NCBI GenBank assembly: GCA_028821605.1
Contig: JAPPFM010000032.1
Span: forward strand, 68,002 to 132,001
Reading direction: 5' to 3'
DNA length: 64,000 nt
From: Candidatus Poribacteria bacterium
Lineage (GTDB): Bacteria > Poribacteria > WGA-4E > WGA-3G
How positions within the stretch are numbered: position 1 is the stretch's first letter; the number at the start of each line of letters is the position of its first letter. Positions 1 to 64,000 of the stretch are shown one piece after another. The notes beneath the pieces are model-generated. The model worked only from the letters and a program-made list of their open reading frames with translations. It did not search any database and was not told the origin of the DNA. The position numbers and the translations under genes were made by a program.

Positions 1-60
1 TTTAAGCGCGCCTATTGATAAGCTGCAACACGTGGATCCATATCCACATAACATTAACGT

Positions 61-228
61 ATGGGAAAAATTTTACTCATCATTTTCGGGATATTTATCT
101 TTGTTGTAGGTATCCTGATTCTCTTCCAAATTTTGCAAGCAATTTTCGCCTTCATCTTTTCCGTCGCGCTGTTTATCATCGTTGTCGGCGGCGCGTTTCT
201 AATTCTCAGGAAGATTTTTAATGGATGA
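61..228 (+). CDS. small two-helix membrane protein, hypothetical
   Basis: A 55-codon ORF starting MGKILLIIFGIF and ending RKIFNG. It is almost wholly hydrophobic: two predicted transmembrane stretches (about residues 4-23 and 27-50) separated by a short Phe/Gln-containing turn, with basic residues at both ends (K3; R50, K51). No clear Shine-Dalgarno precedes the ATG. It is a plausible small integral inner-membrane protein; no family is recognised and no function is proposed. The hydrophobic composition with flanking positive charges argues for a real gene rather than a chance ORF, but this cannot be proved from one sequence. Confidence 0.5.
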   Translation: MGKILLIIFGIFIFVVGILILFQILQAIFAFIFSVALFIIVVGGAFLILRKIFNG

Positions 229-294
229 GGGTGCCACACTGTGGCATACGACTTGCAGATTTCCATATTCTACCAAATCAAAGGAGATTTAATT

Positions 295-1083
295 GTGCTA
301 CAGAAAGTTAACTTTGTGATATTAATTTTCACTATTAGTCTAATCGCGACCAACCTATCTGCCCAAATTGTGGAGGATGGATTGGTGGGTTATTGGAGTT
401 TCGATGCAAACAACATTAGCGGAAAGACCGTTACGGATGGGACTGGTAATTACGACGGGACTATCAACGGGAACCTGAAAAAGGTTACTGGTAAAATTGG
501 CGATGCGTTAGAGTTTGATGGAAACGAAGCGAACTTCGTCGAGATTGATAGTCCTGAAGATTTTGATTTCAACAGCGACTTCACGTGGGCAGCATGGATC
601 AAGACAGACAATGTTGGGCCCGGTGTAATTTTCGCGAAAACCGGTGGTCCAGGGACCGATGACAAGGGTCCCAAAACCTTGTGGGTTCGCAACGGGGTCC
701 TTAACTTAGATACCGGTTGGGTGGGCAATGTTGAAGACACCGAAAATATTGCCGATAACAAATGGCACCACATTGCCGTTACGGGTGCACCAGAGGATAG
801 TGGAGTCCAATACTTTGTTGACGGCAAAGCGACAGGTGGTGGTAACCTTAACCTCGCCCAATTCCCTGAAGAGGATTGGGAAAACCATGTTTTCATCGGA
901 TTGGATGGAAGAGCCGATGGCGAATTCGGTGTGTTTACCGGTATTATTGACGAATTTAGCGTCTACGACAGAATACTTGAAGAAGCGGAAATCAATCAGA
1001 ACTTCAAATCTGATACAGGACTCGCTGTAGACCCCAATGGCAAACTCGCCGCAACGTGGGGTGCTCTCAAAGCACGCCGATAA
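295..1083 (+). CDS. secreted LamG/concanavalin-like domain protein with C-terminal WG motif
   Basis: The start is placed at GTG 295, behind AAAGGAG with good spacing, rather than at the longer in-frame GTG 241; this gives a clean signal peptide (hydrophobic core FVILIFTISLIA, cleavage after NLSA before Q). The mature part opens with GLVGYWSFDA and contains EFDGNEANFVEI, FTWAAWIKTD, KWHHIAVTG and GIIDEFSVYDR, the classic succession of strands in LamG/LamGL jelly-roll domains that bind carbohydrate or other ligands outside the cell. The protein ends AVDPNGKLAATWGALKARR, a tail shared with two other exported proteins of this window (2521-3300 and 34752-35591). The domain call is firm; ligand and anchoring are unknown. 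Confidence 0.85.
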   Translation: MLQKVNFVILIFTISLIATNLSAQIVEDGLVGYWSFDANNISGKTVTDGTGNYDGTINGNLKKVTGKIGDALEFDGNEANFVEIDSPEDFDFNSDFTWAAWIKTDNVGPGVIFAKTGGPGTDDKGPKTLWVRNGVLNLDTGWVGNVEDTENIADNKWHHIAVTGAPEDSGVQYFVDGKATGGGNLNLAQFPEEDWENHVFIGLDGRADGEFGVFTGIIDEFSVYDRILEEAEINQNFKSDTGLAVDPNGKLAATWGALKARR

Positions 1084-1092
1084 GACACTATC

Positions 1093-1120
1093 TGTAGGCG
1101 CGCCTTTGAGCGTGCCTACA
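1093..1120. terminator. hairpin after LamG gene, possible terminator
   Basis: Perfect 7-bp inverted repeat TGTAGGC / GCCTACA (1093-1099 and 1114-1120), with further GC pairs inside, starting 10 bases after the LamG stop codon. No T-tract follows, so it could equally be an mRNA 3' stabiliser; another TGTAGGC occurs at about 1131. Confidence 0.35.
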
Positions 1121-1147
1121 CGACTCTATTTGTAGGCAGTAGAATGT

Positions 1148-2524
1148 ATGTCGTATGTCAAGAACCGAACCATCTTTGAGAACGACAACCTTCATGTACT
1201 TCGTGGGCTTGACACAAATTCTATCGACCTGATTTATCTCGATCCACCCTTCAATTCCAACCGAACTTTTGAGGCTTCAATAGGTAGTGAAGCCGCAGGT
1301 GCAACGTTCAAAGATTTTTGGACCTTGGAGGATTTAGATAACACATCTCATGGTGAGCTCGCGGACAGGGAACCAGAACTCTATCATACCATCAGTGCTG
1401 CCGAGTTCAGTCATGGGAAATCCATGAAGGCTTATCTCATCATGATGAGTATCCGGATGTTGGAAATGTTCCGAATCCTCAAACCCACCGGAACGCTCTA
1501 CTTGCATTGTGATGACAACGCCAGTCACTACCTCAAAATTATGATGGATACTATCTTTGGGAAGGATAATTTTAGAAATGAGATTGTTTGGCAACGGGCG
1601 ATAACCACCAAAGGCAATCTCAAAAAGGGGTTGGCACGGGATTCAGATAGTATCCTCCGATATTCAAAAAGCAATACGTATGTTTGGAATGTTGAGGCAG
1701 TCACGATGCCTTATGATATGGCGCATTTAGACGAGAAAACGAAACGTCAGTATTATTGTATTGAACCAGAAACCGGACGCCGCTTTTCACATACTTCCAT
1801 AACTGCGCAGAACTACGATCCCGATTCTCATCTTACGTATGAGGTAATGGGAGTCGTCAGAACATGGCGGTGGGCGGAAGATCGCATGCGGAAGGAGATT
1901 GAAGCCGGACGCATCGTTCAAACGCGCCCCGGAAATGTTCCACGCTATAAGCGCTATCTTGATGAACAAAAAGGCAAAAGACTAAACAATATCTGGGTGG
2001 ATATTCCAAACTTAACTGCCAGAAGTAAAGAACGTATCGGATACCCTACACAGAAACCACTTGCCTTATTAGAACGCATTATTGGCGTGAGTAGTCACCG
2101 CGGCGATATAGTGCTTGATCCGTTTTGTGGGTGTGCGACTACATGTGTAGCTGCTGAACGGTTACAACGCCAGTGGATAGGTATAGATTTAAGCCCAAAG
2201 TCTTTTGAATTGGTTAAGTCGCGTCTTGAACAGAATGGGATTATTGAGCCGGTCATCCACCGGAAGGACAGCCCCAAGTGTTACAAGGGGAATCAAACCC
2301 ATAAACACACACTATTCGGGATTCAGGAGGGTAAATGCAACGGGTGTCAAACGTTATTTCCGTTTCATAGTATGATAGTAGGTAATGTTATAGCAAAATC
2401 CAAGGGCGGCACCGATGCTCCCAATAATCTTCAGTTGTTATGCAGTACGTGCAGTTCAATGAAGAGAAATCGGATGCAGGAACAATTGATCCAAAAGTTA
2501 CAAAAGGAAGGAAATGACCAATGA
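1148..2524 (+). CDS. site-specific DNA methyltransferase (N4/N6, beta-class order) with degenerate HNH tail
   Basis: Methylates adenine N6 or cytosine N4 in a specific DNA site. Catalytic motif IV LDPPF lies at residues 31-35 and the SAM-binding motif (DPFCGCATT, 324-332) near the C-terminus of the core, the beta-class order. Residues 397-440 resemble an HNH domain with four zinc-type cysteines (C397, C400, C432, C435) and KSKGGTD, but the usual Asp-His pair is Gly-Asn (VGN, 411-413) and the closing CN is CS, so nuclease activity is unlikely; it may act as a zinc-ribbon for DNA binding. No restriction partner is adjacent, suggesting an orphan regulatory methylase or remnant. Its TGA overlaps the ATG of the next gene (ATGA, 2521-2524), implying translational coupling to a secreted protein, an odd pairing. 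Confidence 0.88.
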   Translation: MSYVKNRTIFENDNLHVLRGLDTNSIDLIYLDPPFNSNRTFEASIGSEAAGATFKDFWTLEDLDNTSHGELADREPELYHTISAAEFSHGKSMKAYLIMMSIRMLEMFRILKPTGTLYLHCDDNASHYLKIMMDTIFGKDNFRNEIVWQRAITTKGNLKKGLARDSDSILRYSKSNTYVWNVEAVTMPYDMAHLDEKTKRQYYCIEPETGRRFSHTSITAQNYDPDSHLTYEVMGVVRTWRWAEDRMRKEIEAGRIVQTRPGNVPRYKRYLDEQKGKRLNNIWVDIPNLTARSKERIGYPTQKPLALLERIIGVSSHRGDIVLDPFCGCATTCVAAERLQRQWIGIDLSPKSFELVKSRLEQNGIIEPVIHRKDSPKCYKGNQTHKHTLFGIQEGKCNGCQTLFPFHSMIVGNVIAKSKGGTDAPNNLQLLCSTCSSMKRNRMQEQLIQKLQKEGNDQ

Positions 2525-3300
2525 GAAAATTTATGAAATTTAAAGTCGCAGGCACGGTAATAGCAGCAGTTGCACTGTTGTTCTGTACGATGAACTTACC
2601 GGTCGATGCCAAGCGTGATAAGGAATATGTTGCCAAACAGATTACGAACCTCAAAGTAGACGGAAAACTCGACGAATGGGAACGCGCCGAAATCGTTGCC
2701 TTTGACGAGTTGAAAGATGTCGGGGGCGGTGTCCCAAAAGCCAGTGATTTTACCGGTCAAGGTAGGGTGGCGTGGAGTGCCCAGGATCCGACCCGTATCT
2801 ATTTCGCTGTTGAAATCACCGATGACGAACTCCAAGACGTTAATCCTCCTGATGCCAGATGGTGGGAAGATGATAGCGTCGAATTTATGTTTGATTTCAA
2901 AAACGGCATGGTACGGGAGAGCCTCGTTCAGTGGACACTCGGTGCCAATGGCAAGGACCTATCTGCCGCCGCGTCAAAAGAGAACACCGAATGGGTGTTA
3001 GTGAAGAATGGGAATGATTACATCTACGAAGTCGCCATTGACCCGACAAAACCGCGCGGCAATCCCGCGTTCGCAAACCCGGCGGAAGGGAAGAACTTCA
3101 AAGCGAAGGCTGGATTGACCATCGGACTCAGTTTTCATTCAAACGATTGTGAAAACGGCAAACGCGAACACCAAATCGGGTGGATACCCGGCGGCGCATG
3201 GGATGGCCTTGCTTATGGAGATCTCACTTTTGATGCCGAAATATTAGCCGTTGAACCTTCAGGCAAACTCGCTGTGATCTGGGGTTCTCTTAAACAATAG
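2521..3300 (+). CDS. secreted CBM9-like (DOMON type) sugar-binding protein with C-terminal WG motif
   Basis: Signal peptide: basic MRKFMKFK, hydrophobic core VAGTVIAAVALLFC, probable cleavage after PVDA (about residue 30). The mature region begins ITNLKVDGKLDEWERAEIV, the hallmark opening of carbohydrate-binding family 9-like domains, continuing with RVAWSAQDPTRIYFAVEITD and WWEDDSVEFMFD. It lacks any catalytic domain, so it is probably a binding or cell-surface protein. The end AVEPSGKLAVIWGSLKQ matches the tails of the LamG proteins at 295-1083 and 34752-35591 even though the fold is unrelated. The start overlaps the methyltransferase stop codon by four bases. Confidence 0.8.
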   Translation: MRKFMKFKVAGTVIAAVALLFCTMNLPVDAKRDKEYVAKQITNLKVDGKLDEWERAEIVAFDELKDVGGGVPKASDFTGQGRVAWSAQDPTRIYFAVEITDDELQDVNPPDARWWEDDSVEFMFDFKNGMVRESLVQWTLGANGKDLSAAASKENTEWVLVKNGNDYIYEVAIDPTKPRGNPAFANPAEGKNFKAKAGLTIGLSFHSNDCENGKREHQIGWIPGGAWDGLAYGDLTFDAEILAVEPSGKLAVIWGSLKQ

Positions 3301-3305
3301 AGCGG

Positions 3306-3451
3306 TTATCAGTTGTCAGTTATCAGTCATCGGTTGTCAGTGGTGCGTCGTGACAGTTGCAAACGTTTTCACCTGCTACACGAGTTACTGATAACCGATA
3401 ACCGATGACCGATAACCATAACTCCGAAAACTGATAACTGATGACTGACAA
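3306..3451. repeat. heptamer tandem-repeat element in opposed blocks
   Basis: Five consecutive heptamers of the TTATCAG/TTGTCAG/TCATCGG type (3306-3340) are followed by reverse-complement blocks CTGATAA/CCGATAA/CCGATGA (3388-3415) and CTGATAA/CTGATGA/CTGACAA (3431-3451). The whole can fold as a long imperfect hairpin and fills the gap between the CBM9-like and membrane-protein genes. Related fragments lie at about 31987-31999, 39804-39822 and 42626-42743. Confidence 0.8.
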
Positions 3452-3462
3452 CTATTCAACAC

Positions 3463-5391
3463 ATGCCAGAATCTCGTACTTCCTTTACATCTGGAATTAC
3501 GCTCCGTGCACTCCTGATTGGTACGCTCCTTGTTATCGGGAACGCCTATTGGCTTGCCTACGCTGCGGAAATGATCCAACCGCAGTTTCTGCTCAACTTC
3601 GTCTCACTTTTTTTCAACGCCCTTTTCACCCTCTTCGCTGTTATCTGTTTTAACGTCATTTGGAAAAGACTTTCTCCGCGCAACGCACTGACCCCCCAAG
3701 AACTCCTTGTCATCTATATCATGGTCGTCATGGTATCGACAATCGGCGGTCATTCCATGATGACGTTCCTGATCGGCACACTCGCCCATCCGTTCCGGTT
3801 CGCGACCATCGAAAACGAATGGGCATCTCTCTTTTGGCGTTACATCCCAACATGGTTTGTGCCTGAGGACTACGCACTGGATGCCTACTTTAAGGGCGGC
3901 TTGAGTTTTTACCTTCCCAAGCATCTACGCGGCTGGATGGTTCCGATCCTTGTTTGGACAGGATTTGTCGCACTCCTCTGGTTCACGCTAATATGTCTCA
4001 ATAGCATCATCCGCGTTCAGTGGACCGAGCGTGAAAAATTGGCGTACCCGATAATCCAATTACCACTTCAGATGGCGCAGGGACGGAAAAGTTTTTACAG
4101 AAACAGCACGATGTGGATAGGCTTTTCGGTCGCTGCGTTTATTGAACTTCTCGCAGGATTAAGCCATCTATTCCCTCAAGTTCCCGCTATCCAGTTGAGT
4201 TCCATTTCGATTACACATTTGTTCACGGACAAGCCATGGAACGCTGTTGGGTGGGTACCTTTATCCATCTACCCGTTTATTATAGGACTCACATTTTTTG
4301 TTCCCTTAGACATCTCGATGTCCGCATGGTTCTTCTACCTGTTTGGCAAAGCCGAACGCGTGATTCGGACAGGGATGTTAGGGGAAGGTGAACTCTATTT
4401 TGCGGAACGAGCAGGTGGGGCATGGCTTGCCGTCGGTATCTTGGCACTCTGGGGAACCCGAAGACATCTCCGGGATGTTATCCTGAATTGCTTAAGAACC
4501 AAAAAAGCGTACGATGATTCAAACGAACCGATGCCGTACCGGGTTGCTGTCGCTGGATTAATCTTCGGGAGTATCGGACTCACGCTATTTTCGGTAAAGG
4601 CGGGTATGTCCTTGGGCGGTGTACTCGGCTTCATTGTCATTTTCACTTTAATGGCACTCGGCGTTACACGTGTGCGTGCTGAATTCGGGCCGCCATCACA
4701 CGAGATTCTCGCACTGGATCCAGCGCGGTTGATGGTCGTCACTCTCGGCGCACGATTCGTCGGTACCAGTAATCTCACAATCATATCCTTCTACTACTGG
4801 CTCAATCGACTTAATGTTTCGCATCCTATGCCAAACCAATTAGAAGGATTCAAACTCGCAGAGCGTGCAGGCATAAACAGTCGGAGACTCGTTTGGGTGA
4901 TGATGTTCGCCATTGTTATCGGGACACTCGCTTCGTTTTGGGCGTTCCTCTATCTCCTTTATGAGACCGGGGCATTTGCTGTACACGGCTACATCCTTGG
5001 TATTGGTGAGGAGGTTTTCGGTAGACGTTTAGAACGGTGGCTTAACAATCCTACCGGTCCGAATTGGGATGGCACACAATCCATGGGGATCGGTGCCGGG
5101 ATGACGTGGATTCTCTATTTCCTACGGCATAAATTTATCTGGTGGCCCTTCCATCCGATCGGATATGTGATGACGGCCGCGACCTGGGGTGGTCTCGCCG
5201 ATTTCTGGTTCTCGGTCTATATCGGTTGGATGATAAAAGCCATTATTGTTTCAATCTTCGGTCTACGGGCGCATCAGCGTGCGATTCCCTTCTTCTTAGG
5301 GTTGGTGATGGGCGATTATGTGTTCGTTGGGGGCTGGGCACTCATCGGGACGCTGTTCGATATGCCAACGTACGTACTCTGGTCGCCTTAG
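3463..5391 (+). CDS. large polytopic membrane protein, DUF6785/DUF6784-like
   Basis: A 642-residue protein with more than a dozen hydrophobic segments spread over its whole length and no signal peptide or soluble domain. The pattern (ITLRALLIGTLLVIGNAYW at the N-terminus, RVRAEFGPPSHEILALDPARL in the centre, WWPFHPIGY near the C-terminus) is that of the DUF6785 and DUF6784 membrane proteins of Planctomycetes, Poribacteria and related groups, distantly reminiscent of oligopeptide-type transporters; that similarity is from memory and no substrate is claimed. Its ATG lies directly behind the heptamer repeats and has no obvious Shine-Dalgarno. Its stop codon overlaps the convergent antitoxin gene by four bases. 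Confidence 0.7.
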   Translation: MPESRTSFTSGITLRALLIGTLLVIGNAYWLAYAAEMIQPQFLLNFVSLFFNALFTLFAVICFNVIWKRLSPRNALTPQELLVIYIMVVMVSTIGGHSMMTFLIGTLAHPFRFATIENEWASLFWRYIPTWFVPEDYALDAYFKGGLSFYLPKHLRGWMVPILVWTGFVALLWFTLICLNSIIRVQWTEREKLAYPIIQLPLQMAQGRKSFYRNSTMWIGFSVAAFIELLAGLSHLFPQVPAIQLSSISITHLFTDKPWNAVGWVPLSIYPFIIGLTFFVPLDISMSAWFFYLFGKAERVIRTGMLGEGELYFAERAGGAWLAVGILALWGTRRHLRDVILNCLRTKKAYDDSNEPMPYRVAVAGLIFGSIGLTLFSVKAGMSLGGVLGFIVIFTLMALGVTRVRAEFGPPSHEILALDPARLMVVTLGARFVGTSNLTIISFYYWLNRLNVSHPMPNQLEGFKLAERAGINSRRLVWVMMFAIVIGTLASFWAFLYLLYETGAFAVHGYILGIGEEVFGRRLERWLNNPTGPNWDGTQSMGIGAGMTWILYFLRHKFIWWPFHPIGYVMTAATWGGLADFWFSVYIGWMIKAIIVSIFGLRAHQRAIPFFLGLVMGDYVFVGGWALIGTLFDMPTYVLWSP

Positions 5392-5660
5392 TGATCGGCG
5401 CGTGCCTCGGTAATTGCTTGTTCAATATCCTCTTGTGCTTCTTCTTCACTCACGCCTGGCACTTTTTCCCATATTCTGTCCAATACCGAGAAAGCTTGCG
5501 CTCGCTGTTGAAGCATTTCTTGATATGCTTGGATTGGAACAATCGCAGCAAGCGGCGTGTTGGCGCGTTTGATTATCAGCCGATCCCCGTTTCGGTAAAC
5601 CCCATCGAGCAATTCACCAAGCTTCTGATGTAATTCCGTCGTTGAAATTTCTTTCCTCAT
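5388..5660 (-). CDS. Phd/YefM-family antitoxin, orphan
   Basis: 90 residues beginning MRKEISTTELHQKLGELLDGV and continuing RLIIKRANTPLAAIVPIQAYQEM: the Phd/YefM fold, in which the N-terminal half binds the operator DNA as a dimer and the C-terminal tail neutralises a toxin. A GGAG six bases before the ATG supports the start. The expected downstream toxin (RelE/Doc/PIN type) is missing: the reading frame ends inside the 3' end of the convergent membrane-protein gene. It therefore looks like a solitary antitoxin, possibly acting against a toxin encoded elsewhere, or as a plain repressor. Confidence 0.85.
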   Translation of the reverse strand: MRKEISTTELHQKLGELLDGVYRNGDRLIIKRANTPLAAIVPIQAYQEMLQQRAQAFSVLDRIWEKVPGVSEEEAQEDIEQAITEARADH

Positions 5661-5776
5661 TGCTTGCTCCGATTGATGTTGTTAGTGTACAAGACCGGAA
5701 GTGTACTACAAGGTATATCATAGATTCCGCGAAAAATCAGAGGTTTTTGACTGTATAAGGTTCCTGACTCGCCAAT

Positions 5777-5805
5777 TTGACATCTCCGTGAAAATCTGTT
5801 ATACT
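5777..5805 (+). promoter_or_regulatory. sigma-70-type promoter of the SDR gene
   Basis: TTGACA (5777-5782), 17-bp spacer, TATACT (5800-5805); transcription would start near 5812, giving a short leader that contains AGGAG before the ATG at 5839. Confidence 0.7.
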
Positions 5806-5838
5806 CTGCCCTATTCAATTCATAGGAGTTATACCTGA

Positions 5839-6675
5839 ATGTACAACTTAAATGGAAAAGTCGCTTTAGTAACAGGGGCGGGAGGCAAAAACGGCATCGG
5901 GCGTGCAATTGCGACCCGTTTGGCGAAAGAGGGTGCCGATGTCGCTGTCAACGACATTACCGAGCGTCCGTACGCCGCAGATCAAGCGGATTGGCAAGGC
6001 TTACCCGATGTTGTTCGTGAAATTGAGGCAATGGGACAACGTGCGATCAGCGTCGTTACAGACGTTTCGGATGCTAAACAGGTCCGCGAGATGGTAGATA
6101 AGACCGTCTCGCATTTTGGGAAAATTGATATTCTCGTCAATAATGCTGGCACGATCGCTGGTAAGGATCGCGTGCCTGTCGTAGATCTGGCTGAAGAGGA
6201 TTGGGACAGGGTACAACGGGTCAACGTAAAAGGTGTGTTTCTCTGTTCACAAGCGGTAGCACGTCATCTCATCACGCAGGGAACGGGAGGCAAAATTATC
6301 AATATGTCTTCTGTTACCGGGAAACGGGGATCGGCGCGCTTTGCTGCATACAGTGCCTCGAAATTCGCCGTGATCGGCTTCACACAATCGCTCGCGTGTG
6401 AACTTGCACCCTATCAGGTCAACGTGAACGCCATTTGTCCTGGGCTTGTGGACACAGAGCGATTTGGACATCTTGCATCTGTGCTAATGCCTCAGAATCT
6501 TTCTGCTGATGAACAACTCGCGGAATACGCACGCCGCTCCGAGGCAGCCGTACCCATCGGGCGACTCGCCGAGGCAGCAGATGTCGCCAAAATGGCTGCT
6601 TTCCTCGCCTCAGACGAAGCCGCCTACCTATCAGGGGTTTCCATCACCGTTTCAGGCGGCTCAGTGATGGATTAA
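5839..6675 (+). CDS. short-chain dehydrogenase/reductase (classical SDR)
   Basis: NAD(P)-dependent oxidoreductase of the classical SDR family. The cofactor loop is TGAGGKNGIG (residues 12-21, slightly longer than the common TGxxxGIG), NNAG is at 101-104, and the catalytic residues are S157/S158, Y171 and K175 (YSASK). D39 after the second strand favours NAD. The 278-residue length is normal. The substrate is not evident; enzymes of this kind act on 3-hydroxyacyl, sugar or sugar-acid alcohols. It is transcribed alone from its own promoter, converging with the acetoacetate-decarboxylase-like gene only 3 bases downstream. Confidence 0.9.
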   Translation: MYNLNGKVALVTGAGGKNGIGRAIATRLAKEGADVAVNDITERPYAADQADWQGLPDVVREIEAMGQRAISVVTDVSDAKQVREMVDKTVSHFGKIDILVNNAGTIAGKDRVPVVDLAEEDWDRVQRVNVKGVFLCSQAVARHLITQGTGGKIINMSSVTGKRGSARFAAYSASKFAVIGFTQSLACELAPYQVNVNAICPGLVDTERFGHLASVLMPQNLSADEQLAEYARRSEAAVPIGRLAEAADVAKMAAFLASDEAAYLSGVSITVSGGSVMD

Positions 6676-6678
6676 GCA

Positions 6679-7527
6679 TTAACGTAAGATGCGTTGATCG
6701 CTCAGGTCCTTTCCACCGACGGTCCTGACGATAGATGCGCCACGCCACTCCTTGACTTCCAGCTCATGGAAAGCGTTGACAATGTTATACTGCGTCGGCA
6801 GGTCTTCCCAACGTGCTTTGTGGAATTCCACTGTTCCTTCACCGCGCCAATGCTCCTGCACGACCCGATTTGGTGTGCTTGCAGGTGTTAGCACGGCGTA
6901 AGCAAGGTCGGCAGTCCCCCATTCACCGGTTCTCGGCATATATTTATAGTGGAGCGTGCCGGTGAGTGGTTGTTCACCACTCGTCTGTTGTGCGGGTGAA
7001 GTCGGGGTTGGTATAGGGACTTGCTCTGTCGCTCGGACGTGCATATCCATGAACTTAAAACCGAGCCAACTGGCAGTGCAGTGTGTTTTGCCGTTAAACG
7101 TTAGCGGATCTGGAAGTTCGCAGTAGATTTTGGAGAATCCTAATTCCTCGCGTCCTGTCAAAATCGGATCTGTCAGGTTTTCCCACAGCACCGTCAGGAG
7201 TGATCCAGTCGCCCTGTCTACTTCACCTTCAAAAACCGCTGGGAAACTGACACCGAGGGTATTATAGCCGCGTCCTGCTAACCATTCAATTTCTTTCATA
7301 TAGCCGCCAGACACAGACACAACCGGTTCACCGTTAAGCGAGAAGCCTGGCGGTAGAAAAGCCTCAAGTTGCTCACTGTTTGTCAGGAAACTCACTGAAA
7401 CTGATGTTGATTTCGGATTATCTTTACACTCAAATTTTCTGCCATCGGGTCCAAATCTCGGTCCTGTCCTCGGTCCAAAATGTATCGGCATCCGATACAT
7501 TGCATTCGGATCTAACTTATATCCCAT
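6679..7527 (-). CDS. acetoacetate decarboxylase (ADC) family protein
   Basis: The start is set at MGYKLDPN, behind GGAGGG with a 6-base spacing; the longer in-frame extension to 7641 overlaps the promoter and is rejected. The family signature ILTGREELGFSKIYCE (about 122-137) contains the Schiff-base lysine position K133 and the conserved GREE. True acetoacetate decarboxylases use this lysine to decarboxylate beta-keto acids; many relatives act as hydratases or aldolases on other keto acids, so the exact reaction is open. The adjacency to an SDR is convergent, not operonic. Confidence 0.85.
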   Translation of the reverse strand: MGYKLDPNAMYRMPIHFGPRTGPRFGPDGRKFECKDNPKSTSVSVSFLTNSEQLEAFLPPGFSLNGEPVVSVSGGYMKEIEWLAGRGYNTLGVSFPAVFEGEVDRATGSLLTVLWENLTDPILTGREELGFSKIYCELPDPLTFNGKTHCTASWLGFKFMDMHVRATEQVPIPTPTSPAQQTSGEQPLTGTLHYKYMPRTGEWGTADLAYAVLTPASTPNRVVQEHWRGEGTVEFHKARWEDLPTQYNIVNAFHELEVKEWRGASIVRTVGGKDLSDQRILR

Positions 7528-7561
7528 CTCGTTCCCTCCGTGTTTTGGATAGTATATCTCT

Positions 7562-7589
7562 ATTGTATCAGTGTGAGGCAGAATGTCAA
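7562..7589 (-). promoter_or_regulatory. promoter of the ADC-family gene
   Basis: On the minus strand TTGACA (7589-7584), 16-bp spacer, TACAAT (7567-7562). It lies about 35 bases upstream of ATG 7527 and inside the rejected longer ORF, which fixes the start choice. Confidence 0.65.
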
Positions 7590-7743
7590 GTACGAATCGT
7601 CCGGTTTCTGAATAGCAAACTTGATTGACTTTGGCACTCAAATGTAATACAATACCTTCAATACCACAACACCTTGAAGAAATACCTTAGGCAAATAGAA
7701 AAAAGACATGGATTGACTTCCGAAACTGAAAGGATCAGTTTGT

Positions 7744-8949
7744 ATGCCTATGAACACCAAATACCATACCTATGTAGTGTTAATAACCCTTATGATGGCG
7801 GCATGCCTTGTGACCGGATGTGAAGAGATCCCGACACAGATGATTATTGTGGAACCTGTCGAAAAAGTCGCAGTTGCCGTTATCTCTGAAAAAGACGGGA
7901 GCGGTCTGACTGGCGAAGCCATGTTCGCGGAAATGGATGGGACGGTTCACGTCAGGATTGAAATTCAGAATGCATCCCCAGGTTTGCACGCGGCGCATCT
8001 CCATGTCGGCAGCTGCGCCGATGTGGGACCGCATTGGCATCCTATGGGGATTCCTGCAGGCACAGTCGGTGTTCCTGTCGCCGAAGCGACACCCAATATG
8101 CCACCCATTGGTATCGGTGAAATCGGCAATATTCCAGTCGGCGAGGACAGTACAGGGGTTTTAGAATTTACAACACCGCTCTGGTCTCTTGGCGGTAACC
8201 CAAGTACTGACATCCTCGGTAAACTGTTACTTATCCACGAAACAGGTGATACGTTCCAAACCAATCCACATACACACGATACAGCGATGGGGATGTCGAC
8301 TATGCATGGAGGCACACATACCCATAACGTTGCACAGATGCAGACAGAGATGGTAGAAGCCACCCATGCTTGTACACTGTCAGTGCTCGGTCAGCAGATC
8401 GACTTGGAAATGGAACATCATCTTCCCGGTCGAATAGTGGGTCCACATAGCCATGATCCACTGGAGCTGCTGCTGAGTTGTTTCTTTACGCCTCAGCAAT
8501 TGTTGGATCTTGCTTTTTTGGCTGTGATTCAGCTTACAGAATCGCCCGAATACCAAGCGTTTTTGGAAACCGAACCCAGTCGTTTAGCTGCCTACCACGA
8601 CTTTTTTCTCTCTAAAGGTGCACCCATAGATCCCGATTTCTTTACAAACCAGTATCGACGTACCTTTCCCACTGGAGCACCCGAAACATTTGAGCCGGAG
8701 ATGCGGATGCGGTTAACACATCTCTACATTTCATCGGGCATAGATTTTGAAAACTCTGCTGACTTAGCAGGCTATAATCAACTTCTCATCACATTTCTTG
8801 ATGATCGGACGACTGCGTGGATGTTAGGCTATTTCCAAGGGGACGATACAGCCTTCGGCGAATGGATTGTTGCGGTGCTTAAAGATGTACAGGTAAGAAC
8901 AGGCGGCGGTGCTCGCATCGGTTGCGGTATGATTGTCCTAATAGAATGA
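7744..8949 (+). CDS. Cu/Zn superoxide dismutase-like lipoprotein with a ~210-residue insertion
   Basis: The lipobox LVTGC gives lipid attachment at C26, so it is a periplasmic or cell-surface lipoprotein. Residues 80-170 align with SodC: GLHAAHLHVGSC, GPHWHP, GEIGN and LLIHETGD supply the four copper ligands (H85, H87, H97, H165) and the first disulfide cysteine (C91). The last strand, with the active-site Arg and second cysteine (GARIGCGMI; R391, C394), comes only after an insertion of residues about 175-386 rich in His/Met at its start and helical later. Positions of zinc ligands H71, H80 and D83 of SOD1 are Val, Gly and Glu here, so the site is probably copper-only. Dismutase activity is plausible but unproved. 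Confidence 0.75.
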   Translation: MPMNTKYHTYVVLITLMMAACLVTGCEEIPTQMIIVEPVEKVAVAVISEKDGSGLTGEAMFAEMDGTVHVRIEIQNASPGLHAAHLHVGSCADVGPHWHPMGIPAGTVGVPVAEATPNMPPIGIGEIGNIPVGEDSTGVLEFTTPLWSLGGNPSTDILGKLLLIHETGDTFQTNPHTHDTAMGMSTMHGGTHTHNVAQMQTEMVEATHACTLSVLGQQIDLEMEHHLPGRIVGPHSHDPLELLLSCFFTPQQLLDLAFLAVIQLTESPEYQAFLETEPSRLAAYHDFFLSKGAPIDPDFFTNQYRRTFPTGAPETFEPEMRMRLTHLYISSGIDFENSADLAGYNQLLITFLDDRTTAWMLGYFQGDDTAFGEWIVAVLKDVQVRTGGGARIGCGMIVLIE

Positions 8950-9037
8950 ACTCTTGATCATGACTTCTTAACGATTTTACTATTTATGAAGTTTGATTAA
9001 AAATGATGAAGTGACCAAATTAGTCTCGTCAAATCCG

Positions 9038-9066
9038 TTGAATTAAACACTGCGTTATGATATTAT
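9038..9066 (+). promoter_or_regulatory. promoter of the rhamnonate-dehydratase-like gene
   Basis: TTGAAT (9038-9043), 17-bp spacer, TATTAT (9061-9066), about 27 bases before ATG 9094, with GGAG in the leader. Confidence 0.6.
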
Positions 9067-9093
9067 GCCGCAAACCCTGAACGGAGCCAGACA

Positions 9094-10266
9094 ATGAAAA
9101 TCAAAGACATACAGACCGTCCGAATCAACGTGCCGCCGCGAGACATCAAACGCACAGAACCCCGCCGCGAAGTGTGGAGTTCCCACGCCGAGGTCGCAAA
9201 TCCGATGTCGCGCTATCCACAATACAAACGCTACCGTTCCAGTTGGATGCCGAAGAAGTGGGATACCGTTTACGTCAAAGTTACCGCAGAAGACGGCACT
9301 TGGGGAATAGGAGAAACCTCTTTCGGCACGCCAGTCGCTGCAATCATTGATGAACACTTTGCACCAATGCTAATTGGTGAAAATTGCTTTGCCGTTGAGA
9401 AGATTTGGGATATGATGTTCCGTATGTCTAAACCCTACGGCTCACAGGGATTAACGAGTTGTGCGATGAGCGGGGTTGACATCGCTTTGTGGGATCTGAA
9501 CGGCAAAATCAAGAACCAACCCGTCTATGAACTACTCGGTGGACCCCTACGTGAGAAGATGTTCGCTTACGCCACTGGCAACGATACCGATTGGCAGTTG
9601 GAACTCGGATTCAAGGCGGTGAAGTTGGCGTGTCCCTATGGACCAGTAGATGGCGAATGGGGATTAAAGGAGAACGAAAAACTGGTCGAGAAAACCAGAG
9701 AAATGGTCGGCGACGACGTTGAAATTATGCTCGATTGCTACATGGCTTTTGATGTCGATTATACGATCCGTTTGGCACACCGCCTCCGTCCGTATCGCCT
9801 TAAATGGATTGAGGAGTTCCTCATCCCGGAAGACATTGACGGTTTGATGAAAGTTAAAGAGGCTGTCGATTGGGTGAGTTTAGCGAGCGGCGAACATCAC
9901 TACACCCGCTTCCCGTTTCAGCAGATTATTGAAAGGCGATGCTTGGATATTCTACAACCGGACACCTTCTGGGTAGGGGGCATCACCGAGTGTGTCAAAA
10001 TCTGCCATCTCGCAGATGCCGCCGGACTCACCGTTATTTTTCACGGGGGTGGGCTTCGGCAATCCGGACTCCATCTCTCCGCTGCCATGCCCAATACGCC
10101 TTGGGTTGAATATTACCTTGGGGTCCCGCCCGGTGTGCCGTTAGAGGAGACGATACTGTTTGAGGGTGAATCTCTCCCAACAGATAGCTACATCTCTCCG
10201 AATGACGGTCCCGGGCTCGGTTTACACATTGAAGAGGAATGGCTAACGCCAAGGAATCCGCTATAA
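9094..10266 (+). CDS. rhmD: enolase-superfamily sugar-acid dehydratase, L-rhamnonate dehydratase-like
   Basis: Probably removes water from a sugar acid (L-rhamnonate or a related six-carbon acid) to give a 2-keto-3-deoxy acid. It has the N-terminal lid domain and barrel of the mandelate racemase group. Visible Mg ligands are D214 (MLDCYMAFD), E240 (IEEFL) and E267 (SGEHHY), with H317 (FHGGG) as probable base, and the SGEHHYTRFPFQQIIE / ILQPD stretches resemble L-rhamnonate dehydratase more than galactonate or mandelate enzymes. GGAG precedes the ATG. One base separates its stop from the SurA-like gene, so the two are co-transcribed although functionally unrelated. Substrate assignment is an inference from family resemblance. 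Confidence 0.8.
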   Translation: MKIKDIQTVRINVPPRDIKRTEPRREVWSSHAEVANPMSRYPQYKRYRSSWMPKKWDTVYVKVTAEDGTWGIGETSFGTPVAAIIDEHFAPMLIGENCFAVEKIWDMMFRMSKPYGSQGLTSCAMSGVDIALWDLNGKIKNQPVYELLGGPLREKMFAYATGNDTDWQLELGFKAVKLACPYGPVDGEWGLKENEKLVEKTREMVGDDVEIMLDCYMAFDVDYTIRLAHRLRPYRLKWIEEFLIPEDIDGLMKVKEAVDWVSLASGEHHYTRFPFQQIIERRCLDILQPDTFWVGGITECVKICHLADAAGLTVIFHGGGLRQSGLHLSAAMPNTPWVEYYLGVPPGVPLEETILFEGESLPTDSYISPNDGPGLGLHIEEEWLTPRNPL

Positions 10267-10267
10267 T

Positions 10268-11254
10268 ATGGGACGTTATATCTCCTTTCTACTGCTACTT
10301 TGTGTAAGTACTAACGCTTATGCGCAAACGTTAATTGATTCTATCATTGCGGTTGTTAATACAGATGCTATCACACGCAGCGAACTTGAAAATGAATTTC
10401 GTATTGCTGCGCTCATGCAGATACGCACTGATGCAGCACCGACTACCGCCGAGCGGCGCGCTGTCCTTGATACTATTGTAACCCGCAAATTCGTCTTACA
10501 AGAGGCTGAACGGCGCGGCATCGTTATAACCCAGCGCGACGCACGAGTAGCGGAAAAAATAGCCGAAATCCGTGCCGGATATGCTTTTGACGGGGATCTT
10601 CAGAGCGTTTTACAGCAGTACCAGTTAGAAGAGGAGACGGTGAAAACGCGTGTCTATGAGCAGCTAATTTATGATGAATTCTTTCGCCGGATATTTTTCA
10701 ATGATGTTAACACTGAGGAGGTCGCGAAGTTAGCCAAGTCTTACTATGATGCGAATAGCACTAAATTTATTGTACCGCCTACCGTCACCTTTAACTCGCT
10801 ATTTATTATCATGCCGAAGGATAAGTCCGCAACAGAAAAGCAGGCTGCCGAACATTTAGTGCAACAACTCAGCGAGCATTTGCAACAGGGTGAAACATTT
10901 AAGGCTGTCTATGAAGCTTATAAAACACGTCTGGCACTCTGGATTGAGGAGTTGACACGTGAGGTAGACACCCCAGTGGGCACTATTGTGACAGAATTGC
11001 AAATTTCTGAGCGGAGTGCCCCGCTCCCCGTTTCAGAGGGATACCAGATCGTTGAACGCGTTCGGAATAACCCGGCACGCCAAAAACCTTATTCGGAGGT
11101 CAGTGAGGAGATTTCAGAACGGATTCGTCGGGATTTAGCAGAAAGCGAGTTCGAGGCGTGGTTAACGGAACGGAAAGAGGAGGAGACGTGGCATATTTTG
11201 GATGATGAACTTGTACAGGCAGACGGTGAGACGAGGCAAACAGATGTCGAATAA
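10268..11254 (+). CDS. SurA-like periplasmic peptidyl-prolyl isomerase/chaperone
   Basis: The signal peptide ends NAYA before QTLID (about residue 20). The mature N-terminus LIDSIIAVVNTDAITRSELENE is the typical SurA-N opening, followed by a helical chaperone region (TRKFVLQEAERRGI) and a weak PPIC/parvulin-type region (about 165-280, VTFNSLFIIMPKDK to GYQIVERV). It probably escorts outer-membrane proteins through the periplasm, fitting a cell with TonB and PorV-type barrels. It sits in an operon with the dehydratase upstream and the TPR gene downstream, whose start overlaps its 3' end. Confidence 0.82.
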   Translation: MGRYISFLLLLCVSTNAYAQTLIDSIIAVVNTDAITRSELENEFRIAALMQIRTDAAPTTAERRAVLDTIVTRKFVLQEAERRGIVITQRDARVAEKIAEIRAGYAFDGDLQSVLQQYQLEEETVKTRVYEQLIYDEFFRRIFFNDVNTEEVAKLAKSYYDANSTKFIVPPTVTFNSLFIIMPKDKSATEKQAAEHLVQQLSEHLQQGETFKAVYEAYKTRLALWIEELTREVDTPVGTIVTELQISERSAPLPVSEGYQIVERVRNNPARQKPYSEVSEEISERIRRDLAESEFEAWLTERKEEETWHILDDELVQADGETRQTDVE

Positions 11255-12902
11255 TCCGCGCTTAAAGCAGACAAGGGATGGAATCGCTCAGAAGCCTATA
11301 TCTATACAGTGGTGGAGGTATTTTGCCGTTGGAATGCTGCTGTTTGTGTTTGCTGGATCAGGATCGGCGGACGATATAGCAGATTATCCTAAAACGTTCC
11401 AGAAGCAGTTGAAGGACGCACAGCGTGCGTTTCAAGCGGAGCAGTGGCATGAAGCACGCCGTTTATACCGAGCTCTTGCCAAAGAGGCTCCTGAATTCCC
11501 AATTGTTTACATCGGTGAAGGGGATGCCGCCGCAAAACTGAAAGATTATCCCGCCGCTATTACTGCTTTTCAGCATGCTTTGCGATTCCTCTCCGCGCAA
11601 CCGCAAGGTGATATTGCAAGGGTTCGCTTAGAAATTATGGTCCAAGCCAAACTCGCTGCTGCGTATCACCGCAACAAGCAGCTTGACGAAGCCGATACGT
11701 GGTTCCAAAAAGCCATCAAGGGTGCTGGTGAGGATGCCCCAGTAGCATGGTATGTCGCTTTGGGACAGATTGAAACGGAGCGTGGGAACTTGGAGCAGGC
11801 ACGCCGCTACTATATTGTCGCTGTGCAGCTGCACCCGGATACAACTGCTGCCTATAATAATCTCGGACATGTTCTGCTCAAGCTCAATCGCATTGACGAA
11901 GCCGATGCTGTCTTTCGGGAAGCACTCACCCAAGATGAGACGCTTGCCAGTGCCGCCTTCGGACGCGGTGAAGTCGGGGCAAGACGAGGCAAACTCGCCG
12001 TCGCGCAACATTTTTATGAACGTGCTGTCCAACATGCGCCTGACGAACCAGTATTCCATAAAGTACTTGCAGATGTCCTCCGTGATATGGGTAACAACGA
12101 GGCATCTGAGGCTGAATTGACACGTTACCGCCGAACCTTGACGGAACGCTACCGTCGTCAAGCGCATTGGTTCATTGAGAATGGACAGCCACAACGTGCC
12201 TTAATGCCCTTGAAGAAAGCACTTGAAACCGATGAGGCATTTATACCAGCCTTGAAAGATTATGCCTACGTTCAGATGCAGCTCGGCGAATTAGGGGATG
12301 CTAAGCAATCGTATCAACGTGTGCTCACCATAGAGCCTACTTCGCGTCAGGCACTTTTACATCTCGGTATGATAGAAGCCAAACTTGGGAATCAAGCAAC
12401 AGCTGCATCACACTATCTCACGCTCATCGAATATAAACCGGATTTTATGGATGCCTACGTGCAACTCGCAAATCTGCACGAGCGTTCAGGAGATTTGAAG
12501 GCTGCGGCGCAGGCATTGACAATGGGCATCCGACACGAACCGACATGGGCACCCGGATATTTGTGGCGTGGGAAGATTTATCAGAAACAGCACAGGTCCA
12601 ACATGGCAGAAGCCGATTTCCGACAATCGATTCAACTCGCGCCAGATGTTCCATTTCCGAAAGAGGCATTGGCATCTCTGCTTGCAAGGGAAAACAGGAA
12701 GCTCACTGAAGCACTTACCCTCGCCACCGCTGCTGTTGCGAGTGAGGGGCAACCTGCACACCGTGCCACGCTTGCCTTCGTCTATTACCGGCTCAACCGT
12801 ATTCCCGATGCGCGACGTGAAATTGGAACTGCCTTTACCCAAGCCCCTAATCATCCTTATGTTCTAAGGATTCGTTCAGAGATCCTAAAAACCGATCCAT
12901 AG
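11244..12902 (+). CDS. TPR-repeat protein, membrane-anchored or exported
   Basis: The start is taken as ATG 11244 (MSNNPRLKQ), overlapping the SurA-like stop by 11 bases; an earlier in-frame ATG at 11202 would lie deeper in that gene. A hydrophobic segment at about residues 25-42 (YFAVGMLLFVFAGSGSA) looks like a signal or anchor with possible cleavage after GSA. The remaining ~500 residues are back-to-back tetratricopeptide repeats (for example AARLYRALAKEAPEF-type, AYNNLGHVLLKLNRIDEADAVF, GYLWRGKIYQKQHRSNMAEA), roughly a dozen units. TPR superhelices bind partner proteins; the shared operon with SurA suggests a role in envelope protein handling, which is inference. Confidence 0.85.
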   Translation: MSNNPRLKQTRDGIAQKPISIQWWRYFAVGMLLFVFAGSGSADDIADYPKTFQKQLKDAQRAFQAEQWHEARRLYRALAKEAPEFPIVYIGEGDAAAKLKDYPAAITAFQHALRFLSAQPQGDIARVRLEIMVQAKLAAAYHRNKQLDEADTWFQKAIKGAGEDAPVAWYVALGQIETERGNLEQARRYYIVAVQLHPDTTAAYNNLGHVLLKLNRIDEADAVFREALTQDETLASAAFGRGEVGARRGKLAVAQHFYERAVQHAPDEPVFHKVLADVLRDMGNNEASEAELTRYRRTLTERYRRQAHWFIENGQPQRALMPLKKALETDEAFIPALKDYAYVQMQLGELGDAKQSYQRVLTIEPTSRQALLHLGMIEAKLGNQATAASHYLTLIEYKPDFMDAYVQLANLHERSGDLKAAAQALTMGIRHEPTWAPGYLWRGKIYQKQHRSNMAEADFRQSIQLAPDVPFPKEALASLLARENRKLTEALTLATAAVASEGQPAHRATLAFVYYRLNRIPDARREIGTAFTQAPNHPYVLRIRSEILKTDP

Positions 12903-12942
12903 AGACAATTTCTGAATAACGACTCCTTTGGGTATTTTTTTC

Positions 12943-12971
12943 TTGAAAATTAAAGGGAAAAATAGTATAAT
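12943..12971 (+). promoter_or_regulatory. promoter of the Met/Gly-repeat lipoprotein
   Basis: TTGAAA (12943-12948), 17-bp spacer, TATAAT (12966-12971). The leader to ATG 13112 is about 135 bases and ends with an AAGGAG site. The same arrangement is repeated for the cytochrome P460 gene at 13789-13817. Confidence 0.75.
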
Positions 12972-13111
12972 TCACTAAAGTTGTATGGTACATAGATGTG
13001 GAGGGTCACGTTCTAACCTGAACGGGTTTTATTATCTTGAAGCCGTACCAAGAGATTCGAGACTCTTCCACAACTGCTTACTTTAAGTATATAGAATAAG
13101 GAGCCCTAACA

Positions 13112-13483
13112 ATGTTAAAGTTTCAGATAGTTTTAATTGCCATTTTGGTTTGCTGTTTTGCCTTTATATCTTGTGACAGAGTTCAGCCGCCCATGACACC
13201 GATTATGGATGACATGATGGGGGAAGGCAGCGACTCAGAAAAGATGGGAGATATGACTGGCATGGAAGGTGAAGATGCTGACAAGACTGGCATGGAAGGC
13301 ATGACTGGCATGGAAGGTGAAGATGCTGACAAGACTGGCATGGAAGGCATGACTGGCATGGAAGGTGAAGATGCTGACAAGACTGGCATGGAAGGTGAAG
13401 GTGCCGGTGCTAATGGCATGGGTGGCATGAATGGTAATGGTGCCGGTGCTGGTGGCATGAATGGTGAAGGTGCCACCCAATAG
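13112..13483 (+). CDS. small Met/Gly/Asp-rich repeat lipoprotein
   Basis: The signal peptide MLKFQIVLIAILVCCFAF with lipobox FISC gives a lipidated C21. The 100-residue mature part is low-complexity: three tandem 16-residue units MTGMEGEDADKTGMEG (DNA 13253-13396) then a Gly/Asn/Met tail ending GEGATQ. Methionine- and acid-rich repeats of this type could bind Cu(I) or other metals, or simply act as a flexible spacer; no family is recognised. AAGGAG precedes the ATG and a strong terminator follows, so the gene is monocistronic. Signal peptide and last codons match the neighbouring P460 gene. Confidence 0.75.
   Translation: MLKFQIVLIAILVCCFAFISCDRVQPPMTPIMDDMMGEGSDSEKMGDMTGMEGEDADKTGMEGMTGMEGEDADKTGMEGMTGMEGEDADKTGMEGEGAGANGMGGMNGNGAGAGGMNGEGATQ
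13253..13396 (+). repeat. three 48-bp tandem repeats in the lipoprotein gene
   Basis: In-frame direct repeats of 48 bp (13253-13300, 13301-13348, 13349-13396) encoding M-T-G-M-E-G-E-D-A-D-K-T-G-M-E-G, nearly identical at DNA level, so copy number may vary by slippage. Confidence 0.85.
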
Positions 13484-13508
13484 TTCCATTTCACATCATT
13501 TCTGAAGA

Positions 13509-13547
13509 GGATCAGTGACCACATTCTATGGTTGCTGATCCTTTTTT
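13509..13547 (+). terminator. rho-independent terminator of the repeat lipoprotein gene
   Basis: The stem starts GGATCAG and closes CTGATCC, extended by G-U and A-T pairs to about 14 pairs around a short ATTCT loop, followed by CTTTTTT. Confidence 0.85.
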
Positions 13548-13550
13548 ATT

Positions 13551-13788
13551 ACCCAACTTACGATGACCAATCTTTCTATCAAACTCACATCTTATAGTGA
13601 AATCTACAATTAACCTAAATTGCTACCTTTGTAATTCGGTCGCAATTTTCAAGATAACTTCTGTAGGAGCGATCCCTACCTAAAACGCGGCAGACATAGC
13701 CTTATCAGACAATTAGCCGTTTCTCGTTCACCAACAGAGTGTCATGTTTGTAGAAAACTAAAGAAAGCTATCTACGCTCTATTTTTTG
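13551..13788. other. gene-free spacer with a repeat fragment
   Basis: No convincing gene on either strand. It contains GTAGGAGCGATCC (13663-13675), whose reverse complement occurs at 32960-32972 between the ABC permease and amidohydrolase genes, so it is probably a fragment of a dispersed intergenic repeat. Otherwise AT-rich and featureless up to the promoter at 13789. Confidence 0.5.
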
Positions 13789-13817
13789 TTGAGAATTAAA
13801 TCCCAATATGATACTAT
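13789..13817 (+). promoter_or_regulatory. promoter of the double cytochrome P460 gene
   Basis: TTGAGA (13789-13794), 17-bp spacer beginning ATTAAA as in the upstream paralogous promoter, TACTAT (13812-13817). A leader of about 115 bases with a small hairpin (GGCTTT...AAAGCC near 13870-13890) precedes TAAGGAG and ATG 13938. Confidence 0.65.
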
Positions 13818-13937
13818 TTAAAGTGAAGTTATGTAATATAAATTTGGAGAAGACCACGATGAAGTGGACGGCTTTGTCGCTTTAAAGCCTACAACTCTTT
13901 TTCAACTTTTAAAATATAGAGTAAGGAGCATTCAATA

Positions 13938-15125
13938 ATGTTAAAACTTCAGATCACTTTAATCGCAATCCTAATCGGTTGTGTTGCTTTCATATCCTGC
14001 GATCGCGTACCGAAAATATTAGAACCGGCTGCCGATGATATGATGGCTGCTGACGATATGACAGCTGCTGACATGCCGACGGACATGATGAAAATGATGG
14101 ACTCGGCAATGTACATGTCGTGGGCGAGCGTTGAACTTCCAGCACCGACGATGACCGTGGCAGAAGCTGCTGCAGCCATGGATTTCGCGGGAACCGGGGC
14201 AGCCCACAATCCAGGCAGCGATATTTTTACGCCACGTACCTTCTATATCAACGATATTGGTGCCGTGGCGAACAAGGCAGGAACACCATATCCCGCTGGG
14301 ACCATGATTTTCAAAGAAATTATGGATGAGACCAACACGTTTGTCGATAAACTCGCCATGATGATGAAAAGCGACGACCCAATGTATGCTAACCACAATG
14401 GGTGGGTCTACAGAAAGTATGCTCGTTCCAGTGCGGATGCTGAGTATATGCAGGTCAGAGGCTCTAATCTGGCAGATGCAGGTAACGGCTGCCACGGCTG
14501 CCACGCCAAAGCCGATAACGACAGTGTCTTTGTCTCACTCCTGATGGACATAGATGATATAGTAGATGATATGACGGCTGGTGATGACACGACTATCGAC
14601 ACGACCACGGACATGGCTACGGATACACCTATGGACCTGACTACGGACACACCTATGGACATGATGATGAAAATGATGATGGACATGGAAATGCACAAGT
14701 CGTGGGACAGTGTTACGCTTCCAGTACCAGTGGGTACCGGAGCAGCTCACGGTACGGGAGCTCGTACTGTATACTTCAATGAAGCTGGGGCTACGGCAAA
14801 CATGGCAGGGACAGCTTATCCTGCAGGAACCATGATTGTCAAAGAGATCATGGATGCTACCAATACATTTGTCGAGACGGTTGCAAAGATGGTAAAAACC
14901 GACTCAGCAGACCCAATGTCCGCAATGTACAAAGATCACGGCTATTGGATGTACGTCCAAGTTAAACTCGATGCAATGTCAAATGTCATAGAAGGTGAAA
15001 CAAGGGGCGATGTTCCTGGTGGCAGCAGTGCTGGTTGTCATGGATGCCACTCAACAGCCGCTAATGACAAAGTCTTCGTACCGCTCTCCATGGCCGATGC
15101 TGCTGGCGACGGTGCCACCCAATAG
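13938..15125 (+). CDS. lipoprotein with two cytochrome P460 domains
   Basis: Lipobox FISC, lipidated C21. Two homologous halves, about residues 50-205 and 240-388, each carry TxYPAGTMIxKEIMD and end in a c-type haem motif: C185-H-G-C-H189 and C367-H-G-C-H371, followed by (N)DxVFV as in cytochrome P460. Family members bind a modified haem and oxidise hydroxylamine or handle nitric oxide; many relatives have no known activity. The halves are joined by a Thr/Asp/Met-rich linker. It is probably periplasmic or surface-exposed, doing redox chemistry. Signal peptide, linker bias for DMT and the 3' end (GATQ then TAGTTCCAT) resemble the neighbouring repeat lipoprotein. Confidence 0.8.
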   Translation: MLKLQITLIAILIGCVAFISCDRVPKILEPAADDMMAADDMTAADMPTDMMKMMDSAMYMSWASVELPAPTMTVAEAAAAMDFAGTGAAHNPGSDIFTPRTFYINDIGAVANKAGTPYPAGTMIFKEIMDETNTFVDKLAMMMKSDDPMYANHNGWVYRKYARSSADAEYMQVRGSNLADAGNGCHGCHAKADNDSVFVSLLMDIDDIVDDMTAGDDTTIDTTTDMATDTPMDLTTDTPMDMMMKMMMDMEMHKSWDSVTLPVPVGTGAAHGTGARTVYFNEAGATANMAGTAYPAGTMIVKEIMDATNTFVETVAKMVKTDSADPMSAMYKDHGYWMYVQVKLDAMSNVIEGETRGDVPGGSSAGCHGCHSTAANDKVFVPLSMADAAGDGATQ

Positions 15126-15150
15126 TTCCATCTAACAACACCTATAAGGA

Positions 15151-15186
15151 GGGGATTGGTAACCGTATTTTATGGTTGTCAGTCCC
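15151..15186 (+). terminator. terminator hairpin of the P460 gene
   Basis: Stem GGGGATTGGTAACC pairing with GGTTGTCAGTCCC around a TATTTTAT loop, followed by a weak T-rich stretch. Position and shape parallel the terminator at 13509-13547. Confidence 0.65.
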
Positions 15187-15208
15187 TTTCTACTTTTCTA
15201 CGAATGTT

Positions 15209-16990
15209 TTAGGCAATGAACGCTCCACTCTGTGCTGCAAGTGATACCCTTACGGAATCTTCTGATATTGTCACTTGATTTCCATTGAGGCGGTCTTCCA
15301 AGGTACGAGCGATCTCCGAATCGCGCCCCCCTCTCAACGAAATCGGGACATCAATCGTCTGAGAACATAGACTTGTATTCAAGGCAACCAGGACTTCACT
15401 ATCTGCTGAAGCCTGTAAATACGCATAAGTCCCCTTCTGAACGTTCAAATGAACGACTTCTCGCTTGCCTAAAGTCAGTCCTGGAAACTGTTTCCGTAAT
15501 GCTCCCAAGCGTTGGAAATAAGCCAGCAAGTTTCTGTCCGCTTCATCTCCCCACGGCATCGGCAACCGTGCTTCCTCAAAACGTCCGAGTGGGTTCCGTT
15601 GTGAAATGCCCACTTCAGTGCCGTTGTAGATTACAGGTGGTGCGGAAAGTGTGAACAGCACCAGTGCCGCCAATCGGACCTTTGCCTTATCTTCACCTGC
15701 CAAGTAGAAAATACGTGTCATGTCGTGGTTGTCCAAAAACGCGGGGAGAGAAAAGTTCTTCGGAAAGTATGCCTCATGTGCCGCTAAAAATGCTTCAAAT
15801 TCCAGTAGCGTCGAAGTTTCAAGGGCGAAGGTTCGTCGGAGGGCATCCGCAACCAGAAAGTCGAGACACCCGTCAAAATGCGGAATATAGGATGCGATCC
15901 CTTCTGAATGACTCACGACCTCTCCGAACAGAAAAGCGTCAGGATTCACTGCTTTGCACGCTTGACGGAAATCTGCCCAGAACGTATGTGGTGGACCCGG
16001 AGCATAATCGAGTCGATAGCCATCGATGCCGTTATGTAGCCAATGCTGGGCGCACCGTAGCAAATAGTCGCTCGCTGGTTTTTGCTTTAGGTTCAGTTGT
16101 GGCATCCCCTTCACGCCGAAGAAGCTTGTGTATTCGTCAGGCCATCGCTGCCATGTATACCACCCCCGATACTCGCTGTCCTTTTCATTTTGTGCTGCTT
16201 GAAATGTTGGGTGTTGGTTGGACCAGTGATTGGCTACGAAATCAAGAATAACGCGCATGCCTCGCTCATGTGTTTTTTCAATCAATTCCTTCAGGTCGCT
16301 GTCTGTACCGAACCGTGGCTCAACGGTGTAGTAATCTGTTGCATCGTAACCGTGATGCGATGGACTTGCGAAGAGCGGCGAAAGCCAGATTGCGTTACAT
16401 CCAAGCGATTGAATATAGTCAAGTTTCTGAATTGCCCCGCGGAGCGTTCCTCCGAAAAAACCTGATAGGTTTGTCGGCTTTTTCCAGGGGACACCGTCAC
16501 CCGGATAGAATCGGTCCAAGAAGATGTGGTAGATAACCGCATCGCGTGCCCACATCGGTATGTCGTAGTCATCAACAGAAATAGCGAACTCGGTTGCTTC
16601 AGATAGCACCCGCGCTTGATTATCCGCAAAGATCCATCTATTTGAGCCTGTAACACGTCCACCGATTCTGTAGCGCACCACTATGCCGTTTGGTTGTGGT
16701 GGCATCTGTCCAGACCAGTGGCGTACATATCGCCATTCAAGCGTGCTCCATACCGATTCTCCCGGGACGAGTTCAAACGTGGTTTCTTTGCCATCTACAT
16801 TCATCCAACAGCGAATTGAGTCGTAAGCGATACCGCCGGACGTTGTCACGTGAAGCGGGATCGGTTGATTCGGTGTCGGACGCGCCAGCGATCCAGACTG
16901 CGTCCTTAATCGGTGAAGGTGCTTGATGCCTGCTAAGTTGCTTCGATGTTCAACAATACGGTTTTCAAAATTTCTTTGCGGACCAAACAT
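15209..16990 (-). CDS. glycoside hydrolase family 13 enzyme (cyclomaltodextrinase/neopullulanase-like)
   Basis: Cleaves or rearranges alpha-glucans or maltodextrins. An N-terminal beta-sandwich (about 40-140) precedes the (beta/alpha)8 barrel starting DAVIYHIFLDRF. All four GH13 signatures are present: DFVANH (250-255), GYRLDYAPG with nucleophile D328, FGEV with acid/base E357, and FLDNHD with D423. The extra N-terminal domain and lack of signal peptide match intracellular cyclomaltodextrinase/neopullulanase-type enzymes. An AAGAGGA site precedes the ATG; its leader runs through the terminator of the gene upstream. Confidence 0.9.
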   Translation of the reverse strand: MFGPQRNFENRIVEHRSNLAGIKHLHRLRTQSGSLARPTPNQPIPLHVTTSGGIAYDSIRCWMNVDGKETTFELVPGESVWSTLEWRYVRHWSGQMPPQPNGIVVRYRIGGRVTGSNRWIFADNQARVLSEATEFAISVDDYDIPMWARDAVIYHIFLDRFYPGDGVPWKKPTNLSGFFGGTLRGAIQKLDYIQSLGCNAIWLSPLFASPSHHGYDATDYYTVEPRFGTDSDLKELIEKTHERGMRVILDFVANHWSNQHPTFQAAQNEKDSEYRGWYTWQRWPDEYTSFFGVKGMPQLNLKQKPASDYLLRCAQHWLHNGIDGYRLDYAPGPPHTFWADFRQACKAVNPDAFLFGEVVSHSEGIASYIPHFDGCLDFLVADALRRTFALETSTLLEFEAFLAAHEAYFPKNFSLPAFLDNHDMTRIFYLAGEDKAKVRLAALVLFTLSAPPVIYNGTEVGISQRNPLGRFEEARLPMPWGDEADRNLLAYFQRLGALRKQFPGLTLGKREVVHLNVQKGTYAYLQASADSEVLVALNTSLCSQTIDVPISLRGGRDSEIARTLEDRLNGNQVTISEDSVRVSLAAQSGAFIA

Positions 16991-17003
16991 AATTTCCTCT
17001 TGG

Positions 17004-17042
17004 AAAAAATAAAAAAGCCGTGCAGCAGGTACACGGCTTTTC
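17004..17042 (-). terminator. rho-independent terminator of the IPT/LysM lipoprotein gene
   Basis: Minus strand: stem AAAAGCCGTG / CACGGCTTTT (17041-17032 and 17022-17013), loop TACCTGCTG, then TTTTATTTTTT. It separates the lipoprotein from the GH13 gene. Confidence 0.85.
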
Positions 17043-17062
17043 GATTTCGGTAGTGAGTTTGC

Positions 17063-18025
17063 TTACTTGTCACCCCAAGCGCGCCCACGTGGAATTAGTA
17101 GCAGTTGTCCTACGCTCAATTTCGTCCGATCGAAGATGTAGTCGTCTTGATTCGCGGCGACCAGTCGTGTCCACATTTCTTCGTTATCGAAAATCTCAGG
17201 ACGTGCGGCGATACGTTTGAGTGCAGCCTCGCCATTTGATTCCTGAATGTCCGCTTCTTGGACGTGGTATTTGTAAAGCACTTCGGGACTCGTTATACTG
17301 AAACTGAAGCTGTGTGAACTTTCGAGGACGTTGCCAGCCATATCGGCGGCACCGGAGACGGTGACAGTGTACATGCGTCCTGCGCGCATTGGCATGTCGG
17401 ATGTGAACATCACGGAATCACCGCTCCCACTTACTGTACCTGACAACGTTGCGTTCATCGGTTCACTCATCGAATCTTCTGTTTTTGAAACTGCGACATC
17501 CACAGTGACGCTGTTACTCTCAATCGGTTCACTGAACGAGACCGTCAGGCTGTTCATTACATTTAGTGAATCCTCATATTCAGAGATGACGGTGCCATCA
17601 GCTGGTTCGTTCATCGTGACAGTTGGTGGTGTTGCGTCGGTGTAGGTAAATTGCTGTGAAAGTGTGACGGGAACCTCGGGTTTCCCTTTATTCGTAACGA
17701 CAACAGACACAGATTGCCCCGCCATGCCACCGGGAGTCACTGCCGTGATTTGCGTTTCACTCGGAACAGTTACGCTTTGGGCGTTTTTCCCACCGAACGT
17801 CACGGTTACGCCGTTTTTCATGTCAAATTTTTCACCGGTAATCTGGACAGTTGTCCCACCGGTCTCCGGTCCCTGCGTGGGGCTCATCCCGCTCGGTATC
17901 GGTTCTGGGTTACAGCCGCCGCAGCCCATCATCCACGTACAAATAATCGTGAGGACCGCAAACACGGCTCTTTTGGCGTAGCTTGCTAGCCAAAACTTGC
18001 TGTTAAAAGGGCTGGGTTTTTTCAT
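17063..18025 (-). CDS. lipoprotein with IPT/TIG, Ig-like (Big_5) and LysM-like domains
   Basis: A signal peptide with lipobox WMMGC (C35), then an IPT/TIG domain (about 40-130: GMSPTQGPETGGTTVQITGEKF), a bacterial Ig-like domain of Big_5 type (about 135-250: PPTVTMNEPADGT...VSFSEPI...AGRMYTVTVSGAADMAGN) and a C-terminal LysM-like region (about 258-315: YKYHVQEAD, LKRIAARPE, WTRLVAAN, LSVGQLLLIPRG). The LysM part would hold it on peptidoglycan or chitin-like glycans, the Ig parts extend outward. Its leader is about 240 bases and contains a recurring element. Role: probably structural or adhesive at the cell envelope. Confidence 0.8.
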   Translation of the reverse strand: MKKPSPFNSKFWLASYAKRAVFAVLTIICTWMMGCGGCNPEPIPSGMSPTQGPETGGTTVQITGEKFDMKNGVTVTFGGKNAQSVTVPSETQITAVTPGGMAGQSVSVVVTNKGKPEVPVTLSQQFTYTDATPPTVTMNEPADGTVISEYEDSLNVMNSLTVSFSEPIESNSVTVDVAVSKTEDSMSEPMNATLSGTVSGSGDSVMFTSDMPMRAGRMYTVTVSGAADMAGNVLESSHSFSFSITSPEVLYKYHVQEADIQESNGEAALKRIAARPEIFDNEEMWTRLVAANQDDYIFDRTKLSVGQLLLIPRGRAWGDK

Positions 18026-18273
18026 TAATTTGGTCTCCTTATCGGCAGAAGCAATCTCATTCCATATCGCGCCAAGTCTTACGATTGAAAGTGGTTTTTT
18101 AATTTTCCTTGCGGTTCGGTCAAGAGGGTTTAGGTTTTAGCGTTCCCTGACGTATATCCGCCTTCCATTACATTACAGGCTAAGGTTTTCTGTAGAACAG
18201 AAGATCGGAGTGCTGTGTCTATAGAAAACGGATTTCGCGGTTAGAGGGAAACCTCTAAATTACACCTTAATCT
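18026..18273 (-). promoter_or_regulatory. long structured 5' leader of the IPT/LysM lipoprotein
   Basis: About 240 bases lie between the predicted start point (near 18267) and ATG 18025. It holds a 7-bp perfect hairpin TTAGAGG/CCTCTAA with a 4-base loop (18241-18258), a copy of the recurring leader element (18096-18170) and AAGGAG just before the ATG. No ORF is convincing in it. A riboregulator is possible but no known riboswitch consensus was recognised. Confidence 0.45.
18096..18170 (-). repeat. recurring leader element, copy 1
   Basis: Minus strand core TTGACCGAACCGCAAGGAAA followed by ATTAAAAA, preceded by a GGCGGATATACG block about 45 bases upstream. Homologous copies are at 27975-28000, 28060-28135 and 38415-38492. 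This copy lies about 70 bases before the start codon. Confidence 0.7.
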
Positions 18274-18303
18274 ATTATACACATAAATTGATACAGTTGT
18301 CAA
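18274..18303 (-). promoter_or_regulatory. promoter of the IPT/LysM lipoprotein
   Basis: Minus strand TTGACA (18303-18298), 18-bp spacer, TATAAT (18279-18274): both hexamers are perfect. Confidence 0.7.
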
Positions 18304-18326
18304 CACTTTTTTCTCCTACAAGTGTC

Positions 18327-19175
18327 CTAACCGCGCCAGGTTGTCCGCTTTAGTGGGTCGCTAACAGCAACTGCTAACTCTGGACCGAAACCTTCTACTG
18401 ATAGTTTTACCGTATCCCCATCTCCAACTGCGGTGAGTGCTTCATGGTGTGTGCCTGTAGACACAACATCGCCCGGTTCCAGCGTTACAACGTTGGTTAC
18501 CTCTGCGAGCAATTCCGGGATGAAGCGTGCCATGGAATTCGTAGAGAAATCGTGTTGCAAACCGTCGTTAATCCAGAGTTGCACGCCGAGAGCGTTCGCG
18601 TCCTCTACTTCGTCAGCGGTGACGAGTGCCGGTCCCATCGGTGCAAAGGTGTGCCAGCTTTTCCCTAAGAAAAAACCACCCGGTAACCCTCGTGCCGACA
18701 CGTCAATAAATTGTGTATAGCCAAATACGCAGTCCAAGGCATTATCTTCGGATAGATGCTTCGCCGTTTTACCGATCACAATGGCTAATTCTGGTTCAAA
18801 GTGAAATACGGTTACATCTGCTTCTGGAAGTTCTACTGTCCCCTTCGTGGCAATTATACCGGTGGGCGACTTCAAAAAGGCGTTGAAATCCCCGCGGGAG
18901 GGACTATCGGGTTCAATGTAATTGCCAGCAAGACAGACGAGTTGTCCGGGACGCGGGACCGGTGCTTTGAGACTGACACTATCTAAAGCGATTACGGCTC
19001 CATTTTCAGCCGCATCTGCTATTGTTGAACCGAGATTGTCAAAGTCTTCAATCACCATTCGTATCAGTTCTTGCGGCGTGTGGGATGAAAGCCCACTCAA
19101 CGCATCACCAATGTCAACGATCCCATCTTCTGTTATTACACCGAGTTGGTAGTCATTAAAGAAAGCAAGTTTCAT
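18327..19175 (-). CDS. fumarylacetoacetate hydrolase (FAH) family protein
   Basis: Hydrolyses a carbon-carbon bond in a beta-diketo acid using a divalent metal. The family metal ligands E127 and E129 (HFEPELAIVIG) and D158 (GYTQFIDVSARG) are present, with K172 and the GP and GDVVSTGTHH loops. The 282-residue length is that of the short FAH proteins, which include 2,4-diketo-3-deoxy-sugar-acid hydrolases and acylpyruvases. It follows the Gfo/Idh/MocA gene with no gap, so the two form an operon. With a rhamnonate-type dehydratase nearby, a sugar-acid substrate is attractive, but that is inference. Confidence 0.88.
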   Translation of the reverse strand: MKLAFFNDYQLGVITEDGIVDIGDALSGLSSHTPQELIRMVIEDFDNLGSTIADAAENGAVIALDSVSLKAPVPRPGQLVCLAGNYIEPDSPSRGDFNAFLKSPTGIIATKGTVELPEADVTVFHFEPELAIVIGKTAKHLSEDNALDCVFGYTQFIDVSARGLPGGFFLGKSWHTFAPMGPALVTADEVEDANALGVQLWINDGLQHDFSTNSMARFIPELLAEVTNVVTLEPGDVVSTGTHHEALTAVGDGDTVKLSVEGFGPELAVAVSDPLKRTTWRG

Positions 19176-20306
19176 TTAGTTCTCTACTCCTCTATTAAGA
19201 TTAAGGCGTTTGGCAAGCGGATGGCTCCGCTCCTTTAGCGGCAGTTGCACCTTTGTTCCACTAAAATGGGAAATGTAGGTTGCGCTCACGCACTCAAGGG
19301 ATGTCAGCGCGTTGCGCCCGCCGAGTTCCGGTTGATTTTCGTTAAGAATCGCATCTCGTATATTTTTCGCACTCCAGATAGTGTGGCGGGACTGCCACGC
19401 TTTTCCAGAGATCAGAAACGCTGATGCGTCAAGTTCTATCTGTTCCCATACGGGTGTATGTGCTGCGAAAGACACATCAAAGGGGCAGTACCACATTTCA
19501 TCTATACCGGTGTCTGGGTTCGGTTTTATCATCAATTGCCCCTCCGAACCGAGCAGGTGCGGTCCCATCATCCATCCGTGTCTGGGTTCACGACAGTAAA
19601 GTTCCATGATGCCGTAAGCACTGGTTCCGCCACCGATATGCACGAGCATCGTGTCTCCCGCAACGATGCCGTTGTCGCGTCGGTCAGTTTTGCACAACTC
19701 GCTGCTGTGCATAATATCTGTCTCCGTTACATCGTGTCCCTGATATGTGATATGTGCCTGAATCCAAGAGATACCGTCTAAGAAGAAATCCATCTCATCA
19801 AAGTAGTGTACACCCATCTCCATCAACTCGAATCCCGCTTCGCGTCCTTTGCCAACTTCGCGAATTGAACGGAATTCACCGATTTTGCCCGCATTGATGA
19901 GGGATTTCGCGTGCCGAAAGAGCGGTGTGAATCGGAATTGATGACTGACTGCCAAGTGCACATCCGCTTCACGACATGCCGCGAGCATTTGGTCTGCCGT
20001 TTCTAAATCAACGGATAGGGGCTTCTCACATAAAACGTGGATGCCCGCTTTTGCGGCTGCAATTGCTATCGGTGCATGTAAGGGGGCGTGCGTGCACACA
20101 CTCACAATGTCCAACGCTTCGCGTGCGAACATCTCTTCATAGTCGGCGTATCGGTTTGGGACATTGTATTCGTCGGCGCGAGCATTAAGCGCATCAGGGT
20201 TTATGTCGCACATTGCGACGAGATCGACTCTCTCTAAGTTGGCATGTGCGCCAGCGTGGCTCCGGCTAATCCCGCCACAACCGACAATTCCTGCCCGTAA
20301 GGTCAT
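19176..20306 (-). CDS. Gfo/Idh/MocA-family NAD(P)-dependent oxidoreductase
   Basis: Rossmann fold at the N-terminus (GIVGCGGISRSH, residues 6-17) and the family motif CEKPLSVD (E94-K95-P96), with the active-site histidine region GVHYFDEMDFFLDG in the C-terminal sheet domain. Such enzymes oxidise or reduce sugars, inositols and sugar derivatives. AGGAGA precedes the ATG. Directly followed by the FAH hydrolase (stop and next start abut), so oxidation and later hydrolysis of the same carbon source is a reasonable reading. The substrate cannot be named from sequence. Confidence 0.9.
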   Translation of the reverse strand: MTLRAGIVGCGGISRSHAGAHANLERVDLVAMCDINPDALNARADEYNVPNRYADYEEMFAREALDIVSVCTHAPLHAPIAIAAAKAGIHVLCEKPLSVDLETADQMLAACREADVHLAVSHQFRFTPLFRHAKSLINAGKIGEFRSIREVGKGREAGFELMEMGVHYFDEMDFFLDGISWIQAHITYQGHDVTETDIMHSSELCKTDRRDNGIVAGDTMLVHIGGGTSAYGIMELYCREPRHGWMMGPHLLGSEGQLMIKPNPDTGIDEMWYCPFDVSFAAHTPVWEQIELDASAFLISGKAWQSRHTIWSAKNIRDAILNENQPELGGRNALTSLECVSATYISHFSGTKVQLPLKERSHPLAKRLNLNRGVEN

Positions 20307-20368
20307 GAGTTTCTCCTGAATCCAGTCTGTGATGTATTATACGCTGATAAAAAAAGAGTGCAAGCAAT

Positions 20369-21388
20369 TTATCCTGTCCGGTTCCTGTTCATTTCCAGCA
20401 ATTCCTGCCATTGTGCTTCGTCCACAAGGACCCCCCTTTCAAGGCTTTCCTGCCGTGTCCGTAGCATACCTTCTCCCGGATACCTGACACTCTCATCTTC
20501 ATCTAATGGGGTTGCCGTGTGGAAATCGTCAATGATCGCTGCCACTGTTTCGTCCAATGCCGCTTGTCCCATCATTCCAGAGGCGTTAATCACAATATAC
20601 ACCTGAGAAACAGCGTATTCCGAGCCTTGCTTTCCGATTTCATGTGTCGCTTGCCCACCTGAGATAACGGATGCCATCGTATCGAGCACCAGTGCTAAAC
20701 CTGATCCCTTCCAGTAACCGATAGGGAGTGCCCTTGCAGAATCAAGAATTTCGCCAGGTTCAACCGTCAGTTCACCCTTAGTGTCATACCCGCCCGGTAA
20801 GGGGAGTTGTTTCCCTTGCAGCTTGAGCACTTCCAATTTTCCGTTTGAGTATTGACTCATCGCCATATCCAGCAGGATATGTCCACCTTCTCTTGGAATG
20901 CCAATCGCCATCGGATTGTTCCCGATCTTTTTTTCCGCAGAACCCCACGGCGGCATGAGTCGCGTCGTGTTGGTCCAACATATTCCGATGTATCCGGCTT
21001 CCGCGGCTTGTAGAGCGTAGGCACCGCCGCGCATCCAGTGGTTTGTATTTGACAACCCGACACATCCAATGCCGTGTATTTCGGCGAGTTCTGTTGCCCG
21101 TTGCATGCAGAAATGGGCGTTGACAAGTCCTACTCCCATCTTGCCATCCCATCGTTCTAATGCACCGAAACCTTCGGTTTTCTCTGGTTGTGCACGGAAA
21201 TCGATCTGTTTGCTCTCCAGTCCAGCAACGAATCCGGGAAAACGATTGAGTCCATGCGAGTATACGCCATCGCGCTGATTCTCGGCGAATAATCGTGCGC
21301 ATAACATCGCTCGTTCGTCGGCAAGCCCAACTGTCGTGAGCACACGATAAAATTCATCACATAAAGTTTGGAAAGGCACACGTTTCAT
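20369..21388 (-). CDS. dlgD: 2,3-diketo-L-gulonate reductase / 3-dehydro-L-gulonate 2-dehydrogenase (YiaK type)
   Basis: Malate/L-lactate dehydrogenase family, NAD-dependent. Residues GVYSHGLNRFP (H45), NTNHWMRGG (H117), AGYIGICWTN and MPPWG match the E. coli YiaK/DlgD protein almost word for word as recalled, and GYWKGSG near residue 245 is also shared. It would interconvert 2,3-diketo-L-gulonate and 3-keto-L-gulonate in ascorbate or uronate-derived sugar catabolism. The start at ATG 21388 has AAGGA at 8 bases; the upstream in-frame codons are not favoured. It is the gene upstream of the Gfo/Idh/MocA-FAH operon on the same strand, 62 bases away. Confidence 0.85.
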   Translation of the reverse strand: MKRVPFQTLCDEFYRVLTTVGLADERAMLCARLFAENQRDGVYSHGLNRFPGFVAGLESKQIDFRAQPEKTEGFGALERWDGKMGVGLVNAHFCMQRATELAEIHGIGCVGLSNTNHWMRGGAYALQAAEAGYIGICWTNTTRLMPPWGSAEKKIGNNPMAIGIPREGGHILLDMAMSQYSNGKLEVLKLQGKQLPLPGGYDTKGELTVEPGEILDSARALPIGYWKGSGLALVLDTMASVISGGQATHEIGKQGSEYAVSQVYIVINASGMMGQAALDETVAAIIDDFHTATPLDEDESVRYPGEGMLRTRQESLERGVLVDEAQWQELLEMNRNRTG

Positions 21389-21701
21389 ATAATTTGTCCT
21401 TATAAGTTTGTCAAATATCATTATGCCTGATGTCTGAGAAAAAAACAAGATATTTCGTGCACTTTTCAGAGGCTATGATTATCCTCAAGCGGCTTTGATT
21501 CCTCTTGCGCAAAAGCGTTTTGTGTTGTATGATACATATCCGAAGCCACAGTTTCTAAAGTGTCTCACGCCTCTCTCAGTACCTTATAACGGTTGATAGT
21601 TAACCAGCGCAACTCGTCCATTAACAAAATCTCCGAAAAAGTAAACAGTGAGATATATCGGACCAATATAAGTATTCGCCTTTTATCAAAAGGAGGAAGG
21701 A
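21389..21701. other. divergent intergenic region between dlgD-like and TonB genes
   Basis: No gene seen. It holds a probable plus-strand promoter (21505-21533) and a long, AT-rich leader of about 165 bases before the TonB receptor, ending with a strong AAAAGGAGGAAGGA site. Confidence 0.5.
21505..21533 (+). promoter_or_regulatory. probable promoter of the TonB receptor
   Basis: TTGCGC (21505-21510), 17-bp spacer, TATGAT (21528-21533). Confidence 0.45.
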
Positions 21702-24059
21702 ATGGCATTCTCAAGTGGTTTATTCAAAGTTTTCAGCTGTGTATTTGTTGGATGGCTTCTATTCGTGTTTGGGAGTGTTCCGGTCGGTTCTGAAGAAGAG
21801 CCGGTGAAGATGGAGATAATTGAAGTAATTGGCGTGACACCGATCCACGGTGTGGGGCTTTCCAAAAATAAGATTCCTGCCAATATCCAAACGGCAACGA
21901 ATTCTGAAATTGATGCCACCCAGAGTTTGAACCTCACCGAGTTCATTAATCTTAACCTCGGCAGCGTACATATTAACGAAGCACAGAACAATCCCTTCCA
22001 ACCCGATGTCCGTTTCCGCGGTTTCACGGCTTCCCCTTTGCTGGGATTGCCTCAGGGGTTGGCTACCTATCAGGACGGTATCCGTGTTAACGAGCCGTTC
22101 GGTGATACAGTGAACTGGGATGTCATTCCGCAATCTGCGATCGCCAGCATTAATTTAATGCCCGGCTCAAACCCGCTTTTCGGCTTGAACACGCTGGGGG
22201 GCGCACTCTCACTGAGAACCAAGACGGGCTTCACACACCCCGGTCACGAAGTAAAGGTCTACGGTGGTTCGTTCGTCCGTAGAGCCATTGAGTTTTCCAG
22301 CGGCGGTCATAATCAAAGATTGAGCTACTTCCTCAGCGGCAATCTTTTTAGGGAAGACGGCTGGCGCGATTTCTCTCCTTCCGATGTCAGGCAGTTGTTT
22401 GGCAACATCGGTTGGGAGGAAGATGCTACCACACTGAACTTAAGCCTGACCTTGGCAGATAATGAACTTTTAGGCAATGGTGCGCTACCGATTCAACTCC
22501 TTGAGACAGAGCGTAGTGCCGTGTTTACACACCCAGACATGACAGAGAACAACATGCTCCTTGCGAATCTGCGGAGCAGTCATGCATGGTCGGACAGTGT
22601 GAGGTTGGGGAGTACACTCTACTTTCGGCGCAACAACATTGGGACATTCAATGGGGACGATACGGACTTTGAGCCGTGTGAAGACTCTGAAAACGCAGGC
22701 TTTTTGTGTGTTGAGGAGGAATCGGAAGAGGCGCGTGTGCGGGACCAGTTTGGAAATGATGTCCGTCTCATTGAGAATGGTTACGATAGTGATGAAGAAA
22801 ATGAAATTGATGATGACGATGAGGATGGGTTCAACGCCACGAACAATACCAGCCAAACGCGCCAAAGTGGCTACGGCGCGACCTTACAAGCAACCTTCAC
22901 AAATCCTATAGTTAGTCGTGAAAATCAGTTTATTACCGGTGTGAGTTTCGACCGTGGCGGTGCGCTGTTCAACTCCGAAACGGAACTGGCGAGTCTAACA
23001 TCGGATAGGGGAACCGTCGGTAGCGGCATTTTTGAAAGCGAATCTTTTGTAGACGTTAAGGCTGCAGTTCAAAATATCGGTATCTATGCGACAAATACTT
23101 TTTCTATCACATCCCGGTTGGGGCTTACGCTGTCTGGACGCTATAACAGAACTGAAATTGAATTGCGTGACCGGATCGGTGTTGAACTCAATGGGAATCA
23201 TACCTTTAACCGTTTCAACCCTGCAATAGGTTTGACTTATCAGGTACTTGACGCTCTTTCATTCTATGGTGGCTATAGCGAATCCTCGCGTGTACCTACA
23301 CCCGTGGAACTTACTTGTGCCGATCCCGATGCGCCGTGCAAATTGCCCAATGCATTCGTTGCTGATCCGCCGTTAGATCAGGTGATAACGAAAACTTGGG
23401 AGGTCGGGTTGCGTGGTAAGTTGGGTGAAATCAATTGGAATGCTGATCTTTTTCAAGGAACGAGTTTTGACGACCTTATTTTCATTAGCAGCGGCGCGCT
23501 CACCAACGAAGGATACTTTCAAAACGTCGCTCAAACGCTCCGCCAAGGGGTTGAACTCAGTATCGGAGGGAGTTTCTTTGATCGACTACACGGGCTACTC
23601 AATTATACCTTCATTTCAGCAACTTTCGAGACCGATCTGACAGTCAGCAGTCCCAACCATCCCGAGGCGACAGGCGGAGAGATCAACGTGGAGAAAGGTG
23701 ACCGCATTCCTGGTGTTCCGCAACATAACCTCAAGGCGGGTATCACGTTTGTTGCAACCGATGCTCTATCCTTGGGGGCAAATATCTTCATCAATTCCAG
23801 TCAGGTCTTCCGTGGCGACGAGGGCAATTTAATCGACCGGATCCCGGGCTACAGCGTCGTCAATCTACGCGGCAGGTATATATTGTGGAATAATCTCTCC
23901 ATCTTTGCTAAGGTGAACAACCTTTTCGATGAGAGGTATGAAACCTTTGGACTATTCGGAGAGGCGGACGAAGTATTAGGAGACGATTTCGAGGATTCGC
24001 GTTTTCTTTCTCCCGGTGCCCCGCGTGCCGCTTGGATTGGGATTGAAGCAACTTTTTGA
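21702..24059 (+). CDS. TonB-dependent outer-membrane receptor
   Basis: 785 residues: signal peptide (FKVFSCVFVGWLLFVFGSVPVGS), plug domain (about 50-185: PANIQTATNSEID, VRFRGFTASP, TYQDGIRVNEPFGD, NPLFGLNTLGGALSLRTK) and a 22-strand-type barrel ending in aromatic F (AWIGIEATF). It takes up an iron chelate, cobalamin or glycan fragment at the expense of TonB energy; no SusD partner is adjacent, so a glycan role is unsupported. One predicted outer loop (about 320-385) is strikingly acidic, with a run of Asp/Glu and two cysteines. The AAAAGGAGGAAGG ribosome site is the strongest in the window. Confidence 0.92.
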   Translation: MAFSSGLFKVFSCVFVGWLLFVFGSVPVGSEEEPVKMEIIEVIGVTPIHGVGLSKNKIPANIQTATNSEIDATQSLNLTEFINLNLGSVHINEAQNNPFQPDVRFRGFTASPLLGLPQGLATYQDGIRVNEPFGDTVNWDVIPQSAIASINLMPGSNPLFGLNTLGGALSLRTKTGFTHPGHEVKVYGGSFVRRAIEFSSGGHNQRLSYFLSGNLFREDGWRDFSPSDVRQLFGNIGWEEDATTLNLSLTLADNELLGNGALPIQLLETERSAVFTHPDMTENNMLLANLRSSHAWSDSVRLGSTLYFRRNNIGTFNGDDTDFEPCEDSENAGFLCVEEESEEARVRDQFGNDVRLIENGYDSDEENEIDDDDEDGFNATNNTSQTRQSGYGATLQATFTNPIVSRENQFITGVSFDRGGALFNSETELASLTSDRGTVGSGIFESESFVDVKAAVQNIGIYATNTFSITSRLGLTLSGRYNRTEIELRDRIGVELNGNHTFNRFNPAIGLTYQVLDALSFYGGYSESSRVPTPVELTCADPDAPCKLPNAFVADPPLDQVITKTWEVGLRGKLGEINWNADLFQGTSFDDLIFISSGALTNEGYFQNVAQTLRQGVELSIGGSFFDRLHGLLNYTFISATFETDLTVSSPNHPEATGGEINVEKGDRIPGVPQHNLKAGITFVATDALSLGANIFINSSQVFRGDEGNLIDRIPGYSVVNLRGRYILWNNLSIFAKVNNLFDERYETFGLFGEADEVLGDDFEDSRFLSPGAPRAAWIGIEATF

Positions 24060-24092
24060 ATCTCGTCAAACTTAAGAAGTTCTGCTCGGTTG

Positions 24093-24950
24093 CTACCACA
24101 TTTCAACCCATTGCGCGAAGGGTGTCACGGGTTGTGTCTCGCTACGGATAACCCACTTGAAATCGGGGTCCTGCCAGTAAATTGTACCTGGATGATCTCC
24201 ATCACGGAGATAGCGGATGTCAATTGCCCAACGGATTTCCTTGCTGGTCGTGTGCGGTAGGGATCGGTGGAGCGTCAGATTGTGAAACACTAAGGCATCC
24301 CCTAATTCCATAGGGCACGTCACAACACGAGAGTCCTCAATAAGTTCGTCCATTACCTCAAGAAACTTCCCTTCCCGTTCTTCTGTGTGATGATTGACGA
24401 CACCTAATCGATGTGACCCTGCGACCACTTGTAAACAGCCGTTCGTTTCATCGACTGGCACCAGCGGTATCCATGCCGTCGGAATAAGCGAAGTTTCGCT
24501 GACTGTGCCGAAGTAGCCGCTATCCTGATGCCACGGGACGACGGTCAATTGTTGACCGGGAAGTTTCGGGCGCGCATTGAAGACGGGATGTCCGATGACA
24601 TCTGTCCCTGTCAGTTGCCCGATTGCATCCACAAGGCGCGGTGCGTGGTGCAGCTCGAAAATTTCAGATGTCGCAACTTGGTTACGCCAAGAACGACCGA
24701 AGCGGTTGGCGTGTTCACCGGCAACTTGCACAAATCGCGTTTCAAAAGGGAGTTCTGATCCTTCATCTTCGATAATCCCATCCTCTTTCAACTCGCGAAT
24801 TATGCCATCTACGACGCGAGCAAAACTATCTCGCACACCGTTGATAGCAGATTCCGGAACAACGTTTCTCAGTAGTAAGTATCCGTCATTTTCCCACTGA
24901 TCTATCTGTTCAGGCGATAGCGAAGTTACCTGTTTCTGATCTGTTTTCAT
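24093..24950 (-). CDS. phytanoyl-CoA dioxygenase (PhyH) family protein 1
   Basis: Fe(II)/2-oxoglutarate-dependent oxygenase of the PhyH family. The facial triad is visible: H141 and D143 (PWHQDSG) and distal H228 (FHNLTLHRS), with R240 suited to bind 2-oxoglutarate. GCLQVVAGSH is the usual family segment. Substrate unknown; in these bacteria such enzymes are numerous and act on small molecules rather than phytanoyl-CoA. It converges with the TonB receptor gene and is divergent from the dimethylformamidase-like gene. Confidence 0.9.
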   Translation of the reverse strand: MKTDQKQVTSLSPEQIDQWENDGYLLLRNVVPESAINGVRDSFARVVDGIIRELKEDGIIEDEGSELPFETRFVQVAGEHANRFGRSWRNQVATSEIFELHHAPRLVDAIGQLTGTDVIGHPVFNARPKLPGQQLTVVPWHQDSGYFGTVSETSLIPTAWIPLVPVDETNGCLQVVAGSHRLGVVNHHTEEREGKFLEVMDELIEDSRVVTCPMELGDALVFHNLTLHRSLPHTTSKEIRWAIDIRYLRDGDHPGTIYWQDPDFKWVIRSETQPVTPFAQWVEMW

Positions 24951-25038
24951 TTTTTTACTACTCTACTATTCTTAAAATTTGGACAATTTTGAAAATTAAG
25001 ATGACAAAAACCGAAAAGATTGTAAAAATAATAGCATA

Positions 25039-25057
25039 TTTGACAAAAAGTGTCAAA
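25039..25057. promoter_or_regulatory. palindrome in a divergent promoter region
   Basis: TTTGACA - 5 bases - TGTCAAA, a perfect 7-bp inverted repeat midway between the divergent PhyH (24950) and dimethylformamidase-like (25125) starts; a further TTGACA follows at 25065. Candidate operator for a shared regulator. Confidence 0.45.
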
Positions 25058-25124
25058 AATAAGCTTGACAGGATTGAGGTCCCGTTCGGAAAATGATCGG
25101 CTACACATCAAAGGAGAACACATA

Positions 25125-26498
25125 ATGGCAACTTTAACGCAAACCGAAAACCAGATCAGACCGTTGTATATTGATGGATACACCCATCAGCTCAGTTATG
25201 CACCCGGTGAGGAGATTGCGTTTCACATCTCAACGAGTGCAGAAAACTATTCGCTTGAGATTGCTCGTATCGGCGCAACACGCGAAGTCGTCTGGCGACA
25301 AGATGGACTTCTGGGTGAAGCACAACCGATTCCCGCAGATGCGTCATCGCAGGGATGTGGATGGTTACCCGTTTTTACCCTTGAGGTCCCTGAATCGTGG
25401 CAGAGCGGTTATTATGAAGGCACACTCCGCGCAACAGACGGTGGTGGTGACGTTGTCTATCGGAATCATCGCACAGCTGAAAGTACACTCTTCTTTATTG
25501 TCCGTCCTGCGAAACCAGGAGTAAATACGCCTATTCTACTTCAGCTCTCTACCAACACCTATAACGCATACAACAACTGGGGTGGCTTCAGTCTTTACGG
25601 GTATCATGGCGCAAGTAAGATTCAGGGGAACCGCGTTTCGTTTGACCGACCCACTCGCGGCATTTTTAGTAATTGGGAATCGGCTTTTGTTGTCTGGGCG
25701 GAACAGAATGGGTATACGCTTGATTACGCTGCGAACTCCGATTTAGAATTCCACCCTGAAATGTTGGAACACTATAAACTTGTACTGAGTGTCGGGCATG
25801 ATGAATACTGGTCTGCTCCGATGCGTGACAGTCTTGAAGCGTTTATTGCAAACGGCGGGAACGCTGCCTTTTTTAGTGGGAATTCCGTTTGCTGGCAGGT
25901 CCGTTCTGAAGATAACGGCAGAGCACTCGTCTGCTGGAAGCAAACCTACAATCAAGATCCAGTCTACAAGACTGATGACTATAGGACCCTCAGTACGCTG
26001 TGGAGCCACTATCTGGTGGGTCGTCCTGAAAATGAATTGACCGGTGTCGGTTTCCTTCAAGGCGGTTATCACTTGAGCCATGGACAGTTTATGGATGGTG
26101 CCGGGGAATATACTGTCCATCGTCCAGAGCATTGGGTATTTGAAGGCACGGACCTCGCACGAAATGATGCCTTTGGTGGAGAAAATACCATTGTCGGCTA
26201 CGAATGCGACGGATGCGAGTGGACCCTTGTGGATGGCTTGCCGGTCCCGACCTATCGCGATGGCACCCCTGAAAACTTCACAATCCTTGCAACGGCTCCC
26301 GTCCGCTGGCATCCTGATGATTGTGAATGGTACGAACGCTGGGAAAGAGGAAGAACCGGTGCTGCAACGATGGGTATTTACACACAGGGCGGGACGGTCT
26401 TTACTGCTGCCACAACCGATTGGTCGCACGGATTGGCGGGTGGCGATCCAGTGGTTGAGCGGATTACCCATAACGTTCTGCAACGCCTAATGAATTGA
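25125..26498 (+). CDS. N,N-dimethylformamidase beta-subunit-like protein
   Basis: The start is at ATG 25125 behind AAAGGAG; the longer in-frame ORF from 25050 would overlap the palindrome. The sequence PGEEIAFHISTSAENYSLEIARIG, then PILLQLSTNTYNAYNNWGG, FDRPTRGIFSNWE, YKLVLSVGHDEYWS and GGNAAFFSGNSVCWQVR is characteristic of the large C-terminal domain of the dimethylformamidase large subunit family. Known members hydrolyse N,N-dimethylformamide; most family relatives are uncharacterised and probably act on other amides or glycans. No small subunit gene is adjacent, so DMF hydrolysis is unlikely. Its N-terminal ~130 residues form a beta-sandwich-like region. Confidence 0.8.
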   Translation: MATLTQTENQIRPLYIDGYTHQLSYAPGEEIAFHISTSAENYSLEIARIGATREVVWRQDGLLGEAQPIPADASSQGCGWLPVFTLEVPESWQSGYYEGTLRATDGGGDVVYRNHRTAESTLFFIVRPAKPGVNTPILLQLSTNTYNAYNNWGGFSLYGYHGASKIQGNRVSFDRPTRGIFSNWESAFVVWAEQNGYTLDYAANSDLEFHPEMLEHYKLVLSVGHDEYWSAPMRDSLEAFIANGGNAAFFSGNSVCWQVRSEDNGRALVCWKQTYNQDPVYKTDDYRTLSTLWSHYLVGRPENELTGVGFLQGGYHLSHGQFMDGAGEYTVHRPEHWVFEGTDLARNDAFGGENTIVGYECDGCEWTLVDGLPVPTYRDGTPENFTILATAPVRWHPDDCEWYERWERGRTGAATMGIYTQGGTVFTAATTDWSHGLAGGDPVVERITHNVLQRLMN

Positions 26499-26513
26499 TA
26501 GACTTTCTTTATG

Positions 26514-26542
26514 TTGCAAACCTCGTGATTATGTGCTATGCT
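26514..26542 (+). promoter_or_regulatory. promoter giving a leaderless radical SAM mRNA
   Basis: TTGCAA (26514-26519), 17-bp spacer, TATGCT (26537-26542). The expected start point is at about 26549-26550, which is the ATG chosen for the gene; there is no Shine-Dalgarno. Confidence 0.6.
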
Positions 26543-26549
26543 ATTGAGC

Positions 26550-27950
26550 ATGGAAACGGAAACGCGAATCCCCTCAACTATGCACGCCCCCGGCGCAGTC
26601 CTCTTAATCTCCTGCTACGAACTTGGACACCGCCCCGCAGGACTTACGCGTCCACTCCGCGCTCTTGAGGTAGCGGGATTCGTCCCTGACGTAATTGATA
26701 TTGCCGTTGAACCGCTGGACGTTGAAAAAGTCAAACGCGCACGATTTATCGGCATCTCGGTCCCGATGCACACAGCACTGCGACTCGGTGTTCACACGGT
26801 GCAGCGTATTCGACAAATCAAATCGGATGTTTTGATATGTATGTATGGACTTTACGCGACACTCAACGCCGATTATCTACTTTCACAAGGTGTCGATTTT
26901 TGCATCGGTCGCGAAGCGTCAACGCAACTCGTTGAGTTGGTGAAATCCCTTGTAAAGAAAGAGCAAGTTAAGGGACAGGCCGCCGGTTTCCATGCTGCGA
27001 AACTACCGCCGTTAGAGGTATATGCCCAGTTTGAAGACAACGGCGAAACGCGAACCGTTGGGTATACCGAGACAACGCACGGATGCAAGCATCTCTGTAC
27101 GCACTGCCCTATACCACCTGTTTATAAAGGTAGGTTTTTTGCAGTGAAGCGGGAAACAGTGTTGGGTGAAATTCAGAAACAGGTGGCTGAAGGTGCTACG
27201 CATATTACGTTCGGCGATCCCGATTTCCTCAACGGACCGCTGCACGGGCTACGTATCCTCCGCGCAATGCACGAGACTTATCCGAACCTCACCTTTGATT
27301 TTACAACGAAGATTGAGCACATTCTGAAACATAGAGAATATTTCTCTGAATTCGCCGAACTCGGATGTCGATTTGTTATCTCTGCCGTTGAAGCACTAAG
27401 TGAACCGGTGTTAACGATCTTGGAGAAACACCACACACGCGCCGATGTTGAAGCCGCAATTGACATCGTTCACGGAGCCGGTATCGCTCTCCGGCCCACT
27501 TGGGTGCCGTTTACGCCGTGGACAACCTTAGACGACTATCTTGATATTCTCCAGTTTGTTGATACGCATCGTCTTGTCTATCACGTTGATCCGGTGCAGT
27601 ATGCCGTCCGGTTGCTAATTCCGCCCGGTTCATATTTGCTCAATCGTCCAGAGACGAAAACGCTTTCGCTGACACTCGATGAAACCTCTTTCAGTTACAC
27701 ATGGGCGCATCCGGATGCCCGGATGGATGGACTTCATAAAACGGTCAGTACCCTCGTTGAAAACGACGCGCGAACCGATGCGGATGCTTTGGAAACCTTT
27801 TATCGGATATGGGCACTTGCTGCTGATATACAGGGACAGGCTCCGCCAAAACGGAGGAAAGAGACACATCTGCCGGCACCACGAATCACCGAGGCGTGGT
27901 TCTGCTGAGCGGAACCCACCGAGGGGCAGTTTGCCCCAATACATGTTTAA
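26550..27950 (+). CDS. CUAEP-tail radical SAM selenoprotein with B12-binding-like N-terminus
   Basis: Generates a 5'-deoxyadenosyl radical: the 4Fe-4S motif is CKHLCTHC (C-x3-C-x2-C; about residues 179-186 from ATG 26550). The N-terminal ~130 residues resemble a cobalamin-binding Rossmann domain but lack a clear DxHxxG motif. A standard reading stops at TGA 27906-27908 directly after Cys; reading it as selenocysteine gives C-U-A-E-P, the signature tail of a described family of radical SAM (seleno)proteins, and continues to TAA 27948-27950. A SECIS-like hairpin follows at 27923-27937. No function is established for the family. Downstream DUF169 and SDR genes may belong to the same pathway. Confidence 0.85.
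27923..27937 (+). promoter_or_regulatory. bacterial SECIS-like hairpin for selenocysteine insertion
   Basis: GGGGCA-GTT-TGCCCC: six perfect pairs with a three-base loop opening with G, starting 15 bases after the in-frame TGA at 27906. Distance and loop match what SelB recognises in bacterial selenoprotein mRNAs. Confidence 0.7.
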
Positions 27951-27974
27951 GATTGACCTTCATACCGAACGCCA

Positions 27975-28000
27975 TCTAACCGAACCGTAAGGAAAGTTGG
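27975..28000 (+). repeat. recurring leader element, copy 2 (core only)
   Basis: Core TCTAACCGAACCGTAAGGAA, preceded by CTTCATAC as in copy 3. No good gene starts behind this copy; ATG codons at 28002 and 28005 open only very short or overlapping frames. Confidence 0.65.
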
Positions 28001-28059
28001 ATGTATGTTAGCCAGAGTGCGTAAGTCCGACCGGGGTCCCCACCCGTTACTGGGAAGGG

Positions 28060-28135
28060 GCGGGTGGACTGGCTATACGGAGAGTGATCTTCATACTAAG
28101 TTTCATCTAACCGAACCGCAAGGAAAATTAAAAAG
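28060..28135 (+). repeat. recurring leader element, copy 3
   Basis: GGCTATACGGAGAG block followed by CTTCATAC and core TCTAACCGAACCGCAAGGAA then AATTAAAAAG, ending exactly at the DUF169 start codon; its AAGGA serves as the ribosome site. A separate 7-bp stem CCACCCG/CGGGTGG (28040-28067) lies at its 5' edge. Confidence 0.75.
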
Positions 28136-28822
28136 ATGTCAGAACAATTACAAGAGTTACTCAGATTGGAAACTACCCCTGTCGCGGTAACATTTCATGA
28201 TGCACAACCGGATGGTGTTTCCCGTGTAGAAAAGGTTGAAGCCTCCGGTTGTACTTATTGGCGACGCGCAGCGGAAGGTAAAACCTTCTATACCGAAGCC
28301 TCCGACCATTACAATTGCCCAATCGGGTGTTATACACACAACGTTGAGTTACCGGATGCACAGATGGAAGAACTCGAAAGCACTCTCGGACTGATGGGAG
28401 AACTCGGCTATATTACTATGGAAGAAGTCCCCAGTATTCCAACACGCGAAACCTCTTTCAAAAGTGCAGTCTACGCTCCTTTAGCAGATGCGACAGGTAC
28501 CCCTGATGTCGTCATCATCTCCGGCACGCCGAGACAAATGATGCTCTTAACAGAAGCCGCAACCGCTGCTGGCATCGGTACTGAAAACGGGGTCATGGGA
28601 CGACCAACGTGTGCAGTCATCCCCGCTGTTATACAAGGTGGACGGAGTGTGAGCAGCTTGGGGTGTATCGGTAACCGCGTGTATACAGCACTTTCCGACG
28701 ATGACTTCTACTTTGCCTTCTCCGGTGAGCACGTTGATATACTCGTCGAAAAGCTGGAGACAATTGTGAATGCGAATCGTGCGTTAGAGGAATATCACCA
28801 GCAACGCCAATCGGAGATTTGA
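28136..28822 (+). CDS. DUF169 family protein
   Basis: 228 residues, opening LLRLETTPVAVTF, a typical DUF169 start. Five cysteines stand in conserved-looking settings: GCTYWRRA (C39), NCPIGCYTH (C61, C65), GRPTCAVIP (C159) and LGCIGNRVY (C177), suggesting metal or Fe-S/haem binding. The family occurs widely in anaerobes and methanogens without an established function. It lies 185 bases behind the radical SAM selenoprotein and immediately before an SDR (ends 5 bases before that ATG), so a joint role in cofactor or metabolite modification is plausible but inferred. Confidence 0.85.
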   Translation: MSEQLQELLRLETTPVAVTFHDAQPDGVSRVEKVEASGCTYWRRAAEGKTFYTEASDHYNCPIGCYTHNVELPDAQMEELESTLGLMGELGYITMEEVPSIPTRETSFKSAVYAPLADATGTPDVVIISGTPRQMMLLTEAATAAGIGTENGVMGRPTCAVIPAVIQGGRSVSSLGCIGNRVYTALSDDDFYFAFSGEHVDILVEKLETIVNANRALEEYHQQRQSEI

Positions 28823-28827
28823 ACGTC

Positions 28828-29637
28828 ATGCAAAAGGTTGCCGTTATTACTGGCGCAGCGAGCGGCATCGGGCGCGGACTGGCGGAACGGTTCGCAGCAG
28901 AAGGTATGAGGGTCGTCATTACTGATGTTGAAGAAGAACCGTTAGCCGGACTTGAGGTGGATTTAAAGGCTAAAGGTGCGACCGTTCTTGCTGTTAGGAC
29001 GGATGTCTCAAATGCCGCCGAGGTTGAAAACCTTGCCGCGCGGACACTGGACACTTTCGGCGCGGTGCATATCCTCTGCAACAATGCTGGCGTTGTCTGT
29101 AGTCGTCCGATTTGGGAGCATACCCTTGCCGATTGGGAATGGGTGTTGGGTGTTAACCTGTGGGGCGTGATTCACGGTATCCGCTCTTTTGTGCCACCCA
29201 TGCTCGCACAAGGGGACGCATGCCATATTGTGAATACGGCTTCTATCTTGGGTTTAGTGGGAGGTAGTGGCGAAGGCATCTATAAGGTGAGTAAACACGG
29301 TGTTGTCGTACTTTCAGAAACCCTCGCCGATGAATTGGCACAGAAGGGTGCTAATATTCAGGTGCATGTACTTTGCCCCGGATGGGTTCGCACAGGTATT
29401 CTGGATTCCGCCCGGAACCGTTCGGACACATTACAAAATCCGAAAGCGGAAACACCCCCGCGTCAGGAAACTATCGGTGGTTCTCGAAACGTACGCGCCG
29501 AGATGGAGGCGGGGATGTCACCCGCAGAAGTAGCGGAGCATGTCTACAACGCTATCCAAAACGGCACCTTCTATATTCACACACATCCTGAGCACAAAGC
29601 GTGGATTCGCGAGCGTATGGAGCGTATCCTTGAATAG
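28828..29637 (+). CDS. short-chain dehydrogenase/reductase
   Basis: Classical SDR: TGAASGIG (residues 8-15), NNAG (85-88), catalytic S139, Y152 and K156 (IYKVSKHG). The tail AEVAEHVYNAIQNGTFYIHTHPEHKAWIRERMERI is typical of a common bacterial SDR subgroup. ATG 28828 with GGAG upstream is preferred to TTG 28819. Translationally close to DUF169 upstream, so probably in one transcript with it and perhaps the selenoprotein. Substrate unknown. Confidence 0.9.
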   Translation: MQKVAVITGAASGIGRGLAERFAAEGMRVVITDVEEEPLAGLEVDLKAKGATVLAVRTDVSNAAEVENLAARTLDTFGAVHILCNNAGVVCSRPIWEHTLADWEWVLGVNLWGVIHGIRSFVPPMLAQGDACHIVNTASILGLVGGSGEGIYKVSKHGVVVLSETLADELAQKGANIQVHVLCPGWVRTGILDSARNRSDTLQNPKAETPPRQETIGGSRNVRAEMEAGMSPAEVAEHVYNAIQNGTFYIHTHPEHKAWIRERMERILE

Positions 29638-29643
29638 CCTTGC

Positions 29644-30726
29644 CTAAGTCAAATCCAGCACACTCCGTGCGACTTCACCCCTTGCCAAAGCCTCAAATGC
29701 ATCGTTAATCCCTTCTAAGGGGTAGGTGCGCGTGACAAGTTCGTCCAGTTTGAGTTGTCCGCCTTTATAGAGCGAGACCAAACGTGGGAAGTCCACATGT
29801 GGGCGCGCAGTCCCATACATCGAACCGATAACCATCTTCTCCGGCATCAGCATCCGTGCGTCGAATTCGACAGGAGTGTTCTCCGGTGCGTGTCCGACGA
29901 AAACAGTCAGGCCTCTGCTCCGTGTGCAGAGAATCGCTTGCCGGAACGTTTCACCGATCAACCCGATTGCCTCAAACGCATAGTGGACCCCACGTCCATT
30001 CGTAATCTCCCTAATCTGTTCTACCGGATCCCCTTCGGAAGCGTTAACGGTATGGGTAGCACCGAACTGCCTGCCGAGTTCAAGTTTGTTGTCGAGGACA
30101 TCGACGGCGATAATCGGTTCACCACCAGAAAGGGCAGCACCTTGGATACAATTGAGTCCGACCCCGCCACATCCGAAGATAGCGACTGAACTGCCGGGCG
30201 CGACTTGTGCCGTATTAATAGCCGCACCAACACCCGTCATTACACCACACCCGATGAGCGCGGCTTGGGCAAATGGCATGTCCCTATCAATCGGAATGAC
30301 GGCATCTTGTGGGACAAGTGTTTCGGTGCCGAAGGTCCCTAATCCGGACATCTGATCGATCTCTCGTCCACTCAATTTTATAGCAGGTCTACCTGATCCG
30401 TCGGCAGGAAGTGCACACAAATTCGGATATCCCTTCTGACACATCTCACAGTATCCACAATTCCTTTTCCATGAAAGGATAACATGATCGCCGACTTGAA
30501 CTTGGGTTACATCGCTCCCGATCTCTTCTACAACACCCGCCCCTTCATGCCCCAGGATAACAGGTAACCTGACGAAGGGCCAATCTCCCTTAACGACGTG
30601 CCAATCGGAGTGGCAAACGCCGCTGGCCACCAATCGCACCCGTACCTGATTTGCACTTGGACGAGGTAGGTCAAACTCTTCAATTTTTAAATGCGTGTCG
30701 GTTTCGTATAATACTGCAGCTTTCAT
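29644..30726 (-). CDS. zinc-dependent alcohol dehydrogenase (medium-chain)
   Basis: Medium-chain dehydrogenase/reductase. Catalytic zinc ligands are C38, H60 (GHEG) and C160 (GCGVMTG); the structural zinc site is C90, C93, C96 and C104. The NAD-binding loop is FGCGGVG (184-190) with D204-type acidic end (IIAVDV), favouring NAD. The layout resembles class III and aryl/aldehyde-type Zn-ADHs. GGAGGA precedes the ATG. It converges with the SDR gene (gap 6 bases) and stands alone. Confidence 0.9.
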   Translation of the reverse strand: MKAAVLYETDTHLKIEEFDLPRPSANQVRVRLVASGVCHSDWHVVKGDWPFVRLPVILGHEGAGVVEEIGSDVTQVQVGDHVILSWKRNCGYCEMCQKGYPNLCALPADGSGRPAIKLSGREIDQMSGLGTFGTETLVPQDAVIPIDRDMPFAQAALIGCGVMTGVGAAINTAQVAPGSSVAIFGCGGVGLNCIQGAALSGGEPIIAVDVLDNKLELGRQFGATHTVNASEGDPVEQIREITNGRGVHYAFEAIGLIGETFRQAILCTRSRGLTVFVGHAPENTPVEFDARMLMPEKMVIGSMYGTARPHVDFPRLVSLYKGGQLKLDELVTRTYPLEGINDAFEALARGEVARSVLDLT

Positions 30727-30762
30727 GGGGTTCCTCCGAAGTTTTATATGGCGAGATCCAAT

Positions 30763-31314
30763 CTACTTTCGCTGAAAATAGAGGTTGTCCTGAAGGAAAG
30801 GGATTAAAGCAAAAGTTATTGCTTGTGTGTAATTTTGGAGTCTATCTATTTCTCCGTTTGTAAAGAATCCGCTCGCACTCTGTTTCTCTTTTGTATTGGA
30901 ATCTTGTGTGAGTTCGTCAATAATGTGTGCTAATTCAATTCCCGCCAAAAGTTTTTCTACCATCCAGTCAGGCAATTCGTACAATCCACTCGTGCTGAAA
31001 CTGTCTCGGTGCTGCACATCCAATATATGGATGACGGTAAATTGAAACCATCTCTTGTGCAGTTGAATGACTCCGCCTTCGATGCCGACAAAGAAATTGG
31101 CATTGAGGTGCTGTTCGTCGTTGATGCGCTTTGCGTGTTCCGCACGATTCTTGGCACCTGTGAATGTGTCTTCATTGAAGGGCTGGACGGAAACGCCGGA
31201 ATCGACACGTAATCCTTTGATCTCCACAGGTTTGAAAAATTTGGAAAAACTTTGTCTCGTACTCTCAATTTTTACTTTGTTTTCTGAACCGATTAAGACT
31301 TTAGTGGGTATCAT
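30763..31314 (-). CDS. yjjX: inosine/xanthosine triphosphatase (YjjX/DUF84 family)
   Basis: House-cleaning nucleotidase that hydrolyses non-canonical purine nucleoside triphosphates. Residues SENKVKIESTRQSF, VDSGVSVQPFNEDTFTGAKNRAEHAK and FFVGIEGGV follow the YjjX pattern, and GFFTNGEIDRLQNYTQAITFALIPF matches its C-terminal part. The start at ATG 31314 (MIPTKV) coincides with the predicted transcription start, so translation is probably leaderless. Length of about 183 residues is normal. Confidence 0.85.
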   Translation of the reverse strand: MIPTKVLIGSENKVKIESTRQSFSKFFKPVEIKGLRVDSGVSVQPFNEDTFTGAKNRAEHAKRINDEQHLNANFFVGIEGGVIQLHKRWFQFTVIHILDVQHRDSFSTSGLYELPDWMVEKLLAGIELAHIIDELTQDSNTKEKQSASGFFTNGEIDRLQNYTQAITFALIPFLQDNLYFQRK

Positions 31315-31321
31315 AGGTATC

Positions 31322-31349
31322 ATTATATCACTTTTGGGAAAAGATACAA
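31322..31349 (-). promoter_or_regulatory. promoter giving a leaderless yjjX mRNA
   Basis: Minus strand TTGTAT (31349-31344), 16-bp spacer, TATAAT (31327-31322), seven bases before ATG 31314. Confidence 0.6.
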
Positions 31350-31362
31350 AGCGGATTTTAGA

Positions 31363-31392
31363 TTGACATCTGTCCGCTAAAAGCGGTATAAT
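31363..31392 (+). promoter_or_regulatory. promoter with operator-like palindrome in its spacer
   Basis: TTGACA (31363-31368), 18-bp spacer, TATAAT (31387-31392). The spacer contains CCGCT-AAA-AGCGG (31374-31386), a 5-bp inverted repeat abutting the -10 box, well placed for repression. Confidence 0.65.
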
Positions 31393-31461
31393 AAATGGGT
31401 AAAGCAGGTTTCTATGGGAATCTGTAAGTTGCCCTTAAAAATGTGAAAGAGGAGGATTGAT

Positions 31462-31980
31462 GTGTTTCGTTTTAACTTGCCTCGCAAGTTTATACTAAAA
31501 GGTCGGAGAATCGCGTTCGTCGGTGTCTGCGTTCTTTCTATGCTTTCGTGTGGGAGTGGCATGATTCAGAATTTTGAGGGCATCCAGCTCCAATCGGACC
31601 CGCGCGTTGACAGGATTGACCTACGGATTTATCTGGTTGACAAAAATGGAATACCACTGATATGGAACCAGAGCATTCTCAGTCCAAGTGTCGGTGTGAG
31701 TACAATCTCTGAGGCGGATTTTACCACCAGTGCCCAAGTTTACTCCATACGCAATGGGGTGCAACATAAGAAGGTCTACGATGGACGACTCCTTGACCTC
31801 CGTTGGTCGCAGGAACTCAATCGGCTGGATCGGCTCATGACTGCAGAGATTCCACGCTATTTGATAGACGAAGATCCAGAGCGCGATACGCATTTGGGGG
31901 TCATCACCGTTGAAATCCAGACTGAAAAACAGGGTCCTTTCTCGGATACCTTAGAAAGAACCGCCATCTACAAGTATTAA
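31462..31980 (+). CDS. hypothetical lipoprotein
   Basis: The start is GTG 31462 behind AGGAGGA; the overlapping ATG at 31460 is in another frame and closes after 12 codons. Signal peptide with lipobox MLSC (C30). The 140-residue mature part has alternating beta-type pattern (VDRIDLRIYLVDKNGIPLIWNQSI, LGVITVEIQTEKQGPF) consistent with a small beta-sandwich; no family is recognised. Downstream, past a heptamer-repeat fragment, lies an ABC-2 permease gene on the same strand, so the two may share a transcript. Confidence 0.7.
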   Translation: MFRFNLPRKFILKGRRIAFVGVCVLSMLSCGSGMIQNFEGIQLQSDPRVDRIDLRIYLVDKNGIPLIWNQSILSPSVGVSTISEADFTTSAQVYSIRNGVQHKKVYDGRLLDLRWSQELNRLDRLMTAEIPRYLIDEDPERDTHLGVITVEIQTEKQGPFSDTLERTAIYKY

Positions 31981-31986
31981 GATGGC

Positions 31987-32060
31987 TGTCAGTTATCGGT
32001 TACAAGAGGGTTCTGTTAGACGAGAGAAAACGCCCAAGCAAAAACACCTCTTAACTGAAA
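31987..32060. repeat. heptamer-repeat element fragment
   Basis: TGTCAG TTATCGG units (31987-31999) and, after 45 bases, CACCTCTTAACTGAAAAC (32042-32059), which parallels CATCTCTTAACTGATGAC in the element at 42626-42746. Probably a degraded member of the same intergenic family. Confidence 0.5.
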
Positions 32061-32073
32061 ACTACTAAAAAAT

Positions 32074-32940
32074 ATGCCTATTCACACACAGAACTACCGA
32101 CATTGGGAAGGAACACTCAACCCCAGCCATTATACACGGTGGTGGATTATTGCAAAAGCAGAACTGAAACTGCTTGCACAACGCAAAATTGTCCGGCTCA
32201 TCGTTGCTATTCCGCCCGCAATCTATATATTGGTTCATGCAGTCCTTATCTACATTCATAATCAGGTGCCGATGGTCGAGTTTGGATTTGACATTGACAA
32301 TGAGTTTTTTCAGAAATTCCTATTCCGAAACCCCGGCGCAGGTCCCCCTTCCTCATTTTTCGTCGCGCTGATCGCTATTTTCGGGGGTTCCGGCTTAATT
32401 GCTACCGATCTAAAAAATAACGCCCTCTCCCTCTATCTATCCAAACCAATTTCATGGATCGATTACCTCATCGGGAAATTTGCTGTTATCGGTATCCTGC
32501 TTGGCTGTCTCACATTGGTTCCTGGGTTGTTATTATTTCTTGAGCATTTACTGTTAACTGATACACCTTTTTTTACCGAGAATTATTGGATCCCGCTTTC
32601 AATCGTCGCCTACTCAGTGCTGATTACGCTTTCTTCTGGTCTATTAATATTGTTATTCTCATCGCTAACCTCAAACCCTCGCTATGCCATAATAGGCTTC
32701 TGCGCTGTGTGGTTCGGTTCTCCCGTCGTCTATGAAATCCTCAGAGCAATTACGCGCACCAGCAAAGTGGCTTTAGTCTCTATTTGGGCAAACTACGATA
32801 TTCTCGGCACAGCCCTATTTGCCGGTTCACGCAACTATGCTGTACATTGGGTTTGGGCATTCCTCACCCAAGTTGCACTAATAGCCCTCTGTCTCTTTAT
32901 CCTCCACCGTCGGATCCGCGCGGTCGAGATCGTTAAGTAA
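32074..32940 (+). CDS. ABC-2 type transporter permease, without adjacent ATPase
   Basis: 288 residues with a short cytoplasmic N-terminus (NPSHYTRWWIIAKAELKLLAQRKIVR) followed by six hydrophobic segments, including VALIAIFGGSGLIATDLKNNALSLYLSKPISWIDYLIGKF, the typical central region of ABC-2 permeases where export of lipids, glycans, drugs or lipoprotein complexes is driven. Neither neighbour encodes an ATP-binding subunit, which is unusual because these genes normally sit next to it. Possibly pairs with an ATPase elsewhere. No clear ribosome site. Confidence 0.75.
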   Translation: MPIHTQNYRHWEGTLNPSHYTRWWIIAKAELKLLAQRKIVRLIVAIPPAIYILVHAVLIYIHNQVPMVEFGFDIDNEFFQKFLFRNPGAGPPSSFFVALIAIFGGSGLIATDLKNNALSLYLSKPISWIDYLIGKFAVIGILLGCLTLVPGLLLFLEHLLLTDTPFFTENYWIPLSIVAYSVLITLSSGLLILLFSSLTSNPRYAIIGFCAVWFGSPVVYEILRAITRTSKVALVSIWANYDILGTALFAGSRNYAVHWVWAFLTQVALIALCLFILHRRIRAVEIVK

Positions 32941-32975
32941 CTGTTGCGTCGCAATTCGCGGATCGCTCCTACGGG

Positions 32976-33836
32976 TTAGCGTAATCTTGCACCGTTTGCA
33001 TCCCACATCTCAGATTCCGAGTAAACTTGTGGGGGTGTTAGCGGTGTTAGCGTTGGCACCCAGTCTGCGCGGAACTGTTGAACCAACCGCACGGCGTTCT
33101 GATACGCAATTTTCTCCTTCGTTTGGTCGTCAATCTGTGCCGATTCGATCTGTGCTTGGACGAGCCGAAAATCGTAGTACGGCAGATCGCTGCCGAACAT
33201 AATTCTATCCTTGCTGAGATTATTGACGAGGTGCACGAGATCCCAACTTGCATCTGCACCTTCCGGTTTCTGTGCTACGTCAAACCAGATATTCTCCTGT
33301 TTTCCACACTGCTCGATAGCATCAAGATGCCCCGCTTTGTTCATCGAAACATGCCCAATGATAAACGTTATCGACGGGAACCTTCGCGCGTAAGCGGCAA
33401 TATTTTGGGTGGAGCCTGCCTGATGGAGTAGACATAGTCCATTGTGCATCGCTACCACTTCCAAGAATCCGTAGAGTTCACCACCGAGTGAATGTCCAGA
33501 GAGTCCCGGATGGCACATAAATCCAACGAGACCATCTGCCTGCATCGCTCTATCTAATTCGTCAAAACCTGCTTGCTCGTGCCGGACTTCGGCCATCCCA
33601 AGTCCAATCGGAAAGCGTTCTGGATACAGCCTGCATGCATTGGCGATTATCTCGTGTTGCGCACGTGTATCCAGCACACCGCGTGCCTGTGGGGAGCCGC
33701 CTGTTGGGCACGGAATCGCGCCGATAACGTTGGCAGAAGCCATCCGCGCGAGACATCGTCCGACACTCTGACCCACGGTCGGTGCGCGTGAGACCGTCAT
33801 ACCAATGTGACAGTGTACATCAAAATACGGGTACAT
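32976..33836 (-). CDS. amidohydrolase family (TIM-barrel) protein
   Basis: Metal-dependent hydrolase or decarboxylase of the amidohydrolase-2 type. The N-terminal FDVHCHIG supplies the two barrel-start histidines, FMCHPG and IIGHVSMNKAG supply central His residues, and FGSDLPYYD carries the conserved barrel-end Asp. 286 residues. AAGGA precedes the ATG. It follows the PhyH gene at 21 bases, so they form an operon; together they may process an unknown carboxylated or oxygenated compound. Confidence 0.85.
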   Translation of the reverse strand: MYPYFDVHCHIGMTVSRAPTVGQSVGRCLARMASANVIGAIPCPTGGSPQARGVLDTRAQHEIIANACRLYPERFPIGLGMAEVRHEQAGFDELDRAMQADGLVGFMCHPGLSGHSLGGELYGFLEVVAMHNGLCLLHQAGSTQNIAAYARRFPSITFIIGHVSMNKAGHLDAIEQCGKQENIWFDVAQKPEGADASWDLVHLVNNLSKDRIMFGSDLPYYDFRLVQAQIESAQIDDQTKEKIAYQNAVRLVQQFRADWVPTLTPLTPPQVYSESEMWDANGARLR

Positions 33837-33857
33837 AAGTTATCCTTTCGGAAGAGG

Positions 33858-34625
33858 TTAGAATTCCGGTACAGGTGCGTAGGTGTTAAAACCGTCTGTT
33901 CTATCTTCGCCTTGCAGCAGGTAAATATGGTGCTTGCGCCGCCACTCCGCACCGGGATAGCGAACGCTTGCAGGCATATAGCGCATTGTATAGCCACATC
34001 GCCGCTTCTGTGAGACGTTCGGGCTGGAATTGTGGATGGTCCACGCATCGTGAAAATGGCATTCACCGACTTCCAATTCCAAATTAACCACTTTTGATGT
34101 ATCGAGGTCTGACTCCACAACTTCGCTTCCGAAGAGATTATTTGTGCGATCAACCTCTTCGTAGCGGCGATCTCGTAATCTGTGGCTGCCAGCGATAACG
34201 CGCATACAGCCGTTTTCAACCTTCGATTCATCCACTGCCAGCCACATCGTGATAACGTGCATCGGATCAAGAGACTTGCCCCAATAGACACCGTCTTGGT
34301 GCCATGGGACTGCCATGCCATCGTGTTCGCGCTTGCTAATAAAATGGCTCGACCAGAGGACAATATCCGGTCCGATAAACCGTTCGATGACCTCTAGCAC
34401 ACGTGGGTGTGTCAGGTATTTGAACAAAAATGGATGCTCAAAATGTGGTACATCCATCTGTTCTGGTCGTCTACCTTCCGGTAGATTCTCAATCATCTCG
34501 TCCACATAGTCTCGGAGTGTATCCAACTCCTCTTTCGTGAAGATACGTCCAAATGTGATATACCCATTTTTGTTGTAAAATTCGACTTGCTCGTCAGAGA
34601 CTGTCGTTTCTAATTGCCAATCCAT
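33858..34625 (-). CDS. phytanoyl-CoA dioxygenase (PhyH) family protein 2
   Basis: 255 residues. Iron ligands H109 and D111 (PWHQDGVYW) and distal H198 (DAWTIHNSSPN), with R208/R209 to bind 2-oxoglutarate; VENGCMRVIAGSHRL is the family's central segment. A complete active site, so a working Fe/2OG oxygenase is expected. TAGGTGAT precedes the ATG. First gene of an operon with the amidohydrolase. Confidence 0.9.
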   Translation of the reverse strand: MDWQLETTVSDEQVEFYNKNGYITFGRIFTKEELDTLRDYVDEMIENLPEGRRPEQMDVPHFEHPFLFKYLTHPRVLEVIERFIGPDIVLWSSHFISKREHDGMAVPWHQDGVYWGKSLDPMHVITMWLAVDESKVENGCMRVIAGSHRLRDRRYEEVDRTNNLFGSEVVESDLDTSKVVNLELEVGECHFHDAWTIHNSSPNVSQKRRCGYTMRYMPASVRYPGAEWRRKHHIYLLQGEDRTDGFNTYAPVPEF

Positions 34626-34751
34626 GTATCACCTATTTTGAATCTCGACCTATTACTGGACAGAGCTCAAACCGCGCCAGCAACGGGGCATCGTTAGTTG
34701 TAAATACTACTGTTTTGTTCAAGAACCCGGGGCAATCCGAAAAAAGAGAAT

Positions 34752-35591
34752 TTATTTTCTTTTTATTTTTCCCCAAGTGGTAGCCAATTTATTGTTTGGT
34801 GAAACAGCTTCTGCCCCTAATGTCCGTGCAAGCCCTTTTTCAGCGATCTCCATTACCTGATCTTCTGTTAACACAATGTTGAAGAGTGCGGCTTCATCTA
34901 TTGTTCCGTCTACAAGACTTCGGGAGGCAACACCGGTTTCACCGCCAATCGTGAAAGGTTTATGGTTATCCTCATTCTCTTTTTGGTGCACAGAAATATC
35001 TCTTTCAGCCTCCAGTTTCCCATCACGGTATAATTTCATCGCACCTTTTCGGTCAGCGGTTGCGGCGAGATGGTGCCACTTCCCATCGTTGATGGGTGAC
35101 GTGCCGAAGAGGTGAACACCTGCTCCTTGCGCCAATCCGAACCAAAACAGCGGTTTCCCTTTGTTGTTTGGATCAAGGTTCCCGCGAACGCACAAGAGGT
35201 AGCCGTGTCTCGGCATGGCGAAATCAGCCTTTTCAATAAGAGTTGCGTGCCAGTCGGCGGCAGTCTTAGAATATTTGAACCATGCCATCATAGAGAAATT
35301 TTCTTTTCCAACGTTCAGAAGTGGCGAAATGCCAGCGTCAACTAAGCCACCACTTTTGAATTCCAATCCTCCATCAAATTTACCTTCAACCCACTTCACA
35401 TCATTGACGAACTTCGCTTCAAACGCGTTTTCCGACAAATCTTTGGCAATATCACCAGTTGCTTCATTGAAAAGCCAAACACCCACCGCGGTTTCGGGGT
35501 CAACTGCGGTGAAGCCTTGTATCGCGGACATGAGTATCATAGCACTTATAACAGACCAGAAAATGCTTGACTTTTGATGTCTACCTCTCAT
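34752..35591 (-). CDS. secreted LamG domain protein with C-terminal WG motif
   Basis: Signal peptide from MRGRHQKSS through SAMILMSAIQGFTA. The mature part is a single LamG-like domain: VGVWLFNEATGDIAKDLS, LEFKSGGLVDAGI, FSMMAWFKYSK, KWHHLAATADRKGAMKLYRDGK and GTIDEAALFNIVL. It ends AVSPNNKLATTWGKIKRK, the same tail type as the proteins at 295-1083 and 2521-3300. GGAGGT precedes the ATG. Likely extracellular or surface-attached carbohydrate binding; enzymatic residues were not seen. Confidence 0.85.
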   Translation of the reverse strand: MRGRHQKSSIFWSVISAMILMSAIQGFTAVDPETAVGVWLFNEATGDIAKDLSENAFEAKFVNDVKWVEGKFDGGLEFKSGGLVDAGISPLLNVGKENFSMMAWFKYSKTAADWHATLIEKADFAMPRHGYLLCVRGNLDPNNKGKPLFWFGLAQGAGVHLFGTSPINDGKWHHLAATADRKGAMKLYRDGKLEAERDISVHQKENEDNHKPFTIGGETGVASRSLVDGTIDEAALFNIVLTEDQVMEIAEKGLARTLGAEAVSPNNKLATTWGKIKRK

Positions 35592-35736
35592 TTTTGCCTA
35601 CCTCCAAGAGTATGTTAGATTTTGGCATAAGTTTGCATCGGATGTCAAGCAATTTTTCGGTTTTCCAAGTCCATTTAGCTCTCGGTTTTAGGTAGAGCGT
35701 CGGAATTCAGTGATCCGTCTTACTGAAGAACTGAAT

Positions 35737-35765
35737 TTGACAAATCGCTGTGTTTGTGATAGACT
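35737..35765 (+). promoter_or_regulatory. promoter giving a leaderless glycerate kinase mRNA
   Basis: TTGACA (35737-35742), 17-bp spacer, TAGACT (35760-35765), seven bases before ATG 35773; no Shine-Dalgarno is possible. Confidence 0.65.
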
Positions 35766-35772
35766 TTCCGTT

Positions 35773-36921
35773 ATGAAAATTGTAGTTGCGCCTGATTCAT
35801 TCAAAGGGAGCGTCAGCGCCCTTGAAGCCGCGTGTGCAATCGAGCAGGGACTCCGTCGCGTGTTTCCCGATGCCGTTATTGAAAAAATCCCGATGGCGGA
35901 CGGTGGCGAAGGAACGGTGCAATCGCTCGTTGATGCCACCGGTGGGCACATTCAAACACATCGTGTGGTTGCGCCGCTCGAAAACGAGGTTGATGCGCAA
36001 TTCGGTATCCTTGCAGGTGGAGAAACCGCTGTCATTGAGATGGCATCTGCCTCCGGTCTCACACTTGTTCCAGCAGATAAACGTAATCCACTTCGCACGA
36101 CGACTTATGGCACCGGACAACTTATCCGCGCTGCTTTGGAAGCCGGATGCAGGCGGTTAATCATCGGTATCGGTGGAAGTGCTACGAACGATGGGGGTGC
36201 TGGCATGGCGGAGGCACTCGGTGTGCGATTGCTGGATGCAGACGGAAATCGGATTCCACGGGCGGGTGCGGGGCTTGGACAATTAGCGTCGATAGATATA
36301 ACGAGTTTACACCCCGCTATCGCAGAAACCGAAACTGTCGTTGCGTGTGATGTCAACAACCCTTTAACCGGTCCCGATGGCGCGTCGCACGTTTATGGAC
36401 CGCAGAAGGGTGCCACGCCTGAAATGATTGAAACCTTGGATGGACATCTCGCGCATTTTGACTCGGTTTTAACGCGTACGCTCGGAAAGTCTTTCAATGA
36501 TGTTCCGGGCGCGGGCGCGGCTGGTGGATTAGGTGCAGGGTTGATGGCGTTTCTCAACGCGGAATTGCAGCTCGGTGTCGATATTATGATTGATGCCGTT
36601 AACCTTGAAGAACGGGTGAAAGGTGCCTTCATCGTTTTTACCGGTGAAGGGCAACTGGACTTTCAGACAGCGTTTGGGAAAACACCGGTCGGTGTTGCAA
36701 AAGTCGCGAAGGCACATAATATCCCTGTTATTGCGATTGCTGGCGGTATCGCTGAAGGGGCTGAGGCGGTTTACGACGCAGGTATTGATGCAATGTTAGG
36801 CATCGTCCAAGAACCGATGTCTCTTGAAGATGCCGTCGGAGACGCGTCGCGGTTGATCGCTGACACGGCAGAACAAGCTGCACGGTTAATTAGAATTGGC
36901 AAGGGTGAACTTTTTAAGTAG
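35773..36921 (+). CDS. garK: glycerate kinase (GarK/GlxK family)
   Basis: Phosphorylates D-glycerate with ATP, giving 2-phosphoglycerate as the exit of sugar-acid (galactarate/glucarate) or glyoxylate routes. MKIVVAPDSFKGSVSA, ADGGEGTVQSLVDATGG, IEMASASGLTLVP, IIGIGGSATNDGGAGM, DVNNPLTGPDGAS and VPGAGAAGGLGAGLMAFLNAEL are the family blocks, all intact over 382 residues. The longer ORF from 35710 would start before the promoter and is rejected. It fits the sugar-acid dehydratases found elsewhere in the window. Confidence 0.92.
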   Translation: MKIVVAPDSFKGSVSALEAACAIEQGLRRVFPDAVIEKIPMADGGEGTVQSLVDATGGHIQTHRVVAPLENEVDAQFGILAGGETAVIEMASASGLTLVPADKRNPLRTTTYGTGQLIRAALEAGCRRLIIGIGGSATNDGGAGMAEALGVRLLDADGNRIPRAGAGLGQLASIDITSLHPAIAETETVVACDVNNPLTGPDGASHVYGPQKGATPEMIETLDGHLAHFDSVLTRTLGKSFNDVPGAGAAGGLGAGLMAFLNAELQLGVDIMIDAVNLEERVKGAFIVFTGEGQLDFQTAFGKTPVGVAKVAKAHNIPVIAIAGGIAEGAEAVYDAGIDAMLGIVQEPMSLEDAVGDASRLIADTAEQAARLIRIGKGELFK

Positions 36922-36958
36922 GTTAAGGCTAAGGTAAAGAAAAATAGGAAGGGCGGAA

Positions 36959-37039
36959 GGATGGAAGAACTTGACTGGAAGGATGAAAGCGTGGAAGCAG
37001 GGAAGGACTCCATCTTTCCATTCTTCCTTTCTTCCATCC
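36959..37039. terminator. purine/pyrimidine hairpin between convergent genes
   Basis: GGATGGAAGAA (36959-36969) and TTCTTCCATCC (37029-37039) are perfect 11-bp arms; the intervening left half is purine-rich (repeated GGAAGGATG-like units) and the right half pyrimidine-rich, so the hairpin can extend. It sits between the ends of glycerate kinase and sulfatase genes and could terminate both. Confidence 0.5.
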
Positions 37040-37062
37040 CCTTTTTCCAATTAATATACATC

Positions 37063-38400
37063 CTACATTGGCAATACCGGCGTGTCTTTCATGAAATCGT
37101 CCGTCTCGATTTGCCACATTTGCATATCCGCAGCAAGTGAGCGGATGAGGTCAGCATGCTCAGGCAGATCGGCAAGGTTCGTCGTCTCCCAAGGATCCTG
37201 CTCTAAATCGAAAAATTGGATGCAGTCTGTGCCTTTACCGGTTTCTTCGGAGACATAATAGCGGATGAGTTTCCAACGTCCATCGCTGATAGTGCGATGG
37301 ATGTCTCTATACGCCGCGAAGACTGTCGCTCGTACCCGATCTACACAGCCTTCCATTAGAGGCACTAAACTCTGTCCTTCAGTCGTATCCGGGCATTCAA
37401 CACCGGTCAGGTCGCAGACAGTGGGAAAGACATCGTACAGATAGGTCAACGCGTCGACTGTTACGCCTTCTGGAACTCCTGGACCCGCGAATATTGATGG
37501 GACGCGAATACTGTGGTTGTAGAGATTCTGTTTGCCAAGCAGTCCGTGTTGTCCAACGGCAAGCCCGTGGTCGGCGGTGTAGATGACGATTGTGTTATTG
37601 AGGTGTCCGGTGGCTTCCAATGTGCTGAGCACGCGCCCCATTTCAGCATCCATGTGGGTAATCATCCCGTAATAATCGGCGATGTGTTGTTGAACGATCT
37701 CAGGGGTGCGTGGGAATGGTGCTAATACTTCGTCTCGGATACGCATTTCGCCATTGTCGAATGGGTGTTCTGGAACGAAGTTTTCCGGGACAGGTATATC
37801 CTCTGGTGGATACATCGTCGCGTATTCTCCGGGTGCTGTTCTCGGATCGTGTGGTGAAGTAAATGAGAGGTAGAGGAAAAATGGATCCGTTTCGTCGTAG
37901 TTTTCTATAAATTGCACGGCGGCATCTGTAAACAATTCTGTAGAAAACTTTTCTCCAATGTACCTGTCGTCATTCGGATATTTTCCTGTCGGATCGAAAT
38001 CGAAAACGGGTACTTTATATTGATCGCTCATGCCACCAAAGAAGATCTTAGCACCCTCATCAAAACTATTGGTAAACGTTTGTCGGTCGTTGTGCCATTT
38101 GCCGCTAAAAAATGTATGATACCCCGCCTCGCGCATGACCTGTGGCCAAACCGCCAAATCGGGGTTAAGCTGGTTTCCACCGCTACGAAACAGGTTCGCG
38201 CTGGTAAGGACAGCCGCACGGCTTGGGACACAGACCGCACCAACGAGGGAACCCATGATGTGTGTTTGGCGGAAAGTCGTTCCACGCGTCATGAGTGAAT
38301 CCAGTGTGGGTGTTTTCACGGTCGGGTCGCCCATGCCGCCAATGGCATCCCACCGATGGTCGTCGGCGATCATGAAAAGAATATTCGGTTGTGAGGACAT
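37063..38400 (-). CDS. sulfatase (formylglycine-dependent, S1 family) 1
   Basis: Hydrolyses sulfate esters. The maturation motif is C57-V-P-S-R61 within AVCVPSRAAVLTSANL, where the cysteine is converted to formylglycine; calcium ligands D13-D14 (IADDH) and the later TADHGLAVGQHGLLGK (about 275-290) are present. There is no signal peptide, so it would act in the cytoplasm or need another export route. It is divergent from the galactonate dehydratase, with a shared palindrome between them, and its leader carries the recurring element. The sulfated substrate (for example an algal polysaccharide fragment) cannot be deduced. Confidence 0.9.
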   Translation of the reverse strand: MSSQPNILFMIADDHRWDAIGGMGDPTVKTPTLDSLMTRGTTFRQTHIMGSLVGAVCVPSRAAVLTSANLFRSGGNQLNPDLAVWPQVMREAGYHTFFSGKWHNDRQTFTNSFDEGAKIFFGGMSDQYKVPVFDFDPTGKYPNDDRYIGEKFSTELFTDAAVQFIENYDETDPFFLYLSFTSPHDPRTAPGEYATMYPPEDIPVPENFVPEHPFDNGEMRIRDEVLAPFPRTPEIVQQHIADYYGMITHMDAEMGRVLSTLEATGHLNNTIVIYTADHGLAVGQHGLLGKQNLYNHSIRVPSIFAGPGVPEGVTVDALTYLYDVFPTVCDLTGVECPDTTEGQSLVPLMEGCVDRVRATVFAAYRDIHRTISDGRWKLIRYYVSEETGKGTDCIQFFDLEQDPWETTNLADLPEHADLIRSLAADMQMWQIETDDFMKDTPVLPM

Positions 38401-38414
38401 ATTTTTAATTTTCC

Positions 38415-38492
38415 TTTTTTAATTTTTCCTTGCGGTTCGGTCAGGTGGGTTTTATTTATAAAGTGCCTCTCCGTAGACCCGCTCTCCAAATG
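38415..38492 (-). repeat. recurring leader element, copy 4
   Basis: Minus strand: GAGCGGGTCTACGGAGAG block, then core CCTGACCGAACCGCAAGGAA, AAATTAAAAAAGG, ending just before the sulfatase ATG at 38400. Confidence 0.75.
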
Positions 38493-38504
38493 TAAAGCAA
38501 AGAC

Positions 38505-38530
38505 AAATTATGCCATTTAAGGCATAATTT
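38505..38530. promoter_or_regulatory. 26-bp perfect palindrome, candidate operator
   Basis: AAATTATGCC - ATTTAA - GGCATAATTT: 10-bp perfect arms between the divergent sulfatase (38400) and galactonate dehydratase (38658) genes. Typical size for a LacI- or GntR-type dimer site. Confidence 0.6.
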
Positions 38531-38657
38531 CATTACGAGCTACGGGTTTTGAGGCTACGAAAAAAGAAACATCAAAATTACCAAACAGAGTTGAGACCTA
38601 ATCAGAAACCACCGCGTAATGAAATGGAGCGGTGACCAGGAGGCCATAGGTAAAAAA

Positions 38658-39803
38658 ATGAAAATTGCTACGATTGAACAATTCTACCCACGTCGCCGGA
38701 TGCGCCTTGTGAAAATTACAACGGACACCGGTATCGTCGGATGGGGAGAAACTACGCTTGAAGGTAAACCCAAAAGTACTTGGGCGGCTGTCGAAGAACT
38801 TACCGACTATTTTATTGGTAAAGATCCGCTACGCATTGAACACCACTGGCAGCACGTTTATCGTTCTGCCTTTTTCCGAGGTGGGAATATCCTCATGTCT
38901 GCCTTGTCCGGTATTGATCAGGCGTTATGGGACATCGCTGGTAAATACTACAATGTGCCTGCCTATCAACTCTTAGGGGGTGCTGTGCGAGACCGTATCC
39001 GCGTCTATGCACACTGGGGCATCGGCAGTTTGACGGACGAAGGCAAAGCCGCTGCCAAAGAACGCCTTGAATTCTTACAACAGAAAGGCGGTTACACAGC
39101 GTTTAAGAGTGGTCCCGGCGGCAAGTGGCGTGGACATGAACCTCCCTCGGTGATTGATGAATTTGTAGAGCGTGCCTATCTCATGCGTGAGTGGGTCGGT
39201 CCTGATATTGAACTCGCCTTCGATTTCCACGGCAAAATGACACCTGCGCTCGCTGTTGAGATTTGCCATGAACTTAAAGGGATGCGTCCGATGTTTGTCG
39301 AGGAACCCATCCCCCAAGAGAATGTTGACGCGCTCAAACTGGTATCCGACCATGTGCCATTTCCGATTGCGACGGGAGAACGGCTGCTCACCCGTTGGGG
39401 TTTTCGGGAGATTTTTGAGAAACAGGCGGTCGCTTACCTACAACCCGATACCTCGCACACCGGTGGCATTACTGAACTGAAAAAAATTGCGAACATGGCG
39501 GAGATTTATTATATGCACATCGCTCCTCATTGTGCGATTGGACCGGTTGCCTTCTCTGCTTCCCTCCACGTTGATGCCGTTGTCCCGAATTTCCTGATCC
39601 AGGAACAGATTGATGACGGTTTAGGTGCTGGCTTATTGACTGAAGAGTGGCAAGTTACAGATGGTCACATTGAGTTGCCGACAAAACCTGGACTCGGCTT
39701 TGAGATTGATGAAAAAGAAGCAGAACAAACGCTTGATACCTTCCCTGAAGAACTCGGCGGCGAGTACTATTATGACACCGATGGCAGCGTCGCGGATTGG
39801 TAA
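38658..39803 (+). CDS. dgoD: D-galactonate dehydratase (enolase superfamily)
   Basis: Dehydrates D-galactonate to 2-keto-3-deoxy-galactonate. Counting from ATG 38658, metal and catalytic residues D189, H191 (FDFHGKM), E215 (FVEEP), E241 (GER), H291 (APHC) and E316 (QEQ) match the recalled E. coli DgoD set with one constant offset of six, which makes the assignment strong for the family, although close paralogues on other acid sugars exist. The upstream in-frame ATG at 38619 is possible; GGAGG sits between the two. It is divergent from a sulfatase, suggesting a joint response to sulfated galactans. Confidence 0.88.
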   Translation: MKIATIEQFYPRRRMRLVKITTDTGIVGWGETTLEGKPKSTWAAVEELTDYFIGKDPLRIEHHWQHVYRSAFFRGGNILMSALSGIDQALWDIAGKYYNVPAYQLLGGAVRDRIRVYAHWGIGSLTDEGKAAAKERLEFLQQKGGYTAFKSGPGGKWRGHEPPSVIDEFVERAYLMREWVGPDIELAFDFHGKMTPALAVEICHELKGMRPMFVEEPIPQENVDALKLVSDHVPFPIATGERLLTRWGFREIFEKQAVAYLQPDTSHTGGITELKKIANMAEIYYMHIAPHCAIGPVAFSASLHVDAVVPNFLIQEQIDDGLGAGLLTEEWQVTDGHIELPTKPGLGFEIDEKEAEQTLDTFPEELGGEYYYDTDGSVADW

Positions 39804-39822
39804 ATCGGTTGTCAGTTGTCAG
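39804..39822 (+). repeat. heptamer-repeat fragment
   Basis: ATCGG TTGTCAG TTGTCAG directly abutting the inverted-repeat element at 39823. Confidence 0.5.
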
Positions 39823-39934
39823 TGCTCTGTCCACCTTAAAATTATAGGTAGATTAACTCGTAGGTTGGGTTGAACACAGTGAAACCCAACACTTATGGAT
39901 ATAATATACCCGAAAGTTTAGATTGGACAGAGCA
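39823..39934. repeat. 112-bp miniature inverted-repeat element
   Basis: Perfect 11-bp terminal inverted repeats TGCTCTGTCCA (39823-39833) and TGGACAGAGCA (39924-39934). The interior carries CGTAGGTTGGGTTGAAC and CAGTGAAACCCAACAC, sequences shared with the element at 41137-41363. No coding capacity. MITE-like. Confidence 0.7.
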
Positions 39935-39971
39935 TTCGTTAGCCTACGAACTTGTAAATAGGATGCGAGAT

Positions 39972-41015
39972 TCAACCAGACTTCGGTGTTTTCTCAACTC
40001 TTTCTACAAGCAATGAAACACCAAGTCGATCAGCAATTTTTTCAAGTTCCACTTTTCTATCATTTGTGCTAAATCCATTCACTCCTCTTACCCAAAACCT
40101 CCCTCGCTTGATCCCCTTAGTGGCGAGGGAAAACTGCTCTGTTGATACAATGTTAGGACGAACACGCATGACTTCTTCCAGCCCTAACTTCTCAAGCACC
40201 TCAATATAGGTGTCTTTCCCGTTATAATGATGTATGACATTTCCATCAGGCATAGTAACTCTAAGGTTTGTAAACTTCAAGGTGCTTACATTACCGCCCT
40301 TAGTTTTTTCCTCACTCTCATTACCGTCATTAGGTTCTCTTTCGTTCTGTTCATCCAGAAACTCACGGAACGCGAGCTTAACAATATTCGTGAAATCCTC
40401 TAACTTCCTTGGCAGTTCTATAGCGTTGCGTAAAAATTCGACAAACCCCTTAGTAGGTGTTTCCAGTTGCTCGGTCAAAATGCCCTTTATCTCTGTTCGA
40501 AGTTTTAGATTTATTGCAGTGGTGCGAGCTTCATCCAAGTCAAAATTGTCTTTGGTAAAGTTTTTAAGCACATCGACCAACGGCTGTTGAATGTCAGACA
40601 TATTGAGCTCAAAAAAAGGGTTGTCATCCATCACATTTTCTTTTTCCGAATCTGTGTAAAATTGATAGACAACACCGTTGGTTAAGACACCGATATGAGC
40701 TTCTGGAAGGGCTGCAAAGTAACGATAGAGTTGTGAAAAGTTCTCTGCGGATAAATCTGAACTCCAATCTTTGCACTCAATCAGCATGATGGCTTTATCA
40801 TCTTTCAAAATAGCGAAGTCAACCTTTTCACCCTGTTTTGTGCCAACATCAGCAGTAAATTCAGTCTTAACCTCTGTAGGATTAGCATCGTCATATCCCA
40901 AAATACGTATAAAGGGTAGGACAAAGACATTTATTGTTTCCCGTTCGCCTTTTACCTTATCTTTGTAATTGGATATACGGTTAGATAGATTATTGAGTTC
41001 TTCAATAAAGTCCAT
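39972..41015 (-). CDS. stand-alone type I restriction HsdR N-terminal-like nuclease domain protein
   Basis: 347 residues. The N-terminal half is a PD-(D/E)xK nuclease of the HSDR_N type: E24-E26 region (GERETINVFVLPFI), D66 (KVDFAIL) and E80-C-K82 (LIECKDW). The C-terminal half holds a small domain (about 235-345: NLRVTMPDGNVIHHY to VSLLVERVEKTP) resembling modules found with such nucleases. No helicase, HsdM or HsdS is adjacent, so it is not a type I system; solitary proteins of this kind are common and of unclear, possibly defence, function. It lies between two repeat elements sharing sequence, which suggests recent arrival. Confidence 0.75.
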   Translation of the reverse strand: MDFIEELNNLSNRISNYKDKVKGERETINVFVLPFIRILGYDDANPTEVKTEFTADVGTKQGEKVDFAILKDDKAIMLIECKDWSSDLSAENFSQLYRYFAALPEAHIGVLTNGVVYQFYTDSEKENVMDDNPFFELNMSDIQQPLVDVLKNFTKDNFDLDEARTTAINLKLRTEIKGILTEQLETPTKGFVEFLRNAIELPRKLEDFTNIVKLAFREFLDEQNEREPNDGNESEEKTKGGNVSTLKFTNLRVTMPDGNVIHHYNGKDTYIEVLEKLGLEEVMRVRPNIVSTEQFSLATKGIKRGRFWVRGVNGFSTNDRKVELEKIADRLGVSLLVERVEKTPKSG

Positions 41016-41394
41016 AAGTAACTCTTTTGTTGAATAGTGGATCAGTGCAGATAAAACTGCACAGGCTAACAGCCTATGCTACAACTGGAATAGGACTCCA
41101 CCATAAGTGTCAATTGTAAAAAACGCATCGCAGCATCGTAGGTTGGGTTGAACGGGCACGCTCGAAGCACTTATACACCCAAGAAATGATTTTCCGCAAT
41201 ACCAGTTTTACACCAAAGATACGCAGTGAAACCCAACACTTTGTTTTTCAGCGCTATGAAGTTCGGTTTCACTCTCCTTTTGGATGTAGAGGTGGCTGCA
41301 CTCTATTTGACGTGCAAGTGAGACGGGCATCAGACCTCACGAATTCGTTCAACCCAACCTACGGCAATCCCCGCACTAACTAACGATCTAACCT
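41016..41394. other. gene-free region with an inverted-repeat element
   Basis: No gene is convincing. Most of it is the element at 41137-41363; the remainder upstream of the nuclease gene is AT-rich leader. Confidence 0.5.
41137..41363. repeat. 227-bp element with 18-bp perfect terminal inverted repeats
   Basis: Left end CGTAGGTTGGGTTGAACG (41137-41154), right end CGTTCAACCCAACCTACG (41346-41363), perfect reverse complements. An internal CAGTGAAACCCAACACT copy (about 41227-41243) matches the element at 39823-39934. No transposase inside: a nonautonomous element. Confidence 0.75.
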
Positions 41395-42141
41395 TTAAAC
41401 CACTTGTTTCCGGTTTGCAACGTAAGGCGGTTCAAGCATTAACTTCTGATCCTCGTCTGACATCAGGTTGCGAAGTTCGTCGTTGTATCTGCCTTGACCC
41501 CATGAGGCGTGACCTGGTGAGTACTTGAACAGGATTGAACGGCGTTCATGTGAGGCAGTCCACGGGAGCGTGCCGTGCGTCAACGCCTCTGTAAAGATGA
41601 CGACATCGCCCGCCTTCTGATGCACCGGTGCCATACAAGTTTTGTTGTCTACCACCGGTCGGAATTGCGACGGACACGGGTAATTGCTCTTGTGGCTGCC
41701 GGGGATACAACAGAAACCGCCATGCTCTGGAAGCATATCGGTCAACGCCCATGACACGACGGTTAAGCCGTTATACATCCGATCATTTCGGAAGACATAG
41801 TACTGCGCTGGGTCATAAGGTGTACCACCGCCGTGGAGCGTCCCGCCCGGATTGCCCTCTATCATTAAGATACCGTAGACGTGATCCAACCGAAATTTTG
41901 GACCGACGATCTCTGCTAAAAATGGCATGATACGCGGGTGGTTGAGGAGTTTGCGAAACGCGTCGTTCTCCCAATTCAAGAAGCCACCAAATCTCTGTGA
42001 ATAGACATCATCGTCTACCGGATCTGGATAGTCTTGGGTATCGATAAGAGCATTCAGTTCAGCGAGTTCTTCGTCCCCTAAAACGCCTTCAATATTCACA
42101 TATCCCCAGAGATCAAAAAGATATTTTTCTTCAGGGCCCAT
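41395..42141 (-). CDS. phytanoyl-CoA dioxygenase family protein 3, with HxG in place of HxD
   Basis: The start at ATG 42141 has GGAGGT at the right distance; the 10-codon longer version is not favoured. The central block GLTVVSWALTDMLPEHGGFCCIPGSHKSNYPCP and distal H189 (EALTHGTLPW) with R200 belong to the PhyH fold. Where the usual H-x-D iron motif stands, this protein has LHGGG (H103, G105), so the acidic ligand is missing unless D110 substitutes. Non-haem iron halogenases show the same Asp-to-Gly/Ala change, but this could also be a subfamily with another metal geometry. Substrate unknown. Confidence 0.82.
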   Translation of the reverse strand: MGPEEKYLFDLWGYVNIEGVLGDEELAELNALIDTQDYPDPVDDDVYSQRFGGFLNWENDAFRKLLNHPRIMPFLAEIVGPKFRLDHVYGILMIEGNPGGTLHGGGTPYDPAQYYVFRNDRMYNGLTVVSWALTDMLPEHGGFCCIPGSHKSNYPCPSQFRPVVDNKTCMAPVHQKAGDVVIFTEALTHGTLPWTASHERRSILFKYSPGHASWGQGRYNDELRNLMSDEDQKLMLEPPYVANRKQVV

Positions 42142-42151
42142 TGAGACACCT

Positions 42152-42217
42152 CCGTTAAAGGTAGCAGGCACACACCGTGTGCCGTAGTCTCCGTTAAAGG
42201 TAGCCGTGTGCCGTAGT
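42152..42217. repeat. imperfect direct repeat with CCGTGTGCCGTAG
   Basis: CTCCGTTAAAGGTAG and CCGTGTGCCGTAG each occur twice (first copy about 42152-42188, second about 42189-42217), with a palindrome GGCACAC-ACC-GTGTGCC in the first. It lies between the PhyH and NIPSNAP genes. Confidence 0.5.
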
Positions 42218-42224
42218 TTCTGTC

Positions 42225-42548
42225 TTACTGATGTGCCGAGCGTGAAGTGGGTTCAAGCCGTGTAACAACAATCTGTTCTCTGTCGATCAGTTCGCCGACG
42301 CGCGGTGAAATTTCGTTTACCCAGCGATCATCTTCGTAAACCGCTGCATAGAGTTGTTCTCGCTGTGCTTCACTCTCAAAACGGCGAATCCAGACGTAAA
42401 GATCGTCCTCTTCTTCACCGATAAAACTACCAATCACAACCATCCCTTTAGAAATCTGGAACGGGAGGATCGTTTCTTCCATGTATTTCACCCAGTTTTC
42501 GCGTTGCCCGGGTTTCGTTCTATACTGTCGTAGTTCAAAAAAAGCCAT
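42225..42548 (-). CDS. NIPSNAP-family protein
   Basis: A small dimeric alpha/beta-barrel (ferredoxin-like) protein: FFELRQYRTKPGQRENWVKYME at the N-terminus and DDLYVWIRRFESEAQREQLY in the middle are typical NIPSNAP segments. The start at ATG 42548 has AAGGAG. Functions in bacteria are unknown; the fold often binds or modifies small hydrophobic compounds. It precedes the PhyH gene on the same strand, so both may act on one substrate. Its leader contains a large perfect inverted repeat. Confidence 0.85.
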   Translation of the reverse strand: MAFFELRQYRTKPGQRENWVKYMEETILPFQISKGMVVIGSFIGEEEDDLYVWIRRFESEAQREQLYAAVYEDDRWVNEISPRVGELIDREQIVVTRLEPTSRSAHQ

Positions 42549-42571
42549 AAAAATCTCCTTTTTAGTAGTTT

Positions 42572-42622
42572 TAACCATCAACTCGCCTCCGTTATAAATG
42601 TTAAAGCACGAGTTGATGGTTA
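42572..42622. promoter_or_regulatory. 14-bp perfect inverted repeat upstream of NIPSNAP gene
   Basis: TAACCATCAACTCG (42572-42585) and CGAGTTGATGGTTA (42609-42622), 23-base spacer. Could be an operator or an mRNA stem in the leader. Confidence 0.6.
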
Positions 42623-42625
42623 AGG

Positions 42626-42746
42626 TTATCAGTTTCAGTTCTCAGTTAAAGAGGAACTCTGTAACAATAGACTGCTTGCTGAAGTCTGCAAGTTAGGGAG
42701 ATTGGCACAAAACATCTCTTAACTGATGACCGACAGCCGATAACCA
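42626..42746. repeat. heptamer-repeat element between NIPSNAP and HEAT genes
   Basis: TTATCAG TTTCAG TTCTCAG (42626-42645) and, after about 75 bases, CTGATGA CCGACAG CCGATAA (42723-42743). The opposed arms and spacing mirror the element at 3306-3451. Confidence 0.65.
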
Positions 42747-42753
42747 TTTTACA

Positions 42754-45700
42754 TCATATCCGGTTGTAGCCATAGCCTTTGCCTGTGATTTCAAAAAGGG
42801 CTGCTGCCGCTTGGAAGTGAATCTCTGAATCTTGGTCTTGAAGAATCAATTCGAGGAGAGACACTGCGTTCGCGTTTTTTGCTTCACCGAGTGCCTTGAT
42901 GGCATCAAGTTGGAAGCCTCTTGTGACTTTGGCTTCATACAACGCTGTTAGTTTTGCTACCAACGCGTTTACTGCCTTATCCGTTCCGATCTTGCCTAAT
43001 GCGCGCGACGCGTCGCGACGAATCTCCACGTGATTTTCGTCGTTGTTCATCACTTCAATAAGCGCGTCAGTTGTTGTGGTGTCTGCCAATTCGCCAAGTC
43101 CTTGAGTCGCTGCTCGCCGTGTATCCTTATCGGTTTCAGTTTCACCCTTCATCATCTGAACGAGTTCAGGTATGAGTTCTGAAATCCCGGCTTCTCCGAT
43201 GCTGAGTGCTGTCGCTTTTCGGATCTCAACATCTGGGTCGGCTAATCGTTGTTTGAGATCGGATATATCCAGTGCTGCATCTGCGGTTTTGCAGCGTCCT
43301 AAAGCGACCATCGCGGCATTTCTCACGGGAATATTTTCCCATTTATCCGCGGCGCGTTCAGCCATTTTCGGTGCAACAAACGCCGGTAAATCCAGTTTCT
43401 TGATAGCAACGACGAAAATTTCCCAACTCCAGTTACGCTTCCGATCGTTGAGTCCAAGATTCCGTCTGTTTCCTTCATCCTCAAGAGCGACGATATATTC
43501 CGTCCTGTCGATGAGTCGTCTGCCAAGGGCTTCGGCTGCACGGGGACCGCCGATGGTGCCGAGTGCCCGTGCGGCTTTTGTACGAGCGGAAGCATTCGCT
43601 AATATTGCTGTGCCCGCATTCAGCGGTATCCGTTTATCCTCAAGAATAGCAATCAACCTCGGAACTGCCGCTTCACTCTCAAGTTTCCCGAGCGCGATCA
43701 TGGCATTGTTAGCAATATTTCCGAGTCGGCTGTCGAGCGCACGAATCAGCACATCTTCGGCCGACTTATCACCGATATTGCCAAGCGCAGTTACTGCCGC
43801 GGCGCGGACATTATCTGGTTCCAGCGAATTTTCAACGATTTCGCTGAGCTTGGCAACCGCTTTTGCATCCTTGAGGGTGCCCAAAGCAGCGGCGGCTTGC
43901 AATCGAATCTCAGCATTTTCATCCGAGAGTGCTATCAGAAGCGGTCCCGCAGCGCGTTCATCTTTGAGGGCGTTGAGTGAAACGATCGCTGCTGCTCGGA
44001 TAGATTTCATTTCATCGCTGTTTTCAAGGACACCGATAAGCGGTTCAACGAGACGACGTTCTTTAAAGCCACCCAGCGAGTTTGCCGCGCGTTTGCGAAT
44101 AACATAACTCGGATGCTTCAGTTCCGCCAGCATCGCATCGGCAGCGACTTTTTTCGCAGTCGCTCCGAGAACATGAACAAGTGCCCATCGCGTCCATTCA
44201 TCATCAGCAGATTTCAGAGCATTGAGAGCAAATTCAGCTGTTCGGATGTTTCCATCTTTGATTAACGCACCGATGACCTGATCTTGAACAGATTGCACTT
44301 CGTATCCATCATCAAAACTTCCTAAACCCTTTTTAACGATGTCAACAAGCCCTTTATCTCCGGCTTGAATCTCTCTGAGTGCGACTGCTGCTTGAAAGCG
44401 CGTTGTTTCATACTTATCGTTGCGCAACACATCTAACAACGGATCGACAACCTTTTGTCCTTTTATTTTTCCAAGGGCTATGGCGGCTTCTTGCCGGACA
44501 GCACCCTGTTTATCCTTTTTCAATGCGGTAACAAGGGCAGTGGTCGCGACATCCCCCTTGACTTCACCGAGTGCCCACGCTGCACTTTGTCGCACGGTCG
44601 CGCGACCATCATCTTCAAGTGCGCGAACGAGAGGTTCTATAACGGTATCGCCTTTGATGATGCCGAGTGCATGGGCGACTTCGCTCCGCACGAGACTCGG
44701 TATCGGTTTGAGTTCACCCCATGTCCGATAGTTTGCGCGCGGGTAGTCAGCGGTCCACTGGATCTGAAAAGAATCGACCTGTGTTCGGAGGGTATCAAGC
44801 GTTTTATACTTACGTTTCATGTGCCGCTGGAAGTCTGAGATCTCATCAAATTGTGTAGACAATACCCAGAGCAACACTGGAGTGGTTTCAGGTGCTTGAA
44901 TTCGACTCAGCACCTTCACAGCGTTGGCACGTATGACAGGGCTGGTTTCGTCACTGAACATCAGAAGTAGCATCGGTTGTGTTGCTTCTTCAGGTTTAAG
45001 TTGCCAGAGAGCCCCAATAGAGGCGATACGTACGGTTTCACGCATCTGCTTGTCCATCGCCATGATGATCAACTTTTGGACGGCATCTTCCGTAGGGACG
45101 TTGATTTTTCCGAGTGCTTCCGCTGCGCTCGTCGCGGTGGTGTCGTCATAGGAGAGTGCGTCAGTGAGAGCGAGGACAACACTATTGTTTTCACCGCGCG
45201 CTCGCATATCACCTAAACCTTTCGCTGCGAATGCTTGCACCTCTTTGTAGGGATCCGTGTTTAATGCTTCAATGAGTGGAGTGATCGCTCGCCGGTCACC
45301 GATTTGTCCGAGTGCATCTGCAACCTTCACTCGAATTTCATCTGTACCGTTTTTGAGCGCGTCAATCATCGGCAGAACAGCAACACCACGCATTTCAATG
45401 AGTGCAGCGAGGGCTTGATTTTGCAATTCTTCGTTTGCCAACTCTTTTATGACGGATTGGACACTGTCCTCTACTTTAAGCAAACCGAGGGTCTGGATTG
45501 CTGCTGATTGCGTTCCGATTCGATATTTTTTCATCCACAAACCGTCAATATAGGCACTTGCGATGTATTGGTATTCTGTGGTGAAGCCGGTGTCCTCATC
45601 GGGGATAAGGTTTCGCGCTTTCGTGTCCAATATTTCAAGTAGTGGCGCAGTGGCGGGTTCCCCGATACGATTGAGGGCATCTATGGCTGTATTTTTGACA

Positions 45701-46611
45701 TAACTGTTTGGATCTGCGAGCAATCTGATGAGATCGGGGATAGCGTTCTCCGCTTGGATGCTTCCGAGTAGTTTTGCGGCGTGCATCCGAACCTGCGCGC
45801 TGTTGTTTCTGAGAGCGAGTTGGAGTCCCGGCACAATAGACGCAGGGTCGGAGACTGCCCTCATTGATTGCTCAAGTGCGACGATTGCCCTATACGCGAC
45901 CTCCGGTGCGTTTCCAATGTTGGCGAGTACTTCTTCAAAGACCGGAATGAGTTCGGGGTTCCGCATCGCACCGAGGTGACGTATTGCCTCTTTTTGTATT
46001 GCTGTATCTTTATGTTGTGCTGCCTGCCGCAATAGTTCAACAACTGCTTCCCCATTTCCCAGTTTCGTTGTGAGTTCTGCAACGGCTGTACGTGCTTCGG
46101 GTTGATAGCATTTTTCTGCCGCTAACAGTCCTATAACGACAGCAGCATCTGTATATGCTACGAGTTCAGGGAGTAGTTCTGCGCGTTTTTCGACGGCTTG
46201 CGCAAGCGATACGGCGAAGAGTCCAGAGATAGAATGTTGTGAGCGGACGAGTCTTTCTTGTCGATCAAGTTCGTCAGAATCTGGATCTTCCTGTAATGAG
46301 ATAGCAAAGATGTCCGCAGTTAATGTATCAAGATAAGCGTTCGATGCTGCAATCGCTTGGTGCCAGTTTTCTGCTTCCGTGCGTGTCCGGTTTTGTAGAA
46401 AAGCCTTCAGGTGTTGTGCCTCCTGATTTCCAGCGTCTGTTCTTTGAACGGCTGCTTCTGCAGCGGTATAATCCGCGCGAACGATAGCGGCTCGCGCTTC
46501 GATAATATCTCTGTTTTCTTTCTCACCACATCCTGTGACGAGGGCAATAGCCACAATGAGTGAGAGATGGATGCAGATTTTCAATGTATTACATAAGAGG
46601 TATTGGTTCAT
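42754..46611 (-). CDS. giant HEAT-repeat lipoprotein
   Basis: 1285 residues. Lipobox ALVTGC gives lipidated C28. From about residue 170 onward the protein is an uninterrupted array of 30-odd PBS-lyase-type HEAT repeats, roughly 31-37 residues each (VRQSAAWALGEVKGD, AVRQEAAIALGKIKGQ, EIRLQAAAALGTLKD, IRKATALSIGEAG). The alpha-solenoid offers an extended surface for protein binding; no catalytic domain was seen. As a lipoprotein it would sit at the periplasmic or outer membrane. Ends with a family-like YNRI. Next upstream is glycyl-tRNA synthetase, 50 bases away on the same strand. Confidence 0.88.
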   Translation of the reverse strand: MNQYLLCNTLKICIHLSLIVAIALVTGCGEKENRDIIEARAAIVRADYTAAEAAVQRTDAGNQEAQHLKAFLQNRTRTEAENWHQAIAASNAYLDTLTADIFAISLQEDPDSDELDRQERLVRSQHSISGLFAVSLAQAVEKRAELLPELVAYTDAAVVIGLLAAEKCYQPEARTAVAELTTKLGNGEAVVELLRQAAQHKDTAIQKEAIRHLGAMRNPELIPVFEEVLANIGNAPEVAYRAIVALEQSMRAVSDPASIVPGLQLALRNNSAQVRMHAAKLLGSIQAENAIPDLIRLLADPNSYVKNTAIDALNRIGEPATAPLLEILDTKARNLIPDEDTGFTTEYQYIASAYIDGLWMKKYRIGTQSAAIQTLGLLKVEDSVQSVIKELANEELQNQALAALIEMRGVAVLPMIDALKNGTDEIRVKVADALGQIGDRRAITPLIEALNTDPYKEVQAFAAKGLGDMRARGENNSVVLALTDALSYDDTTATSAAEALGKINVPTEDAVQKLIIMAMDKQMRETVRIASIGALWQLKPEEATQPMLLLMFSDETSPVIRANAVKVLSRIQAPETTPVLLWVLSTQFDEISDFQRHMKRKYKTLDTLRTQVDSFQIQWTADYPRANYRTWGELKPIPSLVRSEVAHALGIIKGDTVIEPLVRALEDDGRATVRQSAAWALGEVKGDVATTALVTALKKDKQGAVRQEAAIALGKIKGQKVVDPLLDVLRNDKYETTRFQAAVALREIQAGDKGLVDIVKKGLGSFDDGYEVQSVQDQVIGALIKDGNIRTAEFALNALKSADDEWTRWALVHVLGATAKKVAADAMLAELKHPSYVIRKRAANSLGGFKERRLVEPLIGVLENSDEMKSIRAAAIVSLNALKDERAAGPLLIALSDENAEIRLQAAAALGTLKDAKAVAKLSEIVENSLEPDNVRAAAVTALGNIGDKSAEDVLIRALDSRLGNIANNAMIALGKLESEAAVPRLIAILEDKRIPLNAGTAILANASARTKAARALGTIGGPRAAEALGRRLIDRTEYIVALEDEGNRRNLGLNDRKRNWSWEIFVVAIKKLDLPAFVAPKMAERAADKWENIPVRNAAMVALGRCKTADAALDISDLKQRLADPDVEIRKATALSIGEAGISELIPELVQMMKGETETDKDTRRAATQGLGELADTTTTDALIEVMNNDENHVEIRRDASRALGKIGTDKAVNALVAKLTALYEAKVTRGFQLDAIKALGEAKNANAVSLLELILQDQDSEIHFQAAAALFEITGKGYGYNRI

Positions 46612-46661
46612 GTTTGTCTCCTGTCGTATCGGCAGGCGCGTTTAGCCGTTCTTCCAAGTTT

Positions 46662-49600
46662 TTAATCCCCAGCGATCACGAGTTTCATCAAGTCTGCGAC
46701 AGCATAGATATTTCGTCCGATTCGGTTCAACAGTGCCAATCGGTTCGTACGCAGTGCTGGTTCTTCTGCCATAACCAAGACATCGTCAAAGAATGTGTCT
46801 ATTGCTGGTTGTAAAGTGGCGAGTTGCGTCAGCAGCTTCGCATAGTCACATTCCTGAATGCTTTCTTGGAAATGTGGCTCTGCTTCAATGATGCAGGCGT
46901 ACAGCTGCTTTTCAGCAGCGTCGCACAGCAGCGCGGCATCTACAGTTTCTGGCGCGTTTGACGGTAGAATTCTCAGCACCCGATTGAGTGCATTATATAC
47001 TTCCTCAAAATTTGGTGTCAAGCGAAATTCGGCAAGAACACTGGCGCGCTTGAGAATATCAATGATGTCAATATCGCCGACTGCTAAGACAGCATCCGCA
47101 AGGTCGGGAGCGTATTGCTGTGTTTGCTGCAAGATGACGCGTAAGCGTTCCTTGATGAAACCCAAAACGCTTGTTTTTGTATCGTCGGCTAATTCGACGG
47201 TGTAAAAGGTGATTGCGTTTTCCACAACAGCATCTAAAGAGAGCGGCAGTTTCCGGTCTTGAAGGATTCGGATAGTGCCGAGGGCATGTCGTCGTAGCGA
47301 GTACGGATCTTGTGAACCCGTGGGGCGTTCTTCTATACCGAAGTATCCGACAATGGTGTCGAGTTTGTCAGCGATGGCGAGCAATGCGCCGACTTCGGTT
47401 TCGGGCAGCGGTGTATCCGCGCCAAGTGGTTGGTAGTGCTCCGCGATGGCGGCGGCGACGGGTTCAGGCTCCCCTGAGTTTTGGGCGTAATAGCTTCCTG
47501 TGATTCCCTGCAATGACGGAAATTCGATGACCATGTGGGTTGTCAAGTCTGCCTTACACAGCCACGCTGCGCTCTCCGCATGGTTAACAGTCATTTCTTT
47601 CGCATGTAACTCTTCGGAAATAAATCGCACCAGTGCTTTGAGCCGTTCCGCTTTGTCCAAGAGCGAGCCGAGTTTCGCGTGAAAGACAACCGCGCCTAAA
47701 CGTTCAACTTTATCGACAAGACTGGTTTTCTGGTCTTCGCTATAAAAGAATTCAGCATCGTTGAGTCTTGCGTGCAGGACACGCTCGTTCCCATGTCGAA
47801 CACCGTCGATATTTCCGTCTGTTCCATTGGAGATGGTAATAAATTTTGAAGTAAGTGTGGATTCGTCTTTCCACATCGGAAAGTAGCGTTGATGCTTCTT
47901 CATTGCGGTAATCAGGACTTCAGAGGGTATCTCCAAATGCGACTGGCTGAAATTGCCTACGATGGGCTGCGGGTTTTCTACGAGATAGTTCACCGTATCC
48001 AGTAGTTCATCATCTACTTTTGGGAGACAGTTTTCAGCGTCTAAAACGTCTCTTACCTGTTTTTTAATGGTGTCCCTACGTTCTTTCGGATAGGCAATGA
48101 CACCGGCATTACGCAGGTTTTCAACGTAAGCCTTTAAATCGGCAGATGCCAAAGTTATCGGTTCAGGATACAAAGAACGGTGTCCATAAGTTAACCGTCC
48201 TGCGTCTGCATCTCCATAAGTGCAGTTGATGACCTCATCCCCCAATAGTGCCACAAGCCATCGGATGGGACGCGCAAAGCGAGCGAACGCGCGCGGTTCT
48301 TCGGACTTGGTTTCCCAACGCATCGTCTTCGGAAAGCGGAGTTCCTCAATCCATTCGGGCAGGAGCGTTTGCAATACCTCTCGTGCAGGTTCCCCTGTTT
48401 CGAGTTTGGAAGCAGCGACATACTCTCCACGCTCGGTATCAACGATACGGAGTACCGAGAGCTCAACACCCTGCGTCTTTGCGAAGCCAATAGCGGCTTT
48501 GGTCGGTTCGCCGTTCTCGTCGTAGGCGATACGTTTTGGGGGTCCCACCACCTCTGTTTCTTGACTTTCTTGAAGGGTCTTTATGTCCTTGATATTGAGC
48601 GTAATACGGCGCGGTGTACCGAGTGTTTCAATTTCACCAAACGAAATTCTATGATTCGTAAGGGATTCGGCTGCAATCTTGTGCAGCTGCTCAAGGACAG
48701 GCGGCACATAACTCGCGGGTATCTCTTCCGTACCGATTTCAAACAAGAGATCGGCGGTTTCAGTACTGTTAGAAACCGCACCTACCGTGGTGGAGGCTGG
48801 TTCGGTGCAGTTGGAAACCGCGCTTACCATGGTAGGAGTTGCCTCCGTGCTGAAGCGTCCCATGAGCGGATGTTCCATCTCTTCACGCTGCTTGACATAC
48901 GCACGTGCGATCCGCTGTGCGAGTCGTCGCACGCGTTCAATGTAACTCACCCGTTCCGTGACACTGATGACCCCGCGCGCATCTAACATGTTGAAGGTGT
49001 GCGAGCATTTCAAGACATGATCGGTTGCCGGTAGCACTAACCCCGCATCTAAACATGCATAAGTTTCCTTCTCGTAGGTGCTGAACAGGTCAAAAAGCAT
49101 CTCTACATTTGCGTGCTCAAAGTTATAAGTCGAGTATTCTATCTCGCTTTGGCGGTGGACATCACCATAGTTAACGTGTTCATTCCAGCGGATGTCAAAG
49201 AAGTCGTCAACATCTTGCAAGTAGAGTGCGATGCGCTCAAGTCCGTAGGTAATCTCGGCACAAATCGGATCGAGATCAATGCTCCCCATCTGTTGGAAGT
49301 AGGTGAACTGCGTGACTTCTGCACCGTTCCACCAAACCTCCCAACCGAGTCCAGAGGCACCGAGTGTCGGGGATTCCCAATCGTCTTCAACAAATCGGAT
49401 GTCATTTTTGCGAGCGGAGATACCGAGACTATAGAGGCTCTCAAGGTAGAGAGGAAGCACGTTCTCGGGTGCTGGTTTCAGTATTACCTGATATTGATAA
49501 TACGCGCCGACGCGGAAAGGGTTTTCGGCGTATCTGCCATCAGTGGGACGACGGACGGGTTCTACATAGGCTGTCTGCCACGGTTCTGGACCGAGACATC

Positions 49601-49721
49601 GCAAAAACGTCGCAGGATTGAATGTCCCTGCACCGACTTCTATATCGCACGGTTGTTGGATAATGCAGCCGTGGTCTGCCCAAAATTTCTCTAACGCTAA
49701 AATTATTTCTTGAAGAGTCAT
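46662..49721 (-). CDS. glyQS: glycyl-tRNA synthetase, fused alpha and beta subunits
   Basis: Charges tRNA-Gly. Residues 1-290 are the alpha catalytic subunit ([66 protein letters not shown]); residues about 325-1019 are the beta subunit ([34 protein letters not shown], and an HD-type and anticodon region at the end). The joining linker (about 295-325) has two near-repeats [10 protein letters not shown] / [10 protein letters not shown]. In most bacteria the subunits are separate genes; fusion is known in some lineages. The start is MTLQEI: the longer ORF begins inside the -35 box. Confidence 0.95.
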
Positions 49722-49770
49722 ATCTGTTTTTTCTTTGCACACTCCATTTTGAATTGATTGATGCACATTT

Positions 49771-49799
49771 ATTGTAACATAACAGGTTTCTTTAAGCAA
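49771..49799 (-). promoter_or_regulatory. promoter of glyQS
   Basis: Minus strand TTGCTT (49799-49794), 17-bp spacer, TACAAT (49776-49771); leader about 43 bases. No T-box structure fits in this space. Confidence 0.6.
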
Positions 49800-49824
49800 A
49801 GGATTTTCAAGGCGTAAATTTTCA

Positions 49825-49854
49825 TTGCATTTTCAAAGGAAAATGGGATATAAT
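49825..49854 (+). promoter_or_regulatory. promoter of the HigA-like gene
   Basis: TTGCAT (49825-49830), 18-bp spacer, perfect TATAAT (49849-49854), about 80 bases before ATG 49933. Confidence 0.55.
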
Positions 49855-49932
49855 AGTTAATCAACGGATTTATTTCTCAGATGTTCTTCTGCTTTGTGGT
49901 GGAGACAAGGCATCACAAGCGTGGGATATTGA

Positions 49933-50322
49933 ATGCGCAAAAACCTATTGGCGAGAATACAAGAAGACATACCCATGAGAGAAATGGGAAACTGGCGCGA
50001 GTACCAAATTGAAAGACTGGCTAAAGACCGGGAGGCAGCAATTGACTATCTCCAGTTGACATTGGAGGAATACCTTATTGATGGTGATTTGCCTTTTTTT
50101 CTAAAAGGACTCCAGACCTTTGTAGAATCACAAGGTGGAGTTTCTGAACTTTCCAAACGCACCAATATTGAACCTGAAATTTTCTTGGATGTGTTATCCA
50201 ATGGAAATGCCCCATGGTTAGACATGCTCAGAACTATTCTGAACGCGCTTGAGTGTCGGTTATCAATTGAACCCCAAGCGCGTGTGAACATCAGTCTTGA
50301 AACTGCTACTGATTCACCGTAA
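49933..50322 (+). CDS. putative addiction-module antidote protein (HTH, HigA-like), orphan
   Basis: 129 residues. NWREYQIERLAKDREAAIDYLQLTLEEYL followed by GGVSELSKRTNIEPEIFLDVLSNGNAPWLDMLRTILNALECRLSIEP is the pattern of the family of small HTH antidotes usually encoded after a RelE/HigB-like killer protein. No such toxin is found on either side: upstream is glyQS in the opposite direction, downstream a secreted protein. It is either a stray antitoxin or an HTH regulator. An internal start at M15 (MREMGNW) would give the more usual family length. Confidence 0.75.
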   Translation: MRKNLLARIQEDIPMREMGNWREYQIERLAKDREAAIDYLQLTLEEYLIDGDLPFFLKGLQTFVESQGGVSELSKRTNIEPEIFLDVLSNGNAPWLDMLRTILNALECRLSIEPQARVNISLETATDSP

Positions 50323-50353
50323 GCCTGAAAATATGTAACCATAGGAGAAAAGC

Positions 50354-51010
50354 ATGAAGCAGATCGTAAGAATCGCCTTACTCAGCCTTACGCTTTTCGG
50401 CTTCCTTGTACTCGGAAACCATACCGTGCGCGCCGAAAATCAATCCGACTCGGAGCCGAAGGTTCAACGCAGCACGAAAAAGAAACCGCAGCTCCGTCGT
50501 GCAACTGTTAAGAAACAGAAAAAGAAAACAGAGAAGAAAAGGGTGAGGAACACACGCCGTATCACCAATCTCCGGAAGACTTGGGCACGAAACCGCGCGA
50601 AACAAACGCGCCAAAACCAACGCACATCTGTGCCAGCAGAAACGCGAGTGCGTCAGCCTGCTGATCCCGCCGCTACGCTTCAACCGCAGGATGCCGTGAG
50701 GCTCGGTCTCCAATCGCCGGAGTCTGTGTTACCGCAACCGTTTTACGTCGATATACAAAGCGACGGCGATAGACACAGGCTCGATGTGGGTGTTCAGACC
50801 GAAGGCGGTTCGGCTCTTAGTTTCCATGTGGCGGAAGAAGCCAGCACAGAAGGGATCACCAAAAGTGTTGGTGTGGGCGGGTCAGTCACCTTTGACGAGA
50901 TGCCAGGGTTTATCACGCGGACGCGCGACATCTTATTTTATGTCCCGAAAAAGATCGGTGCCGGTGTCGTGTATTTCGGCAGAGGAATCAAGCATTTATT
51001 CTGGTGGTAA
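50354..51010 (+). CDS. secreted protein with strongly basic N-terminal region, hypothetical
   Basis: 218 residues. Signal peptide (IALLSLTLFGFLVLGNHTVRA, cleavage before EN). Residues about 35-95 are a Lys/Arg-rich, probably unstructured stretch (KKKPQLRRATVKKQKKKTEKKRVRN-like, broken here), suited to bind nucleic acid, anionic polysaccharide or the lipid surface. Residues 125-215 look like beta strands (FYVDIQSDGDRHRLDVGVQ) followed by a hydrophobic end (KKIGAGVVYFGRGIKHLFWW). No family is recognised. GGAGAAAAGC precedes the ATG. Confidence 0.7.
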   Translation: MKQIVRIALLSLTLFGFLVLGNHTVRAENQSDSEPKVQRSTKKKPQLRRATVKKQKKKTEKKRVRNTRRITNLRKTWARNRAKQTRQNQRTSVPAETRVRQPADPAATLQPQDAVRLGLQSPESVLPQPFYVDIQSDGDRHRLDVGVQTEGGSALSFHVAEEASTEGITKSVGVGGSVTFDEMPGFITRTRDILFYVPKKIGAGVVYFGRGIKHLFWW

Positions 51011-51091
51011 GTGTTAAGTCGGATATAGTTCCCTCAAGTGCTACACTCACAAAGCCATTGTCTGCTATCCGCCTTTGTACTGATATAAATT

Positions 51092-51244
51092 CTAAATATC
51101 ATTTCCCTCCGAAACGGATTCCAACCAATCAATAGCAGCTTGTTTGTCTTGCTCGATTGCGATTTCGATGGCGCGCTTGGCACATTTCAGTAGGTGTTTC
51201 GCGTGATAGCGTAGATTATGAGAAAAAACGCCGAGCAGATAATG
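51092..51244 (-). pseudogene. remnant of a truncated gene
   Basis: An open frame of about 50 codons (HNLRYHAKHLLKCAKRAIEI ... DWLESVSEGNDI) ending in TAG but without any start codon; stop codons precede it immediately and the 3' end of the Sel1/protease gene abuts. Amphipathic helical composition suggests a real C-terminal fragment, family not identified. Confidence 0.35.
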
Positions 51245-51247
51245 TTA

Positions 51248-53365
51248 CTATTCCAGGTCACCAATTCCAATTTCAACCATCGACAGAGATTCTGGTTCTT
51301 TGTTCTTAAAGCACAAGACTGGTACCGTAAACTTTCTAGCCTTAGCATATATTTTCTGCCGCTTGGTTTCGTCCAAATCTTCTATATCCTTTGGTGCTGG
51401 GTCGCTCACGGTGATATTCACCGGAATATCATCTTTTTTGAGGTTTTTGATGAACGCTTGGATAACATCAAATTTAATGGCAAAGTTAATGTTCTCGCGA
51501 TCCTCGATTATTACCCTACCATCCTCCCGTTTTAAATATGGATCCAATCCCGACACAGTAACTCCAACCACATTTCCTCCACCGTCGAACATGGGACCTC
51601 CACTGTTGCCACCCTGGATTGGAGCAGTATGCTGAAAAAAATTGTCGGGGAGAAAGGGTTTATCGCGGTAGTAGGGAGAGTCATTTATCGTCCCTGATAG
51701 TCCACTGATGATACCCAACGTACCGTTGCCGCGGTAAGACAACCGGAAACTCAAGGGGTACCCGAACGAAACTATATCTTCTCCAATATCAACAGGGTTG
51801 CTCCTGAATATTGCGCGATCTATATTTTCATCTGTATCACGCAAGAGGGCTAAGTCAACATCCCGATCCTTTTCTATCAATTTCACATGCCGATAGGGAA
51901 TACGGAACTCATCGCATTCATGTTTCATGTCATTATCTTCAGTCACGACGTGCGCGTTGGTCAGAATGTGATTTTCGTCAATATAGAATCCCGTACCAAC
52001 ACTATAGAGAATCCGCGGCTTCCAATCATCAATCCGTTTCTGAATCTCATAGATTTCTGGCTCTGTCAGTTGTTTTCGGATGCTTTCACGCCAATCACGA
52101 ACATTCGGAAAACTATTAGTGGGGTTTTCTCCATCCAAGTTAGCAGCATCAGATCTAAGGACTAAACTATACCAATAATATGCCTCCTTTTTGTCCTTTG
52201 GTATCTGTTCATCTCCATTCTTATCTTTCAAACCTGTCTCAAAAAGTGTACCGAGATTACGCTGTGCCTTGCGATTCCCTAACTGTGCTGCTTGCAAAAA
52301 CCATCTCGCAGCCATTTCGGGATTCGACTTAGGCATTCCTTCACCTTTCTTGTACATTATGGCGAGATTATTTTGTGCCTCGGCATTACCTCGGTGTGCT
52401 GCTTTTCTATACCATTTCACGGCTTCTGTGAGGTTCTTCTCTACTCCCTCACCGTCATGATATCTCATGCCAAGATTGAGTTGTGCGTAGGCATTGCCTC
52501 GGTTTGCCGCTTTTTCAAACCATTTCACGGCTTCTGTGAGGTTCTTCTCTACTCCCTTACCATGGTAGTACATCGCGCCAAGGGCGTTTTGTGCGTCTGC
52601 ATTACCTTGATGTGCTGCTTTCCTATACCATTTCACAGCTTCTGTGAGGTTCTTCTCTACTCCCTCACCGTTATAGTACCTGTCGGCAAGTTGGTACCAC
52701 GCTTGGGGATAGTTATTTTTTGCGGACTCCCTAAACCAAATTACAGCTTGTTTGTACTCCTCCTCGGCACGATCAGGTGTACTCATCCAGAATTCTATCC
52801 ATTCTTGGTCTTGATTTTCTTTGGGACGTTTAAGATGGGATTCAAGGAATTCATCTTTCCGTTCGGCAAATACCTCAAAGGTTACTGCCTGAACATAGCG
52901 AGCTCGGGCAAAATTATATTGCGCGACGCGGTTATTTTCTTCTAAGATTGCCTTTCCAAACCATTTATTGGACATATCGGAGTTGCTTTGCATTTCTTCT
53001 ATCCTGGATATATCCTCCCTGTCAGTTAACCGAGTCTTCGCGTCTTGTACTCTTTGAAGGTACATTATGGCGAGGTTATTCATTGCAGGAGCATAATCTT
53101 GTTCTGCTGATTTTTCATAATATTCTATGGCCTTTTCATTATTTGCCCTTACGCCTTTACCTTGTTTATACATATAACCGAGGCAGAACTGTGCAACGAA
53201 ATCGTCCTCGTCCTTCATTACCCTTGATTCAAAATTGGACAGGGCTACTGCATAGTGCCCCCGTTTATACGCTTCTATGCCTGCGTCATAATCGGATTTT
53301 TCATTGTTACATCCTACGCTGAATAGTATGCAAACTACAACTGCTATTGTTGTTAAAATTCTCAT
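51248..53365 (-). CDS. lipoprotein with Sel1 repeats and a trypsin-like serine protease domain
   Basis: The start at ATG 53365 (MRILTTIA) has AAGGAG upstream. Lipobox FSVGC, lipidated C19. Residues 25-400 are TPR/Sel1 repeats; three nearly identical 36-residue Sel1 units (GEGVEKNLTEAVKWYRKAAH type) lie at about 233-340. Residues 455-640 are a chymotrypsin-fold protease: SVGTGFYIDENHILTNAHVV (H472), DVDLALL (D504) and GNSGGP (S588). It resembles the Deg/trypsin group but with no PDZ. A membrane-tethered protease that uses the Sel1 solenoid to select partners is a reasonable inference. Confidence 0.88.
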   Translation of the reverse strand: MRILTTIAVVVCILFSVGCNNEKSDYDAGIEAYKRGHYAVALSNFESRVMKDEDDFVAQFCLGYMYKQGKGVRANNEKAIEYYEKSAEQDYAPAMNNLAIMYLQRVQDAKTRLTDREDISRIEEMQSNSDMSNKWFGKAILEENNRVAQYNFARARYVQAVTFEVFAERKDEFLESHLKRPKENQDQEWIEFWMSTPDRAEEEYKQAVIWFRESAKNNYPQAWYQLADRYYNGEGVEKNLTEAVKWYRKAAHQGNADAQNALGAMYYHGKGVEKNLTEAVKWFEKAANRGNAYAQLNLGMRYHDGEGVEKNLTEAVKWYRKAAHRGNAEAQNNLAIMYKKGEGMPKSNPEMAARWFLQAAQLGNRKAQRNLGTLFETGLKDKNGDEQIPKDKKEAYYWYSLVLRSDAANLDGENPTNSFPNVRDWRESIRKQLTEPEIYEIQKRIDDWKPRILYSVGTGFYIDENHILTNAHVVTEDNDMKHECDEFRIPYRHVKLIEKDRDVDLALLRDTDENIDRAIFRSNPVDIGEDIVSFGYPLSFRLSYRGNGTLGIISGLSGTINDSPYYRDKPFLPDNFFQHTAPIQGGNSGGPMFDGGGNVVGVTVSGLDPYLKREDGRVIIEDRENINFAIKFDVIQAFIKNLKKDDIPVNITVSDPAPKDIEDLDETKRQKIYAKARKFTVPVLCFKNKEPESLSMVEIGIGDLE

Positions 53366-53399
53366 TGAAATCACTCCTTTGGTTGATTTTCAGATCTGC

Positions 53400-54015
53400 C
53401 TATTGCAAGTATGTTCTGTAGCGTGCTTTGAGATCTAAGACCCCAAAATCAGTATGTTCTGCCCCAAACATCTCACGGAGTTTTGCGGAGACATTGACCA
53501 TAAACATTGACAGATTCGCGGCGTTGTCGACGGGTATCTGCTTGACATTGATAAAATCGTCTAACCCCCAAAACTGCTTTGCGTCTCGGAAGTTGAACTC
53601 GATTTGAAAGCGAAGCGAGTAATAATCAATGAGTGTTTCAGCCTCGACATCGAGATCGGAACTGAACAAGAAAACGTGTGATTTCTCTTTTGTCTTTGCG
53701 TGGGTTTTTAGTAAACAAACGACATTCAACGGGTCGGCGAAGCGTTTATGCCGACACCGCATTTGATAGACTTCCGTGGTGATGTTTGCTTGTGTGTGTA
53801 GCGACTCGGTATTTGCTGTCAATATCTTTAGGATTCAACCTTTCACCATAGATAGGTGGTCGTCCGCGTCCTTGATAAGGTGCCGTCGGTGGCAAATACA
53901 GGGCAGCATCTCTACGGAGTTTTGAAATCAAGTGGAGACCGCACGCGCTGACCATCTGTAGCGTATTATTGTTGCCGAAGTATCCATTCAAGAAATTTGC
54001 TAAAGTTGAGAGCAT
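53400..54015 (-). pseudogene. IS4-family transposase remnant, frameshifted and truncated
   Basis: Two overlapping frames make one protein: 54015-53746 (GYFGNNNTLQMVSACGLHLISKLRRDAALYLPP) and 53822-53400 (LLKTHAKTKEKSHVFLFSSD ... YYSLRFQIEFNFRDAKQFWGL). The second has the IS4 signature Y-2-R-3-E-6-K. A frameshift lies near 53775-53825, and the N-terminal third is missing (the first ATG sits inside a TATAAT box). No terminal repeats were found. Inactive relic. Confidence 0.8.
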
Positions 54016-54043
54016 TATACTCTATTTTGGAGGATGTTGTCAA
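54014..54043 (-). promoter_or_regulatory. strong promoter-like sequence at the transposase edge
   Basis: Minus strand TTGACA (54043-54038), 18-bp spacer, TATAAT (54019-54014). Nearly duplicated at 54343-54370. Confidence 0.5.
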
Positions 54044-54056
54044 AGGGTATGGACAA

Positions 54057-54275
54057 TTAAGCGGGTGGAACTTTGGTGAGTGAGAGCATTTTTGCATGGG
54101 CAGATTCTAAAATCGAATCCCGAATGAAGGTACTGGCATTTAAAATTTCAATACCGATGAGTTCACCGTCCGCGTTTAATTCGGCAGTGATATTAGGACT
54201 GAGTTCAAGACTGTTGCTTTCTGGTTCCTCGGAAATCGCCAGATGCAGTATATCCTCTTTCTCAAAGTAGACCAT
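54057..54275 (-). CDS. DUF2283 domain protein
   Basis: 72 residues: VYFEKEDILHLAISEEPESNSLELSPNI then AELNADGELIGIEILNAS, the whole DUF2283 pattern. Such proteins are often next to toxin or transposon genes in cyanobacteria and archaea; function unknown. It lies alone between a sulfatase and a decayed transposase, transcribed from a perfect TTGACA/TATAAT promoter. Confidence 0.85.
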   Translation of the reverse strand: MVYFEKEDILHLAISEEPESNSLELSPNITAELNADGELIGIEILNASTFIRDSILESAHAKMLSLTKVPPA

Positions 54276-54342
54276 CTTTGTTTTATTTAAGAGTGTACCT
54301 TCCTGTCCTAATTCGCGTCAGCATATCCCCATTTTTATTGAC

Positions 54343-54370
54343 ATTATACCTTATTTTAGGATATTGTCAA
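54343..54370 (-). promoter_or_regulatory. promoter of the DUF2283 gene
   Basis: Minus strand TTGACA (54370-54365), 16-bp spacer, TATAAT (54348-54343). Confidence 0.6.
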
Positions 54371-54371
54371 C

Positions 54372-55778
54372 TCATTTCAATAATGACCAGTCGGGTTCGT
54401 CTTCTGGGTCGCCGAGGGGACCATGGGCGTTACGGACAATGCGGCGTTGCGCGTCGTACCAGTCCGTATAGTTTGTCGCGGGTTGGAGGTTGTCGTTGCG
54501 GGTATCCATCAGGCTGGTGAGGGTGTTCTCCATTTTATCTGCCAACGCTTTTGCTTCGGGGTTGTCAATCAGGTTGTTCATCTGCAGCGGGTCTGTCCCT
54601 ACGTTATACAGCATACGTTTGCCGTCGAGCCAGCGTGCGTAGCTGTGTGTCTTTGTGCGGACACCGCGCCACTCGTTACCATCAATGAGATAATCGTAGG
54701 TGGATCCGAAGTTCATCGTCAGGACTGCATCTTGTTCAAAGGCATCGGTTTCACCGCGCCAAGACGCTGATAGATCGTAGCCTTCCACGGTTCGAGGTGG
54801 CTGAATGTCGCACAAACCGCAGAGCGATGGAAACAGATCAACAGGGGATGTGAGTGTGTCACAGGTGCGGTGGTTTCCATCGAAAACACCGGGCAGACGC
54901 ATAATCAACGGCACTTTAATGGATTCTTCATAGGGTTCTCGCTTCGCCCAGAAATTGATGCCTTGCGCGCCGCCTTGCGTTCCGTGGTCGGATCCGAAGA
55001 TGAGTAGTGTATTTTCGACACGTCCCGTCCTTTCGAGATACGCCATCAGTTCACCGAGCATATCGTCCACCGTTAACGTCATTGCGAGATAGTGTCGGTA
55101 AATTTCTAACGATTGTTCTTTAACCGAATCGGGAACGTTTTTTGGGAGTTGGAGTTCAGTAGGCAGCCGATCGTAATATTCCTGCGGGGCAAACTCATAA
55201 GGTGTGGAGTGTGCTTGATGAGGTGAGATAAACAGACAGAACGGTGTATCGTTCTCCATATCGTCCATGAATTGGAAAGCGTATCGGTTCAGTGCATCGG
55301 TTTCGTAACCCTCCCATCTTTCGTTCCGCCAGTCTGTGTCGAGGTTCACTGTGCCGTTGAAATAATCGGTGTGAAAGTTGTAACCGCGCCAATGTTGGAA
55401 GCCGAGGCGATCGCGCCCTTCAGGGACGTAATCACGTCCGCCGATTTCTGGGAATGAACCGGTGTGGAGATGCCATTTGCCGACCCACGCCGTTCGGTAA
55501 CCGTTTCGACTGAAAACGTCTCCGAATCCTATTTCATCGTGTCGGGTTTTGACGAAGTTAATGAGATGTCCGGTCGTTTGTGGGTGTCGTCCGGTGAGTA
55601 GCATGGAGCGGTAAGGCGTGCAGACGGGCGCAGTAGCAATCGCGTTTGAAAAAACGGTGCCTTCTTGCGCAAGTCGATCGATATGCGGTGTTTCAATCTG
55701 TGTGTCACCGTATACCGGTAACGAATAGGCACGGATCTGATCGGCGAGAAGATAAACGATGTTCGGTTTGTCTGTCAT
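54372..55778 (-). CDS. sulfatase (formylglycine-dependent, S1 family) 2
   Basis: 468 residues. The maturation site is C53-T-P-Y-R57 within PVCTPYRSMLLTGRHPQ; the fourth position is Tyr where Ser is usual, which the family tolerates. Metal-site segments NIVYLLADQ and FGSDHGTQGG are present. The N-terminus has no signal peptide. It is distinct from sulfatase 1 and separately transcribed. Substrate unknown; together with LamG proteins it indicates use of sulfated glycans. Confidence 0.9.
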   Translation of the reverse strand: MTDKPNIVYLLADQIRAYSLPVYGDTQIETPHIDRLAQEGTVFSNAIATAPVCTPYRSMLLTGRHPQTTGHLINFVKTRHDEIGFGDVFSRNGYRTAWVGKWHLHTGSFPEIGGRDYVPEGRDRLGFQHWRGYNFHTDYFNGTVNLDTDWRNERWEGYETDALNRYAFQFMDDMENDTPFCLFISPHQAHSTPYEFAPQEYYDRLPTELQLPKNVPDSVKEQSLEIYRHYLAMTLTVDDMLGELMAYLERTGRVENTLLIFGSDHGTQGGAQGINFWAKREPYEESIKVPLIMRLPGVFDGNHRTCDTLTSPVDLFPSLCGLCDIQPPRTVEGYDLSASWRGETDAFEQDAVLTMNFGSTYDYLIDGNEWRGVRTKTHSYARWLDGKRMLYNVGTDPLQMNNLIDNPEAKALADKMENTLTSLMDTRNDNLQPATNYTDWYDAQRRIVRNAHGPLGDPEDEPDWSLLK

Positions 55779-55843
55779 ATTTTTCGTAGGGTTTGCAAGT
55801 TTCCAAAACCTGCTTTTGGCAGTGATGTTCCTTCAGGACAGGA

Positions 55844-56239
55844 TTAGTGTGGACGAAGTTCAATCGTTCCGGTTGAGAATGAAATATTGACATCAAAATG
55901 CCTCAGAAAATTCAGACCTAATACACCGTCTATAATTGAATCTTCAGGTAGATCATGGCATAAGACATCAATATTCTCAACAATCTCCCCAATTGCTGTC
56001 AGTTTCCGTACGGTAATGCGTTTCATTAACTCAATGCCACTGCCCGTGAGAATTTCCTCTTCTCTTGAGTTTGAGAGATCATATCCTAAATCTAACGCAA
56101 TTTTTGTTGGAATTGAGGTAGTTGAAGCTCCAGTATCTAAAGCCACAAGTAGATCCCGGAAGTTATCCGCATTGATGCCTTCAACTTTAAGAGGTAGAAC
56201 GATTAACCCAAACGAGAGATTAAACGGAATACGCGCCAT
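55844..56239 (-). CDS. retropepsin-like aspartic protease
   Basis: 131 residues: VALDTGASTTSIPTKIALDLGYDL carries the catalytic D35-T-G, and SIIDGVLGLNFLRHFDVNISF is the conserved second half (I-x-G-x-D/N-F-L). Functions as a homodimer like retroviral proteases. It starts on the stop codon of the small gene upstream (TAATG), so the pair is translationally coupled. Cellular substrate unknown. Confidence 0.85.
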   Translation of the reverse strand: MARIPFNLSFGLIVLPLKVEGINADNFRDLLVALDTGASTTSIPTKIALDLGYDLSNSREEEILTGSGIELMKRITVRKLTAIGEIVENIDVLCHDLPEDSIIDGVLGLNFLRHFDVNISFSTGTIELRPH

Positions 56240-56466
56240 TATAATAAATAACCCATCCCTTCTGGAGGTTTACCAGTATAACGTATTGCTGCACCGCCTT
56301 TGTACTGCCCGGAGGCGTTATAAATATCTGTCCGGGATTTACTATGGACTAAGACGCGTCCTGATAACAGTTCGGTATTTTCGCTATGTTTGCAATCAAC
56401 GATGAAGAGCCATTCATCGGGATATTTCTGTTCCATCTCTTCAAGTGTCAAGCGCTCGTTTGCCAT
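56239..56466 (-). CDS. small conserved protein coupled to retropepsin, hypothetical
   Basis: 75 residues from ATG 56466 (MANERLTLEEMEQKYPDEW), with AAGGAG at good distance. The pattern LTLEEMEQKYPDEWLFIVDC...GRVLVHSKSR is familiar from short bacterial proteins that precede aspartyl-protease genes, so the pair may form a regulated protease unit. The stop overlaps the next start by one base. No function is known. Confidence 0.75.
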   Translation of the reverse strand: MANERLTLEEMEQKYPDEWLFIVDCKHSENTELLSGRVLVHSKSRTDIYNASGQYKGGAAIRYTGKPPEGMGYLL

Positions 56467-56504
56467 TTTTATCCACTCCTTACTCAAAGGGTGTTAATAT
56501 ATTT

Positions 56505-56533
56505 ATTATAGCACAGCGACTCTGTATTAGCAA
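56505..56533 (-). promoter_or_regulatory. promoter of the retropepsin pair
   Basis: Minus strand TTGCTA (56533-56528), 17-bp spacer, TATAAT (56510-56505). Confidence 0.6.
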
Positions 56534-56567
56534 CCGGTTCTAAAGCAAATTTGGGACTATTCAGTTT

Positions 56568-57632
56568 CTAAAACTGTAACCCTAGACTCACTCGATGTGT
56601 CTGTTGTAGGTGTCCGAAATCGGCATAAGCATAGTCGAGGGAAAGGACTCTTTTACCCAGGTTCAGATGGATACCCAAGCCGAGTGTAAGACCTTCTTCG
56701 TCATCAACGCGGTCTTCTCCTAATCGGAATTTGTAGCCCCCACGAATTGCCGCCATTTTTCTGTACCAGTACTCCATACCGATGTTCAGGCGTTCGCTGT
56801 TGTCGTTGGGATGGTTGGCATCAAGCGCGAGGGTAAGGAGATTGTCCCCAGAATCAACGACATCATAAGCGATACCGAGCCGAAAATTGGAAGGCAATGG
56901 AAACTCGATAGTCTCTAAAGCTGCCTTTCGTGCCGGATTCGTTGTAGCTGGAAAGGGACGATAGTCTGCTGTCCTCGGATCACCCGCGACCTCAGCACCG
57001 CTTGCCAGATTCGGACCGCTGAAGCGCATTTCCGGTCCAAAGTTCGAGAAACACATACCAATGCGTAAGCTCCGCCAGCCCGTATGATACAGGGTGCCGA
57101 CATCAATTGCCACACCTCTGGCACTCTCCCGATGAATCTGTTGGTGGATGTATTTGGCGTTGATACCGAAGGAGAGGTTAACGCCAGATTCCTTTGCGTA
57201 AAGTTGTCTGGCGTATGCTACTGAGATTGCGGTATCATAAGCGGAGTACCAAAGCCCAGTGCCATCAGGCTTTGCGAGTGTGGTGATCTCGGTATCAGGG
57301 ACATTGAGGAATGTGACGCTTGCTCCCAAAGTGCCGATCTTTTCTATTGGAGTAGCAAAGGCTAAATAGTTGTAGCGAACATCGGCAAGCCAAACCGTGT
57401 GGGTGTCTGATAAACTGGTTTTTTCGAGTTGGCTTATCCCTGCTGGATTCCAGTAGATACTGGTTACATCGTCGGCAAGCCCACCAAATGCACCGCCGAG
57501 ACTGTCCACGCGCGCGCCCGGACCGATTTTCAGAAATTGTGCACCAGCTGTACCGACATTGGTTGTAGCATGACTCGGAATAACCCACATTAAAAGAAGA
57601 ATGAATAAAAGAGCATAAATTGTATGTCGCAT
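56568..57632 (-). CDS. PorV/PorQ-family outer-membrane beta-barrel protein
   Basis: 354 residues. Signal peptide to SHA, then NVGTAGAQFLKIGPGARVDSLGGAFGGLADDVTSIYWNPAGI, the definitive PorV/PorQ start (FadL-like barrel). PorV is the shuttle protein of the type IX secretion system, binding the C-terminal domain of cargo. The upstream gene encodes just such a cargo-like protein, 22 bases away, supporting a functional pair. The C-terminus ends in aromatic F (SLGLQF) as outer-membrane barrels do. Confidence 0.88.
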   Translation of the reverse strand: MRHTIYALLFILLLMWVIPSHATTNVGTAGAQFLKIGPGARVDSLGGAFGGLADDVTSIYWNPAGISQLEKTSLSDTHTVWLADVRYNYLAFATPIEKIGTLGASVTFLNVPDTEITTLAKPDGTGLWYSAYDTAISVAYARQLYAKESGVNLSFGINAKYIHQQIHRESARGVAIDVGTLYHTGWRSLRIGMCFSNFGPEMRFSGPNLASGAEVAGDPRTADYRPFPATTNPARKAALETIEFPLPSNFRLGIAYDVVDSGDNLLTLALDANHPNDNSERLNIGMEYWYRKMAAIRGGYKFRLGEDRVDDEEGLTLGLGIHLNLGKRVLSLDYAYADFGHLQQTHRVSLGLQF

Positions 57633-57654
57633 TTAGTTCTCCTGTTCCTCCGTG

Positions 57655-60645
57655 TTATCGAATAATGGCAAATCTACCGACTTTATTACCGACAACTGCG
57701 TCGCTTTGGTCTCGTGCTTCGACCTGGTAGATATAAATACCGCTTGCGAGTGCCTGATTATAGCGGTTGAGGAGTTCAAACGATGCTGTTCCACCCTTGT
57801 CCCCTTGTAGCGAACGGTCGTCTGGAGCGACATCTGGATGGTAAGCGGCAGTGCTTTCATGTTCAAGTTTCCGGACGAGTTCACCTGCTAATGTATAGAT
57901 CCGAATGGTACACCGTGGTGGGAGGCGCGTAAAGAAAATCTTGTCTGTTCCTTCTGAGAGCACCGCTCTGTTCGTGACGAAATAGGGGTTCGGTACCACA
58001 CGAATTCGCCCAAGGTCAGCTTCAATGTTTGCAGCGGCAAGGGTCTCCTCTTTTGTTGTCAGAAGAAATTCATCGCCGTCTTGTGGCGCGCTGACACCGC
58101 CCATTTCAACAGTAAAGGCATCACCTGCGGAGATTTCACCGTTCGGGTCTTTTATAAACACATATCCGCCTCGAACGTAAATCCGGAAGAAACCCGGTGT
58201 CTCTGCTGGAACGTATTCATCACGCCAGCCGGTGCCTGTCAGAATAGCGTATCCGTCGACGCGCTCGGCGTTGAATTGGATTTCTTCGCTTGTGTTTTCA
58301 TCCATCACCTTGACGTGTGTATCGTCAGTAAACGTGATTGAATAGGTATGTGGACGGTAATACGTTGACCACCAGACGTTGGGCCATGTGTTCTCACCAA
58401 AACCGGGCGATTGAATATCTACTGACCAATCTGTTACTGTGCCCGCCGTCAGTTTAACGTCGTTGATCGGATTTTCCATTGGAGTTCCATAGGACACATC
58501 AACCCCTGTTATCTTCAGAACGATGCCATCAAACATCGGCGAAAGGGCTTCAGCGGCTTCCTGATGCTCCGGGTCATACCAGTCAAAAAACTGTTGCTCG
58601 ACGACGGTTTCGTTTGTCGTCGTGTTGACAATTTCATAAGCAGGTGGCTGATACCCGGGGCCCGTGATGTATCCCGCGGGACCTGTCTGTTTCGCGCCCG
58701 ACCAGACAATCTTGTATTGATGACCTGTGACCTTGTTTGGTGCGAGTACCATCGGTTCGACGGTAACACTTCCCTGTCCCTGCTGTTGTATTTCAGCAGT
58801 AGGTTCCCGGTATCCAGCAGGTTCGGCGCGCGGCACAACATGAACCATTGTCTCAATCTGACTGCTCTCCATCGCAATCAGTCCTGCTTTAGGATTGCCT
58901 GTGTCGTAAGAAGTGACGGCGTAGGTGTATTCGAGTCCGTTGGTTAGTCCTTCGTCGGTGTAGAAGTTCTTGATGCCTGCATCTTCACCGAGTGCCTGTG
59001 AGGGCGTGGAAACGACGCGGAAGATGTCACCAGCGACGGGTGGTCCTGAGGGACCATCGGAAATCTGCACGTAGAGTCCACCGAAATAGATACGGGCACC
59101 AGAACGATACGTTCCATCAGGATACGGTTCACCTGTATTTGGATCTTTGATGACAACATATCCACCACCATTTGCTGGAAAGGCGGGGTTGTGTGCCATA
59201 ACTTCCCACAGCGTCGTGTTAACGATTTCAAAACTTGTGCTGGAGTTGAATTTGATCATATAGACAGCACTTTTGAAGAAACTCGCAAAGAAAGGTTCGT
59301 CCCCCATACCTTCAATGACGGCATCTGACTTTTTACCCACATGGGACGCTGTAAAGAAATTACCGGTTGCGCTCGGCTTATCGAACTCCATCAGCATTGT
59401 CCAGTCTTCAACCGGATCACCAGTGGATTCATCATAAGCAACATCGCGCCTATAGACGCGATACCCTTCAAAAATTTTCTCCGGATCGGTTACGTCAACA
59501 TATTCTTCGATATTTTTGCTGACACCTGCATCAACCCAACGCCCGTCGCTTTCCCAAACGAGGGTTACCTCTCCATCCGCAGGGTAAGCCGTTACCAACG
59601 GGGAGGGCGGCGGTGCCGGAGCAACGTAGCCATCGTCATATAGCTTCTGTGCCCAATCTGCGGAGGCTTGCAAACCGGCAAGTCCTTCACCGATTGCTAC
59701 AGCGATAATAATGTTGAATGACTCTCCCGGGGCAAGCGATTCAACCGGTCCATAGGATTGGATGAAGCGTTGGTCGTCATAGTTTGCCGGAAGTGGTTCC
59801 ACACCCGGAGTGCTGATAAGTGCGTACATCTCAGCATCGGTCGTTGGGTCTGTGGAGATTGTAATCCGCTTATGCGCCGCGAAAGGAATTTTTGCCGCCG
59901 GATCCTCTGCATTCTCCCCGATATACGCATCCAAGACCCGTAAGCCGATGTAACCGGGTGCGGAGGCGTTAGAGAATCCGTAGGAGAGATAACGGTTAGG
60001 GTGGTCTACTGGATTGAGGGCATCCGGTGTCTGATCCAAAGCAACGAAGTCGTCAGCGGAGTAACTTGCTGTCCCCGTCTCATTACTGGAGATGTCCACA
60101 TCGTATCGAAACGCCATGAATACATCTTCGAGTATATCAGTACCAGCGTTTTTGACATTATACTCAAGAATAAAGAAATCGTAGAGCGGTGCGTAACTCC
60201 ATTGGAACCCGTGCACTTCAAGTTCTAAACCGAGAATCAGATCTTTATTTGCATCAGGGTTCATGTCAGAGCATTTGAACATGATGGCTTGGTTTGTCGG
60301 TGTCCCTTTCGTCGTCACACCGGGTTTGTTTGAAATAACTTCTGGCGCGTCATCGGTGGGCCAAATTTCACTTTGTCTGCCATCTGCTTCAGAAACGCCA
60401 ATCTCTCCATTCTTTTTTGCCCCGATCCAGATATCGCCTTCAAAGATGTAAGAATCGTTTGTTCCAGCGGGCCACCATCCCGAAGGATTGGCAGTCGGGT
60501 TACTCGGATACCCGACGACTGCAGTGTTAAAGATAGCAGACGATAAATTGCCTACATCGAGTGCTTTCCAATCCACTTGTGCACTTGTGGGTAGTGCTAC
60601 GAGTGCTAAAATTGTGGATAGATAAATATATCGTAATAATTTCAT
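57655..60645 (-). CDS. large secreted protein with FlgD-like / type IX-like C-terminal domain
   Basis: 996 residues. Signal peptide LALVALPTSA before QVDW. The long mature part contains beta-rich, fibronectin/Ig-like regions (for example SPLVTAYPADGEVTLVWES). The last ~95 residues, from IRVVPNPYFVTN through PRCTIRIYTLAGELVRKLEH to ALASGIYIYQVEARD and KVGRFAIIR, are a FlgD Ig-like/type IX secretion C-terminal domain. Operon: glycosyltransferase upstream (28-base gap), PorV-like protein downstream (22 bases). Likely an exported surface protein. A catalytic domain was not found. Confidence 0.82.
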   Translation of the reverse strand: MKLLRYIYLSTILALVALPTSAQVDWKALDVGNLSSAIFNTAVVGYPSNPTANPSGWWPAGTNDSYIFEGDIWIGAKKNGEIGVSEADGRQSEIWPTDDAPEVISNKPGVTTKGTPTNQAIMFKCSDMNPDANKDLILGLELEVHGFQWSYAPLYDFFILEYNVKNAGTDILEDVFMAFRYDVDISSNETGTASYSADDFVALDQTPDALNPVDHPNRYLSYGFSNASAPGYIGLRVLDAYIGENAEDPAAKIPFAAHKRITISTDPTTDAEMYALISTPGVEPLPANYDDQRFIQSYGPVESLAPGESFNIIIAVAIGEGLAGLQASADWAQKLYDDGYVAPAPPPSPLVTAYPADGEVTLVWESDGRWVDAGVSKNIEEYVDVTDPEKIFEGYRVYRRDVAYDESTGDPVEDWTMLMEFDKPSATGNFFTASHVGKKSDAVIEGMGDEPFFASFFKSAVYMIKFNSSTSFEIVNTTLWEVMAHNPAFPANGGGYVVIKDPNTGEPYPDGTYRSGARIYFGGLYVQISDGPSGPPVAGDIFRVVSTPSQALGEDAGIKNFYTDEGLTNGLEYTYAVTSYDTGNPKAGLIAMESSQIETMVHVVPRAEPAGYREPTAEIQQQGQGSVTVEPMVLAPNKVTGHQYKIVWSGAKQTGPAGYITGPGYQPPAYEIVNTTTNETVVEQQFFDWYDPEHQEAAEALSPMFDGIVLKITGVDVSYGTPMENPINDVKLTAGTVTDWSVDIQSPGFGENTWPNVWWSTYYRPHTYSITFTDDTHVKVMDENTSEEIQFNAERVDGYAILTGTGWRDEYVPAETPGFFRIYVRGGYVFIKDPNGEISAGDAFTVEMGGVSAPQDGDEFLLTTKEETLAAANIEADLGRIRVVPNPYFVTNRAVLSEGTDKIFFTRLPPRCTIRIYTLAGELVRKLEHESTAAYHPDVAPDDRSLQGDKGGTASFELLNRYNQALASGIYIYQVEARDQSDAVVGNKVGRFAIIR

Positions 60646-60673
60646 AAATTGCTCCTATGAAGATATATGATTA

Positions 60674-62482
60674 TTATTCGTGAACTTCCGTAATTTCATA
60701 AACCCGATACCGTTGTGTTTTTCCATTTCCAACATCTATCTCACCTTCAATGAATAGCGGATAATTGTATACTGTTTCTTTGACAGAGAAGAGGTACGGA
60801 ATTGCACCCGCTTCACGTGCTATTTTGGCTTGATTCTTGAAATCGCGAGGCTCTTTTCTATGTACATTGTGAATCTGATACGTTGACCGATCGGCATAGT
60901 ACATCAGATCAAAGTGTGCACCGACGCGTTCATCGTCAAGAAAGAAACAGGCGTTCTCTGGCATCTCACGTTGGAGACGGGGTCCACTCTTTTCATATAG
61001 CGGGATTTTGCTGTTGCGCTCCGTGACTTTGTATGCAGCATCCACATAACCTCTTACATAGAATAAGGCAATCAGCAGTGCGACTATACGGAGTCCAAAC
61101 CATAGCCACTTTTGCCAATTATACCGGCGAATCAGCATATATACACCAGCGAAAATCGCGAGCAAGACCCCAAATCCGAGCAGCTGCTCAACAATCCAAA
61201 AATTCGTCTCAATAAAGGGCGCGAATTTCTTCAGTCCGTCAAACTGATCGCGTCCTTTGACCAGGGTGCGTCCGCCGGAGATGATAGTAATCACAAGCAT
61301 TCCGGCGCACCAAATTGAGGTGTAAACCCAATCCCGTCGTTGCCACGCGCGACTGATGACCGCTGCCAAACAGATGAGTAGCGGTGGCACCGCAATCATT
61401 GTTGCTGATGGCGTTTTTGTCTCTGCGAGTGTGTGTGGAACGATAACACCGATACCCCACGCTAACACGAAAAGTTCGGCTAAATTCCAGCGTTTGAACA
61501 TAACCACCAGCAGACACAGGACCGCCGCGAAAAGCGCAGCGTAGAACACCGGATAGAACAGCGGCATGTAGTCAAACAGTGGTCGATCCCAACTCGCGCC
61601 CCAGCTTTCAACATCTGTGTTAAGATGATCAAGAACGCGTTTATGTTCCCATAAGAATTCCTTTCGGTAGTAAATCAGACAGTAGATAACCCAAGGTGCT
61701 ACTGTTACAATTGCCGCCAAAAGTTGTATACCGATGTCGCTGAGGCGGATCTTTGCGTCTGTCGCCTCGTTTTGTGTCTTGTCATCCGATGGATATCTCT
61801 TGCGATGAATCCGTTTACCTTGTACAACACACCAAACGACAAGCGCGATACCGAAGGTAATGCAGGCGAGGTAGCTTTTTGAGAGATACGCGATCCCCAT
61901 CGCAACACCAGATAAAATGTAATTCCTCCGTTTTCCGGTCCGAACTGCGCGGAGCAGGAACCAACACGAGACCTGCACCCAGAGCAGTAAAGCAATGTCA
62001 ATATGGTCCGAATAGCGATAGCCATGAACGGACGCAAAGAGAAAAGGGTTGTATCCGTGAAGAAACGCTGCAATAAGTCCCGCTCGTTTGTCAAAAAGGT
62101 CTGCGGCGGTCCGAAACGTCAACCACGTTGTCACGACAAGACTGATTGCGGATGGCAGCCGGAGCGCGAACGTGTTAATGCCGAAAATCAAGTGCGAGAT
62201 CCAGATTGTCCACATCGCGACAGGCGGTTTATGCAGCCAGATGTGGTTCTCGCCCCACCCTTTGTAGTCATATGGGAGCCACGGTTGATCGTAGAGCGTA
62301 AATTTGAGCGGATGCTTCGTCAAATTCCGTGCCACGACAGCGTGAAAACCTTCGTCCCAATAAGTGATCCCGCTATGTCCGACATGCCTCAACACCAGAA
62401 CACCAGAGGCGATCAGGATGCAAAGTAGGATAATTTTTGTAACCGTGGATTCGCTTTTGAAATTGGCACCCGCAAAATTCAT
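60674..62482 (-). CDS. glycosyltransferase family 39-like integral membrane protein
   Basis: 602 residues with about a dozen hydrophobic segments. The first periplasmic loop has SGITYWDEGFHAVVARNL; D43-E44 is the catalytic-type acidic pair of the GT-C superfamily (ArnT/PMT-like), and the C-terminal soluble domain follows about residue 500. It transfers sugar from a lipid carrier to an acceptor outside the cytoplasm, either lipid A-type or protein (O-mannosylation). Its place in front of an exported surface protein and its PorV shuttle suggests it glycosylates that protein, which is inference. Confidence 0.82.
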   Translation of the reverse strand: MNFAGANFKSESTVTKIILLCILIASGVLVLRHVGHSGITYWDEGFHAVVARNLTKHPLKFTLYDQPWLPYDYKGWGENHIWLHKPPVAMWTIWISHLIFGINTFALRLPSAISLVVTTWLTFRTAADLFDKRAGLIAAFLHGYNPFLFASVHGYRYSDHIDIALLLWVQVSCWFLLRAVRTGKRRNYILSGVAMGIAYLSKSYLACITFGIALVVWCVVQGKRIHRKRYPSDDKTQNEATDAKIRLSDIGIQLLAAIVTVAPWVIYCLIYYRKEFLWEHKRVLDHLNTDVESWGASWDRPLFDYMPLFYPVFYAALFAAVLCLLVVMFKRWNLAELFVLAWGIGVIVPHTLAETKTPSATMIAVPPLLICLAAVISRAWQRRDWVYTSIWCAGMLVITIISGGRTLVKGRDQFDGLKKFAPFIETNFWIVEQLLGFGVLLAIFAGVYMLIRRYNWQKWLWFGLRIVALLIALFYVRGYVDAAYKVTERNSKIPLYEKSGPRLQREMPENACFFLDDERVGAHFDLMYYADRSTYQIHNVHRKEPRDFKNQAKIAREAGAIPYLFSVKETVYNYPLFIEGEIDVGNGKTQRYRVYEITEVHE

Positions 62483-62568
62483 CTCTTATGTCGTAAATCT
62501 GTCTGAAATAGTTGTGTCCCTTTTAACTCTTCTTCAGTTCTATTTCTATCTTCTACAAGTTTGGACGC

Positions 62569-63198
62569 TCACAGGATGCGTTGAAATAACAAAGACATCG
62601 CAATTCCACCGATGACCATAAGTATACCCATAACCAAAAAGAAAATACAAGCGGTCAAATTCGTATCGGCGGATGAAACTCGAAAATGCTCGTTCATTGC
62701 ATCAGCGATCTTTTTAAGGAGCGAACTGTGTCCACGCTGTTTGATTTTGATCTGCCCCGATCCCATCCATGACTGAATGGATACTTGTAAGTCGACTTCA
62801 ACAGAGGTAAGTTGTATTGTAGAGAGCGTCTCTTCGTAGGGTAGCTCTAACTTCTGTAAAGATGTGAGGAGCGCATCACGAAACGACGTATCTGTAACTG
62901 CGTATGCGACGTAACCCCTCAAAGCAAAACACATCATCACAAGGAGAAGCGTAAATATCATGGGATTTAACCACTTTATCATAAATGGACTATCCCCTGG
63001 TAGAAAGACAGGTATTAAAATTGCTGGTACAAGACCGATGAACATCACTAACAGCAGCCATCTACTTGAAACTAAAAAAGGACGCTTCGTGAGAATACCT
63101 CGCAGCCCAATCACAAAGAAAAAAGCTGCGAAAATCCCGAACCAAATTGGAACCACAATCGAAAATATCATGATGTAGGAATCAGAATTCACCATCAA
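62569..63198 (-). CDS. hypothetical membrane protein
   Basis: 209 residues with hydrophobic segments at about 9-33, 43-64, 72-95 and 187-208. Between the third and the last is a soluble region (YVAYAVTDTSFRDALLTSLQKLELPYEETLSTIQL, about 100-180). No family is recognised. Its ATG overlaps the stop of the upstream gene (ATGA), so the two are translationally coupled. Confidence 0.75.
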   Translation of the reverse strand: MMVNSDSYIMIFSIVVPIWFGIFAAFFFVIGLRGILTKRPFLVSSRWLLLVMFIGLVPAILIPVFLPGDSPFMIKWLNPMIFTLLLVMMCFALRGYVAYAVTDTSFRDALLTSLQKLELPYEETLSTIQLTSVEVDLQVSIQSWMGSGQIKIKQRGHSSLLKKIADAMNEHFRVSSADTNLTACIFFLVMGILMVIGGIAMSLLFQRIL

Positions 63199-63599
63199 CC
63201 TCCTATTTTCATCAGTAACTTGGCTTTTTCCTCATCATAGTTGTCATAGATATCCATTTCAGGACTTTCCCAATCCTCGGCAAAGCATGCCAAGCGAGCA
63301 CGCAGTTCTGCGGCTTGTGCTTTACTAATGCCATGTTCTCGTAAATCTATATTGCCTATTGCTCCAAGTATGGATGTTGGATTAATGTGTATACGGACAG
63401 CTTCAAAACCTGCTTTTCGGATATCCAGTAGCGCGGAAACAATAGCGGACTCCAAGGAAAAGTCCTCACGGTGAAAATGAATCTGGGGCACCCCCTCAAC
63501 AGTGATAATAGTTCCGTCATCAAAAATGCTATAGAGACGATCTGCTTCTTCTTCATTCGGGTCGGCTGTTAAAATGAGTGTGAATTCATATATGCTCAT
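63195..63599 (-). CDS. conserved hypothetical protein (YEFTLIL-type)
   Basis: 134 residues: MSIYEFTLILTADPNEEEADRLYSIFDDGTIITVEGVPQIHFHREDFSLESAIVSALLDIRKAG-type pattern (broken here for length) is common in short bacterial proteins, many of which carry a DNA-binding helix-turn-helix at the end. Here the C-terminal third (REHGISKAQAAELRARLACFAEDWE) is not a clear HTH, so a regulator role is uncertain. It is followed by the membrane protein with a 4-base overlap and preceded by the phosphoesterase at 13 bases. Confidence 0.65.
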   Translation of the reverse strand: MSIYEFTLILTADPNEEEADRLYSIFDDGTIITVEGVPQIHFHREDFSLESAIVSALLDIRKAGFEAVRIHINPTSILGAIGNIDLREHGISKAQAAELRARLACFAEDWESPEMDIYDNYDEEKAKLLMKIGG

Positions 63600-63612
63600 G
63601 GTAATTTTTCCT

Positions 63613-64000
63613 TTATTGGTTATCTTGTTGTTTCGCGTATTTCCCCCGAATGCCGTTCTTTAGCAGTGTTTCGTTGTACTCAGGACGCAATTCGTCATAA
63701 AGTTCAGTTTTATCAGTCGTTTTGAAGTTGAACGAAGACAGCCTTTGACAACCCGTAGCGGAAACCTTCACCAATCCAATTTCTTTGACTTCCGTGGAAA
63801 TTGGTAAATCAATTTGCCGACAAATTGTTACTGTTTCAGCAATCTGATATTCTGACAAACCGAAAGCAAGCGTGCAATGCGGAACCCACCGTCCAACAGT
63901 ATAATATTCCCGTTGTTCCTCTGCGTACTTTTTGAAGATCTTATGAAATGCGGTGTGCAAATTAAGCAACTGCTCAGTGACCGTTACACCTAAGTAAACC
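63613..64000 (-). CDS. 2H phosphoesterase / 2'-5' RNA ligase-like protein, partial
   Basis: The frame is open to the window edge, so the N-terminus lies beyond 64000; TTG at 63969 is not necessarily the start. Residues VGRWVPHCTLAFGL carry the second HxT-type motif of the 2H phosphoesterases, which hydrolyse 2',3'-cyclic or linear 2'-5' phosphodiester bonds in RNA. The first HxT motif is expected outside the window or altered. It is the first visible gene of a three-gene operon with the YEFTLIL-type and membrane proteins. Confidence 0.7.
   Translation of the reverse strand, partial: VYLGVTVTEQLLNLHTAFHKIFKKYAEEQREYYTVGRWVPHCTLAFGLSEYQIAETVTICRQIDLPISTEVKEIGLVKVSATGCQRLSSFNFKTTDKTELYDELRPEYNETLLKNGIRGKYAKQQDNQ

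Follow-up and report, generated by a model that had tools for sequence, protein, structure and literature searches.

The question raised by this locus is whether a radical SAM gene of a Candidatus Poribacteria bacterium ends at an in-frame TGA or is read through it as selenocysteine (Sec). In the window, meaning the whole stretch of 64,000 nucleotides that was analysed, the forward-strand open reading frame obtained with translation table 11 terminates as ...TEAWFC-TGA, the TGA lying at 27906-27908. Read-through past this codon yields U-AEP-TEGQFAPIHV followed by TAA at 27948-27950. An earlier note on this DNA had described a frame ending F-C-TGA and continuing as C-U-A-E-P up to this same TAA, which the sequence bears out, except that ten codons follow AEP where eleven had been counted. 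An alternative in-frame ATG is found at 26538, while an ATG 452 codons upstream of the TGA is common to homologues L034-L036, L041, L042 and others. The gene and its parts are as follows.

26550..27950, forward strand: predicted CUAEP-tail radical SAM selenoprotein gene, 466 aa with Sec at 453 (NF040546, 617.8 bits).
26598..26940, forward strand: N-terminal Rossmann (B12-binding-like) domain with an invariant SCYELG (Cys22), assigned from a Pfam B12-binding match, an AF2 model and invariant columns.
27084..27107, forward strand: radical SAM CxxxCxxC motif (Cys179, Cys183, Cys186; Pfam Radical_SAM 44.6 bits; invariant in 49 sequences).
27903..27908, forward strand: Cys452 codon TGC and putative Sec453 codon TGA (TGA in 48 poribacterial homologues, Cys in 20 others).
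27909..27950, forward strand: AEP tail (AEPTEGQFAPIHV) and TAA stop (A454, E455, P456 and Q460 invariant in 49 sequences).
27923..27937, forward strand: predicted bSECIS hairpin, stem GGGGC(A)/(T)GCCCC with GU in the loop (fold, covariation and GU-loop conservation).

The read-through protein was matched by NCBIfam NF040546, the CUAEP/CCAEP-tail radical SAM (seleno)protein family, over positions 1-467 of the 468 in the profile and well above the cut-off of 500 bits; the family is therefore already known, as had been stated in the earlier note. The C-U/C-A-E-P tail of the family is present as FC-TGA-AEP and, judged by its sequence, the gene is a poribacterial member of this catalogued family. 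In the literature collection that was searched, no publication on the CUAEP or NF040546 family came up, and the results obtained for CCAEP were unrelated. A 2026 inventory of prokaryotic selenoproteins includes the Sec-containing radical SAM proteins TIGR04167 and TrsS (NF045646), and NF040546 is absent from it (PMC13188914).

A match to NF040546 over the cut-off was found in 48 of 85 Poribacteria genomes, all 48 with one in-frame TGA. The TGA stood at the same position in 29 of 30 fetched poribacterial loci, these being the 29 in which the position was readable. As the TGA is present in 48 genomes, sequencing error was rejected, and so was a pseudogene, frame and tail being conserved. In one poribacterial genome the gene is split in two and has an additional TAA (G019:C189:2254-3703), through either breakage or misassembly, and another genome carries two copies (G059:C72 and C105).

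Scanning a single genome for each species gave 432 relatives, and the best 80 of these, from about 11 phyla, formed a wider set of homologues. Among these 80, the codon at the Sec position was TGA in 60 and TGT or TGC in 20, with AEP next in all of them. Sec forms in this set belonged to Poribacteria, Planctomycetota, Rokuibacteriota, Methylomirabilota, Tectomicrobia, Acidobacteriota, Gemmatimonadota and Chloroflexota, and Cys forms to Nitrospirota, Ignavibacteriota, Bacteroidota and one acidobacterium. Four changes between the Sec and Cys states were placed on a tree of 49 sequences, from which gain and loss are indistinguishable. Alignment with CCAEP homologues, which the earlier note had proposed as a check, thus gave 20 sequences with Cys at the same codon and the AEP tail kept; homologues ending there without the AEP tail were looked for and none was seen among those read.

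Were the UGA a true stop, Cys452 would be the last residue and the AEP codons that continue the frame would be a relic or chance. The table 11 frame does end there, and the last block of the AF2 model, with a pLDDT of 54, is of low confidence. Against this, AEP is invariant after the TGA in all lineages and cysteine occupies the codon in 20 homologues. Standard annotation truncates the gene, as the table 11 frame and an annotated coding sequence of Thermomicrobium roseum both end at the TGA, and a cut of this kind had been anticipated in the earlier note. The T. roseum Sec form lies at 5944-7380 of its megaplasmid (L133, NC_011961.1); the annotated product, WP_012643191.1, ends at the in-frame TGA and the true product probably continues with Sec-AEP.

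Further evidence came from the RNA that follows the codon. A six-pair hairpin with a GTT loop at SECIS distance had been proposed; the segment GGGGCA-GTT-TGCCCC, beginning 14 nt after the TGA, folds in this way and is conserved by covariation. It is present in the lowest-energy fold of the 45 nt beginning at the TGA, at -13.7 kcal/mol, with a z of -2.1 relative to shuffles, which taken alone lends the hairpin modest support. A 5-bp stem starting 17 nt from the T of the TGA had 4 or 5 pairs in 59 of 60 Sec genes and 3 in the remaining one, whereas the pairs at the same site dropped to 0-4 in the 20 Cys genes. The stem variants GGGTC/GACCC, GGGCC/GGCCC, GGGGC/GCCCC, GGATC/GATCC and GGACC/GGTCC were interchanged among the Sec genes. 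In 25 poribacterial sequences, 89.6% of cells were paired as compared to at most 56% when the partner was slid, and stem covariation in these sequences lay above all 500 shuffles. In T. roseum the residues EDPSGP replace EGQFAP, yet GGACCC-GTC-GGGTCC keeps the stem and the GU at the same offset. A search of the 64-kb window against Rfam gave no match.

The GU of the loop was found at the same offset in 60 of 60 Sec genes but in 5 of 20 Cys genes among the best 80 of 432 relatives. Likewise, the glutamine codon at the loop was CAG in 60 of 60 Sec genes against 7 of 20 Cys genes (p 2e-10), and CAG made up 54% of glutamine codons across whole Sec genes (p 2e-15); these p-values treat related genes as independent and are therefore too small, while the pattern repeats across phyla. 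Given the GU loop and the CAG bias of the Sec genes, the sequences point to selection on the RNA at the hairpin site, beyond that on the protein alone. Both the covarying hairpin and this synonymous constraint argue against a true stop.

The organism had been expected to hold selA, selB, selC and selD, and all four were found in the source genome (5.99 Mb, 60 contigs, 98% complete), whose group was recognised as Candidatus Poribacteria from named homologues. The scores were 600 bits for selA, 352.9 for selB and 358.6 for selD, and the gene for tRNA-Sec (selC, 78.1 bits) lies roughly 0.3 kb downstream of selB. ARAGORN gave an anticodon of TCA for this tRNA and no tRNA within the window, as tRNA-Sec sits elsewhere in the genome. 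The selD gene (L012, G000:C30:71300-72223) likewise contains a TGA in frame, close to its start (KCAG-TGA-ASKL), and would therefore be a second selenoprotein gene of the source genome.

Across Poribacteria, selA scored over the cut-off in 72 of 85 genomes, comprising 44 of 48 carriers of the CUAEP gene and 28 of 37 non-carriers. The CUAEP gene is thus patchy in Poribacteria, whereas Sec decoding is nearly general. The carriers in which selA did not reach the cut-off are metagenome-assembled genomes (G062, 96% complete, G015, G030 and G033) of 73-96% completeness, in which selA was probably lost with missing contigs. In 39 genomes outside Poribacteria, selA was found in 17 of 19 genomes of Sec type and 2 of 20 of Cys type, with a Fisher p of 5e-7 that serves as a guide only, related genomes not being independent; for T. 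roseum the search covered its plasmid record. Two genomes, L110 and L125, have selA beside a Cys-form gene, reflecting either recent conversion or mixed bins.

The match between the Sec form and selA across genomes also speaks against termination at Cys452, which we regard as very improbable. Decoding of the UGA as selenocysteine and membership of the gene in NF040546, function excluded, are very likely on these sequence comparisons. The codon at 27906-27908 would be read by tRNA-Sec and SelB by way of the hairpin 14 nt beyond. The selenocysteine reading corrects a truncated gene, and Sec decoding is seen in the majority of the genomes of this candidate phylum. The Sec and Cys forms amount to a natural experiment: only genes with UGA at this position retain the hairpin, down to its synonymous codon. 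On its sequenced megaplasmid, the culture-collection strain T. roseum DSM 5159 has the Sec form.

What the protein does was approached through its architecture, its neighbours and its relatives. The AF2 model (pLDDT 89.8, pTM 0.88) consists of a predicted Rossmann (B12-like) domain and, after it, a radical SAM barrel whose single cluster site is CxxxCxxC. The Pfam B12-binding score of the N-terminal domain, 28.4 bits, was under the cut-off of 32.1, and DxHxxG was not seen in this domain. Cys22, Cys179, Cys183, Cys186, Cys452 and Cys/Sec453 were invariant in 49 aligned CUAEP/CCAEP sequences. Structural matches to the model were AprD4, MgmA, OxsB and TsrM at Z 22-24.5, with the MiaB/RimO fold also among the good ones. 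A PDB search with the protein sequence gave weak MiaB matches and nothing else.

Downstream of the gene lies a likely partner.

28136..28822, forward strand: DUF169 (COG2043) gene in the same direction as the CUAEP gene (Pfam DUF169 103.9 bits).

Louvain clusters of neighbours were impure, and DUF169, Nfu and ATP-grasp neighbours were therefore counted again by profiles. Of the poribacterial loci, 23 of 40 had DUF169 within 400 bp on the same strand, as did 13 of the 41 others; it mostly lies behind the CUAEP/CCAEP gene, and in four Nitrospirales loci it comes first. Its Cys39, 61, 159 and 177 were invariant in 38 of 38 sequences. An Nfu-type Fe-S scaffold lay within 400 bp on the same strand in 10 of the 41 non-poribacterial loci, never together with DUF169 in these loci. 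It is a reasonable inference that DUF169 takes the part of Nfu as an Fe-S protein. An ATP-grasp amino-acid ligase (LAL_C2 domain) was found within 2.5 kb in 17 of the 41 non-poribacterial loci and in none of the 40 poribacterial ones.

A dispersed element of about 75 nt was also observed in this region, at 27955-28000 and 28086-28135 on the forward strand, with further copies on the reverse strand at 38425-38447 and about 18100. Its 5' arm is GTAGCCCGTAATGAAATGGAGGGCGGATATACGGAGAGG and its 3' end, ACCGAACCGCAAGGAAAATTAAAAA, directly precedes start codons; in many copies read, AAGGAA stands as a Shine-Dalgarno sequence with ATG 8-10 nt later. One copy is the leader of DUF169. The 16-nt core has 34 exact copies in the genome and 0 in a backwards control, and the element had no Rfam match at gathering score.

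The second-best family for the CUAEP protein was ArsL, NF040542, at 310.6 bits, below its cut-off of 450; the third family scored 38 bits. Identity to three ArsL/RCCLKC proteins was 34-38%, identity to ArsL over 403 columns was 33%, and the C-terminal Cys-Cys of ArsL (RCCLKC) aligns with Cys452-Sec453 (FCU-AEP), but across a long gap. For ArsL, transfer of the SAM aminocarboxypropyl group onto As(III) has been reported (PMC8552651). By analogy, the CUAEP protein may form a C-X bond on a soft element held by its tail pair, a proposal we put forward tentatively. The C-terminal Cys-Cys or Cys-Sec pair would bind the thiophilic element, be it As(III) or a different soft metalloid or chalcogen, and a SAM fragment would be transferred to that element. 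Where lineages have an ATP-grasp ligase gene nearby, the ligase would go on to couple the product to an amino acid, and Fe-S clusters would be delivered or mended by the adjacent DUF169 or Nfu protein. ArsL-like chemistry is favoured over the two alternatives that follow because of the ArsL kinship, the alignment of the tails and the ATP-grasp, DUF169 and Nfu neighbours. Counting against it are the long gap in the tail alignment, the lack of arsenic genes among the conserved neighbours of CUAEP genes, the low identity (24%) between the two kinds of ATP-grasp protein, and the poribacterial loci, where no ATP-grasp neighbour was found.

The first is that the enzyme resembles MiaB or LipA in inserting sulfur or selenium, at the expense of a second Fe-S cluster or of a Cys-Sec persulfide that Nfu or DUF169 then rebuilds. 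The ten loci with adjoining Nfu would fit such a role, as would a SufS-type gene preceding the CUAEP/CCAEP gene in four non-poribacterial loci, the invariant Cys22 in addition to the radical SAM cysteines, and the MiaB/RimO-type matches in sequence (38 bits) and fold. ArsL is however by far the closer relative (310 vs 38 bits) and a single three-Cys cluster motif is evident, and we give insertion slightly less weight. The second holds that the Cys-Sec pair is a redox pair reducing the substrate or protecting the enzyme, the radical chemistry acting on an ordinary organic substrate. Cys and Sec side by side close to the C-terminus are known to form a redox pair, for instance in the mammalian thioredoxin reductase tail, and Cys variants persist in genomes without selA. 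We consider this unlikely, as it would account neither for the kinship to ArsL and the Cys-Cys tail of that protein nor for the neighbouring Fe-S carriers.

Extended to the family, the ArsL-like reading would place CUAEP/CCAEP proteins at the centre of a small-molecule pathway in about 11 phyla. In this pathway a soft element would be bound by the Cys-Sec or Cys-Cys tail and linked to a piece of SAM through a C-X bond, the product would be coupled by an amino-acid ligase, and DUF169 would replace Nfu as Fe-S carrier. This wider scheme is speculative and we give it little weight. The ArsL kinship and the DUF169, Nfu and ligase neighbourhood nonetheless make an anonymous family testable.

Compared with known systems, the protein shows no essential difference from NF040546, matching it over its whole length above the cut-off and having the same tail in a family with both Sec and Cys forms. 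TIGR04167 and TrsS are likewise radical SAM proteins with Sec but constitute separate families. The solved structures of AprD4, MgmA, OxsB and TsrM share the Rossmann domain and radical SAM barrel, whereas their identity to the CUAEP protein is about 15%, their substrates are other ones and they are without the Cys-Sec tail. ArsL, a radical SAM protein of arsinothricin biosynthesis, has the predicted B12-type and radical SAM architecture and C-terminal vicinal cysteines in common with the CUAEP protein, but is without Sec and has a shorter C-terminal region ending in RCCLKC instead of FCUAEP. It is surrounded by arsenic genes (arsQ/arsM), which were not seen as conserved neighbours of CUAEP genes; in the window, the neighbours are DUF169, SDR and dimethylformamidase-like genes. 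The ArsL clusters of Priestia and Alicyclobacillus hold an ATP-grasp gene, as do the surroundings of many non-poribacterial CUAEP/CCAEP genes, the two ATP-grasp proteins being 24% identical.
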